Positions 1 through 64,000 of a stretch of DNA of 64,000 nucleotides are shown here, one piece after another; position 1 is the first letter of the stretch; the number at the start of each line of letters is the position of its first letter. The notes below the pieces were generated by a model that was not told the origin of the DNA, made no database searches, and was given only the letters and a program-made list of their open reading frames with translations. Both the position numbers and the translations under genes were made by a program. Source of the stretch: Pegea sp. RAD2-039 (lineage: Eukaryota > Chordata > Thaliacea > Salpida > Salpidae); the NCBI GenBank assembly GCA_034620365.1, contig JAQGEQ010000192.1:2289001-2353000 (forward strand), written 5' to 3'.

Positions 1-2821
1 AAGTTAATAATTATTTTTAGGCTTTACTTTGTTGTAATATCAGTTTGTATATCTACAAGTAATACTGTCGCTACCAATGCTCTATACGTAATATGATCAA
101 CGTCATTTGACTTTATATATTTGGTTATTTATAATAAATTAACTTTTTTAATTAATTCAGAATACTTATTCATGTTTGACTAAGCTAAAAATATTTTTAA
201 TTTTATATAACTTTTATCATTTCAAGTACTAAAGCTTCTTTCTTGATATATTCTAGAATGTATGACTGTAAGTATTAAGTTTTGAAACAATAGTTTAGTG
301 GACGCCTTATGTCATCAGTCATAATTATATTTACTCGTCAAAAAATGAGGTTTTTAGTAAAATCAAATTGTATTTGATCCTTTTTTGACTTTCTAAAAAT
401 GTTCCTAGCTTATTGGAGGTCAACAGCTGTTAAAAAAACAAATAAAAAAGAAATATTTGTTCCTAACAATGTGATTACTCAACTTTTTTGAGAGAAAAAC
501 AAATGTTAATATTAAGAACATGATCAAATATATTTTCTAAATAACAACTATCAATGAGTTGATATATTTTTAAGATTTTTGTGAACATTTTTTAAAAAGT
601 TGTTTTTGATAAATAATTTAAATAAAAGCAAAAATACATTAAACCTTCCAACTAAGGATTGAAATAATCTTTTGAAATGTCAGTTAAATACTTACCAAGA
701 ACTTTGTTGTTTACTTTGTAAGTTTTAAATGTTAGAAGATAAATTGTTGACTGGAATTATCACAGATATCAATGTTGTTTTCCAAAAACTTTTAGAATGT
801 CCTTAAATGTTAATTTTCAAGTTTTTATTTGAAGTAAGTCATACCAAAAGTAAGGAGAAATAAACTTTTCTATTTTAATCGGTCAGCGGCAGTTAAGTGG
901 TCTTTCTGAAACTATTTTTTTCAAAAGTCGTTTTTCATTGAAATCTTTTTGTAAGTTTTGTTTTTTACTAAGATTATCTTCAAAATTTCATAATTTTAGA
1001 GTTTATTGTCGTTTTTAAGCCGAAATAAAATGTTTGTTGCTTATTACTCATTCTTTAAATATTGCAAAAAGTGAAGTTTATGGAATTTGGTGTAAAAGTT
1101 GAGCTGCAGCAAATTTCAATTTCTCTGAAGACACAAAAACAAACAGTAAACCAAACTAAATAGAAGTTGTCTAGTAATTGTCATATATGACTACCATCTA
1201 CATAAAAAGCTTCTTAATTACTTGTCATTGAACAATTTGATGAAATCATTTTTAACATATCACGTCAACAAAACGTCATCAACATTTTCTATATTCTAAG
1301 AAAGCTTAAAAAACAGATATTTTTCAATCATGAAACAAACTTGGTGATTATCATCAAAATATTTGATCAAAAAGAACAAATAAAGTAGCTGGTGTCTGTA
1401 AAAGAAAGTTCTTATCAAAAAGAAAAATTATTTTTAGGAGAATTGATAAAAAGTTGATAACAAACGAAGTCGAAACTAACGATCTTGTGAAGTTATTGAA
1501 GCGTGACAAAAAGGACACACTAGAAACAGACGATATTGCTCAAACTCTCTCTCTTTTGTAACAAGCTCACAGCAGTCACGTGATTACATTCAGCTTCACT
1601 AACAAGCCTGATGAAACAATAGGGTGGAAAGAGTGACAAACTAATAGCAACAAATCTTTGATGTAAAGTTTCTGGCTGTGAATTGATGCTAATGAAAATT
1701 ATTTGACAATTTTCTTTTTTAATTTGTAACAAAAACTGAGAGATTGAAAGAGATGAGTAAAAAGTTAGTGATGAATAATCTTTGTAATGTCCTTTGAGTG
1801 TTTTAAATAGAAAATTACAAGTTGGTAATATGAAATGCCTGAGGGAATCGGCTAGTTGAGATTATCAGTGAAAATCTCCTTCTTTCAATTTCTATTTTTC
1901 TTTTTAACATTTCCCATCTACTTTGAATTGAGAGTTTCTTCTCATTCAGCACTGAACAGCGACGTCGACAGCTTTTACATTGTCAACAACTCGTGACAGG
2001 AGGGGGGGGTGGTGCTGTTTAGAAATGAAGCTATTAAATAAAGCTGTACAAGCGAGTAGAGGTCGAGACAAAGATTTTATTTGGAAACAGAATATAAAGC
2101 ATAACACAAAAATCAAACTATCAAAAGACGCACCACCATGCAATCGTAACATAACCAAACAACTGGTGAGTTTTCGGTGAAATCAGACACCAAACTCAGG
2201 TTGATATCAAGAGAAAATCAGATAAGGTGGGAGTCAAGCAATCCGTCTGTTTCCAATTTTGTGACAGAAGACCTTAATTAAATTTGCTGGGTAGAAAGTT
2301 TATAAGCGAGTTGGCTGATGCCATATGATGAGTTGAAAAAGTTGCTTCAAGCCAATTTACGATTCAATTTCTACTGCTGGCTTTGAAATAAATTTTATTC
2401 CAAAATTACAGAGCGTTACAAAAACATCATACATTTCGAAAATAAAGTGTCTATACATCATACAGGGTCTCAAAACTGTTTTTAATTTGTAGATAATTGG
2501 GAGATTATAACTGAACACAATATATTCACGTTACCAAAAGCACAGAACACGCAAATGAAGGTGGGCTTACGCGCGGAGAGGTAATTATGGCTGCCGATAA
2601 CGAAAAGTGGTGGGGATGAATGGAGAAGATTTATACATAAAAATTTAAGTCGTTGAAAGCAGCAGCAGCAGATATTATAAAGTTTATATTATTGTGAAAA
2701 AGTATTATGAGAAGAATCAATTACATCAGTGAATTTCCAATCCAACTAAAACAACTACTCAAATTATCAGCAGTTAACATCGAATAGCGCCAACCAACCA
2801 ACTCATCAAACCATCATCCAA
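1..2821. other. Non-coding AT-rich DNA, including probable CK1-alpha 3' UTR
   Basis: I see no convincing coding exon here on either strand; the open frames are short, of low complexity and lack recognisable motifs. The right-hand end, from about 2390 to 2821, is probably the 3' UTR of the minus-strand casein kinase gene, because TTTATT (AATAAA on the minus strand) occurs near 2394. A short G-rich run at about 1998-2008 stands out from the AT-rich background but has no clear function. Confidence 0.5.
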
Positions 2822-4944
2822 TCAAAAGCCCGGCATTCTGGAATGAGATTTCTGGTGAAGAGCCTGTTGTTGATTGTTCAATGGCGCGCTTTTGTTTTGA
2901 CCAGTTGATGTCACAGTGGAAGATGTAGCTGTAAGAGCTGCCTTCTGTTTCAGCATGGTCCAATCGAAGATATAATCGTATTGGTGGTTGAGGGTGCGGA
3001 AAAGTATACGGAAAAGCTACAAGATAATCGTGATTATTGATTAGCGATGTTTGTGTTGCGATTGAATAATCTAAACAAATATTGACTTTAATAAAGGACT
3101 GGATTTGTTGCTCAAAATCTAGAAGCTTATTTAGCAGTGTGTTGAATAAACTAGTCAATAAAATTGTCTAATGATAAATTATAATTGTAGCTGATTAATC
3201 GAATATTCATGGCCTTGTAAGCCAATCATTTTCACTCATTACTAATATCTTCAATTTTAAATAAATATTTATAAAAATAAAAGTAAATAAAAGAATTTTA
3301 TTACTAATATTTGAAAAATAAAAATATTTTTATTGCTATGAGCTATTATTAAATTAATGTGTATAGAAAATACCACAGATTTATAAACTATTTTATAATT
3401 TCATGAACATTTCTTGTATCAATTACTAATTTTTATTTAACCACTAAAATATAAATGATAATGATGAAAAAGTCAGTACCTGTCTCAAATACATATAATC
3501 AGGAGCTTCTTCAAATCGTAAACCTCGACTATAGTTCAAATACATTGCAAACTCAGCAGGAAAACTTTTACAAAGCATCTGTTTAGAAAAAGAATTCTTA
3601 GAAATACATAATCAACTCAGTAGAAGTTTAAAGAAACAAATTTTATAAGAGCTGAAAACATTTGAGTTTACATATATTTCATTATTGAAATATAATTACA
3701 GAGAATGAATATAATATATTCTACTTAAATTAAATCAAATTTAGTAAAAATTATAAAAATGATTCAATTAATAAAGTAATGTTAAAATGACATTTAAGAT
3801 ATTGCTATAATGTAGAAACTTATAGATTATAAGCTGGATCAAAAAATTAGTTATCACAATCAAGTCTATAATAAAATTATTTTTAAGTTAAACGATAAAA
3901 AATGATTAATTCTTGAGTTTAATAAACTATATAGTTTAATACCACAAGCTTAAAATGTTTTATTGTTTTTTAATCTATTTAAACAGCCATCTGATAAAAC
4001 CAATAATAATGATCTATTAAAACTATCATTCATGTGAATAAAAACTAAATCAAATTAAGCTACAAATCAATTATAGTTGAGTTTTTATGTTTACAATTAA
4101 ATTAAAAGTATAAAGCAAGAACTAAGATAACTCCATCAAGAGCAATATAAATATATCAATAAACATACAATTTAGCTTTACATAGATATAATAAAAAAAG
4201 AAACCTTACCTCTATTGGTGTGGCCATTTTTTTTTCGCTGATTCTTTCATACTTTTGTTTCTTAGTATTGGCTTTTAATCCTTGCCATGGTAAATGAGTT
4301 CGATTGAAATACATTAAAACATATCCAAGTGATTCCATATCATCCCTTCGACTCTGTTCAATTCCAAGATGAGCATTTACTGAAGCATATCTTGCAGTTC
4401 CAGTCAGATTCTTATCTTCTCTATACAGGACATGCAATCTAGTACGACTGTCCCGATATTTTTTTGCAAGACCCAAATCAATCAGAAATAACTTGTTACA
4501 ATGCCGACCAATGCCCATCAAAAAGTTATCTGGCTTAATGTCTCTGTGAATGAAGTTTTTGTTGTGGATAAATTCAATTCTACTAATCATCTGATCAGCC
4601 AACATCAAAACTGTCTTCATTGTAAATCGACGTGAACAAAAATTGAAGAGGTCCTCTAAGCTGGGCCCCAACAAATCCATTACCAACACATTATATTCTC
4701 TTTCCTGTCCATACCATCTAATATGTGGAATGCCAACACCTGCCTGGAGTATTTTATAAACTTTACTCTCATATAATAATTGTGGATGTCGAGCACGTAA
4801 TGGTTCAAGCTTTACAGCAACTTCTTCACCATTTGCAATATTAATTCCCAAATAAATATCACCAAACGAACCACTTCCAATTTTTCGTACAAGGCGGTAC
4901 TTGCCTCCTACAATAAACTCTCCTTTTGAAGCGTTGGAGGCCAT
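2822..4944 (-). CDS. CSNK1A1: Casein kinase I alpha (Ser/Thr kinase)
   Basis: Cytosolic and nuclear kinase of the CK1 family, which acts in Wnt/Hedgehog signalling and priming phosphorylation. Three exons read on the minus strand: 4944-4210, 3578-3480 and 3016-2822, with donors GTAAGG and GTACTG, giving 342 residues against 337 in human CK1-alpha. Visible in order: glycine loop GSGSFGDIY, catalytic lysine in [16 protein letters not shown] catalytic loop, [13 protein letters not shown], the CK1 signature around [13 protein letters not shown], and the C-terminal [21 protein letters not shown] block ending in PGF. The start ATG at 4944 fits the family N-terminus [17 protein letters not shown]. 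One oddity is that the Mg-binding DFG triplet reads DLG, and the nearby conserved PYRED reads LYRED. Alpha rather than delta/epsilon follows from the N-terminus and the short tail. Identity is very secure. Confidence 0.96.
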
Positions 4945-7650
4945 TATTTGAATATCTTTAATAATTTCTTACAAAACACTCAGCACATAAAATTTTGAGT
5001 TTAGTTTTATCAATAATTAGTTTCTAAAATCAAAAAGTAAATATTATTAAAGGATTTCATAAACAGCTCTCAAAGTTTTATATAAATCAAGCTACACAAA
5101 AATGTTTTCAGCTCAAAAGAACTTAGCTTTGAATGACTAACCAATAAAGTTTAAATAGAATACTTGATTTGTATTGTACTAGATAAGCAATAATTTAAAT
5201 ATAGTTGCTAAAAAGTGTTTAAATATATATAGAAAATATTATTGTCTAATAAAACAATAAAATTATTTCTATAAACTTGAAAATAGTTTAAATAAATATT
5301 TAAATATAAAACAGTGGAAAGTATGCTTTTAAATTAGAGACAGTATCAATAAAACCATTTTTAGCTTTAAGTAATTTTTATTTATTTAGTTTTATTTATT
5401 TAATTTTATTTCAATTAAATCTATTTATTTATAATCAAAAAATAAATAGATATTATTTTAAAATTTCATGAACATCAATATATTTCTCTAATATAAAAAT
5501 GTTGAGCTAACAACATTATAAACAACTGATTCTATTCATTAAATATTTTTAAAGAAACTTGTTAAGAACTACTATAAATATGTAAAGAGTTTAACTAATG
5601 ATTATATCGACTACTTATATAATACACTTAAATTGCCCTTTAATTATAAAAGTCAGATAGAATAACATGTTTTCAATTTGTCATAATTGCCATTAGAGTA
5701 AGTCATATTTTATATACCTAATAAGATATCAATGAAAAAAGGAATTACCATATGAATCATCAAAAAAATTACTTTAAACATAAACTTTTACCTTTTTTAA
5801 TTGTTTTCACATTTTCATTTAATTTTAATCTATATACATATAGAATACATAATAAAAAAAATCAAGTAACTATTATAATATACTAAAAATAAATTAATGT
5901 TACTTCCAAAAATAAAGTAACCTAACTATAAAAACTCATGACACTTTGATATACTAAATGTAGTTTAGGTTTTTATAATAAAATAAGCAGCCTAAAACTA
6001 TTGTAAAACTTATGAAGTAAAATAAGCATAATTTACCCAAACATAATTATGAAATAAAGTACTTATTTTTTAAGTTGAAATTACAGCAGCCAAAGTAAAG
6101 AAAAACTAAATAAGTTATATAAAGAATTACCCAATAACATTTGAAACCAACTTTTTAAAAATAACTCTAACTGTTCATGAGAAGCAGAAAAGTAAGCTTT
6201 CTAAAATTTTAGAACAAATGCATTTAAAGATATATAAAATAAATCAAATACTTTATACAAATTATTTAATTTCATAAAAAGATTTATAACATATAAAACT
6301 GTTTTAGCGAAAATAAATCAACAGAAATAAATATATCAAAGTGAATGCTTTGAATATATAAAGTTCAAAAATCAAACTTGTATGTTAATATTTTTTGAAA
6401 TAAAATAAATTACTAATCAACTACTATATAACTACTTTAAAATAAAAAAATAATGTTCAAGTAAAATCATATTAAATTAAAAGCAAGAATTCTTTACTTT
6501 ACCATAAAAATGAACTAACACATCTCTAAAAAAATATGAAGCAGAAGCAAAACTCCAGTTGGGTAACTTACATATTTTTTTAATGTTGAACTATAATGAT
6601 TGATAGATGATTTATACCATTAATCATTCAAAACCATAACAAACTATAATAGTCAACACTTAAAAAGTTAATTAAGCTATTAAACTGAAAAGGAATTCAG
6701 AAATAACCATCTAGGCCTAGATCAAAATAAATCTAGGAAACTGTTCATGTTTAGTTATAGCAGGTTATTCTTTATTAACAGTCTACATACAATTTTTAGT
6801 GTAGAGCATACTACAGAGAGCCAGAAGTGACTGAAAATCTAAATTAAAAAATTGAATAAGGCCTATTATTATCATATGTAAAATAGGTGCGGCAGCGATG
6901 AAGATAACACAAAAATCACTTGACCATGACATTTTCCGTGTCGTGGCAACAGACAAAACCTTTATACAAAAGACTTATAAAGAATCGATTTTTAATAAAT
7001 ACAGCCTCAAGTTGTGGCTAAAAATTTGGTCAAGTATTTGTTTTAAGTATTTATATGGTTGATAAACTTTTTGCAAAAAATATAAATAACTGAAGAAACT
7101 CATTAGCAGCAACTTTATCATTTTTGTACAATGAGAGCTGTGTGGCAAAAAAAAGATTAGAGTGCAACTAGAATGATTATAGAAAAAAAGATGATAGCTA
7201 AATTGCATTTTATTGATTTTTTTCGCAACAGTTTAAATACAAAATTTATTTCGATGCTGAGTTTTCGTCATAATGAACCTAAAAATGAACAAAGTAAAGA
7301 AACGACGTACCAAAGAACAAACCGCTTTTGTTGTTTATATATAGCATTTATAAATTATAAAACTGCTTTACAAAAACAATACAGAAGGACTATTACTTAA
7401 ATTGTTATATTGATAAGGTGTTGCCATGTAAACATTTGTAATACTTGTAAAGCCTTGTATTATTTCAAAGTCTTTAAAAAAATCAACTGCGTGACAACAA
7501 ATGTTTTAAAACATGTAAAGTGGATTCTTCATCGTTGATGAACTTCTAAATTGTTAATAATTTTTTGTGATGTAAAAGTTTAGGATAATTGATTTCAAAA
7601 AACAATAAACACATCGAGTTTTAAAAACCTGCTGAATCATCTGTAAATAA
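4945..7650. other. Intergenic AT-rich region, probable CK1-alpha promoter side
   Basis: No coding exon recognised. The only less AT-rich stretch is around 6880-6960 and could be a promoter or 5' UTR exon of the minus-strand CK1-alpha gene; that is a guess from base composition. The open frames near 6975-7400 have no family resemblance. Confidence 0.4.
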
Positions 7651-7659
7651 ATAAACCTG

Positions 7660-10330
7660 CACACTAGATTCGTCCCTCTCTTCACATTCTTCCATTTTAG
7701 TCATGATGTAATCGGGATTCTACCTTATATCACTTGGTTAAACCACTGACTACACTCTTTATTACACCGTCCTGAATGAACGTCAAAATTTTGTTCCTTC
7801 GCATTTGGGTATCAGACTAGATCCCTCAAAGAAACGTTGGATTCTCTGCAATCTGGATAGTGGACTTACACGTACATTGGGTTAACCTCCCTTACACCTT
7901 CTTTACAATATCATCCTTATTGCTCCTGCGTACAAAGTTTTGTAAAAGTACCTGTCCTAACTTGCAAATCCAATCTGGTAAATTGCGTCCTTGAGATTTT
8001 CTTCAACTGGAGCTAAAGAATCTTGAGTGAGAAGTTTCGTTTGTTTATGTACACAGCAAAGACCGAACACTTAAAGGGCACTTAACGCCCTTTTCCAATC
8101 TTTGGTTGGTAGATCTCTAAACTTCAATGTACACCTCACTGCCCTCCAGACTATTCCATTATACCTCTCTACCTGATCTTTACCTTGTGGATGGTAGGAA
8201 GTTGTCCTACTGCTTGAAACTCCTCTTTGTAATAGATAATCCTTCAGTTGTCAAGACATGAAAGCTGATCCCCGATTAGAATGGATATGACTGCAAGCTC
8301 CAACCACTTCCTCCAAGCAGCTAATTACCATGATAGAATCTACCCTAGAATATGGAAAGTGAAAAATAAAATCAGAAAACTCGTCAAAAATCCACAAGAA
8401 AAATACATTCTTACAACTACTCGCAATAAGACCCATAAAATCCACTTTAATCTTTTCATCGGCCGTGTAGCTTTGATGAGAGTGTCATCGCTCACCTGGC
8501 AAACTTCCAAACAGATTTCGCACTCATCACAACATCTTATATCAGCCGGGGAAGTTTTTTAACCTCATATAATACCACATTCGAATGATACCTGGGCAAC
8601 ACAAAGTTTGGTGAAGGATCTTAGTGCCCGATTTTGTAGTCAATATAGGTCCACAGTATGTTTTCGATAACGCGTCCAGGCCACAAAATTCTATTTCCTG
8701 GTCTATAACTTATATGATGCGAAAAAGACACCAGTTCCATCCTCCAACTCATAATTTTAGCATTCTTGATTTCGACTTTTTTTTTAGCATAAAAACCACC
8801 GAGCTTTGTTATGTTATCAGGCAGAAGTGTTGCCTCATAAGCAAGTGACTCCATTTTTGAACAAACTCGATAATGACAGTCATCTCCTCCACTGCAGTGT
8901 ATAACAACTCTTTGATCCTTGTAAATATCACTAAACGTCCGTTTTGATTGAAAGTTGCTGCTATCGCTACATCCCTTGCATCACATTCAAAGGCTCGTTC
9001 CAAATCATAAGTAAACAATTTATATTTAGCCCCATTTTTAATCAAGGGTACTAGAAAAGCATCTCTTTCTGTGAAGAAATTTATGATTTAACTAAATTTA
9101 GTCAATTCTAGCCACTACACGTTGAGCCCTCCATGGACAATTACTGGGCCTCACTGTTTTGGTTTTTTTCCATTTAATGACTGTATCTCGAATTTATTTT
9201 CAGTCCTCCCAGTATACCACCTAGATTTGGTGGCTACCGGCCTCCAGCCTGGTCCAAGGTTTGCAAACAACATTGATGTGGCAATCATCAGCCTCAGCCG
9301 CTGCACAAACATGCTTAGTCTCTACTACTAAGTCTTCTTTTGAACCTTCTAGCCTGAATACCACCTTATAGTGACTCCCAGGAGATTCCTTCCTAGCAAC
9401 ACCTCAACACAAAGACTCTCCATGACAGACAGTTTGATCTTTCTACTTCTTGGACAGTTGGAGGTTCGCCTTTACGGAATTTGCTTATCTCACAAACATT
9501 AGACGACTGAACCATTTCCATTTTAAATTGATTTTGGATCTTGTGAACGTTCAAGTTCCGAGCAACTTTTACACTTACAAAGTTCTTTAAAGATTTGGTA
9601 TTTATAAGATCTATAAGATTTATAAGATGACAGGCTCGGCTATAGTATTCCTTCCTCCCACATTTGAAACATCTACTTGAACCATCTGGGTATATTTTTA
9701 AATCATGAGGCTTGCTACCTCCAATTTTTCAACTCCTTTCTTGTTCGCTATTGTCGATTCCGTTCGGTCCTCCTCCTTGAGTTCCATCGAATTTACTGCT
9801 TCTTCTGCAGCTTCGACCAATCTGCCTGGACCGAATTATCGGTTGTTTCGGCGGGCATTCTCCAGTGCCACTACTTGTTTAAAAGCTTCCTCCAATGTTA
9901 AATTTTCACACTCTAACAATCTTTGCCTAATATCTGATGAGGCTAACCCATCTATAAATGAATCCCTGATCTTGTCATCTCTGTGTTCTGCCGTGATAAT
10001 CTTAAAATCATAGTTCTTCAGCAGACTTTATCTTCTTTATCAAAGTATATCGAAAAGTCTTCAAGAGATTGACTTGGCTTCTGCTTCTCTCGTTCGTAGT
10101 AGATGACGCGCAAACACTTCATTTAGCTTCCTTAATTACAATCGTTCCAGCGTCGCTTCAGCTTCTACATAAGTATGACAGCCCACAAAGTACTGGTACA
10201 CGTCTTCGGTTGTGCTGTTAACAAGCGTTGCCAATTTTGTTGGTCCAATTCGACCCACACTCTTCCATGTAATTGGTAAAAGTTTTCTTCCAGTAACGCC
10301 ATTTGTTGGATGCTAACAGACTATTTAAGT
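7660..10330 (-). mobile_element. Degenerate Ty3/gypsy retrotransposon, internally deleted
   Basis: Reading the minus strand from high to low coordinates gives gag-like sequence (10310-9650) with a zinc-knuckle remnant CFKCGRKEYYSRAC near 9630-9690 (the His replaced by Tyr). Next comes a short reverse-transcriptase start (AKYKLFTYDLERAF, about 9040-8990). It runs straight into RNase H (ECDARDVAIAATFNQNG; later AVEEM, KWSHLLM). The RNase H/connection block IMSWRMEL.SFSHHISYRPGN lies near 8700-8760. Integrase follows at about 8540-8060, with CCDECEIC zinc-binding residues, VDFMG, IHSNRGSAFMS and SYHPQGKDQVERYNG. Several frameshifts and stops separate these blocks, so the copy is dead. The central RT region is missing and the second integrase Asp is Asn. 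I did not find a convincing LTR pair. Confidence 0.85.
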
Positions 10331-10960
10331 ATATGGATAGATTGTTTGGTTTCAACAGTGTGTTCATTTTTTTTTATGAAAAAAAGCTTTGTTACAGAGA
10401 GTTATTTTATTAGGATGAAATCACTAGCAATGCCAATGATACAGTATATTCTAGGGTTTTAAAGTTACAGCAAGATAAGACCAACTCACTTCTGAAGATG
10501 TCATGGACTCAAGTCTGAAATAAATGATCAATACAAATAACTCATCAAATAAAATCTTTCTAAACGTTGGTGAAATTCGTTTACTTATTCCACTTCAAAA
10601 CGATTTAATAAGTATGAAATTCAACACATGAAATCTACTCACCGTTGACAGCTTATAACTGCAAATTGTAGCTGGAAAACTTCACTCAGAGTGATAAGCA
10701 AGTTTAAATTATACACATACTCTAACTCTTGACGGCAGTTAAGAAATCTGGAATGAAAGTAATCTGTGGCAAAATGCTTCACAATAACACAGACAGATAG
10801 ATCTGAACAAGAAACAAGTATTAGAACAATTCGTTACTTTGCTTAATAATGGTTGATAGAATCATCCACATTCAATAACAGATAAAAGCTGCTAAAAGCT
10901 ACGGTAGCTACACATTTAATCTCCACACTTTAAATCTGAATCTACTTACGGCTAACTTAT
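10331..10960. other. Unassigned sequence between two retroelement remnants
   Basis: Nothing coding is recognisable. It lies upstream (in element orientation) of the gypsy gag remnant and could include a decayed LTR, but I could not match it to sequence beyond the integrase end. Confidence 0.3.
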
Positions 10961-10967
10961 TGCAATT

Positions 10968-11449
10968 GAAGATACATAGTTACCGAAGATAATGAAAAGA
11001 TAAAAATAATTTGCTCTACTAAATAATATTTTTTATTCTCCAGTTCCATCACAGGCTGGCTGGTGTTATTAAAGAGAGAGGTATTTGAGATCTCGCCCTA
11101 AGCTTGTGATTTATGAAGACAAAAAAGTTTTCTTGCTAGGTGAAAATAAGACTGCACTTTCTCTTCCTAAGTACAAATAAGAAATATATTTCTTGTAAGC
11201 TATACAAAGATCTTTGTACATAGATTTGATGGAAGGGTCTGCTTTAGTTTGTTTGTATAGTAGGTTTTTTAAGTTTTGTAAATTCCTTAAATATCTTGGC
11301 AAATGTGGCTTTTTGTTGAAATTATAAAAGGATATAAAATTCTCAATTGTCTCTTTAACGATGTGAGTAAGCCGTGAGTAAATAGTATTGATGTCTCGGC
11401 TGCCTTTATTCACAAAATCTTTTTTGTAAACACTTAAAATAATTTTCAT
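10968..11449 (-). mobile_element. LINE (non-LTR retrotransposon) fragment, endonuclease-RT linker
   Basis: The minus-strand frame from 11449 to 11111 encodes a Lys/Tyr-rich stretch with KNLLYKQTKADPSIKSMYKDL, typical of the linker between endonuclease and reverse transcriptase in LINEs. After a +1 shift near 11110 the adjoining frame continues with INHKLRARSQIPLFNNTSQ and a NKKYYLVEQIIFIFSLSSV segment, matching the usual 'K..IP.L......D..KA..LN.YF.SVF' pattern before the RT domain. The catalytic RT is absent, so this is a truncated, frameshifted copy. The clade is uncertain. Confidence 0.6.
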
Positions 11450-14400
11450 TTAGTATTCTACCTGGAAAACCTTCTTTTCTTTTATTATCTGAATTGGTAG
11501 TGTCTCGAAGTTCGATGATAGACCATAGAACATGCCAGGAATGAAATATTTGCAAACAATATGACTAGAATTAGCAACAGAAGGGAGAATATGAAGAAAG
11601 GATCACGAGGTTTTGTCCCTTTAGCTGACACGCTTGTATCTAAACAAACCAATACGTGTAACGCATACATGAACTTATACAGGAGTGTGATTGAGGTTGG
11701 TAAGTAACCGTGGAATCCTTACCTTCCTTATACTTTTTTTTTATCTGCTGCGTTGGCTATGTCCTTGTTCATCAAAGGTATTGACGTATTGTTGATGGCA
11801 TTTTTCATGCTGTAGAATACGACAAGTTGAGGCAACGGCAAATATTGTATACGCAATTGCTTCAGCGAGAATTTTACTCGCGTTTTATGCCTTTTTTCGG
11901 TGTACCTTGGTTTTTACAGCCTTATGAGAGTTTAGCTAGTACACCTCTATAAAGATGGTTATTCTCCATTTTCGACCCAATAAAGTTTGTATTGAGTGTG
12001 TTTTCTCAATACTTGCTGAGTAACAAGCATAGTAACATTAGGGATGAAATCCTATCTTCTAGTAGGGAAGATGTTTCATGTGGACCAAAATTCATATTCA
12101 TACAATCGTGTTGTTAATTCAAAAGATCTGTTCAAACTGATCTTTATCTCGGTTTTGAGCTATTTGCTATTATCCCATGGAGTCAAGCAAAGGCTCTATA
12201 CGCCACTTTTAACCGGTTTCTACTTCCTTAACAATGTTAGCCTCAAATTGTATCATGCTGTGCAGATACTCAAAGTTCTACACGGGCTTGAGTTTCCCGC
12301 TGTTGCTAGTGATATGAAACAAGATGCCATTCTTTGCAAGCCTTATTTACTGTGTATCACTAAATTAAAGTTAAAGCCTGCAAGATTTAGCATAATGTTG
12401 AAGAATATGTAAAAAAGGTTGGTGCATACTTCATTATTTTACATCATTTTCTATCACAAACGGTGTGGAGAAGTTGACCTTTATAGAGCTGCGTCACCAT
12501 TTTAGCAAACTTTGGTAGACATTCAAGACGCTTAATAGTCTTTCATAGGGATTTACTATTTAAAGTAACGGACGCTTTTTTTTAAGAATAACTTATCTAA
12601 TACTAAAATTCGGACTAATGGTGAATATTCTTTGAGTTGTTTGAAGTTTTAAACAAAGTTTAATTTTTTTTACACAGGAAAAACGGGTCGAGATAAAACT
12701 TTTTTTTTGAAAAAACTACAAAATTAAAAGTATTTAAAAAACAATTTACATTAACTATTTACAAAATGATGCAAAATTTGGTTTTGAGGTTAATTTAATT
12801 AGCTTGTTAATAAGAGTTTAAATTAACCTTCCGGAAAGTTCTGCAGATCACAAAAAAACATTACTTTTAGAGAAAGAAAATATATCTAGCATCGTTCAAA
12901 ATATATACAGTAGTAAATTGATTTAACAATTTTTTCTCAATAAGTAAGATTTTATTGTATTTTTAAATTCAAAAAAAAATATTTTACCACATCTGTAATT
13001 TCAATGATTTTATTGAATGTTATAGTATTTTCATTATAAATTGCTCAAGATTGTTGTTACTCTTCTAACAACAAATTCTTCTGTAATTTGATGAGTTTTG
13101 ATCGTACTTTTTATTGATTATCACGTCTCATGAAGTAAATTATGTTACAATATAAAAAAAGTTTTTCCTATGTTAGCCGATTATGTATTTTTGCGGTTTT
13201 ATAACTAAAAAATGTTTGATAATTTGTATGATTGCTTTATATAAACTAATGTCAATATTTAATGTAAAAATGTGTTTTATACATTTGCAATAAGCAGAAA
13301 TTGCATTTTTTATTTGAAGTATTTAAATTTGTTCAAATGTGTTATAGTCTTATAAATATTATAAACGATACTATTATGTTTATATATATTATTTTAATAT
13401 TCTGATGACAGCATCTTTGTAATTGTTTGATTTTTAATAAATGTATTCATTCAAAATTTGTTTTAAAAAAATTGTAAAAATGTGGAAAAGTTTTTATCAG
13501 ATTTTGTTAAATTTATTTATTTATTTTGATTCAATAACTGATTAATAAAAATAAGGTTTTTTATTGAATATCTGATTATCATAACTTTTATTTTAGAATA
13601 TTTCAGATAATATTTCTTAATTAATTTAATTTTTGATCAAAATTTTATATAATGTTATTGACATTTATAAAAATGAAAAACTTTTAAATTTAAAACTATT
13701 TCTTTTCAATCTAATTTGAATATAATTTTTTATTAGCTTCAAATATTTTGCTGCTGATATTTATAATCATAAAACTTGCCTGCTATTTTATAAAAATGTT
13801 TAGGTTTTATTAGTTTTCTAGTTAAGAAAAACTTTTTGTCTTGTATAGAAAATATGATAAAAACTAAATTGTTATTTTTAGAGCCTGCATTTTATCTTCA
13901 TCATTTTTTAACAGAAATATGTGTCTTTGTTTACTGAATTGTGTATCTTTTTATGGTTTTCTTCTTAAAATCTTATAATCTAATTAAAATCATATGTGAG
14001 TCATAAATATTTAATAAAAACTGGTTGAGCCTGAAGAATGTTGGTTGTAGGCGTTTTGGTTTGCATAACAGCTAAAAAATTCCCTCTTTTATAAATCTTG
14101 GTGGTTGAAACCACTTGAAACTGATTCAGATAGTTGTATGTGATCTTCAATAATTTTATTAGTTTAATTTTTTTTTTTTTTTTTAAAGTTTATTATTTTA
14201 AAATTTAAAAGAAAAATAACTTTATAATAATAATAAATTTTATTACATTTTTAAGCTTAATATAAAATTAATAATGTATATAGTTATTATAATGATAATT
14301 TTTTAATTTGTTTATAATTTCTAATGTTTACGTTGACATACTACTTACTACGTTCATAGTAATTGTGACATAGTTAATTTTTGTTTTGTCATAATTAAAA

Positions 14401-14549
14401 ATACTCCAAAGTTTTAATAAAGCTTTTTTTAATTGATAAATTTGTCTAATAAAAGAAAAATATTTTTCTTTTACTAAATAAATTTTGTTTCTTTATAGAT
14501 ACTTTAGTTTTCTGTTATTTTACCTTTTATTTACAAAAATATTTTAACA
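11450..14549. other. Intergenic region, with an unrecognised plus-strand ORF
   Basis: Mostly AT-rich non-coding DNA with a poly(T) run near 14166-14185. The left third (11450-12600) is less AT-rich and adjoins the LINE remnant, so it may be further repeat-derived sequence. A 122-codon open frame at 12044-12412 (+) contains hydrophobic segments (LFKLIFISVLSYLLLS) but no domain that I recognise and no supporting splice context. I do not call it a gene. Confidence 0.4.
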
Positions 14550-17500
14550 ATGTTTAAAATGCATTGGTCTCAACGAGGCCATGATATCTATATAGTCTTA
14601 AAAAGGACTTGTTCAACTTTAGATTTCCATAAAGTTGAAGTTTCGATTACAGATCGCTCTTGTTTCATAAGACTCCCAGGTTACTGCTTCTTTTTCAATT
14701 GATAGTTAGTTCTTTTTAGTTTTTAAGCAAATTAATAAGTAAACTGTAGTATTTAAAATATTTTATAAATTTAATTATTTTACAGATGGTAAAAAACATT
14801 CTTGGAATTTCTTTTTAGAAGTTAATTCTAAAGATTCTTACCGAGTGGAAAATAAAGATTGCCTCATCATTTTTGTTCCAAAGAAAGACACTACTTTATA
14901 CTGGCCAACATTGAAAGTATGTTTACTTGTAGTAATCTAGATTCAAAAGGATTCTAAGAGTTCTAAAATCCAAAAAATAATGTGTATCAATTTAAGAAAT
15001 ATTACAACCATGAAAGTTAATTAATTTTAGTATACACTCAAAATTTTAAGCTATATTATTAAGCAAAATATTAGTAACAAACCTCAACAAATTGAAATTA
15101 ATTTATCAAAGCTACTCAAAAGTAACAAACCAACTACATCTTTCATTATAATAGCTTCTTATTAACAAATAATAGATGAAGAAAGTTTATAAGTACAAGT
15201 TATATTTACTGTTTATAAAAAGTGTTAATAAACAGAAAAGTTATAAAAACAAAATATACAAAGCAATAAATTTTCAGCGTGTGGCTCTAATCTCACAAAC
15301 TGTCTCTGAAGACTTATTTGAAGAGAAACGAAAATTTGACAAAGTTGTAAAACATAATGATGGGCAGCCACCATTGAAAATTGCAAATATCGGACGTAAT
15401 CGGGTTAGCAAGATAGTAGTTCACTTAAATATGTTTTATAAAAAGTTCAGAATGTGGTCAAATAAACCACTGCTGTAAAATATTTGAAAGTAATCAGCTG
15501 ATAAGATTTAGCTTATAATAAATAGCTTTTTAAAACATCAACTTTAATTTGTTACAGGCACCAGTAACAGATTCAAATAATGAAAGTAGAAAGGGACCCC
15601 AGTCATTACTCTCATCTAGAGGAGTGTTAATGGGTGGAAATAGTACTTCATATCAACACAAGCCTGCTAAAAGTAAGTAAACAGTCATGAGATTCAAAAC
15701 TTTCAGCTGAAATTTCTTGCAGATCTAGCTTCAGGGGATTATCTCAAATCTGATTCTTCACTTTTTTCGCGTTTTCTTTCCTTTGATTCTATAAGATCTG
15801 ACAGTTACCAGGTAACCGATTGAGATATTTAAGTTCATCAGCAACGTTTTCGATGTTTGTAGACAACTGATTATGTTAATGTGACGCTATATGTGGCTAC
15901 AGTAGACCCTTGGAGTGTAAAAGTGACTTGCGAAGGCAAGTTGTTAGTTGTCAAGTTCAAAACCAGGTCAGTTTATCTTCTAATACCACCAACATGTACA
16001 TCAGCAATATTTTTGTAGCAATGAAAAGATTCTTTCTTCGCTTGAAGCCACTCAAGCTGATGAATTAGATTGGCGAGCTAATTTACAGTAAGTGGCGATT
16101 ATATAAACTGATTTATTGGTTAATGACGATTAATTTGACATTTTTAGTGGTGATGTAAAAGCTTCAAGTTGCTCTCATCAATGCACAATCCGACTGTTAG
16201 AAATCAAACTAGTAAAGGAAGAAAAGAAGCATTGGGAATACGTGTTTGAACACGAAAAAGGTATTTCATCATCTTTACTCACTGCTGTTATGTAATCTTT
16301 TGCTTCGTAGATAATTAATTTATTTCTTTGAAACCAGAAAATATCTCTTACTCAGTAATTTCATCTCGAAAAGCTTTTAAAATGCAAATTTTCTACTTTC
16401 GCTTTGTCATCTTCTATTTCATCGTAAATATTTCTGTGTAGAATGTCTTAGAAGCCCACAATTCCATTAAAGTGTTATATCAAATCTCTTGAGGCTTCTT
16501 GATTAATTTAATTATAAAATATTACATCATCTTATGATGCATAATTTGTGTCTTATCATTATATTTGAGTTTTTTTATTTGATCAGATCAAGAAAAGAAC
16601 CATTCTGTAGCTAAAACAACTACAAATACCAAAACGGTTCTTGAAAAAAGTAAAAATTTCAAATGTCGGAGACAGTAAAATGACATATGTTTCATTATTT
16701 TTTAGCTACAAATGCTGCGAAAATTTCAGCAAAAGATGAATTGAATGCTTTGAAAGCAGTTAAAATTGGCTTCACTGGTAAGTTTTTAATAAGCTAACTA
16801 AACATTACCAGTAAATTTGATAAAATATTTACATTAGCCGCCTAATGTTTGAATATCGTTTAAAGTTTCAATAAAACTAGGTCAAATCTAACTTTATTAA
16901 ATACTTCAACTAAAAAAGACTAAATAACAACGAAAATGATGAATGAGTAAATGGAAAGGAATGTTTTCCACCAACTTTCAGTATTTCTACAAATTTCTGT
17001 AATTCTCTTACAGGCTTAAATAACTTGGGGAACACTTGTTATTTGAATAGTGTTGTACAAGCTCTAGCAAATGCTTATGAATTGAAGGAATACTTTCTAG
17101 GTACTTCCAAGTCATAATTACTCGTTCTCTTTTCGAATAATCGGAATTTCTTATCCAGGAAGACATTTTGAAGCTGATATTAATCGAACTAACCCACTAG
17201 GCATGGAAGGAAAGGTAGCGGAAAGTTTTCATGAGGTAGTCGAAGCCCTGTGGTCAGGAAATCTCCCATCGTTCCCACCAAAGCGCCTGAGGGTGAGATG
17301 TTTGCTTGGAAGTGTGAATATCAACAAAATTTGATTTAACAGAAAGTAATTGGGTCGAAAGAGGCAAGATTTAATGATTATATGCAGCATGACGCTCAGG
17401 AGTTCATGGCGTTCCTACTAGACATCCTTCATGAAGATTTGAATCGTGTTTATGATAAACCTTACTACGAGGTAAGATCGCGAATATTTGTGGGATCTTC

Positions 17501-20177
17501 TTATCATAATCTTGACGTAGATTGAAGAAGGAGTTGGAAAGAATGATAAAATTATAGCTGAAAAGAGCTGGAAGTTACACAAATCTCGAAATGATTCAAA
17601 AATTGTCGATTTATTTCATGGTCTTTTCAAATCTCTTTTAGTTTGTCCTAAATGTAAAAAAGTGAGCTTGAGACTTTGTTGTCGGCTCCTAAACTCATCT
17701 TTCTGTGTCCTAGAAATCGATCAAGTTTGATCCTTTCCTATTTCTACCTCTTCCACTTCCTAAATCAAAAAGACCTCTCTCAGTTTTTTGTCAGCTTAGT
17801 GATCCATACTCTTTGCCTATCAAAGTAAGATTTCCATTTCTCAACTTCTCTCCTGATCTTCATCATTTTCAAGATTGTGGTTCAAATAACAACCGAACGC
17901 GCGCGAGCTGCTGAAGTTTTTAAACAAGTTTCAACAACTCTGAAAGTTCCACAAGATAAGGTACGATTGTGAGATGTCAACGTCTCAATCTAATCTCTTC
18001 AATTTCATTTCAGTTAAGGATGTTTGAAGTAGTAGATGGCAAACTGATGCGATTTTTTGTTCCTTCCTCGAAAATCGACGATCTGAACAATACTAATTGC
18101 ATTTTTCTGTAAGTTCAAATCTTGAAGAGCCACAGTACTAAAAATCGACTTTTTCAGATCACAAGCTTTAGTATTTGACAAAGTTACAGATGTACCTTGC
18201 TTTGAAATTGCAATTCAGCATCGCTACATGGTTGTTCATGACACTAAAAGCTGTGTGTTTTGTAAAGCTAGTCAAGAACAAAACAAAATGAGTTTGAAGC
18301 GCTGCACGAAATGCCTTGGTGTAGCTTATTGCAATCAGTAAGGGAATGTAATTTGAAGCAGGTCTCTTCTAATGTTGTTGTTTTTAGACTTTGTCAAAAA
18401 AATGACTGGCCAACTCATAAGTTCAGATGTCGACGGACTTTTAAAAATACTTCTTTTCCTTTTATTATTCGGATACCGAAAGATAAATGGACTTATACAG
18501 ATCTTTGTAACAATTTGACGAAGATAGTTTTGTAAGTATCGTTTCTTCAAGTTTCTGAACTGATTTTGTGTTTTTTCAACAGAGAACGATTTGTTGATGT
18601 GAAGTTTTTTAAAAGTAATCGACAAATAGAACTGAGTGAATTAAAAGTTGCATCAGAAGGTTTGAACTTAAGATTATCTGTCTTCTGTATCTCATTTTAT
18701 TAATATTCATCAGAATTTCCTCTTCATCTTAAACCATTTGAATGGAGCCGAATGAATAATTTAAACGATTTAACAGCACTACGCGATGAAGGTTTTATAA
18801 GATGTTTATTTAAAACCTATTTAGTTAACCGATTTTTTGCGAACCAAACACACGTGACCTTTGCCCTGTTTGCGTAGGTGAAAAACCGATAAAGTTAAAT
18901 GACAATCATTTTATGAATATGGACTGGTTAACTGACCCAAGTAGACAAGTGTATGCTGTCATGGAGGACTATCAACCGGTAAATTGTCATCTTATTGAAG
19001 ATTATGTGTTACTGTTTGATGATTAAGATGTTACATAACAGAAAATAGAGCGGGTAATTGAGTTATCGGATAATTCAGAGCAACTTCATTTACACGATTG
19101 TATAAAACTGTTTACTGAAGCCGAAGTTCTCGCTCCTGAAGAAGCCTGGTCAGTCCTTTTTAACTGTCCACTAAACCACCTTATACTCATATTTATTAGG
19201 TACTGTCCACAATGTAAGAAACACGAACAGGCGACCAAACAGTTGTCTCTCTGGTCGCTTCCTGACATTCTCATTATTCAACTAAAACGTTTTTCTTTTA
19301 AAAACTATCTGTGGAAGGACAAAATTGATCGATTTATAGATTTTCCCATCAAGTAACTCTTATGACGTCAATGTTACTGATGATGACGTCATTACTCTTT
19401 CTTCACAGTAACCTTGATATGACGTCATACCAACTAGATCAATCAAACGAGAGATGTGTCTATGACTTGTTTGCGGTGGTAAATCACCACGGTGGACTGT
19501 ATGGTGGTCACTACACGTGCTACGTCCGCTTACATAAAGGCAACGACGGTCATATCCCTTCTACTCGTTGCTATTGGTTACTAATCGAGCTTGCATCTAT
19601 TTAGAAGCTTGTTGGCGATCTTGTGATGATGAAACTGTCCGTGAAGTCCCAGCTAGTCAAGTGGTCAGCAAATCGGCTTATGTGATGTTTTATAGACGAA
19701 AAAAAGAAACAAAAGCAAAACGTTTGTGTCCTACTCCTCTTTTCTCTGCTCTTTCATCATTTTGATCCTAATCAGATTCGTCTTCCGTTCCTCTCAATGA
19801 CCCGCCTAGCGACAAGTGCCCCAACTCCAAAGACACTGCTACGTCGTCAGATCTTGATCAAACTCTAAGAGCTACTAATCATCATCTGGATGAGAAACAA
19901 GATCAAAAAAGTTGTGAAAAAAACTCATCGAATGAAAGTATATCGGGTCAACGCGTTCTTCGCTATGATGTAAGATCTATTTGCGTCATCTCATCTTTAT
20001 CTAACTATTTGTTGCTAGGAGGTTTTTGGTAACCAAGGCGATCTGGTTGTTGATGACATCACTTGTGAAAGCGAAGAAATCAACAAACAACAAGGTGATG
20101 ATCGTCTAACTCTCATCAAAACACCTTCTGCTGAAACATCGATTAAAGATTATACAGATATGGATGCCATTGATTAA
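14550..20177 (+). CDS. USP19: USP19-like deubiquitinase (CS + USP + MYND)
   Basis: Cysteine protease that removes ubiquitin; family members act in ER-linked protein quality control with HSP90-type chaperones. I trace 28 exons, most introns being 45-60 nt. Exons 1-2 (14550-14679, 14786-14916) encode a p23-like CS domain beginning [18 protein letters not shown] second beta-rich CS-like segment follows at about 15870-16260. The USP Cys box [13 protein letters not shown] has its Cys codon at 17037-17039. [13 protein letters not shown] follows, then an inserted MYND zinc finger ([25 protein letters not shown]; 18250-18440). The zinc ribbon YCPQCKKH precedes the His box [14 protein letters not shown], with His at 19509-19511. 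The last two exons encode an acidic, Ser-rich tail ending DMDAID, with no transmembrane segment such as human membrane-bound USP19 carries. The start ATG is the first in frame with the CS domain. Confidence 0.9.
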
Positions 20178-20305
20178 CTGTTCGATGTTTTAAAATCAAA
20201 ACTTTTGCTTGCTTATCGTGCTTTTCCTCTTAATAAAATTAACATCAATCAAATAAGTAAATGATTTATTCGCAGAAATAGTCAGAAATATTGCACAAAA
20301 GTGAG
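20178..20305. terminator. Shared 3' region of convergent USP19-like and VPS16 genes
   Basis: The two stop codons are only 128 bp apart. AATAAA on the plus strand at about 20232 serves the USP19-like gene, and TTTATT at about 20265 gives AATAAA on the minus strand for VPS16. Each predicted cleavage site would therefore lie in or near the other gene's 3' UTR. Confidence 0.6.
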
Positions 20306-23300
20306 CTAAGATTGTTCCATTATGATTCGAACTCTTTCCTGTATATCACGGTTTCCTGGACCACATTTCTTATAAACTAAATCCAAATCACAGATATTTT
20401 TAGTTTGAATGGCCAAGTTTGCAGCTGATTGAAGATCTCTAAAAAAAGATCAAATAATTATCAAATGATGTTAGAAGACACAAAATCTACCCGGTCTTGA
20501 TGTAAGCAGTCACTTGTTGATCTTTAGCAACTTTTGGAATGTATTTGCAAGCTTCGTCAGGAGCATTATTTCGTAAACAAGCATCAATAAAGGGCAAATA
20601 ACCAATAGGAGACTTCTTAACTTTTGAAAATGATTCAAGATCTTTGAAATTACGTTGATTTGCAAGAGCAGTTATCTTCAACCACCACCATCTGTTCAGA
20701 TGAAATTATTGATGAAGTTAATTAATGATTAAATTAAACCTTTTATCAGAGACTTTGAAATGCTTCTTCATTTGTTCAGCTTGGCTGTTATGGTTTTTAC
20801 TCAACAACATCAACAGCGTGTCATATAATGAACAATCTGTGTAGTTGGTATCTGAATCCATTAATGTTTGTTCCTTCACTAATTGAATTTGGTCTTCAGT
20901 CATCTACTCAAATGAAAGAAATTGAATTGTTTATTGCTACTTGTGGTAACTCACTTTAGCGTTAAAGTCGTTTCGAGCTTTATTAAAAGAGTCTAAAGCT
21001 GAATGTAAAGATACATTCCTCTCATCTTCTCGAAAAGCTCCAAAACTATCTTGAATATGGCAGTGAGCAAGTTCAAGAAAGTTATCTTCTTGTTCGTGAA
21101 GGTCTTTCAACATTCTTTTATTTTGTTCTTTGCAATACTTCAATAAAATCCTTGTAAAGAAAATTGAAAAGAAAATGTTTTGAATGAACTCACTTTCAAA
21201 TGTAGTTTATAAGCGATTGGTTGTTGTCTGATTGCTACAAGAAAATCAGACAAGCTTGATCGTTCACGTAATCTAGTAATCGCTTCATAAGCAAGATCAG
21301 TATTACCACTAGCCACTGCCTTCTGCACTGCAATCCTGTGTTTACCCAGCTTAGATAAAAGTCTCACTTGCTCTGAAGCACGGTTTTCAAAATCCAACAG
21401 CTACAAGAATTCAATTGAAGATAAAACAAGTTGACTTTTAGGAACCTACTTTAATTGCTAGTTCCTTCCTACCAACTTCAACAGCTTTCTCAGCTATACT
21501 AGCATATGAAATACCATTCGAGTTGATTAACTTTTTTCGGATATCATCAGCAATTTTATCATCAGATAAATTTGTTTGTTGAGTTTTATAGCAAGCCCAA
21601 TGAGATAGAATCCGACTAGAACCTTTTTCATCTGGCATTTTTAAAAATTTACAGATATGAAAAGCTAAACTAAACTGACGACGAATAACTAGACGATCTA
21701 TAAGACAATCCATTTTCAAGTGTTGCAACCTGTTGAATTGTAAAAGTGAAAATTAAAGTCTTATGGTGAGTAAGTAACTAACTGAGCAGCAGTTAGAAAA
21801 ATTCCAACATTAAAATCACGAACAGCATTCAAAATCCGAAGATATTGGCAAGCATTGACAAATAGCTCAGTTAAATCCAACTTAGGAACGAATGATTTGC
21901 CAAAAGAAGCAGCCTATTAAATACTTTTCAATATTGTCACGAACTTGTAGATCTTTACCTACTGTTAGTAACTGTTTCTGCAACCTTGGATTAAACTCAA
22001 ATGTTGAAGCAAATATACATTGTTCGATTGCTTTTTCTAATTCATTTTTTTCGATTAAAACTTGGAGGTACTCATCTGCTTTTTCACTATGCCTCTAAAT
22101 TGTAAATTGTAAGTTGACAAAAATTGATCCTATGTTAAACTAACTTGATATTCTTTAGCAGCGTCATATAACACAGACCCTGGTTGCATCGACGCGATAT
22201 AGTAGATTCCTTCAACAACCTCTAAAACATCTCGTTAAAGATCTGTAATTTAAACTCAGCAAACTAACTTGGAACATGTTGTAAGTATTCATGACGATTT
22301 GCAGAAACTATATGAACTCCATCAACGTCTGAAAATAATACAGACGAAACGGATTGGTCTGAATCTTCCTTAATATCATAACGAATCCAATCTTTTCTGG
22401 CACCTATCACTAGAATTCGTTTTGGCCAGTATATGACAAGAGCAATGTCGTCATGTGCTTCTTTAGTATTGTTGTCAAATGGTTTGATGGAATCACAACA
22501 CCATAACATTTGTTTTGGTCTACTTCGTATATCTGTTCCAAACTCACAATACTTTTGCTACAAAAAAAAACTTTGTTAGTTAAACTTACTTTTTGAGATA
22601 AAGTGTTAATCGAAGTTTACAATTATTATTTATTTTATGTACTTTTTAAAAGATCAAAAATAATTTTAAAATAAGTTTTTACTTTAAAATCAGAAGCTCC
22701 AATCCATGCAATTCCTTTGTCTGTAAACAAAGCAAGATGTTTGCCATTCAAAGATGCAGCCATATGAATAAATGATAACGGTTCAAAAGTAAGATCTAAA
22801 AATAAAAGAAATTAGAATTGATAAATTTGTCAAAATTAATTTCATTACCTGATGGAAATTGACGAGTTGAAATGTCACCTTGTTCTAACAAATAAACTTC
22901 ATTTTCATTTGCAGCAATTACACTGCAACCTCTAGAATTTGGAAGAGCACACCAGCTGCTTGGAGGAGCATTACGTAATCCTGGAAGTTGGGATAGTATC
23001 CGAACCTTTTGATAGCAAAATGTAACAAATAGAAAATTCTAGATCCACAACAACCTTTGGTTCTGCTACATTATTAACAACTAAAAAGCGATAAAGACCA
23101 TTCATAATCACTAAACCAGTTCCAGTACTGCTGAGAAACACTTCAAATTCCAGGACTTTATTTTCCCTACTTTCCTATTTAATATATTCATTCATAAAAT
23201 GTTGGATGAAATGAAACAGTCTTGTACTCACACTTCCCATGCTGAATGAACGGATAAATTGACCAAAAATATCATACAGAAGAATCTGTCCATCATCTTG

Positions 23301-23758
23301 GATACAAAGTAGATCATCAGAATTAGTCCATGCCATACCAAGAAAAAAACCACTATTCCAACTAAAAATCAAATTTTTGTATTGAAATATTACTCTGATC
23401 AGATTCTATAAAAGATTTTACTTGAAAGAAGAAATTTCTTTTCCTGCCGCATTATAAACATGAATTTCAGGTCTAATTATGTTTCGACTGGTTGAGCTTT
23501 CCCTTGTTGCAACAGCTGCAAATTAAATTTCTTGTATAATTTAGAAATAAAATGAAAAGACCTATAGCTTACCTATTAATCCTCCATATCTAGATATGCA
23601 AACAATATTTTTACTTAAATCAAAATTAGACTTCCAGCACATGTTCTCATATAATAAAGCTTTTCTATAAATTAGTTAAGTTTTAAAATACAGAAAACTT
23701 AAAGTATAATAAACCTTATATAACCTTTTCCAAGTTGTGTCCAGTCATTTTGATTCAT
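20306..23758 (-). CDS. VPS16: VPS16, core subunit of HOPS/CORVET
   Basis: Scaffold subunit of the HOPS and CORVET tethering complexes that drive fusion with endosomes and lysosomes. The start ATG at 23758 opens MNQNDWTQLGKGYIRKALLYENM, close to the family N-terminus (W..LG...YRK.ELY.M.W). The first exons are 23758-23715 and 23664-23573. The N-terminal half is the beta-propeller region (FFLGMAWTNSDDLLCIQDDGQILLYDIFG..IRSFSMGS). The C-terminal half is the helical Vps16_C region: EQVRLLSKLGKHRIAVQKAVASGNTDLAYEAI, FLVAIRQQPIAYKLHLK, KARNDFNAKV.MTEDQIQLVKEQ, LESFSKVKKSPIGYLPFIDACL, and the final exon RDLQSAANLAIQTKN ending IIMEQS. The gene has many exons with small introns; total length is about 830 residues, as in other animals. 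I inferred the exon joins by eye and some boundaries may shift by a few bases. Confidence 0.93.
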
Positions 23759-26102
23759 ACTGTTTTACTTAAATGAAAATGCTTATGAAAAGATTCAGCA
23801 AATGTTGTTAAAAGGTGAAAATATAATTTGGAAACTTATTCTATAAGATTTTATTACAAAAATTAACTAAAATTGAACCAATCATACTTATAAGAATACA
23901 AATTTAGGAAAAAGGGTAGACAGTTTTTAAACATTTTTATCAATCAACTTATAATGAAAACTATTATTTAGCTAAAACATTATTTCAATCAAAGCTTAAA
24001 ATTTAGTTTATATTCAAATATTTTTTAGTTTTAATTATCTGACCATGAAGGAAATTTACTATTTTTTCTAATTAACTAGACATATAATCCTTACATGTGT
24101 TATATTTGAGTTAACTTTGATAAAACTTAACAACAAATTTATTTTTCTTCAAGTTTATTTTCAGTATTCAAAATGGTGATTCCATGTAAAATTTACAAAC
24201 TTAAAATTTCTTTTTTATTTCATAATAAACAGAAAAATATAATTATATCCAATTTAGAACAAAAAGATCCCAATTACTAACAATAACAAACAACAAAAAG
24301 TTTTGTAAAAAGTTTTAACCTAAGTAAAACACGAGAGACAAAATGGCTTATTACTACCAATTATTAAATAAATATAGAAATTTTACGAATATATACTTAG
24401 ATCGGTTTCTATTGATTAGTTGTTTCATGACTTCAATGAATATTTAAAATGATAAGGATATTCAAAAGTCTAACTTTTTGTTTTAGAAATTAAAGCGCAT
24501 CTATTAAAAGTTATTTATTTTTCAATAAACTTAGTGATCTTATATTGTTTTGTACTACTTTCTTTGTTTATTTGTATGTTTATTGACAAAATAGTTTCTT
24601 GATAACAGCTTGCTTCTATGGTTTACTTATCTGAAGAAGGCCATTTCTATAATTTGTGTTATATTTAGCATATTTTTTGTTTTCCATGTGTGTAGTACTA
24701 ACTTTTGTACTAATTGATTAAAAAATTCTTAAATGTTTCCGTTAATGGTGGAAACTATATCAATCTAATAATAGTACTCTTTACAAAAATTAATTATTAA
24801 TTAGAATTCCGATTTTATGGTTTGTAAAAAACTGTACTACTTACCTTATACCTTGTTTGTTGCTCTTTTTTAAGTAAAGTGTCTAAAAAAATAGTTTTTA
24901 ATTAATGTTTGCTTTTAAAAAAATAAATTCAACTTAAGTTAGTTAGGCCAAAGATTCTACAATTTTTTCAGGTCTATTAAAAAACTAGTAATTTAGAAAA
25001 TTACTAATCATAATCTTGAGTTAAAATAAACTGAATAAATATTAGAAATTTAGGAGCAATAAATTTATATAAGGAAGGATAGATAAGGGATACTAAATTT
25101 TAAGAAGTAAAATGAAAATGTATAAACTCTAAAATATTTTAAAACTAGTTTTCTTTTTAAACCAAAATTGCAGAATTTCATAACCTTCAAAAGTTTTCTA
25201 CTTTAAATATACTTCTGGCATTAGTCATGTTTTTATATGCCTATAGTCTAACTGAGTTTTTCATTTAGTGTTACTGCTGCTTAATTTATAAATTTTTGTT
25301 GGTCTCCCTTTTTATTTGGCGACTTTGAAGCGTTGAAGAAATCTTAATTCGATATATACGCGGGGAATCCCCTTGAGTTAAAATGATATCTTTGTAAGCA
25401 ATACTAGTACAACTATCATTGTTTTTCGTTTTCAATTTTTGATAACACTTCTTGATTATAAATAGTTGACATTATTTAATTTTATTAGAATAAATTTCAG
25501 ATAGATAAAAATTTCAGTAACTGTTTAATTAAATAAAATTACAGTTTTGTAATTTTCCACAAATGTGTGTTGTTATGAAACTTACATAAAATTTGAATAT
25601 TATAAAAAAATTAATGATATATTTATTATCTTTAAGTATTACCTCAATCAACATTTATAATATAAAAATTATTTACTAATTAAAACATTTTTACAAACAT
25701 TAAAAATAATTAAAAATTTGAAATTAATTTGCAAATAAAAAATAAATTAAATAAATGGAAAAGTTAATTATTCTTTTTCAATTTAATATTAGCCAGGTAA
25801 AAAATATCTACTAAAAATTAAACTTTTGCTCTTCTATAAAAGGTTGAATTTATCAACAATTTCTAATTTAATTATTCTCAAAAATAATTAATTATTTAAA
25901 ATGTGTTTTTTAAAGTTTCTTTTAAAAGTTGTTAGATTTTGTCAACTTATAAATACTATAGGTTTTATAGGAAATATATTTGAAAATATTCTTTTATTAA
26001 CTTTTGCTAAGTTTTATAAAATTAATTTTTTACCTTGAACAATTTCAGTAGTCAAATCAATTAATCTTTTTCAATTAAATTTTCGTTGACAACATTACAA
26101 TA
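23759..26102. other. Divergent intergenic region between VPS16 and BCKDHA
   Basis: No exon recognised. The region should hold both promoters. A GC-rich palindrome-like site GGGGAATCCCC at 25362-25372 stands out in very AT-rich surroundings and matches the NF-kappaB/Rel half-site pair on the reverse strand. Otherwise I see only A/T-rich sequence. Confidence 0.45.
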
Positions 26103-28221
26103 ATGACTAGTCAAGTAGTTTGTGGTTTGATCAGACATTCAAGATTAGTATTCCGTCATTCAACTGTGACACACAATGAAGCTTCTAAAGTAATTCAAAA
26201 CATTTTTGATGATATTTATAATTAATACAAAGTATGCAGCTATATATAATTACAAACTAATATCAACCGAATGTATAAAATTTTTTCTCTAATTAATGTT
26301 ATAAGTAGGTGAATAAACACAGCTAATTTAAACCAGTTATTAACTTATTAAATTTTTGTGTTCTACAGTGCATTTCAACTAATAAGCTAATATTACAAGC
26401 CATTATCATAATATCAGATATTATTTATTAATTAGATAATTTGTTATTAGTAGTAATTATTATGAATAATAGCAACAACATGATAGTTTTACAAAATAGT
26501 TGTAAATATCATAATTTGGTTAAAAACAGTTTGATGTATGCTTATAATAATATAAATATATTTTTATACTTTATTGTTTGTTTTACTGACGGAAGTACTC
26601 ATCAATTATTTGCTGATTTTCAGATACTTTCAAGAAACTTTTCTTCAAGCTCTTTATTAAGAAATGACAAGTTTCTGTTTGGGGGTCCATATAAATACAT
26701 CTCTGATTTGGAATTTTTAGAACCAAAAGTTGAAGATGTGATTTCAACATATAGAGTCATGGATCACCATGGAAACATCCTCAACCAATCACAAGATCCA
26801 AAAGTAACTACAATCTTTTTCAAACTTTTTTATTCCATAAATTCAAATCAGATATTTTATACAAATTTCTATTTTAAGCTTCCAGATGATATGATTATGA
26901 GAATGTATAAGGCTATGGTTCTTCAAAACACTCTTGATGATATAATGTATAATGCTCAACGCCAGGGTAGAGTTTCTTTTTATATGACTAATTATGGCGA
27001 AGAAGCTACTCAAATTGGTAGTGCAGCTGCCTTAGATGCCACTGATTTGGTGTTTGGACAATATCGTGAAGCTGGTTTGTTTCTATGATGTCATCTGAAC
27101 ATATTCACGTGACTTGTGATCTACAGGTGTGCTTATGTGGCGTGGATTTCGTTTAGATCAGTTTATGGATCAATGTTACGCTAATAAGAATGACCCTGCA
27201 CAAGGAAAACAGATGCCTGTTCATTATGGTTCAAAAGAACTCAACTTTGTTACAATCAGTTCTCCGTTAGCTACACAAATGCCTCAAGTAGGAGACGAGA
27301 CATCTTTTGCTCTTCTCAAAATTTGTATTACAAAATGAGATCTTCATCTTTGATTCACTAAACAGGCCTCAGGAGCAGCATACGCTTTAAAGAGAACTCA
27401 TCCTGGCTCTTGTGTGATCTGTTACTTTGGTGAAGGAGCTGCCTCTGAAGGAGATGCTCATGCTGCTTTTAATTTTGCTGCAACGTTGGATGCACCTTGT
27501 CTTTTCTTCTGGTACTCATCTTATTTCTATCACATCAGATGAACAATTTTCAAACTTTTCAGCCGTAACAACGGATACGCCATCTCCACACCTGCTTCTG
27601 AACAGTATCGTGGTGATGGTATTGCTTCTCGCGGTTCTGGTTACGGAATGTTAACTATCCGTATGGATGGAAATGATCTCTTTGCTGTTTTTAACACTGT
27701 TCGAAAAGCTCGTGAAATTTCTGTGAAAGAAAATCGGCCAGTACTGATCGAAGCAATGACGTATAGGTGAGTAAGTAGATGATGAAGATGTGAGAATGAT
27801 TGAAGTTGATTTGTAGAATTGGACATCACAGCACAAGTGATGATAGCTCAACTTATCGTACAAATGAAGAAGTTGCTTTTTGGAAGCAGAATTATGATCC
27901 AATTGAAAGAGTAAAGAAGTATTTGATCAATACAAGAAAATTGTGGTCTGAAGATGAAGATAAGTTGTTTATAAAAAGCTCGAGAAAAGAAGTTAGTGTG
28001 TCAGGGAATTAGAGATTTTGAAAATAATTGTTTTTCTTCCTCAGATTCTTGATGCTTTCTCAAAATCAGAAAAAGTTTTGAAGCCCTCCCCTTCTCAAAT
28101 TTTTATTGATGTTTATGATGAATTAACTGATAACTTAAAACGTCAAGATGTTGAATTAAAAAATCATGTGTCTAAGTATAAGGAGAATTATCCTCTACAA
28201 AATCATGAACCATTTCAATAA
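26103..28221 (+). CDS. BCKDHA: Branched-chain 2-oxoacid dehydrogenase E1 alpha, mitochondrial
   Basis: The alpha subunit of the thiamine-diphosphate E1 component oxidatively decarboxylates the oxoacids of Leu, Ile and Val in the mitochondrial matrix. Eight exons join in frame: 26103-26189, 26624-26803, 26879-27074, 27127-27287, 27366-27511, 27563-27766, 27817-27991 and 28045-28221, giving 441 residues (human precursor 445). Exon 1 is a basic, Ser/Arg-rich presequence ([12 protein letters not shown]), as expected for mitochondrial import. Diagnostic blocks are [58 protein letters not shown], the ThDP site [20 protein letters not shown]...[10 protein letters not shown], and the phosphorylation loop [17 protein letters not shown] with its regulatory serines conserved. 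Lengths and phases close without a break, so the gene looks intact. Confidence 0.97.
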
Positions 28222-29017
28222 TCCTTGATATTTGTTGATGGTGAAAGTAGAATTCATATAAATGCTGTTTTTTACCTTTAAAATATTTGAATATATTTTA
28301 GTTACATTTAACAACAGGCTTTTATTAAGTAAGCTTTTTTGATTTTATATATCTCACTATTTACTGTTTCTACTTCTATCATAAATTCACTTTATTCACA
28401 AAATATTTTTAATAAATTTTTTTGGTGGTTTTATCAATAAATTCAAGTACTACAAATAACAAAAGTTTATTTTCTGTTTGGCAATTATTTAGAAAAATTA
28501 AGTTAAAAACATTGCGAGTTGTTCATTGTAAATTAAAAAAGAGTTTTTGATTAAAAGGAAGTTGTCGTCGATATTTTCTTTACTCAAGATGATCTAAAGA
28601 CACTAAATATCATAAGATCAATTTATAATTTTAGGAGTTCTGGTTTATAGAACGAGTAAATCTTTTAACAGTCATTTATTATTTTACTTTTTAAAGCTTT
28701 TTTGAAAAGTGACGAGTTTACTTGCAACAATTATCACAAATTTATAGATTTTTTCTTTATAACTTATCCAACAATTCACAAAAGAATAGATGATGAAGAA
28801 CGAATGTAACTTTATAAGGATTGAAATATTTGCTCTGCACTTAATTTAGTTTTTTGTAAATATTAATATGAAACAAATTTCCATAATAGCTTACTGCTGA
28901 GATATAACTTCAACAAAATCTTGAAACCATCAAATAAAAACTTTATTTTGTACACACATAATTATTGAGTCAACAGATGAGTTGTAATTTTTCTACAGCA
29001 AATTTCAACAACCATTT
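28222..29017. other. Convergent 3' region between BCKDHA and the Ly6-like gene
   Basis: AT-rich with several AATAAA-like hexamers on both strands, as expected for two 3' UTRs facing each other. No coding exon seen. Confidence 0.45.
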
Positions 29018-29523
29018 TTATAAAAAGTCTAATGAACAAAGACTAAAAGCTAAAAATCCAACCATGGCAAAATTAGATCGAATTTTTCTGCCTTTATTAC
29101 AGTTATCTGAAAAAATAATTTGAATTGGAAGTCTAATTTATAACAAACTTACATTCTTCACAACATTCGGACTTTGGACCTAAGGCAACATGATCTCCAC
29201 ATCTTATGTCATTTAGTGAGCATCCTTTATGAGAATCAAAAATACTTTCTACAATAAAAGTAAAATATAAACTATTTTATCATAAATACCATTTATAGTT
29301 TGAATTTTTGTGAAAAAAACTTCTACTGACTAGGCAAAGAGTAGCAACTGATTGTATTTTCTGTACAATTATGTTTAGTCCAACACCATTCTTCGGGGTG
29401 CATACATAAAAAGCATTGCTCTGCTAATAAGTATGATTAAATTTTGGTTGAAGAAATAATATCAAAATTACCTGCATTCAGAAAAATGACTTCATTAAGT
29501 ATCAGAAGATATTTTAAGTTCAT
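29018..29523 (-). CDS. Ly6/uPAR-type three-finger protein, probably GPI-anchored
   Basis: A small gene of four short exons, minus strand: 29523-29472, 29423-29331, 29248-29153 and 29106-29018. All phases agree (1,1,1) and the total is 110 codons with the stop. The 109-residue product starts with a hydrophobic signal peptide (MNLKYLLILNEVIFLNA). The mature part has ten cysteines in the Ly6/uPAR order: CFLC near the start, single cysteines after PEEW, KHN and TENTIS, two more, then CC and a final CN pair (ECCEEYNCN). The tail after Cys10 is basic, then hydrophobic (FAMVGFLAFSLCSLDFL), as in GPI-anchored members. The family includes receptor ligands, ion-channel modulators and adhesion proteins, so the exact role cannot be read from sequence. 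It could instead be a secreted toxin-like three-finger protein, but the hydrophobic C-terminus argues for membrane anchoring. Confidence 0.8.
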
Positions 29524-29744
29524 TATTATTTATATAATAAATTTTTAGATGTATTCATAATTTTACTAAGCCTAACTTTCATATCAAGTTACTTTTGTTT
29601 TGCTTTAAATCAAGAAAAAATCTTGATCTTTAAATATGGGTCACCTTTATATAAGTTGGCTTAAAACTAACTTAATCTATTTAGCTGGTATTATGACGTC
29701 ACTCAAACGATGTACATATTGCCAGTGCTTCGAAATTTGAAGTT

Positions 29745-30230
29745 AAAAAGTGTAGCGTACAGATTGTTGTAAGGTGAGACGCATGGCCTTAATGTAAAGG
29801 TTATCAAGGTTTATAAAAATCGAGCTTACGACCACGAAACCGATACCTGAGTGACTTATTTTGTCCTCTTGTTTGTCCGATCAAAACAAGGTGCGTTACT
29901 CTTTTGTAGGCTGGTGTTCTGCCAGATACTTCTGTCGTCTTCGTGTCAGCAACGAAACGACTCTTATTTTTGAGCCACGTATATGCAGATTATTGACTGT
30001 CACTCCTAGTTCAACCTTACACTTTTACTATGTCTGTGCGTATGGCTTTGATTATTATTATTATTATTATTATTTTATTATTATTATTATTATTATTTTT
30101 TTTTATTATTATAGTTTAATCTGTAGATCTGATGTTCGGTCATATGATCCAGTGAACTGGGACGTGACCTCGATGTCGTCGGAGTTTAGGCTTTATAACA
30201 GACTTTTCCTGTTTTAGATGTTTGCCTATC
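29745..30230 (+). repeat. SINE-like repeat with internal ATT microsatellite
   Basis: The composition is markedly less AT-rich than its surroundings. Near 29770-29840 it has a tRNA-like head (ATGGCCTTAATGTAAAGG resembling an A box, then TCGAGCTTACGACC) followed by a body of unique-looking sequence. It encloses a microsatellite of ATT repeats at about 30046-30115. A 118-codon frame runs across the microsatellite but only by translating the repeat into a tyrosine/isoleucine tract, so I do not treat it as a gene. Confidence 0.45.
30046..30115. repeat. ATT trinucleotide microsatellite
   Basis: About twenty ATT/TTA units interrupted by a T run, embedded in the SINE-like repeat at 29745-30230. The 58.4 kb SINE-like copy also ends in ATT units, so the microsatellite may have grown from an element tail. 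Confidence 0.9.
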
Positions 30231-31460
30231 TGAGTTGAAGAGTCATATCTTTCCAGATTTTATTTAATTTTTCTCTAATTTTGGATAAAATCAAAATATT
30301 CTACCAGAAATAGGTGGTATGTAACATACCTTCTACTAAGAGTTGAAATGTTAGATATTAAGATATCTTTAAAAATATTTAAATATCTCATGGCTTAGAA
30401 TAGGCTTACCACGTAAGCTACCTGTCCAGAATGGATTCAGTTCATGACAAATCTTATAAAACCAGAAATATTTGGAAATATTAAAACTCTTTCGTTCAGA
30501 GTCATCACCTAAAGAGATATTATAAAGCTTGAATCTTTTCAAAGATTGTTAACTATGAAAGCTTTTTTTAGATGTCCTGTTCTGCATACAAAGACCCCTT
30601 TCTATAAGCTTAAATTAAAAGCTTAAACTAAATCTCACCTAAATATATCGATACCTTTTTCCTACCTTTTTTGGCTGGAACAATTATTTAGAATAATGAT
30701 TTCTACATTCTTAACTTTAATGATTTATTTAAGGATTACAATCTTTCAAACGTCTTCAAGATTCCCTACAATCATCAGTCAAAATTAACCTCTTTATCAG
30801 CTTTAATAACATCCAGTGGACTAACAACTCTCCAATAGGATAAACACGATTTGGAATCTTCTCATATCAATTACTTCTTTTAAAATTTATTTAAAAATGT
30901 GATTTAAGTAATTATGTTAACAAGTGATAATAAGGTTGCCAGTTTCTTTACTTATTTTATACTTTTGATTTACAACTTATATTACCTTTTCACTGTTTCC
31001 ACTTTTTTACGTTAATCATGTTAAACTGTGATACTTAAGACTTTTTCATTATCTTTCTAGTAATTTTGTGCTCTTTGCTATAGCGTTGAATACAATTAAG
31101 AAAATAGAAACTAACTTTAGTAGAGACTACTATCGTTTAAAAGAAACGATTTTATAATAAACATTCAACTTTTTTGAAATCATCAGATTTTTTTTTATTT
31201 ATGCAAAACTTAAAAAAAAAGAAAAAGAAGATTATAATTATCAATCCTGTATTTACGTGAAAAGTTAACAAATGAATTAGCAGGAAATATTTCAAGAAAA
31301 TATTAATAAAAAGTTTGTTCAATTTAGAAAAATGAAAGAGTTGATCTTCCATAATACAATTGATAAAGTGGCATTTATAGAATGGATAAAAATTCAGCTA
31401 CAAACTTCTTCAACGAGACTTTCATAAAACTTCATTTTTAACTATCATCTTAAAAACTTT
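30231..31460. other. Intergenic AT-rich region, including 3' UTR of the coiled-coil gene
   Basis: No coding sequence recognised. The right end should be the 3' UTR of the minus-strand gene that stops at 31461. Confidence 0.4.
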
Positions 31461-33069
31461 TTATTTATGAGAGAAAAATTTCCGCTTTTCTTCCATAATT
31501 TTAGATTCTTTCTACAAAGAAACAATTCAAAATTAACTACAAAACTTCAAATAAAACTTATATCAAAGGTTTATAAGTTTCAACTTTAACTTGTTCAAAT
31601 TTTACTTCATGTAAACATACCTCAACAAATTCATTTACTCTTAAAAACAACTTTTTTCGTTCTTTTTCCAACTTTTGATCTAACTCTTTACTTTCTTTTT
31701 CTGTGGTATCTACTTTCTGTAAAAATAATTACATCATGTTATGAATAAATTATAATTTTCTTTAAAAAAAATGTAAATTTCATCTAAATTTATTGGAGCA
31801 ATCACCAACGAACTCATAAATAGTTTATCTATTGAGAAAATTCTCACATAAAGTATTTGATTGGTTAATTTAAATGAATGATTTTCAACAACTTAGTAAA
31901 TATTTTATTGCTTTTATTTAAACTGTTGTGGAATTAGGTTGAATCAAATATAATAAATTTTAAAAAGACATCATAAAAAGTTAAAATCAGATTATGTAAA
32001 GTAAATTTAAATACAAGCACGAATGTAGTATATATAACCTCCATCAGAAGCTTTTTACAACTTTACTCTTTGTTATTCAAGTATTTTGTTAAATTAGATA
32101 AAATAAAATTATAGATCATAAAAATAGTTAGTCAACTTGTTTTTCAATTCTACAATTTAAACTTTATTATTATTTAGAAATAGTTCAAAAAACTTAAATT
32201 TTTAACTCAAAAATTATTTTATAAATTGGAATAGGATCTTACTTTCATGACTAATGGTTCAATTTGCTGGATTATTTTGGTCAGCGACAAGCACTTCTTT
32301 GCATTTTCAATATCATTTGAGGTAACTTCATTCAAACTATAAAGATTTGTCAAAATTGATTGAAGCAAAATTAGAAAAAAATATTTTGATGATGTCTATA
32401 GTTACCTCGGAGTTTCTCTCTGTGCATCATTGCTTGCTTGGTTTGCAGGTTTCAACAATTCATCAATAAATTCTCTCTCAATACTTTGAGAAAAAGCTGG
32501 CAGGATTTCTTCACTCATCTTTTCAGTACTTTTTAGAATAATCTTTTTGAAGTCATCCTCCTTAATATTTGATTTAATATCTGAGAGACTGATAAAACAA
32601 AAAAATTAAAGCTGAAAAGTTACTGTAAAGAATAAAATAGTATATGTACTTTAATTTTGGATACAGAAATAGTATATATTTAATAAAAGCAACAAGATAC
32701 AATTTATAATTTAATCTATAACACTAAAATAAACTTCAAAATGAAATCAAACTATATCAACAAAATTAATAAACGCTTATTATATATAAATTAGTAATCA
32801 TTAATTACTAACTATTACAATAATTAATGAGAGTATACAAACATATTTTAGGTTTATCTACAAACAAGTAATTTTAACTAAAAGAAAATTTAATCTATAA
32901 AATTAACTAAAGAAACTTACTTTAAGTCATGGCATTTAATCAAATTAAGTAATCCTTGTTTTAGCTTTTCATATGCACAATTTTCAACATCATTAGACTC
33001 CATTTCATTGATATAATTGAAAAAAATTCTCAACAACAAAAATAGATCACCTCTAAGTAGTTTAAGCAT
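31461..33069 (-). CDS. Small coiled-coil protein, possibly PMF1/Nnf1-like
   Basis: Six exons on the minus strand join in frame to about 190 residues. Exon 1 runs 33069-32921 (start MLKLLRGDLFLLLRIFF). Later exons carry SDIKSNIKEDDFKKIILKS and EKMSEEILPAF.QSIEREF, then SLNEVTSNDIENAKKC, then an acidic/basic heptad-like stretch ESKELDQKLEKERKKLF, ending KRKFFSHK with the stop at 31463-31461. Donors (GTAAGT, GTAACT, GTAAGA, GTATGT) and acceptors all fit. The size and the helix-rich pattern CAYEKL....EKMSEEI....IERE recall PMF1/Nnf1 of the MIS12 kinetochore complex, but the resemblance is weak and a generic coiled-coil protein is equally possible. An ATG at 32999-33001 in the same frame is an alternative start. 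The stop of CPLANE2 lies 125 bp upstream on the same strand. Confidence 0.6.
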
Positions 33070-33194
33070 GCAACAATATTTGTAATAATTGGTTAGACTA
33101 TGAAATATAATAAAAATTAAAAATAGACTACCTATAAATATATATACTTTTTTTGGTTAAACTTCATATATAAAATAAAGAAAGTTTACAATAA

Positions 33195-33914
33195 TTATAA
33201 ATCAGAATATTCATGAGCTATTTTCTCATCTCTTAACCATAAAAAATTACATAAGGAGTTAAGAAAAGCAGAATTCTTCATAAAGTTTTCTTTGGCATTT
33301 GTTTCAACATTTTGTATTCTTAAAATATCTGCTTGAAGTTGATCAGAAAGACTTTTCAATTCATCATCAGTAATATCACTTTGAGAATATTTATCCGCTT
33401 TAGTACCCAAGATAATACGCAGGGGTTCTTTTTTGAAGTTTTGATGTGAAAACATATGATGATTTTGTGTTATTTCATTGAAACTATGTCTATCTATAAA
33501 TGAAAATGTATACATAATACAATCTACATTATCCATACAAGCTGGCAAAATATGTTCAAACTTTTTTAATGCATAATCACCGGCATCCCAAAAACTTAAA
33601 GTGAAAAAAAGAATTTGACCAGTTGAAAGTAATCTAACAGGCCAATAAACAAGACCAATTGAAATTCCTGCAGAATAACTAGATGCTTTTATGTGTGGTG
33701 TCCCTAATAAATTATGTACAGTACTTGATTTACCAACACCAGCCTTTCCACTTAGAAATATGTTATATTTTACAAAGCTGATACTCTTATTTGGTGCTAG
33801 TGATGGTTTTTCAAGAAGACCAAACTGTTTTCTTCGGCCATGGTTAAATAATGAGTTTACATAATCTTCAGAAGCTTTTGTATTGATCCATTCAAAATCT
33901 ACAACTGTAGTCAT
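33195..33914 (-). CDS. CPLANE2: CPLANE2/RSG1, Rab-like ciliogenesis GTPase
   Basis: Small GTPase-like protein needed, in vertebrates, for recruiting intraflagellar transport proteins to basal bodies as part of the CPLANE module. A single 239-codon exon is complete from ATG 33914 to stop 33195. It shows the family N-terminal block (RKQFGLLEKPSLAP..SI.FVKYNIFLSGKAGVGKSS), where GKAGVGKSS is the P loop. It also has the WPVRLLS..ILFFTLSFWDAGDYALKKFEHILPACMDN segment, in which the switch II DxxG is replaced by WDAGD as in RSG1, and the guanine-specificity motif GTKADKY in place of NKxD. The length is near the 258 residues of the human protein. A splice-like AG lies four bases before the ATG (AATTTAG, then AAGT and the start), suggesting trans-splicing or a 5' UTR intron. 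Confidence 0.92.
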   Translation of the reverse strand: MTTVVDFEWINTKASEDYVNSLFNHGRRKQFGLLEKPSLAPNKSISFVKYNIFLSGKAGVGKSSTVHNLLGTPHIKASSYSAGISIGLVYWPVRLLSTGQILFFTLSFWDAGDYALKKFEHILPACMDNVDCIMYTFSFIDRHSFNEITQNHHMFSHQNFKKEPLRIILGTKADKYSQSDITDDELKSLSDQLQADILRIQNVETNAKENFMKNSAFLNSLCNFLWLRDEKIAHEYSDL

Positions 33915-35976
33915 ACTTCTAAATTAATAATTTATTAAATACATCTAACTATGAAAAAAAAATAAATGTGATTTTTTTCAAGTAAATGACTTATACGATA
34001 TAGAATATACTAAATACTAATAAACTAAAATCAGTCCTGATTTTAATTATTTTACTTCTCACAAATCTAAAAAAGGATAAACAACTGCAATCAACCAGTA
34101 GTAAACTGATCACAAATTTGTTATCACTTTTTAAATATTCAGTTTAAAATTATTGTGCCAAACTACCAAACTGTACTTTTACGATTTTGAAACTTTATCA
34201 ATATAATTTACTGTTTAAACAGTTTAAACAAATTTAAACGGTAAAACAAATTCTGATCTATAGAGTTTTTTTCCTTAATGTATTTGACTTTAATATATTT
34301 AAATATTAAACTTATTATATTAATGATTTAAACTCCTTTTAAACAGCGAATATTAGTGATGAATAATAAGGTGTAGGCAAATAACCAAAGACCAATATAA
34401 CCAATAAACAATATGATTTGATTATGTATTGTCATCTGATATTTTAAAAGGTTTAGTTTAAACTCTCATTGGATATATTATTTATATTACGTATATTTAC
34501 GTACCTCCACTTCAAAACCCTTTGACTTTTGCATAAAATCTTTTTCCTAGTAAAACTTATTTCTAACAAATTTTGTACTTAGTGATCAAAATTACTAAAA
34601 ATGTGTTTACTTCGCCCAGCGTAGAAAAACGTTTGCTTGGCGAAAGGTAGAGGCTTTAGAAATAACTAAATCAAAAATGAACTAAAATGTGTAAAAAAAA
34701 TTATATTTCTAAGATCTTAAAGTTCGACATAATTAGTCTTTTTTAATTTTGATTTACTTATGTAGTTTCATTTACTGCCTAATTGCTTTAGTTTTCTTGA
34801 GTTTTGATTTCAAAGAATAATTGTATTTAATATGGTTTTAGCAAACATGAGTAAACATACAAAACTTTCTTTATAAATAAGTAAAGTTAGATAAAAGCTT
34901 GCACATAGTCATGTTTCTGCATAGAAAATTATGAAGTTTAAAAATTTTGCTGAAAAGCCATAGAATTTAGGATAAAACTTTTGAAAAAATAAATTTTTAA
35001 ATTACTTTAAATTGTTTACATCACTTTTATTTATAAATTTTCCAGACAATGGTAATCCTTAACTTCGATATACTTAAAAATCTATTATTTTTATGATATC
35101 TGGTCATATTCTAAGTAATTACACTTAGACTTTATTTCCGTAATTTTGAGTCTTTTTATTTATTTTGTTATTAATTGTTAGTGTTTATTACTGAATATCT
35201 TTATTTTTTATTTTACTTTTTATCCAAGGTGATATTTTACAGCTTCCATTTTTGATAACTTGACAAAATTAAACTTTACAATAGTCGTCCACATATACCA
35301 TCTACACTAAATTTCAAAAAAGTTTTTTTGTTTTTATATAATCTATATCTCAGCTGTGAAATATAAATTTTCATAATATTATTTATTAATATATTATTAT
35401 TCTAATTTTTACAAGTATTTATTGTTTTTTTTTTTTTACAACTGCTGTGATGAAAATGAATTATATTTATAATTGGATATATTTATTTAAATCTATTACT
35501 TAAAATGTTTGTTAGTTGTGGTTAACCATTTTTTTTTAAAGCTTAGTTTTGAATTTTTATTCAATTTACTTTGATAGAATTATACAAAATAATTGTTATA
35601 ATAATATATTGAGTAAATTATATTTAGTAAATATTAATAAATTACTGATTGATTGCTTGAATACTTTCATAGAATATTGTTATTTTACAAAAATCTTATG
35701 AATTAAATGTTGTTTTTCATGTTCTGTTTTGTAATTATTATCAAACAAAATTCTAAATGAAAATATTAAATATTTTGATATAAATTTATTTATTTAATCA
35801 ATTTTTTGAATGTTTTTTATATAAAAATGTTAAATGTATTTTGTTTATTTTATTTCAATAATTTAAAAGATTCACTTAAATTATTTTTAATAAATTGTTA
35901 AATTTAAATTTATAATAAAATTAAAATGTTAATTAATAAAAAGTTTTTTGTTATTCAGGTAATGGATAACTGAACC
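33915..35976. other. Divergent intergenic region between CPLANE2 and BAF60
   Basis: AT-rich with no exon recognised. A GC-richer hairpin lies at 34611-34644: TTCGCCCAGC pairs with GCTTGGCGAA with one mismatch, around a 14-nt loop. A strong acceptor-like TTATTCAG ends near 35958, 18 bases before the BAF60 start codon. Confidence 0.45.
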
Positions 35977-38163
35977 ATGAGTAACTCACAAAGACTTGCT
36001 TCATTTCAACAAAACAAATATTATGGAAGACCAAGACCTAATTTTGGAGGTCAATCTCCAGCGCCAGGTCAAATGATGCATATGAATCCTCGTCATGAAC
36101 ATTCTCGTAAAAGACCTTCTCACCCGGGGTCTCCAGCTTCTCAGCCTGGTATACCTCAATCAACAGACATCAGGTAATTTATTTTGATGTTGTTTGTTTA
36201 TAATTAAGCTATTATATAATTTATTATGATATTTCTATTTATTAGAATATATTTTTGTTTTTTTATTATCATAAACAATTCTAATAGGAATAAGCACGCA
36301 ATGATCAAAAAGAAGAAGTTGTCTGATAAGATTGTTCCAGAAGCCGTGAGAGATACTTTTCCAGATTCTCAGGTTTTGTATCTGATGTTTCAGTTGAAAA
36401 TTTAGTTTAAATTTCTTTAAAATATTTGATAATAATATTTTAAAATTGACAATTATAGTGAAATGCTTTTGAAGAATATTACTTCAATCTTTTTAATTTT
36501 ATAAATCTTCTTTATTAAATCACTTAAAAAATATTATTAAAATGATGAATAAGTTATATTCATTTTAAAATGTTGTAAACTTCTTTATGTTATTTTGAAA
36601 TATTAGTATTATTTTTGGATTATTTTATAATTTAATTACAAAAAAGTTCAACTTCTCACCAGGCATACATGGATTTGTTAGCATTTGAAAGAAAGCTGGA
36701 TTCAACAATCATGCGTAAACGGCTTGATATTCAAGAGGCACTAAAAAGACCTGTTAAAGTGAAACGAAAACTTCGAATTTATATTTCTAATATATATACA
36801 CCTGCAAAAACTGATGAATCAATGAATGAGATATCAAAGGTCAACTAAATGTTTCTTTATTTTGTTTTTTATTCAAATAGCCCTGTGAAAATCTTCTATC
36901 ATTTTAACTCATCTAGTTGTTACTGAAAATTATCATTTATAGGCTTGTTGGGAATTGAAAGTTGAAGGAAGATTACTGGATGACAATAACTCTCAAAGTA
37001 ATAAACATGATTCTTTAAAAAACAAACGGAAGTTTTCGTCTTTCTTCAAAAGTTTGGTGATTGAGTTAGACAAAGATTTATACGGACCTGACAATCATTT
37101 AGTAGAATGGCATCGAACTAACACTACAAATGAAACTGATGGTTTTCAGGTTAGTTTTCTTCACTAATCCTTTTACTCGCCTAATATTTGTTTGTTTTTG
37201 ACATCTTTGTATCAAAACATTAATCGCAGGTGAAACGTGAAGGTGATAAGAACGTGCGATGCACCATGCTGTTTATGTTAAATTATTTGCCGCCTCAATT
37301 TAAGCTTGAGAGTAGATTAGCTCGTCTACTCGCGATTCACACTCAAACACGTCCAGTGATTATTCAAGCTTTATGGCAATACATCAAAACTCATAAGCTC
37401 CAGGTGAATCTCATTTCAGTCAATCCTATATCAATTTAACAAATGATTTGTAGGATACTCATGATCGTGAATGGATTAACTGTGATATTTATCTTCATCA
37501 ACTATTTGGAAGACCTCGTGTTCGGTTTGGAGATATTCCTAACTTGCTACAACCTTTACTACTATCACCAGAACCAATTGTTATTCATCATTTAGTTAGT
37601 GTGGATCCTGCCGATGCTAAAAAGCAAGCTTGCTACGATATAATGGTGAGATTGAGCGTCTTGTAGTGTCTTTTGGTCGGCAACAAGACTTGATAGTCGC
37701 GCCCATTTGTTCCATGCTCCTTCTAGACTTGTTTTTGATTACAGGTTGATGTAGATGACACTCTGACACAGCAGATGAGCACTTTCTTACTTTCTTCAAA
37801 TAGTCAGCACGACATTCTGGAACTTGATAAGAAAATTCATGATTCAGTAGCCAACATCAAACAACATCATCTGCAACGTGAATTCTTTCTTGGCTTCTCA
37901 AAAAGTCCTCAGGTGACTTCAATAACCCACCTCCATTCAAATCTCGTCTACTTCATCTTCTACAGAAGTTTATTTCGGATTGGATCTCGTCTCAGACCCA
38001 AGATTTAAAGACGATGACAGATGCTGTAGGTGATAAAGATGAACGTATGGCAGAGTATTACTTTGCATCATGGGCGCCTGAAGCGGTGTCCAGATACTTC
38101 TACTCAAAAGTACAACAGAGAAGATTGGAACTTGAGCAAGCTTTGAAGAGCTCTAACATTTAA
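35977..38163 (+). CDS. SMARCD: BAF60/SMARCD, SWI/SNF chromatin-remodelling subunit
   Basis: Nuclear accessory subunit of the BAF (SWI/SNF) remodelling complex that links it to transcription factors. The start ATG at 35977 opens a low-complexity Gln/Pro/Arg-rich N-terminus; exon 1 ends at 36173 and exon 2 begins at 36288. Highly conserved blocks follow: [53 protein letters not shown], then [20 protein letters not shown] and NHLVEWHRT. The SWIB domain comes next ([52 protein letters not shown]), then ACYDIMVDVDDTL and the C-terminal block around [16 protein letters not shown]. About eight exons; the stop is 38161-38163. Vertebrates have three paralogues (SMARCD1-3); this looks like the single invertebrate gene. 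Confidence 0.95.
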
Positions 38164-40280
38164 CTTTTCGAGTAAAACTCCTATTTGTGTCTTGGATAAA
38201 CATTTGTACATCATATTGTATAAAGTGTCCTATTTTTACAGTTAACAGCTGCTAGTTACATGTCATAAAACTCTCTTCTGTATATTAACAGACCACATCT
38301 GTTCTCATATCTGAATTGGACTTATTTGGAATACAAATTGATAGATAAATGATATACTATCTTTTTGCATTTGTATAAAAACATTTTCAAATTTAAATCA
38401 ATAAACTTGTTAGCTGTTTCCTAAATCTTGTTGGTTTTAAACATTCCGATAAATTCTTGTAGATATATTTGTAGTTGCGGTCAAATCATGTGTGTTGAGA
38501 AAGTTTTAAATATAACATTTTGCAAAAAATTTGCAGACAAATAGTTGATATTTAAAGAAGACTTGCTCAATAAGCAAACATTTATTTTAATAGTTTTAGA
38601 TGTAAATACAAAATAGCTAGTTGATATTAGTTATGAGTTTGAAGTTCTAAACAAGCTGAACTTACATTTATAAAGTAGTTATACCGTTAAAGTGAGTGGT
38701 TTTTGAGCCGCTAAAAGTAGAGTTTTAAAGTTATCTGAAGCAATTTACTAAATATCTAGCGATCAACTTATGCATAAATAAAAGTTGGAAGTTTCTTTAA
38801 TTCAATAAACTGTTTTGATTTTGCTTAGTTTTTTTTCTGAGACAAAATGCTAATAAACTTTATGAAATATTTATTTTATATTTAATCTTGATCAAAAACT
38901 TCTTTTATAAATTGAAAACATCTTAAGTTACATCTTACCACAGTGAAATAAAACTATTTCTAGTTCCCAGATAAAATAAACGGCAATTAAACGAGCTGTC
39001 AGCAGAGAGAGAGAACTATATCGATTAAAATAATAAAATTTAGTTTGAAAAATCATTTCAAAAAATTGAAGTTTTCAAAGAGTTTATGCTGCTTGTCTAT
39101 TTATGTGAATACGAAGCCTAGAAGCCTGACTAAACTTTTTGGAATCATCGATGAAAACCCAAACTAATAACCTGAAAGTTATTACCAACTGGTCTTTTGC
39201 ATCAGATATCCATGTTTAAATGTCTGGCAAAGTTTGTCTAAAAGTAAAATCTTTTCATTTATAAAAACTTGTTCGTCGCCAAGAGCCTCGCCTTTTGTGG
39301 TAGGTTAGGCTGCTCTTTCTAAAAGTTGGAGATATTTTATTTAGTTGGAGAAGTCGTGACCTTCTTTTTCGAAGAGCTTTGTGAATGATCCTTCTCGGAG
39401 AGAAAGGTGTGTTACAACTGATGATAGTATAGAAGATGTAGGAAATCGATAATTAACTTTTAGAAATTCTGTGCTGCAGCTTTAGAGGAAAACTGAAGAT
39501 AATAATTGCTACCAGTAGAAACTATATAAAAAATAAGCATTAGATCTGTTCACTGAGATATCAAAGTTTTGTTTTATTTCATCCATAACAACTCATTAAA
39601 TTAACATTTTGATAAGTTTCGAGGTTCTCTCTTCACCCAGTATAATATCGATCCTGTTAGTGTAGAAAAAAGGCGACTTTTTGTCAATAATTCCGAACAA
39701 TTGTACATTTTTGGCCCCAGAAATAAGCCTGAAAGAAACCTGAAAACTTTCCAAAGATAACGAAGCCTAAAAGATTGTGGCAAAGTTGTATCTCAAGCAC
39801 ATCAAAGTAGTCGATCAAACTTTGCAAACTTGTTTCTTTAACTTTAATTAATTTACTGACCACACCTTCACTAAACAGTGCTTCTATTTGTTAGAAGTAC
39901 TTATGTTAATGCTAGTTATCTACTAAAACTAGTTAAAGAAAATATAAATGTTACAAAAACTAGATCTTCAAATTAGAACTTTAAGATCGAGCAGCAACTG
40001 AAGCAGAATTTTCTTATTTGTTAAATAACAAATATCTCATGCCTAAAATCAAATCACAAAGACATACTTTTAAGTGAGTCACAATTACTAAGAAAAAAAA
40101 CTAAGCTGGAAGAAAAACATAATAAGATTGCAAATCAACGCGTTTTAAGTGGATAAAGTAAATGCTTTGAAAAGTATACAAGTAGCAAAGTATGTAAAAA
40201 GGTAAGAAAATTGATCTATTCAAAGAAAATCTTCTAAATCTTAACTATTTAGGCAAGCAGTGGCGGTTGTCTTATGATAG
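38164..40280. other. Convergent intergenic region between BAF60 and NADK2
   Basis: Contains the two 3' UTRs (AATAAA at about 38400 on the plus strand) and a moderately GC-richer stretch at 39270-39480 of unknown nature. No exon or recognisable repeat identified. Confidence 0.4.
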
Positions 40281-43137
40281 CTACAATTTGTTTAGTAGAA
40301 TAGTTCGTAGCTGGTCTTGATGATGGACTGAAATAACAGCTGAAGCACCATCATTGAATGTAAACGAGATGTTGCCGTCAACACTAAGAGCTGCATCCCA
40401 ACAATGTGATCTAAAAGATGTTAAATAATTTATAGAACATTTGGAACATATGCTGATGTAGAAATGATGATTGGCTAACAACAATGAGAAATGTTAATGC
40501 AATTTGGAACCATTAATTGGAAATTAAAATGTCAATCTGTTAAACGTTTTTCAACTTGTACTGTGAAACTGTTTTCTTTGATCAGATATTTTGAAAAATA
40601 ATGAAAAAAAAGGAAAAACGTCAATAATAAATTCCATCAAAACCAGTTAAATATCCACCCACTTAAATTGATGAATCATGAAAGTCGACTTACTGCAGTC
40701 GTATTTCATCAGCTAGTCCTTGAGGTTTGCAACAAGTGTAAATGTTGTTCTGCATCGGATCTCTAATTGAAAAGAACATTTGTTGATGATCAGGAGGAAG
40801 GATGTGAGAATCACAGAAGCTTTTAGTAACTGTAAACAAACAGATTTTACAAGAAATTATTCCAATGAAATCCCTCAATACCATTTTCAATCATTTTTTC
40901 CTGAGATGTATCAATAGTAGACTGTGGAAGAAATTTAATCAATTTTTTGATCGTTTCTTTATGAAGTGAACATATGTTGTAAGACCAAGCAGTAGAACCT
41001 GTTCCTGTACATATACAGATACCAGAGCTTTTTTGCTTTTCTATCTTACTTCCTTTTATCTCCATTTCATAATAAGTAGGACTAAAAACAATTTATAAAA
41101 TGAAAAAATTATATTAAATAGTAAAAAAGCTTTTCTTTCAATTTTAATAAACAAAAAAGTAGCAAAATTTTATAAGATTTTCACAAAACAATATTTATAA
41201 TTTATTATAAATTAAACCGTCATTTGATCAAAAAGAAAACTTTCAAATTTATTGTAAAAAATTATTTCAAATTAAAAAAAAAATAAACAAAGATTTTTAA
41301 AACTTTTAAACAAAAAATTCTAAAATTCTAATCACTAAATGATAAAACTTGAATTATAAAAGTTTTAACAACTAAAAAGCATCTACAATAAAATCTAGAC
41401 AACTTCAAAAAGTGGATTAAAATGAAGAAGTTGACTCTCCAGGGAAAATTGACTGTGTTTAATGTCGAACAACAAAGTCAACTTCAAAATTGTTTCAATT
41501 CAATATTCAAATATAAAAACTTACACAGATGCTAAAAGTTCTCCAAAAAAAATCTCATTCAAAGCAAGAATTGGTAAATTGTAGGGACCTACAAAGTCTT
41601 TGCAACCAATACTAGGTAAAGAAGGTCCTGAACAGGATTAACAATTAGCTCGGATTTTAAAGAAATGAAATTGAATAATTTACGTTGTGAATATTTATGT
41701 GGTCGAGTTTCAAGATAAGAGTCATCAGAGGATTCTAAGGCACTGATGTAATTGAAAGGTCTTAAGTCCTGATTATCTTGTAAAGTTTCTCCATTTTGTA
41801 AAGGAACAAATGACTCTGAAGGACCTCTTAAAGTGATTCGGAGTCGAGTTCGAAACAACCACCTGTACAGATATAGAAACAGTTGTTTCATCAGCAAATT
41901 ATAAAGCAACTGACATGAACTGATTGGTTTGAATCTGATCAAGGACTTTATCAAACTGAACAATAGAAGATGCGGGTAAACAAAGATGTCCTTCTGATCT
42001 ATAAACAAATAGATCAATTTTCTATAAAAGATGTGAGTATCAACGGTTACCGTTTGGGGTCTGTGTTTATTCCAATTATTGGTTTATCTCTATTTGTTAT
42101 TTTAGAAGCTGTTGACAGGAAAGTTCCATCACCACCAGCAGCAACTATCACATCAGCCCATTCAAATTTATCCTAAAATTTTAGAAAAAATTTTATTGAA
42201 CAAATTTAGCTGTTTGTTTCTCAAATCAAATTCAATTTCACAAAAATTTGACTGAATTTAGTGAATAATTTCAGCTCAAAATGTTTATAAAACTAATTAC
42301 AAACTAACTATTGAAAAAATGCCAAAAATTATAGTTTATTACCATAAAAAAAACACATCTATTAAAAGATGATGCCAGAAACACTTACAGAACAATCATC
42401 TAAATCAGAACGTGAAATTATTTCATAGGAAATTTTTCGTCGCTTCAAAACTGATACAATTGTGTTTAATGATTTTTGATGGACTTGGTGACCTTTGGAA
42501 AGTTTGTCAAATGATAAAGCTCGACTTTTCAACTATAATAGAGTTTTGTTAGCTGTTTAAACATATAAATACAGTAATTAACAACATACCACTTTTTCAA
42601 ATTCTTTATCGTTCAAATTTGGAAATCTTTGTCGTTCGAAATCATATCTTGTGGTTTTCCCAACAATTGCAACTTTTCTTAACTTAAACAGGGGATATGA
42701 ATTATCCTCCAAATCAAAGTTGTCTTTCTTAATTCTTATTTTGGGAGAGTTTGCAGAAAAATCTAAAGATGAAAACAATTTATGGATTTCTCTATTTGAC
42801 TAACTTGCTACTTCTGATTAAATTTGAAAATAATTTTTATTATTTATAAAAAGACAATAAAATAAACTATCTGAGATTATAAATTATTCATAAACTGAAT
42901 AAACTCAGATAAAGTTTTCAGAAAAGAAATTAATAAAAAATGTAGGAAAAAATAATGCTAAACACTATTGTATATGCTAATAAATATCTTTCAAAATTTA
43001 AAAGAAATTATTCAAAACATACATGCAGTCGATGGTTTCTTTAAAATTTCTCTCTGAATAGTTAAACATCTATAACCTCGAAAGTCAAATGGAGAAATTT
43101 TACATAAAAATAAACGTTTTGCTGCATTGAAATCCAT
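40281..43137 (-). CDS. NADK2: Mitochondrial NAD kinase (NADK2)
   Basis: ATP-dependent phosphorylation of NAD to NADP in the mitochondrial matrix. Exon 1 from ATG 43137 encodes a basic, Ser/Phe-rich leader (NAAKRLFLCKISPFDFRGYR) fitting mitochondrial import. Exon 2 carries RKVAIVGKTTRYDFERQRFP, typical of NADK2 rather than cytosolic NADK. Then come SFDKLSKGHQVHQKSLNTIV, the catalytic/NAD-site block DVIVAAGGDGTFLSTASKI (GGDG, about 42120-42145), GINTDPKRSEGHLCLP, RLRITLRGPSE, LPILALNEIFFGELLASVP, then KQKSSGICICTGTGSTAWSY and FSIRDPM. The last exon holds CWDAALSVDGNISFTFNDGA and ends LLNKL at stop 40281. The order and spacing match the animal family over its full length, about 430 residues. Confidence 0.94.
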
Positions 43138-44580
43138 TGAAGCAAAAACTAATGATTTCTTTTTTATTACAAAAACTTTTGACATATTTTTGAACTAAAC
43201 AAATAAAAACATCTTTTAAATATACATATTTAAGTGGAATCATTAGAAATTGATGTTCAATGTTATCATTGATATTGGTCATATGTAATGTTGTGTTCTT
43301 TAAAATATGCATCAATAAAATTATTTTATTACATAAACCAAAATTAAAACGAATTTAAACTAAAATTTGTTCTTAAATATTTTCTAATTAATCAAACTAT
43401 TTTTTTATTCAATCTGACTCAACATAAAAAACCAATTGTAGAAATAAAAGCTACTTGATTTATATAATTAAAATTATACAGGACTTTTAATAACGTTTAT
43501 TTCCAACAAAATTCTTCAATCTGTAGTCTAGCAACAATAGTTTTAAAAAGTATTTTACCACTAAAATATAAATTGGAAAACACAGAACACAACAAGAAGA
43601 GATACAACATAAATTATTTAATTAGTATGCGTCTAGTCATTAGGTTATCCATTGCTTACACTGTTTAAAAAACATTTAAATTACGGAAAGATAAATAATA
43701 TAAAATATCAAGATGAAATGTCAAGAGATCTAAAGATAAATCCTGAAACCTAATCATAACATTATGCCAACAAGTCAAATAGTAAAAGTATTTCTGTTAA
43801 ACTTCATTTATATGTTTTTATTTTGAAGAACATTTTGAGTTATGACAAATATGGTACAATTATTAAGTTTTAAAACTGCCGTTTTTTCGCCGTAAAAATA
43901 ATCTATTAAAAAACAAAATTGAAACTTAAAAGAGAACCATTTTTAGCTTCAATAATGGATTATCTTTTCTTCACATGACTACATATATTTTTTGAAATTG
44001 TTAAATAAAAGTTCAAAATTTATTATTAGTAAAAGTGTAACAGATAAAATAGGTTACATAAAGTCAATTTAACTAAAAAATTAATTATTGTAAGATGGAA
44101 TAAAATAACTATATATATTCAATCAAATCTACTTTTTTAAATATTGGTACTTGTCGTTTATTATCGATATTATTTTAACAAGATGAAAATTTCTCTAAAA
44201 ATTTCTCCAAATTTTTTCATAGGTAAATAATTAGGTGGAATTTGATTTCAAAGAGCTAATTAAATCCACGGAAGTACTTCTTTCTTAACGGATATTTTCG
44301 AAAGTTTATCATACCTTTAGGCTGTTATGGTTATTTTGTTAGAATAAAAAAAAAATATTTGGATATTTCAATTTGTGACAAGAAGAGTTTGTGCAAATTT
44401 CTTTTCAATGCTTCGAAAAATTGTCTGCTCAGTTTTAGAGTTAATACAACAACAATTTGTTGCTGCCGAGTGCTGTTGTCGTCTCTGAGCTAGGCAAAGA
44501 CGTCTTATTCCCTGTCTATAAGAAGAATCGTATCTGCGGCTACCAAATATCATCTTCTGCTTTTATCATAAGTGTATGTT
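43138..44580. other. Upstream region of NADK2, no gene seen
   Basis: AT-rich sequence on the promoter side of minus-strand NADK2. The open frame at 43100-43315 overlaps NADK2 exon 1 in a different frame and is not supported. Confidence 0.4.
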
Positions 44581-44584
44581 AGCT

Positions 44585-44935
44585 AAAATATTACCCTCAT
44601 GCAAGCTAGAAGCAAATTAGCTCCTACTGGAGAGTGGTGTTTACTAAATTGCCTCCACTCTTAAAATCCAGTATCTGTGGACATAGGACAGTGACCTTGA
44701 GGTTAACGGATAGTTTATTTTTTCCTTGGGCTTATTCCCGTGGTCTTTGTTTACCCTGAAGCAATCACAAGGTAGAAGAACTATCGAATCATATATGGGG
44801 AAGATTCTTTACACGCCCAATGGTTGGCAAGAAAGAAATGTTGACAACGGAAGGATTCAAACCCAGCACAATACATTAGCAAGCTATTGACTTAACTGCT
44901 AAAGTTTCTCGAGGCCATAAAATAAATACTAACTT
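44585..44935 (-). repeat. SINE-like dispersed repeat with tRNA-like head
   Basis: On the minus strand the right end reads like a tRNA-derived promoter: TTTAGCAGTTAAGTC resembles an A box, and about 40 nt on GGGTTTGAATCC is a near-perfect B box (44847-44858 region). The body runs leftward for about 250 bp and is clearly less AT-rich than its surroundings, as for the other SINE-like copies in the window. The sequence immediately left of it (44368-44580) is also less AT-rich and may belong to the same insertion. Confidence 0.5.
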
Positions 44936-46956
44936 GTTAGCATAATCAAAATAATCTTACAGCTTTTTAAAACTTGAAAAGTATTTTAAACTTAGTAAAT
45001 GCTTTGTTGTGAGGCGATGATGTATGATGAATTTTATATACTCTCTACACGATAAGATTTAGAGAAATTTTAGATTTTTAGGTCAATTTTTGCTCAAATA
45101 GTTGTAAGAAAGAGATAATTAATAAAGTTTGCACATTGTATATTTTAAATATTATGGACAAATAAATGGCAATTTTCAGTTTGTATTATAAACATTTTAA
45201 TTTTTTTTTCAGTAAATAAGTTTAGAGATAGCGTAGTTAGCAATAATATAAGAATAAATTTTATTCTTCTACATACTACTGTGTCTGCACTGCAAAGTAA
45301 AACTATATCTTGAATCACTCCAAAGTTGTTTTTATATAAGCTTGCATATTTTTTATTTGAATAAAATTAAAATGGGGAAGCACCTACAACCTGCATAGTA
45401 ACGAAATAGTGTACATTTCTATAATATATAAACAAAAAACTAAAAAAGCTGTCCTCTGCTCTATATTTTAGTAGATTGTAAATTCTATTTCATTTTTACT
45501 TTTATCGAAATTTGTTGATAAAAATGCATGAGCAAGCTGAATGCATCACATAAGAATGTATTTTCTTTTCTAAGTTATACTTGATTCTGACTACTAGTCA
45601 GCTTAATGACAAAAGCAATGTACCCAATGTAAATGGATTATAGTCAGCTGCTACCCTTTACTGCAAAAATCGTAAATAAACTGGTAAAAAATGGAAAATG
45701 TGACTTATCATTAAGTTTAATATTTTAATCGCAATGATTTTTATTGTTAATGTTTACCAAAATTTATCAAAAGGTAACTTCGGTATAGTAATGATAGTGT
45801 ATAAGTCACTTAAAAAAATTACTCTTATAAAAAACTTGAAAAAAAATCGTTAAAACAATTACTAATGAACGATTTCAAATAGTAATCAGTTTATATAATT
45901 GTTGGTAATAATATGCAATTAATTATTAGTATTATGAGAAAAATATTTGAAAATGTTTTTTCAGTAAAGACATTACAAAAAAAAGTATGTATATTTCCTA
46001 CGTTTCAAGTTTGCTAAACACCATTTTCTTCTACAATGCGCAAAATGATATTATTGTTGACATTTTGCAGCATGACACTTCAACTCATGTGATCGAGGGG
46101 TTGTTATATTCAATTTAAACGATTTTTTCCTGCTATTGAAACTAAGTATGCTATTTGAAGCTGTTTGCTCATTATAATTTCAATTTTATAAAATAATACA
46201 TGATTAAAGTTTGGAAAAAATATTTGTTTTGTGAAAAGTTAGTAAGGAAACGGGAGTTATATTGCTTCTGCTCGACAATTCTTAGTTTAGATATGCTTTT
46301 TATGTTATTCTTTGAATAAATTTATGTTACATTTGTAATTATTAATCATTAAAGTTAATTTCTCATTATGTCAATAACAAAAAAACTGAATTAATAATCG
46401 AAAAAGTTCTTAAGTAGATGACTAAACTTGTTTCATTTTCAATAGTTTGACTTCTAATTGGTTGTATTAAAAGATAAAGTGACTGTCAAAAGTTGGCAAT
46501 CTTATTTTTTCTTAAAAATTATTTATTATAGCTTTAGTATTTTATCAAATAACCATTTTATATAGTTACACTTAACTTTCATTTTTAAGTACTAAATCTA
46601 TTCTACTTTTGGCTATTTCAGTGGCTTTTTAGAAAATTCTTTGTCATTAGCATATGGAAGAAAGCATATCATCTTAAGAATTTTTCATTATTTTCAATTA
46701 GATCAACTTTTGAATGTTTCATTTAAAGTTGTAAATTAACTTTTAATTAGGTTTTGTTCTGATAGCTAAAATTCCTATCATATTTTATCTAAAACAATAT
46801 TTTTGATTAAGCTATAGAATAAATTATTTTGAGTTAAATTCATAACTTTTATAATTGAAGATTTATTTGCTAATATTTTAAAGTATTTTTGCTTTGCAGA
46901 GTATTTGTTTTTAAAAGCTGTGTTAGTTTTCTAATTTATCTTGATTTTATAAAGTT
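44936..46956. other. Upstream region of the TMEM86-type gene
   Basis: AT-rich, no coding exon seen. An acceptor-like TTTGCTTTGCAG ends at about 46900, some 57 bases before the ATG of the next gene, and may mark a 5' UTR intron or a trans-splice site. Confidence 0.4.
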
Positions 46957-49706
46957 ATGATGTCTTGCCCATCAGATGATGACTCAAACATCTGTAATTC
47001 AAGCAAGGTTGATGTTTAAAAATTCAAAACTTTGATAGTCTCTGAATATTTCTAAAATATTTACTTTTTAAGATAGTGCAAAACATGTTATTATTTGCTT
47101 AGTTGCTAAAAACATTTTACTATTCTTTATAAGTTGACTGTTTTAAGCCTAAAAATATTTGATCTAGTTAAGACCTTGTCAATTTTTTTTACAAAATTTT
47201 TGATTTTTTAGGATACCAAATTTTATTATTTTGGACCTCGTCTTGTACCTTTTCTCAAAACTGCTTGTATTTATCTTCTTGTTGTACCTGAGTATAATCT
47301 TCCAAATATAGTTGTTGCAATTCTAAAATGTCTTCCAACGTTTACACTTTGCATATTTGTTTTGTGGTAAGTATTTAAAATTACCTTTTACATCATGACT
47401 AATCTAGACTAAATTGACAATAATTATTTGTTAATTAAAAATTCAAATAAGTCTTTTTGAAGTTTTCATTTATGTTTTCAATTGAAATTTTAGATGGTTT
47501 TGTTTTAAACCTTTTTAATGAGTTTTATTTACAGCTATTAAAGTATTTTTAGTAACCACATCAGTGAATAAAGTAATTCAATTGATAGAGTGCTCAATTT
47601 AATCAGCTACCAAATTTTATTTCAGCAAAGAATTTATTAAAATCAATCATCTCAAGTTGTTTCATTAATTAATTATTACTAACTATATTATTAATTAATA
47701 ATTGTTTTTCGAGCTCAGTACACAAATTGAATTATCTTTTACTTCTAGCAAGCAATTCGACTTTTCTTGATATTTTACTTAAGTTTGGCTGATAAAATCA
47801 AACTAGACTTGTAATCAAGTACAGCTGTAACAGGATGCAATAGCTTCTATTTAAGAATTGAACAGTATAAACTTGTCGTTAAATTGAAATTAGTTCAAAA
47901 AAGCAATTTTTGAACACAGCAATTAATAATTAAGCCATCTAAAATAAACTTATTATAATTACTAAAAAATTAAGTTTTAGAGTAAAGTGTGTTTTAAAAT
48001 AAAGTTTCAAACAAATTGTTGTGGTTATATTTGTCAACGACATGGATAAACCTTTTGAATATGTTCAAAATATTTTACTTTCAAATTTTAATTGCAATTT
48101 TAAAGCTTCTATAAAAGTAAGATGACATCATATTATTCATCAGTTTAGAAATATCTTTTTTAAGTAGGGCTAATATTCATAATACTGACGCATACAAGTT
48201 CTAAATTAGTTTGCTTTTTTAATTTCTCACAACATTTTCTATTGACGTAATATTTTACGTTTTACTTTCCTAGTAAAATATAAACTCTATTTTTTTTTTA
48301 TCTTTTACTTCTATATGCCTTTTCTTCTAACTTTGATATTTCAAATAATGAGTCATTAATTTATTTTTTAAGGTATGATGGTTTCAGCTTCACATCATCG
48401 AGACATTACTCAAGATGGGTTTTAGGAGGTCTTCTATCTTCCATGCTAGGCGATGCATGTTTGGTATATGCTGATGAAGGTTATTTTCTGCACGGTGAAT
48501 TAATTTTTTGACAAATTGTTTTATGTTGTTATTGAAATAAAGATGTATTTTTGCGAAACTATATTCGAGTGCTTACGTATCAACATCGCAATAATCTCTT
48601 TCTAAAATCTTACAAAAACAAGCTAATAATAATTTCATGGCAAATTTACAGGTATGGCAGCTTTTGGGTTTGCTCATGTCAGTTACATCTTTGCTTTTGG
48701 ATTTAAACCATTAAGATGGAATATCTACTTCAAATTGCTTCCAGCAGCCCTACTACTATACTTTTACTTGTCTTCTAAGATAACTGATCTAGTTTTAAAC
48801 ATTGCAGTTTTGGTGTATACTCTTCTCATACTATTTATGAACTGGAGAGCTATTGCTAGAATTAGGTAAGAGGTTGACGAGATTGAAATGAAAATTTAGC
48901 AAAATTTTGTTTAAAAAAAGAAGATTTATTGAAAATATTTTAAAAGTTTTTGATAATTTAGGTTTATCTTCACCTTTTACTGATAAAGTTAAAACGTGTT
49001 GTGATGATAATTATGATTTTTTTAATGCTTGAAATTTAAAATATGAAAAAGTTTTGTTTTGAACTAATATAAAAAGAAATATTTGCAAATTTTAAATCTG
49101 AAATCAACTTGAAATTGAGTTCAAATACATCAACTTCGTTTCAAGTACTTTTCAAACCTAACAATAAAAATGACAAAAGTTCTAAAGCTTTTAAATTTCA
49201 ATTTTGTAAATTGAATATAAATTTTTTAAAAGAAAAAAAAACAGTAAAAACCAATTCCGTTTATAAAAAGATAAAAGATTAAATAAAAAAACAAAATACT
49301 CCTAAACTTAATAAAGCAAGTACGACTGTTAAACAACTTGATATAAAATGAAAACAAATTTCTTTCAAAACCAAACTAGATAAAACTTTAAATTTGTTTT
49401 TTTAGAAATTTAAAAGCCGTCTGTGATGGAGTAAACGGAACATCACACAAACGCTGGACTGAATTAGTTGCTTGTCTTGGAGCTATAAGCTTCATAATTT
49501 CTGATACTTTTCTCGCTATCAACCGCTTTAGCCACGAAGTACCACATCAGCGTTTTATAGTTATGACAACTTACTACTTAGCTCAGCTTGGTATTGCTTT
49601 AAGTGTAGTTAAGAACCGACGTATCAAGGAACATAAGGTTGTAGCAACAACAATCCCTCAAAATGAAGATGACAGTGTTGTGAGAAGACGAGTCACCGTA
49701 AATTAA
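46957..49706 (+). CDS. TMEM86A: TMEM86-type lysoplasmalogenase (YhhN family)
   Basis: Multi-pass membrane enzyme that, in characterised members, cleaves the vinyl-ether bond of lysoplasmalogens. Five exons: a short first exon from ATG 46957 (MMSCPSDDDSNICNSSK), then DTKFYYFGPRLVPFLKTACI...KCLPTFTLCIFVLW, then a third exon with RWVLGGLLSSMLGDACLVYADEGYFLHG. The fourth is MAAFGFAHVSYIFAFGFKPLRWN..., and the last starts at about 49407 and ends VRRRVTVN at stop 49704-49706. About eight hydrophobic helices are visible. The family signature GDACL...GYFLHGMAAFGFAHVSYIFAFG and the C-terminal ISDTFLAINRF....VMTTYYLAQLGIA are conserved. The closest named relatives are TMEM86A/B; I cannot tell which. 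The second intron is about 1 kb, long for this window. Confidence 0.92.
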
Positions 49707-50746
49707 CTTGTTGTTTTGTTTCTTGTCAGATTTTGTTGGCTGCTAATTATTTTTCTTTTATTAAGCACGCTATTAGCGTGATTTCCCAAAACTTGTTCAA
49801 TCTTAATACAAGCTTTCTTGCTATTTTATACTACAAATTGTTTTTTGTGTTATTCGGTTTAATTTAATTTATCTTAATTTAATGACCTTAAAATGTCTTT
49901 CAAACTTGTGATATTGCTTAAAATTTAGATTTTATTATTCATTTTTCAATTATCTGTGTATCTCATATACTTGTAATAAAAGTATTCTTGCCTTTTCATG
50001 ATATGACTAGTCTTAAAGCACATTTCATTAAAAAGGCCACTTCATTTTAAAAATTTGATAAATAAAAAGACGGAAGCTATGTAACTTAAGACATACACAC
50101 CACAAACTAATGTTTTTAATCAAAATGTTCATAACAGTTTCTTTGTTACATAAACTGACATTGTATGATCAACTTGGTTTTATATTCTTAATTTTTTGAT
50201 AACAATTGTGGCTTTGGAACTAAGTGGGTACAAAAAACGCCGTTTTAGCTATATTACCTAAATAAAATTACATCACATATTTCGATAAAAACTTACAAGC
50301 TTTTCAAGATTATTTGTTTTAATGCTATTTAAGGAAATATAAAGTTTCTATCAAATTGTTGATAATTTAACGAAATCAACTTTAATTTTATTATGGGCGA
50401 AATAATTCTTATATAAACTCTAAACTTTTATGGTTAGCTAACATAAGCTTTTTATATCAAGCTCCTACTTTAGTCTGTTTAGCTTTAACATGCAAAAATT
50501 AATCTTAAAACTTATCATTCTGTTCAATTAATTTGGCTAAAAATCAAAACTTTCAATAAACCGATGTTCACATTTATTGCTTTAAAATTACAAAAAGTAG
50601 TTTGAACACTGGAGTTAACACCAAACAGTTGAACCTATATAACCAATGAGATTGCAGCCCTAAAGAACAGTACAGAACACAGTTACGATTAGTTCGTTAG
50701 TCTGTATTAATAGCTACCAATTAGCAAAATATACAGAAATCGACTT
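49707..50746. other. Convergent 3' region between TMEM86-type and WIPI-like genes
   Basis: Two 3' UTRs facing each other; AATAAA occurs on the plus strand near 49976. Nothing else recognised. Confidence 0.4.
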
Positions 50747-51901
50747 CTAAACATTTTTTTTCAAATTTCCACCTCCAGCAGGAATTTCAAAGATTTGATC
50801 AACATTATCATCTTTTGATCTAATGTTCAAGGTATATAAGTCGCCAGCCTTTGTGATTGAAATAGATATTGAAGTTTTAAACTTATTTTCATCTAGCTTG
50901 ATCCAAGCAAAAGCGGAAGAGTTAATAAAAACAAATGATGGTAACATTTTCACAGCATATTTGATAACAGTGGAAACATAACTATCTTTATAACTATTCT
51001 GAGGTACTTGAAAAAGATTGATAAATTTGTTTTTGTAAACTGCTGCAATGAATTTAGAATCAGAACTAAAAGTTAATAAAGTTATTTCACCTCCAAAATA
51101 ACAACTCCGAAATCCACAAAGTTTTACCCCATCGGGTATTTCAAACAATCTCACAATGGTACCACATCGTGAAGCTGTAGCTAAAAATTGACATCTAGAA
51201 TCAATCGCTATTTTACAAACTTCTTGTTTGTGTGATACAAAACTTGTAACTTCTCTTTTTTCATCCATATCAAAAACTCGAACCTTACCAGGACTTCTCA
51301 AAGATGCATAACTCATATATTTCTCACTGTAGCTAATTATATTACTAAGATCATATAACAAATCACAATGTTCTATTTCTAAAACTTCATCTTTTATAGT
51401 GTAACTTGCATACCGCTGTTTTTTCAACATCACAACACGGCTGGTTGTAACAAAGATACTTTGAACACCTTCTTCATATATACATTCATGCTTAGCTTCT
51501 TTTGTGCTTCGATCAAGAAGAAGTATCTTATTTAAAGATGGACAGAGCAATACAATCATTGAACGACATTCGATCTCAAACTGAAGATCAAAACTTTCTT
51601 CAAAACAGCTATTAAAGATTCGCTCACTGAAAACATGTTTTATAACTTTTGGTTTATTTTCCAATTTTTCGCGTGTTATGGTTATTTTAGACCTAAAAAT
51701 ACCTAACAATCTCCCAATAATATTATTTAGTGCAGTTGTAATCATTCGAATTAAACCAAGTCTTCCTTTAAGGAATAGAATTGATGAAGTATCTTTTGCA
51801 ACATCTTCAACAGATGTTTTTTTAACACATAATGACATAATTTCGTTTGTAGTGTTCACCCAGAAATGAATAATGATATTAATCAAATTGACTATAAACA
51901 A
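50747..51901 (-). CDS. WIPI/Atg18-like beta-propeller protein, intronless, FRRG lost
   Basis: PROPPIN family members bind PI3P/PI(3,5)P2 on autophagic and endosomal membranes. This is one uninterrupted 384-codon frame, unusual among intron-rich neighbours. Family blocks are recognisable: VQSIFVTTSRVVMLKKQRYASYTI (blade with '+V..++ +I.VY'), then SPGKVRVFDMDEKREVTSFVSHKQEV and LATASRCGTIVRLFEIPDGVKLCGF. Next are LLTFSSDSKFIAAVYKNKFINLFQVP and a C-terminal blade with TKAGDLYTLNI. The lipid-binding FRRG motif is replaced by FRSC, so both the second Arg and the Gly are missing. The first Met (51901) is followed by a hydrophobic stretch atypical of the family; Met22 (51838) may be the true start. 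Divergence and lack of introns suggest a retrocopy or fast-evolving paralogue, closest in layout to WDR45/WDR45B. Confidence 0.75.
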   Translation of the reverse strand: MFIVNLINIIIHFWVNTTNEIMSLCVKKTSVEDVAKDTSSILFLKGRLGLIRMITTALNNIIGRLLGIFRSKITITREKLENKPKVIKHVFSERIFNSCFEESFDLQFEIECRSMIVLLCPSLNKILLLDRSTKEAKHECIYEEGVQSIFVTTSRVVMLKKQRYASYTIKDEVLEIEHCDLLYDLSNIISYSEKYMSYASLRSPGKVRVFDMDEKREVTSFVSHKQEVCKIAIDSRCQFLATASRCGTIVRLFEIPDGVKLCGFRSCYFGGEITLLTFSSDSKFIAAVYKNKFINLFQVPQNSYKDSYVSTVIKYAVKMLPSFVFINSSAFAWIKLDENKFKTSISISITKAGDLYTLNIRSKDDNVDQIFEIPAGGGNLKKNV

Positions 51902-54132
51902 CTATAATAGAAAACATTTCTGTTATTATTTTCAACATAGATTTATAAAGCAATAAAACATTATTTCTTTTCATTGAGGTTGTTCAGTTAAGTTTTTAGT
52001 AAAGCATCTTTAAAATGTGATAATTTAATAATAGATAAAGCAAGATAAATTCCATTTAATACCAGGCTGGAGCAAAAACTTATATTTTTAATAAATTCGG
52101 TTAGAGTTAAACAGCATCAAATGAATTTCTAATTAAAGGTTGAATACAAACAAATTAAAAATAGATGAAAGAAAATGTTACAGGAAATATTAACTTAAAT
52201 AAGATTTAACAATAATCAAACGATCAATAAAACCAATTGCAAACGACAATGGAATTTTTTATAGTTTTTAATTAATGTAACAAATAAAAAAACTGCTTAT
52301 CAAACTTTATAATGACAGAAAGATTTAAATAGAATATACAGAATTTTAGATACTTGTAGTTTAGTTACAGAAGTATATATTTCTTAACTATACATAAAAA
52401 ATATTATACAACCATGAATATTACTACTTTTAATAAGATTCTTTAACGATTGTTCCACACTTACTTATCAGTTTTAAAAGCACTGCACTACATGCTTAAA
52501 AAAATAGTTAATCAAAATAATCAAACACACATTAAAAACTATACTGAATAAAATCAGCTCAAAAATACTAATAAAAAATAAAAATAAGTAGCATTACTGT
52601 TAAAACATTAACTGATAATTATAAAAATTGTTCTGATCCTTTCATAACAGCTTCAAAAATATACTAAACTGATGATTATCATTGAAAAACTTTAATCTCA
52701 AGTAACTTACATTCAAAGCTCTTTAAAAGATTATGATATGATATCAAATGATTTTTGCAAACAAATAAGTTTTTTTGTTTTTGTTGAAACTTAAGAATAA
52801 AAAATGCTAACTTTTGCACAAGCAAATTATTAAAGCTATGAGGCAAAAATTTAATCAAAATTCTTTCTTATGGGGAAATATTATCAGAAATATCAAACTT
52901 TACAAAAAAGATCATAATTGGGTAACAAATTTTGCTGAAAAAGGCTTGCTTTAGTGGATAATTTTCGAACAAGCTTAAAAAGTTGTTAGAATTAACAAAC
53001 GTCTTAAATGTTTTTTTATTTATTTTGAAAGATAACTAAAATCAAGTTAAATGAAGAGGAAGTAATCAAGCAATTTTTTTTCCAATTTTAAGTTTAATTC
53101 ACAAAGCTTTTTCTTTAGCGCATCATTTAACATCTAAAACATTTCTAATAAGAAATGTTCTTGAGCCATGATGTACATTTGTGTACTAGATAAACAGATT
53201 AAATAATTAATATATTTGTTCCATTGAAAAAGGAAAGAAATATTTTTAGAAATATATTTTTCAAAGCTTTATTTGAGAGAACTTACTTAAGTTTTGTAAA
53301 TATGATAGAAATGTTAATAAAGTTTGGTGATTAAAAGAAACTAAATAAACAGCTGCTACAATTACCAGACTTAATATTCTAACTACTTGCTTTGAGTGAT
53401 TACATTGGGTTTGTATAAATGATTAATTTCTAACTTCTCTATATAAACAAATATGAAAATCAGAATTTTGTTGAGATGTTTTTGCTGCAGCGAATAAAAC
53501 TCTTTTTTATCAAATTTTTATCGAAACTGATTTTATTTTTAAATTAATTTTTTGAAGTTATCTAAATATACTCTTATTGAGTGGGAGTGTTTCCAGAGTT
53601 TAAAAAACAAATGATAAAAAACTGTTTTTTTTTTAAATTTCAAAATTTGTTTATTTTAAAAACAGTTGATAAAAACTGAGAATGAAATATGAAATTGTGA
53701 AAACGATAAAAAATTTCGAAACCTCAAGAGGGAGTTTTTGTATCAGTTGATAACAAGTTGCTAAAGTTTAACAAATTTGTTGCTTAAAAAATCTTTGTAT
53801 GTTTGGATACTGTGCTGAAAAACTTACTTTTATGTGAGTGTTTAGAAATATTTTATTTTATTCTCAAAGCTAGATGAAATTGTAACATTTTGAGTCACTA
53901 GATTCAATCAAACTAATAGAGATTCAATTTAAAGACATTTTTCAACAACAACAAATTTATTTGCCGCTTTGTAATATTGAAAACATGAAGGTAATCACAA
54001 AAAGTCAATTTTACGAGAAAATATGAATTAAACAGAAGAATTTTGGTGACAAACAATCTCAGATACAATCATCATCACTAATATAAACTCACAAACGATA
54101 ATTACATCAAGCTTACATTTCAGTGACGACAT
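51902..54132. other. AT-rich intergenic region between WIPI-like and cathepsin D genes
   Basis: No exon, repeat or RNA gene recognised. It should hold the promoter of the WIPI-like gene at the left and the 3' UTR of the cathepsin gene at the right. Confidence 0.4.
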
Positions 54133-56303
<2,171 letters not shown>

Positions 56304-58400
56304 TTTGACTAATCTATAAAATAAGGAAGTTTAGATAAGGTTAGATAATCTTAAGTAATGAAGAAACATATTACAAGTTTAAAATCAAGCAATTACTCTT
56401 CATAATAAATACAAAGTTTTTTAATCTGCACATCAATACAAACTAACCTAAATATTCAAAAAAAATTATCACAAAACATATTATTAAAAATCTATTTATT
56501 AATTAATAAAATATTAGATAAAATAATTTATAGTTTAGTTGTTATTTTGTAGTAATGTTTATCATTTTATTCCAGATATAAGTTATTAAAATGATCAACA
56601 TTCAACTACAATCTAAAAAAATAACAACAAACAGAAATTTAATGATAGTAATTAAAATCCAATTAAGTAAAAATAAGAATCAACGAAAAGGAAACAACTT
56701 TAATACTCTAACAAAGCTAATTTTTAGTAAAAATAAAAAAGATAGAAAATGAACTAAAAGCATAAAATAATGAAACAGAAAATATCATCCGATTATTGAA
56801 AATAAAAAAATTAGTTTAGATGTACTCATAGACAGATTAATGATAGAAATCAATTTTTGAGAAAAAACGATAAAATGAATAACAACAGGAAACTAAAATG
56901 CTTAGCTTAATTATACGATTTATTATCTACAAAGACATTTACAGTCTGAAGAATAACCCAATAAAATCAAATAATCGAATTTAAAAGCGGAAATTAAAAT
57001 GTAAACTTCAATAAATAAGTTGTTGATAAAGTTTGCAAAATCACGTGACAAGTAAAAGGATGTTATTTTAAGTTATAAATCATAAATCATAAGAAAATTA
57101 GTTTTGTAAAACGTTCTCATCTGATTATTCTTTTTAATATCTATTAATATTTTTGAGACCATTTATATAACCAAACTTTACAAAAACACTACGTAATATT
57201 CGCCTGCAAATTTATATTGTAATAAAACACCTATTTGTCCTTTTAGAAATATTATTTTTTATTTTGTAAAGTAGGATTATATCAACTAGTATAGATGTAA
57301 TATACAGGAGTTACTAAATAAATAGGTTGCAAAATAATAAGATCATGTACAGTAGAAATTCTTTAAACAAAAATATTCTCGAAGAGAGTTAATAAACTTT
57401 CTGAGGAATTGCTTGATATTGAAATGTTAAAAATCCATTTGAAATAACTTTTAACCCAATAAAATATAAAAACAATTTTTGATAGTTCATTTCGTATGTT
57501 TTTAAAATTTTCTTAAATAAATTGATTCTTAAAAATTCAAGAATTGCCTCTTAATTTTAAGAAAATGCAGCGAGCATCAAGTGATGAACTAACAAAATAT
57601 AGCAATTTAAAAAGTATCTTCTTTTTCTTGGTACTAATTTATATTATTGTTTCAGCTAATATTTTTAATTTCAAGTTTACTCTGTAGTTTCGACTACTTA
57701 ATTTATCAAACGTTTATTTTGTGCAAATTCATTTTCGGTGAATGTTTGCTTTGTTTCATTTAGCTTTACGAAAGAGAACTTTAAATATATTTTCTTTACT
57801 GAAAACTGAATTTGATTAATTGTTCCGAAAGTATCAATAAACGATCTAATGATTAAACTAGGATAAATTATAGAATGATTATGCGCAAGCAGTCTAATGA
57901 TAATATTTACATTTACTTTAAGATTTTTTAACTACTACAAACAAAAAATCCTGAACTTTGACTTTAAATTTCCTAATTTTGTTAACTTCTATTTAACAAA
58001 ACTTTGTACTTGCAATTTTACTAAATACTTTAACTAAGATACGCTATTCTAAGGTGTTTAGATTATTTAAGTTGTATTTGAAAAACAATTTTAACGCTGT
58101 TTACTCTTAGTAGAAATATTCGTTGAAATAATTTTTTTTGCTGTAGTTTCAAATTTTTCCAGCTTACTGTGTCGTTTTAAAATAATGATAAAAAAATAAC
58201 TGTTTAATAGTAAAGAATAGGTATTGGTATGTTTTATACAATAGAGCATGATTTAGGTCTTATTTATAACGATTACTGAATATTTTCATTTAACAATGTT
58301 CTCGCCAAGACTAATAAAATTATCTAAGCTTTAACTAATTGATTGTTTTCTAGTAATTATACAAGGTATTATTATTTACTAATTATTTGTCCGTCTCCAT
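56304..58400. other. Intergenic region upstream of the cathepsin gene
   Basis: Very AT-rich; no coding exon or structured RNA recognised. Confidence 0.4.
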
Positions 58401-58403
58401 TTT

Positions 58404-58800
58404 GTTGCGGTTACCACTTGAGCGGATAACACGTGTAAGATACTGGGCTCGAGCCTGAGCGGACACATTTGCGACAAAGGAAAGTCCATAAAAAATTTGG
58501 GTAGAAGAGTCTTACTAGTCTGTTTCATGACAGCATTTCTAGAAGACGCTAAACTCCGAATTTAAAGCCGGAGTTGGAGCCTTGTAAGAAGTTAGTCACT
58601 ATACTCAATGTCGTTATGGTAGCTCTTGCGACACCAGCTGGGCGTAGCCGCATTACTTCATCTGTTCCACTGCATGCTTTGTTGGCCTATAGAGTAGAAT
58701 CCTGCTGCATGAGTAATAACTGGGTCTCTATAATTTTTACCCTGGCTTAAAGCATCGCCGTTCTCGCCCGAAGCAGGCCATACTACAACTATTATTATTT
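58404..58800 (+). repeat. SINE-like repeat, tRNA-like head and about 300-bp body
   Basis: The element starts with a tRNA-like head (GGTTACCACTTGAGCGGATA, then a B-box-like GGGCTCGAGCC) and continues through GGAAAGTCCATAAAAA into a GC-richer body, ending in a short (ATT)n tail. The body (for example the blocks at 58540-58625 and 58725-58780) is clearly homologous, in reverse orientation, to 62510-62720. This shows a dispersed repeat rather than unique sequence. It has no coding capacity. Confidence 0.7.
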
Positions 58801-60375
58801 GGAAATTATTTATTTTGACTTCTGATATCTTGCTTTAAAACCCCTGAATATCCAATAATTTACCAGAAGAAACTCTTTCCTAACTTTTAATAGCTCTTTT
58901 TTATAAGAAAGTATAAAAGTTAGTTGAATATTAATATCTTTATTCTTAATTAATTTTTGTGCTCTAAATTATATCTATCTGTTAATTATGCTAACTATTT
59001 ACTATAATCATATCCAATTAAATTCAAAGAATGCTTTTTATGTGAATATTACGTATAGAATAAATTTGTTCAGCAAATTTTGTATAAAGATTAAAAATGT
59101 AGTTTTTATGGTAAACGCAACGAGATTTGTAGTTTAGTTTTAGATTTAGGATATTCAGATGTGAAACGTTGAATAAAATAAGGTAAGTGGCTTTCTTCTC
59201 ATTTCTATTTACTGGTTCGCATTATTGTCACATGTGTTTTTGTTGATTTGATTAATATTTGCATTTTTTGCTTTATTGAGCTTATCGACCTACAACCACA
59301 AAATGATCTGCACTATTGTATACTAGCAAACAGCATTTCAGAAATATTTGTTTCCTTTGATTGAGTCGCAATGAATATCCAAAAAGTTAAAGATGAGAAT
59401 ATATTTGAGATTACATTAAACTGCAAAATTAGTAATGATCTCAAATATTACAAAACTTTATTTGCTGCTTACAATTAAGATTAATGGTTGTATTTTTTAA
59501 TAATTAAAATTCTTCAGGTGAATACTAGATAAAATTTATTGGAAATCTGTATAATATAATTCATCAAAAGTCTTATCTTTTAGCAATTAGATTGAAAGTT
59601 TATTATATAAATCTATGATAATTTATATAGTTGAAGCTACTGTAGCCTATAACTTAGTTATTTTGAAAGAACTTGGTTTATATAAAAGTGTATGATAGTT
59701 CTAAAATTTAACTTATATAATTAACATCTACAAAGTTATTTTAAAAGTCAAAGTATTAAATGGTTTTGAAGCTCATAGTTTTTATGCAATTTATTAATCA
59801 TATTCAATAATTTTCTGATATCTTTTTATTGTTTACTAAGATTATGTTATTTTTTCATAGTTTTTATTTTATGGATATTGTAGCTAAATTTTAAATTATG
59901 TTTCAATTTACATTTTTTAATCATCTAAAATTTATTTTCTAAGAATTGTCAAATTTTTATCCTCTATTATGACAAGTTTTCTGTTATAAAGTTTTTGATA
60001 AACTTATTTTGAACCTTTTTTTCTACACTAATTTTTAGGGAATTTCTTTTTTCTATAGCTGCAATATATACTTCTCCTTTTGGTAGTTTTTTGTCTATAT
60101 GTGTTTATAAGTCATAGGGGTTGTTTATGGTGTTTGATTAGGTTTTTTTTATTTGTTAGTGATGTTTGATAGATAGACGTCAAGATTTAGATTTGTAATT
60201 AACGTTGGCATTTATTTGTTTTCATCACTAAGATATTTTCATATAGATTCCTTAAATAATGTAAATATTCAGTTTTAAAAAGTATTTAAATGATAATTTA
60301 AAAAAAATACTATAAACTGCTCTTGTAGTAATAAAATTAAATTCAACATTAGTGATATCATTTCAGTTTTGTATA
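58801..60375. other. Intergenic promoter-side region of selenophosphate synthetase
   Basis: AT-rich. An acceptor-like ATCATTTCAG ends at 60366, ten bases before the SPS start codon, and may be a trans-splice site or end a 5' UTR intron. No other feature seen. Confidence 0.4.
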
Positions 60376-63356
60376 ATGGCTAGTGAAATGTTTTCCTACT
60401 CTAAATGGAATCCAACTGAGTTTAGCTTGGATCCAAGTTTTAGACTCACTAATTATACTGGCTTAAAAGGATGAGGATGTAAAGTCCCTAGGAATGTCTT
60501 GCTCAGGCTTCTTGAGGGACTTGGAGATGATGACCAAAACCATAACTCACAAGTGATTCAAGGTTATGGTTTTGGTTCTCCCAAAATTGGTGAGATTTAG
60601 TTGAAAGTTTGAAATCAAACAGAACCCATGTCTTTACAAAAAGCTGTATCCAAATAGCCTTATCATTTTGTGGTTGCTAGCTAAATCAAATATCTCTTAC
60701 TTTTGATAATCTTTAGTTGCCCATTTATTTTATAGATGGCACTGAGATCAAAATTTAACCCAGTTGATCATGGATTACCGTCTTACTTCCATTTGACCAG
60801 ATACTCCAGTAAATTATTTTTTCTTTTTTCTGTAACTTATAAACTTCTCAAATCACTCTGGTCTTTATTAAGGTCTTCATGGTGCTGCTTGCAAAATTCC
60901 AAATGATCTTTTAAAAAGTTTTCTTAGCGAATTCAATACACAATATCAACGTGATGAGTATTTATCAAATATGATGTACCCGGTGCTAGGTGAGATTAGA
61001 CAGCTCTTTGTATAGACATGGGTTTTCTTCTGCTTCTTTTTTTTTCCATTTCAAAAGAAGCTTGATTTTTAATGGATTATTTTTCTAGGAATTGGACTTG
61101 ATAGTTGTGTGATTCCACTACGTTTTGATGGACTTTCATTAGTACAAACTACTGACTTCTTTTATCCTTTAATTGACGATCCTTTCATGATGGTAGGTAA
61201 TTCTAAATTAAACAGTCTAACCTGAGCCAATTGATTTTTCTATAATACTTTTATGGTGTTAATGTTACAGTTTTCTTATCATACATTATTTATTAAACTT
61301 ATTTTTATGTTGAAGGGCAAAATAGCCTGTGCAAATGTTCTCAGTGATCTGTACGCGATGGGTGTTGTAGATTGTGATAATATTCTCATGTTACTTGGAG
61401 TTAGTTCAAAGTTTACAGAAAAAGAAAGGGACACTGTTGTGCCACTAATAATACAAGGCTTTAAGGTAATTATTAGTTGTAGAGCAAAGTTTTGGTTTAT
61501 TATTTTAGCTGTATTTGTGATTGCAATTTGCAAATGATTAGTTTATTTTGATATCTTGTTTTTTATCTACTTTTATCTTTTTGTTTTAACCATCAGTAAA
61601 TAAAGATTAAAGTTTAAATACACAAACCAGTTGGTTGTAAGCCCTCTAATCAGCTGTCTTTACTAATTTGCGCTTTTCAAACACTAAATATTTGCTCCCT
61701 GAAACTAGGAAGCCGCAGGTGAAGCAGGAACTACAATAAACGGAGGTCAAACCGTTTTAAACCCTTGGTGTTTGATTGGAGGTGTAGCTACATCTGTTTG
61801 CCAAAACAATGACTTCATAATGTCAGTTTGAAGTTAATTAAATTAGTAAATGTAAAATAACTTACTTGATTTAGGCCTGATGGTGCTTGTCCTGGCGACG
61901 TGCTTGTTCTTACCAAGGCACTTGGAACCCAAGTAGCTTGTAACGCACATCAGTGGATGGAACAGAATAATGATAAATGGAATAAAATCAAGCATATCAT
62001 CTCAGCAGAAGAAGTTGAAAAGGCTTACAACGATGCTATTCTCAGTATGGCACGTTTAAACAAAAACGGTGAACTCCCCTGTTAAATACCTCACATGTGT
62101 CTTCAAATATCTGTTTCAGGCGCTGAGCTAATGCGAAGGTTTCCATGTCATGGTGCTACTGATGTCACTGGTTTTGGTATTTTAGGGCACGCAGATAATT
62201 TAGCAAAGCAGCAACAACATATGGTTACTTTTGTAATTCATAATTTACCTTGTATTAATAAAATGGCGATGCTTGCAAAAGCCTGTGGCAATTTATTTGG
62301 GTTGTTACAAGGAACGTCAGCTGAAACATCTGGTGAGAGATCCTACAAATCTCGATTGTGTACTTGAATGATAATCTTTCAGGCGGTTTGCTAATTGCCT
62401 TACCTCGTGAACAAGCTGTTAAATACTGTTCAGAGATGAAAAAGACGGAAGGTCACCATGCCTGGATTGTAGGTGTTGTTGAAGAAGGTAGATTTTATAT
62501 TCCAAATTTTTTATGGTCTGCTTCGGTCAAGAACGACCATGGTGTAAGCCAGGGCAGAATTTATTGAGGTCCAGTTGTTGCCAATTCAGTAGGTTCAATC
62601 TCCATGCAAACAAGATTATGTAGCGGAAGAAGCTGCCAGAACGACACTAGGTACAGTGACCAACTGCCTATGAGGGTCCAACTCCGACTTTAAATTACGT
62701 CTCCTAGAAGTCTTGGCATTAGCCAGACTCAAAAAACCCCTTTTAATGTCATGCCCGCCTGATACCCGGAAATTCCCGGGCTAACACATATTTCCAACGA
62801 GGGAAAGTCCATAAAAACCCGATTAAAAGCTGCAATTAATAATCATTTATCGTTTCAAGGTCCAAAGTTGGCGCGGATAATTGATAAGCCCAGAGTAATT
62901 GAAGTTGAAACTTTACAAGATGGTACAGTCCAAACTGTCCCTACAATAACTCAACGCGAGTCTTCATCAGTAAGTTCAGAAACTTATCGGCACTCGAATG
63001 GTTTATACATCAAATTGAAAAATGTGCTTGCGTAGGATGTCAGTTGAATCTATAAATAGTCGAAATATTTATGTTTACACTTAACCTTTATCTACTAAGG
63101 TTAAATATTTGAACTTCAAACAATTTGTTGTTGATTCTAATGTTTCTATTAAATTAAATATTTCTAGAATAAGTTAAATAATATGGCGAGTCTACTACAC
63201 CAAAGTACATCTGAACTACGTCCAATGCGTTTACAAGACTCATCAACATTACAAGAAGTCAGACATCAACATCACAAAATCTTCTTCTAAACATTTGATT
63301 GATTCTAGGTGATGGTACAACAACCACAAGATAGCAACGAAGAATATCCTAACTAG
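60376..63356 (+). CDS. SEPHS2: Selenophosphate synthetase, selenoprotein (SPS2 type)
   Basis: Makes monoselenophosphate from selenide and ATP, the selenium donor for Sec-tRNA synthesis. Exons: 60376-60589, 61089-61192, 61316-61465, 61709-61821, 61875-62068, 62120-62332, 62383-62487, 62860-62969, 63168-63257 and 63309-63356; phases all close, giving 446 residues if TGA is read as Sec. The first exon reads [19 protein letters not shown], so the TGA (residue 33) sits exactly where the family has Sec or Cys. Downstream: [129 protein letters not shown] and [12 protein letters not shown]. The C-terminal tail after about residue 395 is not conserved and its two last introns are less certain. An alternative 5' exon block replaces exon 1 (separate entry). 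A SECIS follows the stop. Confidence 0.96.
60472..60474 (+). other. In-frame TGA, selenocysteine codon
   Basis: Codon 33 of the first SPS exon, between GGA and GGA-TGT-AAA. The frame continues open for a further 38 codons to the donor at 60590, and the flanking residues match the GUGCKVP motif. With a SECIS in the 3' UTR, recoding as Sec is the natural reading. Confidence 0.93.
60736..60989 (+). CDS. Alternative 5' exons of selenophosphate synthetase (Ala isoform)
   Basis: Two exons, 60736-60808 and 60873-60989, encode a second SPS N-terminus: [19 protein letters not shown] joined to [17 protein letters not shown]. It aligns with the Sec exon ([31 protein letters not shown]), with Ala at the Sec position. 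The block ends CTA-G|GTGAGATTAG in phase 1. The Sec exon also ends in phase 1 with GTGAGATTTAG, and both fit the acceptor of the exon at 61089. The block's ATG directly follows an acceptor TTATTTTATAG, so its 5' end could be a trans-splice site or an internal promoter's product. The resulting isoform would have 438 residues and need no Sec. It cannot follow the Sec exon in frame as an added exon without changing the N-terminus, so mutual exclusivity is inferred, not shown. Confidence 0.8.
62500..62828. repeat. Rearranged SINE-like repeat inside an SPS intron
   Basis: Nearly the whole 372-nt intron 62488-62859 consists of this repeat. The left part (62510-62740) matches the body of the 58.4-58.8 kb copy in antisense orientation (for example GTCCAACTCCGACTTTAAAT). 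The right part (62758-62822), containing GATACCCGG and GGGAAAGTCCATAAAAA, matches that copy's head region in sense orientation. It is therefore either an internally inverted copy or two abutting truncated copies. Confidence 0.65.
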
Positions 63357-63518
63357 TTTTCTTAAAATCTCCTAACTACCAATACTCATCGTCATCTCAT
63401 TTACTAATTTATTTTTTTTTGTATTTTTTCCTATTTGATAACAACTGTAGATCGAGCTATATGTTAAGTCACCTACTCAGCTTGAGCAACTTGTGTTATG
63501 TGACTTAACTTTAGCTTT

Positions 63519-63600
63519 AAAAGCTGAATAAGGTAATGGCGTATGTGACGTTTCATTTCTAAAGCAACTTTGACGGAAATGAAACTGATTTTTAGCTTTT
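63519..63600 (+). promoter_or_regulatory. SECIS element in the SPS 3' UTR
   Basis: Eukaryotic SECIS core: GTGA at 63545-63548 and TGAT at 63586-63589 form the non-Watson-Crick quartet. The 5' arm GTTTCATTTC (63550-63559) pairs perfectly over ten bases with GAAATGAAAC (63576-63585). The 16-nt apical loop begins TAAAG, placing the conserved AA 12 nt after the GTGA, as the consensus requires. The lower helix may be AAAAGCT (63519-63525) with AGCTTTT (63594-63600). It starts about 160 nt after the SPS stop codon and directs Sec insertion at the TGA at 60472. Confidence 0.93.
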
Positions 63601-64000
63601 ATTCTTATTTATCTGTTTCTACTTCATGTTCGAAAAACAAACGAGTTAGAAAATAGATTAAAATGCAATTTGTTTTTATCACGCAAACTTGACAATTACA
63701 AAATATTTTAGTCAATTGATTAATTTGATGATAAAGACAGAAATTAAGAAGTCAAAATCTAAGATTAATCATCTGATAAAAATCCTTCATTGGAAACTAC
63801 AAATATAAACCACGTTGAAAGCTTGTTAAAAAATTTCATTATTATTTTAGAAATCACTTAACAAAGATAACAATTTAACTCTTAGGATAAACTTTCTGCT
63901 AACTTCAAAAAATGATTAATTTTAACTGGTATCAGCTGCAAGCTGTTAATTTGATCAGTTTCTAAGAAATTTAATCACTGGTCACTCAATAGGTAAGTAT
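63601..64000. other. Downstream of selenophosphate synthetase, no feature seen
   Basis: AT-rich. ATTAAA near 63659 could serve as the poly(A) signal for the SPS transcript. No other gene begins before the window ends, as far as I can tell. Confidence 0.35.

Follow-up and report, generated by a model that had tools for sequence, protein, structure and literature searches.

The window, i.e. the whole 64-kb stretch of DNA analysed, carries on its forward strand the gene of a tunicate selenophosphate synthetase (SPS), whose exons and associated features are collected in Table 1. All joins of the gene model use GT..AG. In a 23-row tree built on the common part of the protein, the window sequence groups with the database protein P0001 and five further sequences (support 100/99), and this group is nested inside a set containing named tunicates. 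Comparison with SPS1 proteins gave a full-length match to the human SEPHS1 structures 3fd5 and 9hjt (E 1.1e-162). One SPS locus was found in the 105.7-Mb assembly, each of the 13 matches lying within 2.6 kb of a single contig (C3); as no other was found there, a second SPS locus was rejected. At its 5′ end, the gene possesses two alternative coding blocks, one with an in-frame UGA predicted to specify Sec (the Sec block) and the other with an alanine codon at this place (the Ala block). The original prediction of a single SPS gene in which a Sec and a non-Sec 5′ block are alternatives is borne out, the arrangement being that of the tunicate genes called SPS-ae (PMC4561486). It had also described the blocks as homologous, both ending in phase 1 and fitting the acceptor for the exon at 61089, with near-identical donors (GTGAGATTTA and GTGAGATTAG); this was confirmed when exons and phases were checked.

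Table 1. Features of the SPS locus in the window
Feature	Position	Strand	Basis
Putative end of a non-coding exon upstream: AATAAG, then donor GTAAGTG with its GT at 59183	59140..59182	+	sequence
3′ splice acceptor-like ATCATTTCAG, 9 nt upstream of the Sec-block ATG; possible acceptor for cis-splicing or for the spliced leader	60350..60366	+	sequence
Sec block, first coding exon (MASEMFSY...GLKG-U-GCKVP...SPKIG), 214 nt, phase 1	60376..60589	+	sequence
In-frame UGA, predicted Sec	60472..60474	+	sequence
Inverted repeat, arm 1, in the intron after the Sec block	60618..60647	+	repeat scan, folds
3′ splice acceptor-like TTTATTTTATAG, directly before the Ala-block ATG	60716..60735	+	sequence
Ala block, exon 1, 73 nt, phase 1, own ATG	60736..60808	+	sequence, alignment
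Ala block, exon 2 (...PVLG), 117 nt, phase 1	60873..60989	+	sequence, alignment
GCT, Ala codon at the Sec column	60884..60886	+	alignment
Inverted repeat, arm 2, from 10 nt past the start of the Ala-block donor	61000..61029	+	repeat scan, folds
First common exon	61089..61192	+	sequence, P0001
Common exon	61316..61465	+	sequence, P0001
Common exon	61709..61821	+	sequence, P0001
Common exon	61875..62068	+	sequence, P0001
Common exon	62120..62332	+	sequence, P0001
Common exon	62383..62487	+	sequence, P0001
Common exon	62860..62969	+	sequence, P0001
Common exon, tail	63168..63257	+	sequence, P0001
Last coding exon (...EEYPN), stop TAG at 63354-63356	63309..63356	+	sequence, P0001
3′ UTR SECIS-like element with a UGAC...CUGA core and AA in its apical loop	63536..63599	+	SECIS_1 profile match, fold

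As in SPS-ae genes, the UGA-bearing 5′ exon, here the Sec block, continues in frame into the shared body. Its join to the body (junction 60589-61089) is supported by P0001, an intronless 405-aa protein from a JGI contig of 1,706 bases, 98% identical over 84% of the query. The N-terminus of P0001 lies nine residues past the UGA, and this protein is therefore silent on whether the codon is Sec. The SECIS-like element matched the full SECIS_1 model in a search of 751 bases (E 0.0014) with 29.2 bits, i.e. lower than the Rfam gathering score of 35, and it is absent from the listings of the whole-window scans. A tRNA-Sec gene with anticodon TCA is present in the assembly (79.1 bits for a cut-off of 47). 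A hairpin is predicted 3′ of the UGA (60482-60522); since the region folds no better than shuffled sequences (z 0.09, with 97 of 200 shuffles as low), a Sec-redefinition hairpin is not claimed. The six bases after this UGA, GGAUGU, do not correspond to the readthrough hexanucleotide GGGUG[C/U] reported in PMC4561486. In the Ala block, the residue in question aligns gap-free with the NYTGLKG-U-GCKVP stretch of the Sec block, so that the presence of Ala in the Sec column, as originally predicted, is unambiguous.

The start codons of both blocks lie at or near predicted 3′ splice sites. A spliced leader or an upstream exon may supply the 5′ end of the mRNA. Candidate 5′ partners for positions 60367 and 60736 are the leader ATTCTATTTGAATAAG and the putative exon ending at 59182, whose donor GTAAGTG is the only AAGGTAAGT between 58801 and 60376. 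The 16-nt Ciona leader followed by GT, with at most two mismatches, is found 315 times in the forward and 270 times in the reverse orientation, and the reversed pattern 37 and 40 times; the Ciona-type leader arrays are made of tandem units of 198-200 bp. The co-occurrence of leader genes in the genome and of an acceptor-like sequence before the ATG is what would be expected of a trans-spliced gene. The Sm motif AGCUUUGG of the 46-nt Ciona SL RNA is absent from one array locus (L027). An operon with an upstream gene is not supported: 20 open frames were listed at 51900-60370, three of them being run against Pfam, and the nearest recognised frame is an opposite-strand aspartyl protease at 54.1-55.1 kb.

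A feature missing from the original prediction, and new here, is an inverted repeat that brackets the Ala block. Its 30-nt arms lie in the two introns flanking this block and are complementary at 26 of 30 positions by Watson–Crick pairs and at one more by a G·U pair. In 2,000 shuffles of the two introns the pairing reached at most 22/30; complementarity beyond chance in both introns around an exon is also the mark of known loop-out systems. In each of four folds that include both arms, pairing probabilities of at least 0.87 are reached at 24 of the 30 arm positions, and forcing arm 2 to remain unpaired in the 499-nt fold costs 29.6 kcal/mol; arm 1 is partly paired locally in the fold before arm 2 is transcribed. 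No further copies of the arms with up to two mismatches were found in the 105.7 Mb of the assembly, nor any BLAST match of the two introns elsewhere in it (by a search that skips very common words). Arms and introns are therefore unlike a repeat family, and a mobile-element origin is not supported. Whole-intron duplex energy alone does not single out the flanking-intron pair: its value of -44.1 (z -3.4) is surpassed by the best of 1,000 shuffles (-45.2), and nine other pairs, drawn from the introns of the gene and the 491 bases upstream, are lower, each with at least one longer partner. A first repeat scan, based on a looser measure, returned seven inverted pairs in 6 kb. Such a stem would place precisely the Ala block in its loop.

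On balance, it is probable that at this lone SPS locus with UGA/Sec and Ala start blocks, the flanking 30-nt repeat loops the Ala block out. The prediction is therefore that a transcript uses only one of the two blocks, the single gene yielding a selenium enzyme in one case and the non-selenium twin in the other. The choice of the 5′ acceptor would set whether the stem exists. In the Sec mode, the 5′ end would be joined at the acceptor at 60366, so that arm 1 would be retained and could pair with arm 2; the Ala exons would be hidden in a 352-nt loop and the Sec donor brought near the acceptor at 61088. This would avoid both an in-frame Sec–Ala chimera and the frameshift that arises if the Sec block is spliced to Ala exon 1. 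In the Ala mode, the 5′ end would be joined at the acceptor at 60735, arm 1 would be lost with the discarded upstream RNA, no stem would form and the Ala block would be spliced to 61089. A single promoter lying before the Sec block would weigh against this scheme, as the Ala acceptor would then be open to competition from the Sec donor at 60590. The Sec form would correspond to SPS2, making selenophosphate, and the Ala form to an SPS1-type protein without selenophosphate-making activity. More tentatively, and with some doubt on our part, the gene might operate as a self-enforcing two-state switch, in which the first 5′ splicing event both picks the Sec or the Ala start and keeps or discards one stem arm. 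If so, a single decision would settle both which acceptor is used and whether the downstream exons are skipped, and one gene would yield a selenium enzyme and its SPS1-type Ala twin without mixed products.

The strongest competing explanation, itself rather unlikely, is an ordinary SPS-ae gene with two promoters, in which the Ala mRNA starts in or just before the Ala block and the Sec mRNA upstream, the repeat being irrelevant. It agrees with the alternative 5′ exon structures published for ascidian SPS-ae genes (PMC4561486). Moreover, 200 kb taken from 20 other places contain two pairs of at least 25/30, one of them also reaching 26/30, so that such pairs do arise. However, the sole pair of at least 25/30 in the 64-kb window, at gaps of ~20-800, sits precisely around the Ala block, no further copies of its arms were found and its pairing is strong in the predicted folds. 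In addition, without the stem nothing is seen that would block the use of the 60735 acceptor by the Sec donor, a frame-breaking join.

That the Ala block is a decaying exon of a former Gly isoform, in a gene now making the Sec form only, is improbable. In favour of this idea, and against the loop-out reading, protein database searches returned no Ala-isoform transcript: there is none among the 120 matches listed of 7,633, the first 66 residues of the Ala isoform gave 6 candidates and no match, and for two Gly blocks as query there were 520 candidates and 4 matches, which are Gly forms (from Phallusia, Styela, C. savignyi and one further source), with no Ala form. Furthermore, 6 of the 22 columns invariant in Styela, Phallusia, P0004 and human SEPHS1 are altered. 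Against decay, both Ala exons have open frames, GT-AG sites and phases that match, the other 16 columns, the Cys-Lys pair that follows the Sec column among them, are retained, and no non-Sec SPS was found elsewhere in the 105.7-Mb assembly. As for the reality of the block itself, it exceeds chance by a wide margin: in a single frame, the best BLOSUM62 score with the Styela Gly block is 98, for a maximum of 40 in 300 dinucleotide shuffles, and the spliced block scores 166. The block-to-body divergence ratio amounts to 2.37-2.85 for the window versus three tunicate Gly proteins and to 2.65 versus human; these values fall inside the range of six pairs without the window (1.49-3.05) and therefore give no sign of relaxed constraint. 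Open frame, splice sites and ordinary divergence ratio thus speak against a pseudogenised second block, which is disfavoured.

Still a little less probable is the idea that the paired arms chiefly drive back-splicing into a 190-nt circular RNA of the two Ala exons, skipping being a by-product. Flanking complementary stretches favour back-splicing and skipping alike (PMC8330042), and the Ala exons are bordered by an acceptor at 60735 and a donor at 60990. However, the first Ala exon begins with its own ATG and the block displays ordinary coding constraint, which a circle-only role would not need.

The relatives of the Ala block bear on its origin. Identities reach 35/68 with the Gly block of Styela, 35/67 with that of C. 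savignyi and 34/68 with that of Phallusia, versus 23/68 with its own Sec block. The ascidian Gly blocks also have in common with it the MALR start and the motif LHG, which reads LKG in the Sec block. On these sequence grounds, the Ala block and the ascidian Gly blocks are orthologues; the Gly-to-Ala replacement is therefore a later change and the block not a recent tandem copy. The DNA likeness of the two blocks or of their introns, estimated in three comparisons, was reached by 241, 184 and 40 of 300 shuffles, i.e. it is no better than in shuffled sequences, and a duplication, if any, would be as old as the ascidian Gly isoform. A recent tandem duplication of the Sec exon in this lineage, to which the GTGAGATT common to both donors might point, is thus hardly credible in view of the closer resemblance to the ascidian Gly blocks, the common LHG and MALR and the shuffle-level DNA similarity. 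The original reading consequently stands as to an alternative-block SPS gene with Ala where the published residue is Gly, and falls as to the tandem exon duplication deduced from the matching donors.

In tunicate SPS-ae genes, alternative isoforms were reported to precede gene duplication and the split of function (PMC4561486); no mechanism separating the two starts of one SPS gene is described in the available text of that source. A stem bracketing the non-Sec block would offer a concrete, testable answer. Alanine would also extend the reported SPS1-type replacements (Thr, Gly, Leu, Arg and UGA; PMC4561486), the main text of this source containing no mention of alanine, and it might mean that the SPS1 role needs the loss of the selenium or sulphur atom and not a particular residue. 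Neither an Ala SPS isoform nor an SPS loop-out stem is named in the titles and abstract openings of the mainly open-access papers searched.

SPS-ae genes are known in ascidians, namely in Ciona and, likewise reported with both isoforms, in Molgula tectiformis, and their non-Sec residue is Gly (PMC4561486). The present gene resembles them as a single gene whose alternative 5′ exon structures lead to a shared body, with predicted Sec and non-Sec isoforms and a 3′ UTR SECIS-like element, and by a second 5′ block orthologous to the Gly block. It differs in that Ala replaces Gly in the Sec column, which makes it a variant and not a member of SPS-Gly; a bracketing intronic inverted repeat is described here for an SPS gene. 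Among SPS1 proteins, the Sec column is occupied by Thr in human SEPHS1, Arg or UGA in insects, Leu in annelids and Gly in tunicates, and a rescue assay of the fly SPS1 mutant was reported for Ciona SPS-Gly (PMC4561486). The Ala form is akin to them by its non-Sec, non-Cys residue, but this residue is Ala and the form shares its gene with a Sec form. As to the putative 5′ ends, the identical 16-nt leader followed by GT and its tandem arrays recall Ciona trans-splicing (PMC7986045). As to the stem, in Caenorhabditis elegans, where zip-2 is one such case, deletion of intronic complementary stretches leads to less skipping of the enclosed exons (PMC8330042), human exons looped out by conserved pairings show lower inclusion (PMC8052449) and the mutually exclusive splicing of insect Dscam1 relies on intronic base pairing (PMC8042237). 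The SPS locus has in common with these systems complementary introns around an alternative exon that is predicted to be looped out. A difference is that one arm would be removed through the choice of the 5′ acceptor, and that an entire alternative start block, ATG included, would be looped out.

The region encodes a selenophosphate synthetase (SPS); the Ala form, as predicted, aligns along its entire length with human SEPHS1 (PDB 3fd5 and 9hjt; E 1.1e-162). Among the 120 matches listed, its nearest named relatives are tunicate, namely Styela clava (70%) and Phallusia mammillata (71%), both over the whole query, Ciona savignyi (75% over 91% of the query) and Clavelina lepadiformis (76% over 84%). 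In an assembly-wide search (105,744,746 bases in 387 contigs), SPS matches were confined to this gene. The gene model confirms two alternative 5′ coding blocks, carrying UGA or Ala in the Sec column and both joining the exon at 61089 in phase 1, and the original prediction of an SPS gene with alternative Sec and non-Sec blocks was right on both the kind of gene and the residue.

Features of the SPS gene and its neighbourhood, in window coordinates; neighbouring genes were called by Pfam on six open frames of the window
Feature	Position	Strand	Source or remark
Sec block	60376-60589	+	gene model; ends in phase 1
UGA in Sec column of Sec block	60472-60474	+	sequence
Arm 1 of inverted repeat, 30 nt	60618-60647	+	intron after Sec block, 28 nt past donor start
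Ala block, two exons	60736-60808, 60873-60989	+	gene model; ends in phase 1
GCT (Ala) in Sec column of Ala block	60884-60886	+	sequence
Arm 2 of inverted repeat, 30 nt	61000-61029	+	10 nt past Ala-block donor start; ends 59 nt before common exon
Nine common exons	61089 to 63356	+	gene model; stop TAG 63354-63356
Protein kinase	4156-4968	-	Pfam
Dehydrogenase E1 component	26432-27088	+	Pfam
Ras-like GTPase	33195-33923	-	Pfam
WD40/PROPPIN-like protein	50747-51901	-	Pfam
Aspartyl protease (two frames)	54141-55092	-	Pfam

Sequence comparison argues that the Ala block is real coding sequence: its single-frame score against the Styela Gly block is 98, 300 shuffles reached at most 40, and the spliced block scores 166. 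It is more similar to the Gly blocks (35/68 identities with Styela, 34/68 with Phallusia, 31/68 with the database SPS protein P0004 and 35/67 with C. savignyi) than to human SEPHS1 (27/68) or its own Sec block (23/68), and it has MALR and LHG in common with the Gly blocks. This makes the Ala block orthologous to the Gly block of ascidians and the switch to Ala a later event; the idea that the matching donors reflect a tandem exon copy is not borne out. The ratio of block to common-part divergence (2.37, 2.85 and 2.60 with three tunicate Gly proteins, 2.65 with human) lies within the range of six pairs excluding the window (1.49 to 3.05). Styela, Phallusia, P0004 and human share 22 invariant columns, of which the block keeps 16 and changes six. 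No Ala transcript occurred among the 120 listed matches to the predicted protein; residues 1-66 of the Ala form gave six candidates and no match, while two Gly blocks as query gave 520 candidates and four matches, all of them Gly forms.

For the Sec block, a SECIS-like element at 63536-63599 matches Rfam SECIS_1 over its full length (29.2 bits, below the gathering score of 35; E 0.0014 when 751 bases were searched); it is unlisted in whole-window scans at the gathering score and at E up to 2. One tRNA-Sec in the genome scores above the cut-off (79.1 bits, anticodon TCA). Given this match and this tRNA, the UGA is likely read as Sec. Many sub-threshold tRNA-Sec matches of nearly equal score (about 45 bits) on contigs C225 (1-42 kb), C284 and C283 probably stem from a different tRNA gene present in clustered copies. 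A hairpin predicted at 60482-60522 (AAGUCCCU...AGGGACUU) starts 8 nt past the UGA, the position of a Sec-redefinition element, with a stability no greater than that of shuffles. The closest protein among the 120 matches, P0001 (405 residues, from a 1,706-base JGI contig; 98% identity over 84% of the query), runs without introns from nine residues past the UGA across the nine common exons and agrees with junction 60589-61089 and the eight later ones. A search of the assembly found no second SPS copy lacking introns, which makes P0001 most likely a cDNA from the same or a near species; its five differences in 405 residues suggest another allele or a sister species.

Linking the Sec block to Ala exon 1 would break the frame, and linking it to Ala exon 2 would keep the frame and yield a chimera, so some means of separating the two blocks is presumably needed. 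An inverted repeat around the Ala block would offer such a mechanism. Its arms pair at 26 of 30 positions by Watson–Crick rules plus one G-U, and the 352-nt loop encloses the two Ala exons, the acceptor before them and the donor after them, with no further exon. Shuffling the two introns 2,000 times gave a best 30-nt pairing of 22; in the 64-kb window this is the sole pair with at least 25/30 and arms about 20 to 800 apart, and 200 kb from 20 other places held two such pairs, one being 26/30. In each of four folds containing both arms, 24 of 30 positions paired at ≥0.87, and keeping arm 2 unpaired cost 29.6 kcal/mol in a 499-nt region fold. Whole-intron duplex energy does not single out the arm pair (z -3.4; the best of 1,000 shuffles was lower), nine other stretches of the gene pairing more strongly by this measure, and partial local pairing of arm 1 is predicted before arm 2 is made. 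A pattern search allowing up to three mismatches found the two arms at zero and one other place at three, and BLAST of the two introns matched their own place, with no further copy; on this basis the arms do not look like members of a repeat family. The repeat scan of 58000-64000 gave seven inverted pairs, one being the arm pair around the Ala block and two being copies of an interspersed repeat. The latter lies at 62500-62746 within an SPS intron (at least 55 matches listed in the assembly, its own place counted), and a diverged copy in inverted orientation precedes the gene at 58559-58782.

The Ala ATG stands directly behind an acceptor-like sequence (TTTATTTTATAG), and the Sec ATG 9 nt behind another (ATCATTTCAG, then TTTTGTATA-ATG). 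The 5′ end could be supplied by a spliced leader or by an upstream exon. The Ciona leader is reported as 16 nt (PMC7986045), and this leader plus GT occurs here in tandem units of 198-200 bp. A tandem array of such units, at C4:1135044-1142219 and L027, carries the exact leader ATTCTATTTGAATAAG followed by GTAAGTG, a small hairpin (AGGAGTAATCTCCT) and then a stretch rich in T, and the units are likely spliced-leader RNA genes. A consensus donor at 59183, the sole AAGGTAAGT between 58801 and 60376, comes after AATAAG, and the sequence ahead of it, GAATAAAATAAG, is similar to the end of the spliced leader; the donor may close an upstream non-coding first exon. Whichever the source, joining at 60735 would remove arm 1 and joining at 60366 would retain it, and this acceptor choice would form the basis of the proposed switch.

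The literature searched, mainly via titles and abstract openings, yielded no Ala isoform of SPS and no SPS gene with such a stem. The Ciona SPS-ae gene is described as a single gene whose alternative 5′ exon structures give Sec and Gly isoforms, which in Styelidae and Pyuridae later came to be sorted between two genes, and the Ciona Gly isoform is reported to rescue the fly SPS1 mutant (PMC4561486). The present gene is of the same kind, with Ala replacing Gly. Complementary stretches in introns are reported to favour skipping of the exons they enclose, or to control the choice of mutually exclusive exons, in C. elegans (PMC8330042), insect Dscam1 (PMC8042237) and human genes (PMC8052449). The main addition here is the inverted repeat on either side of the Ala block.
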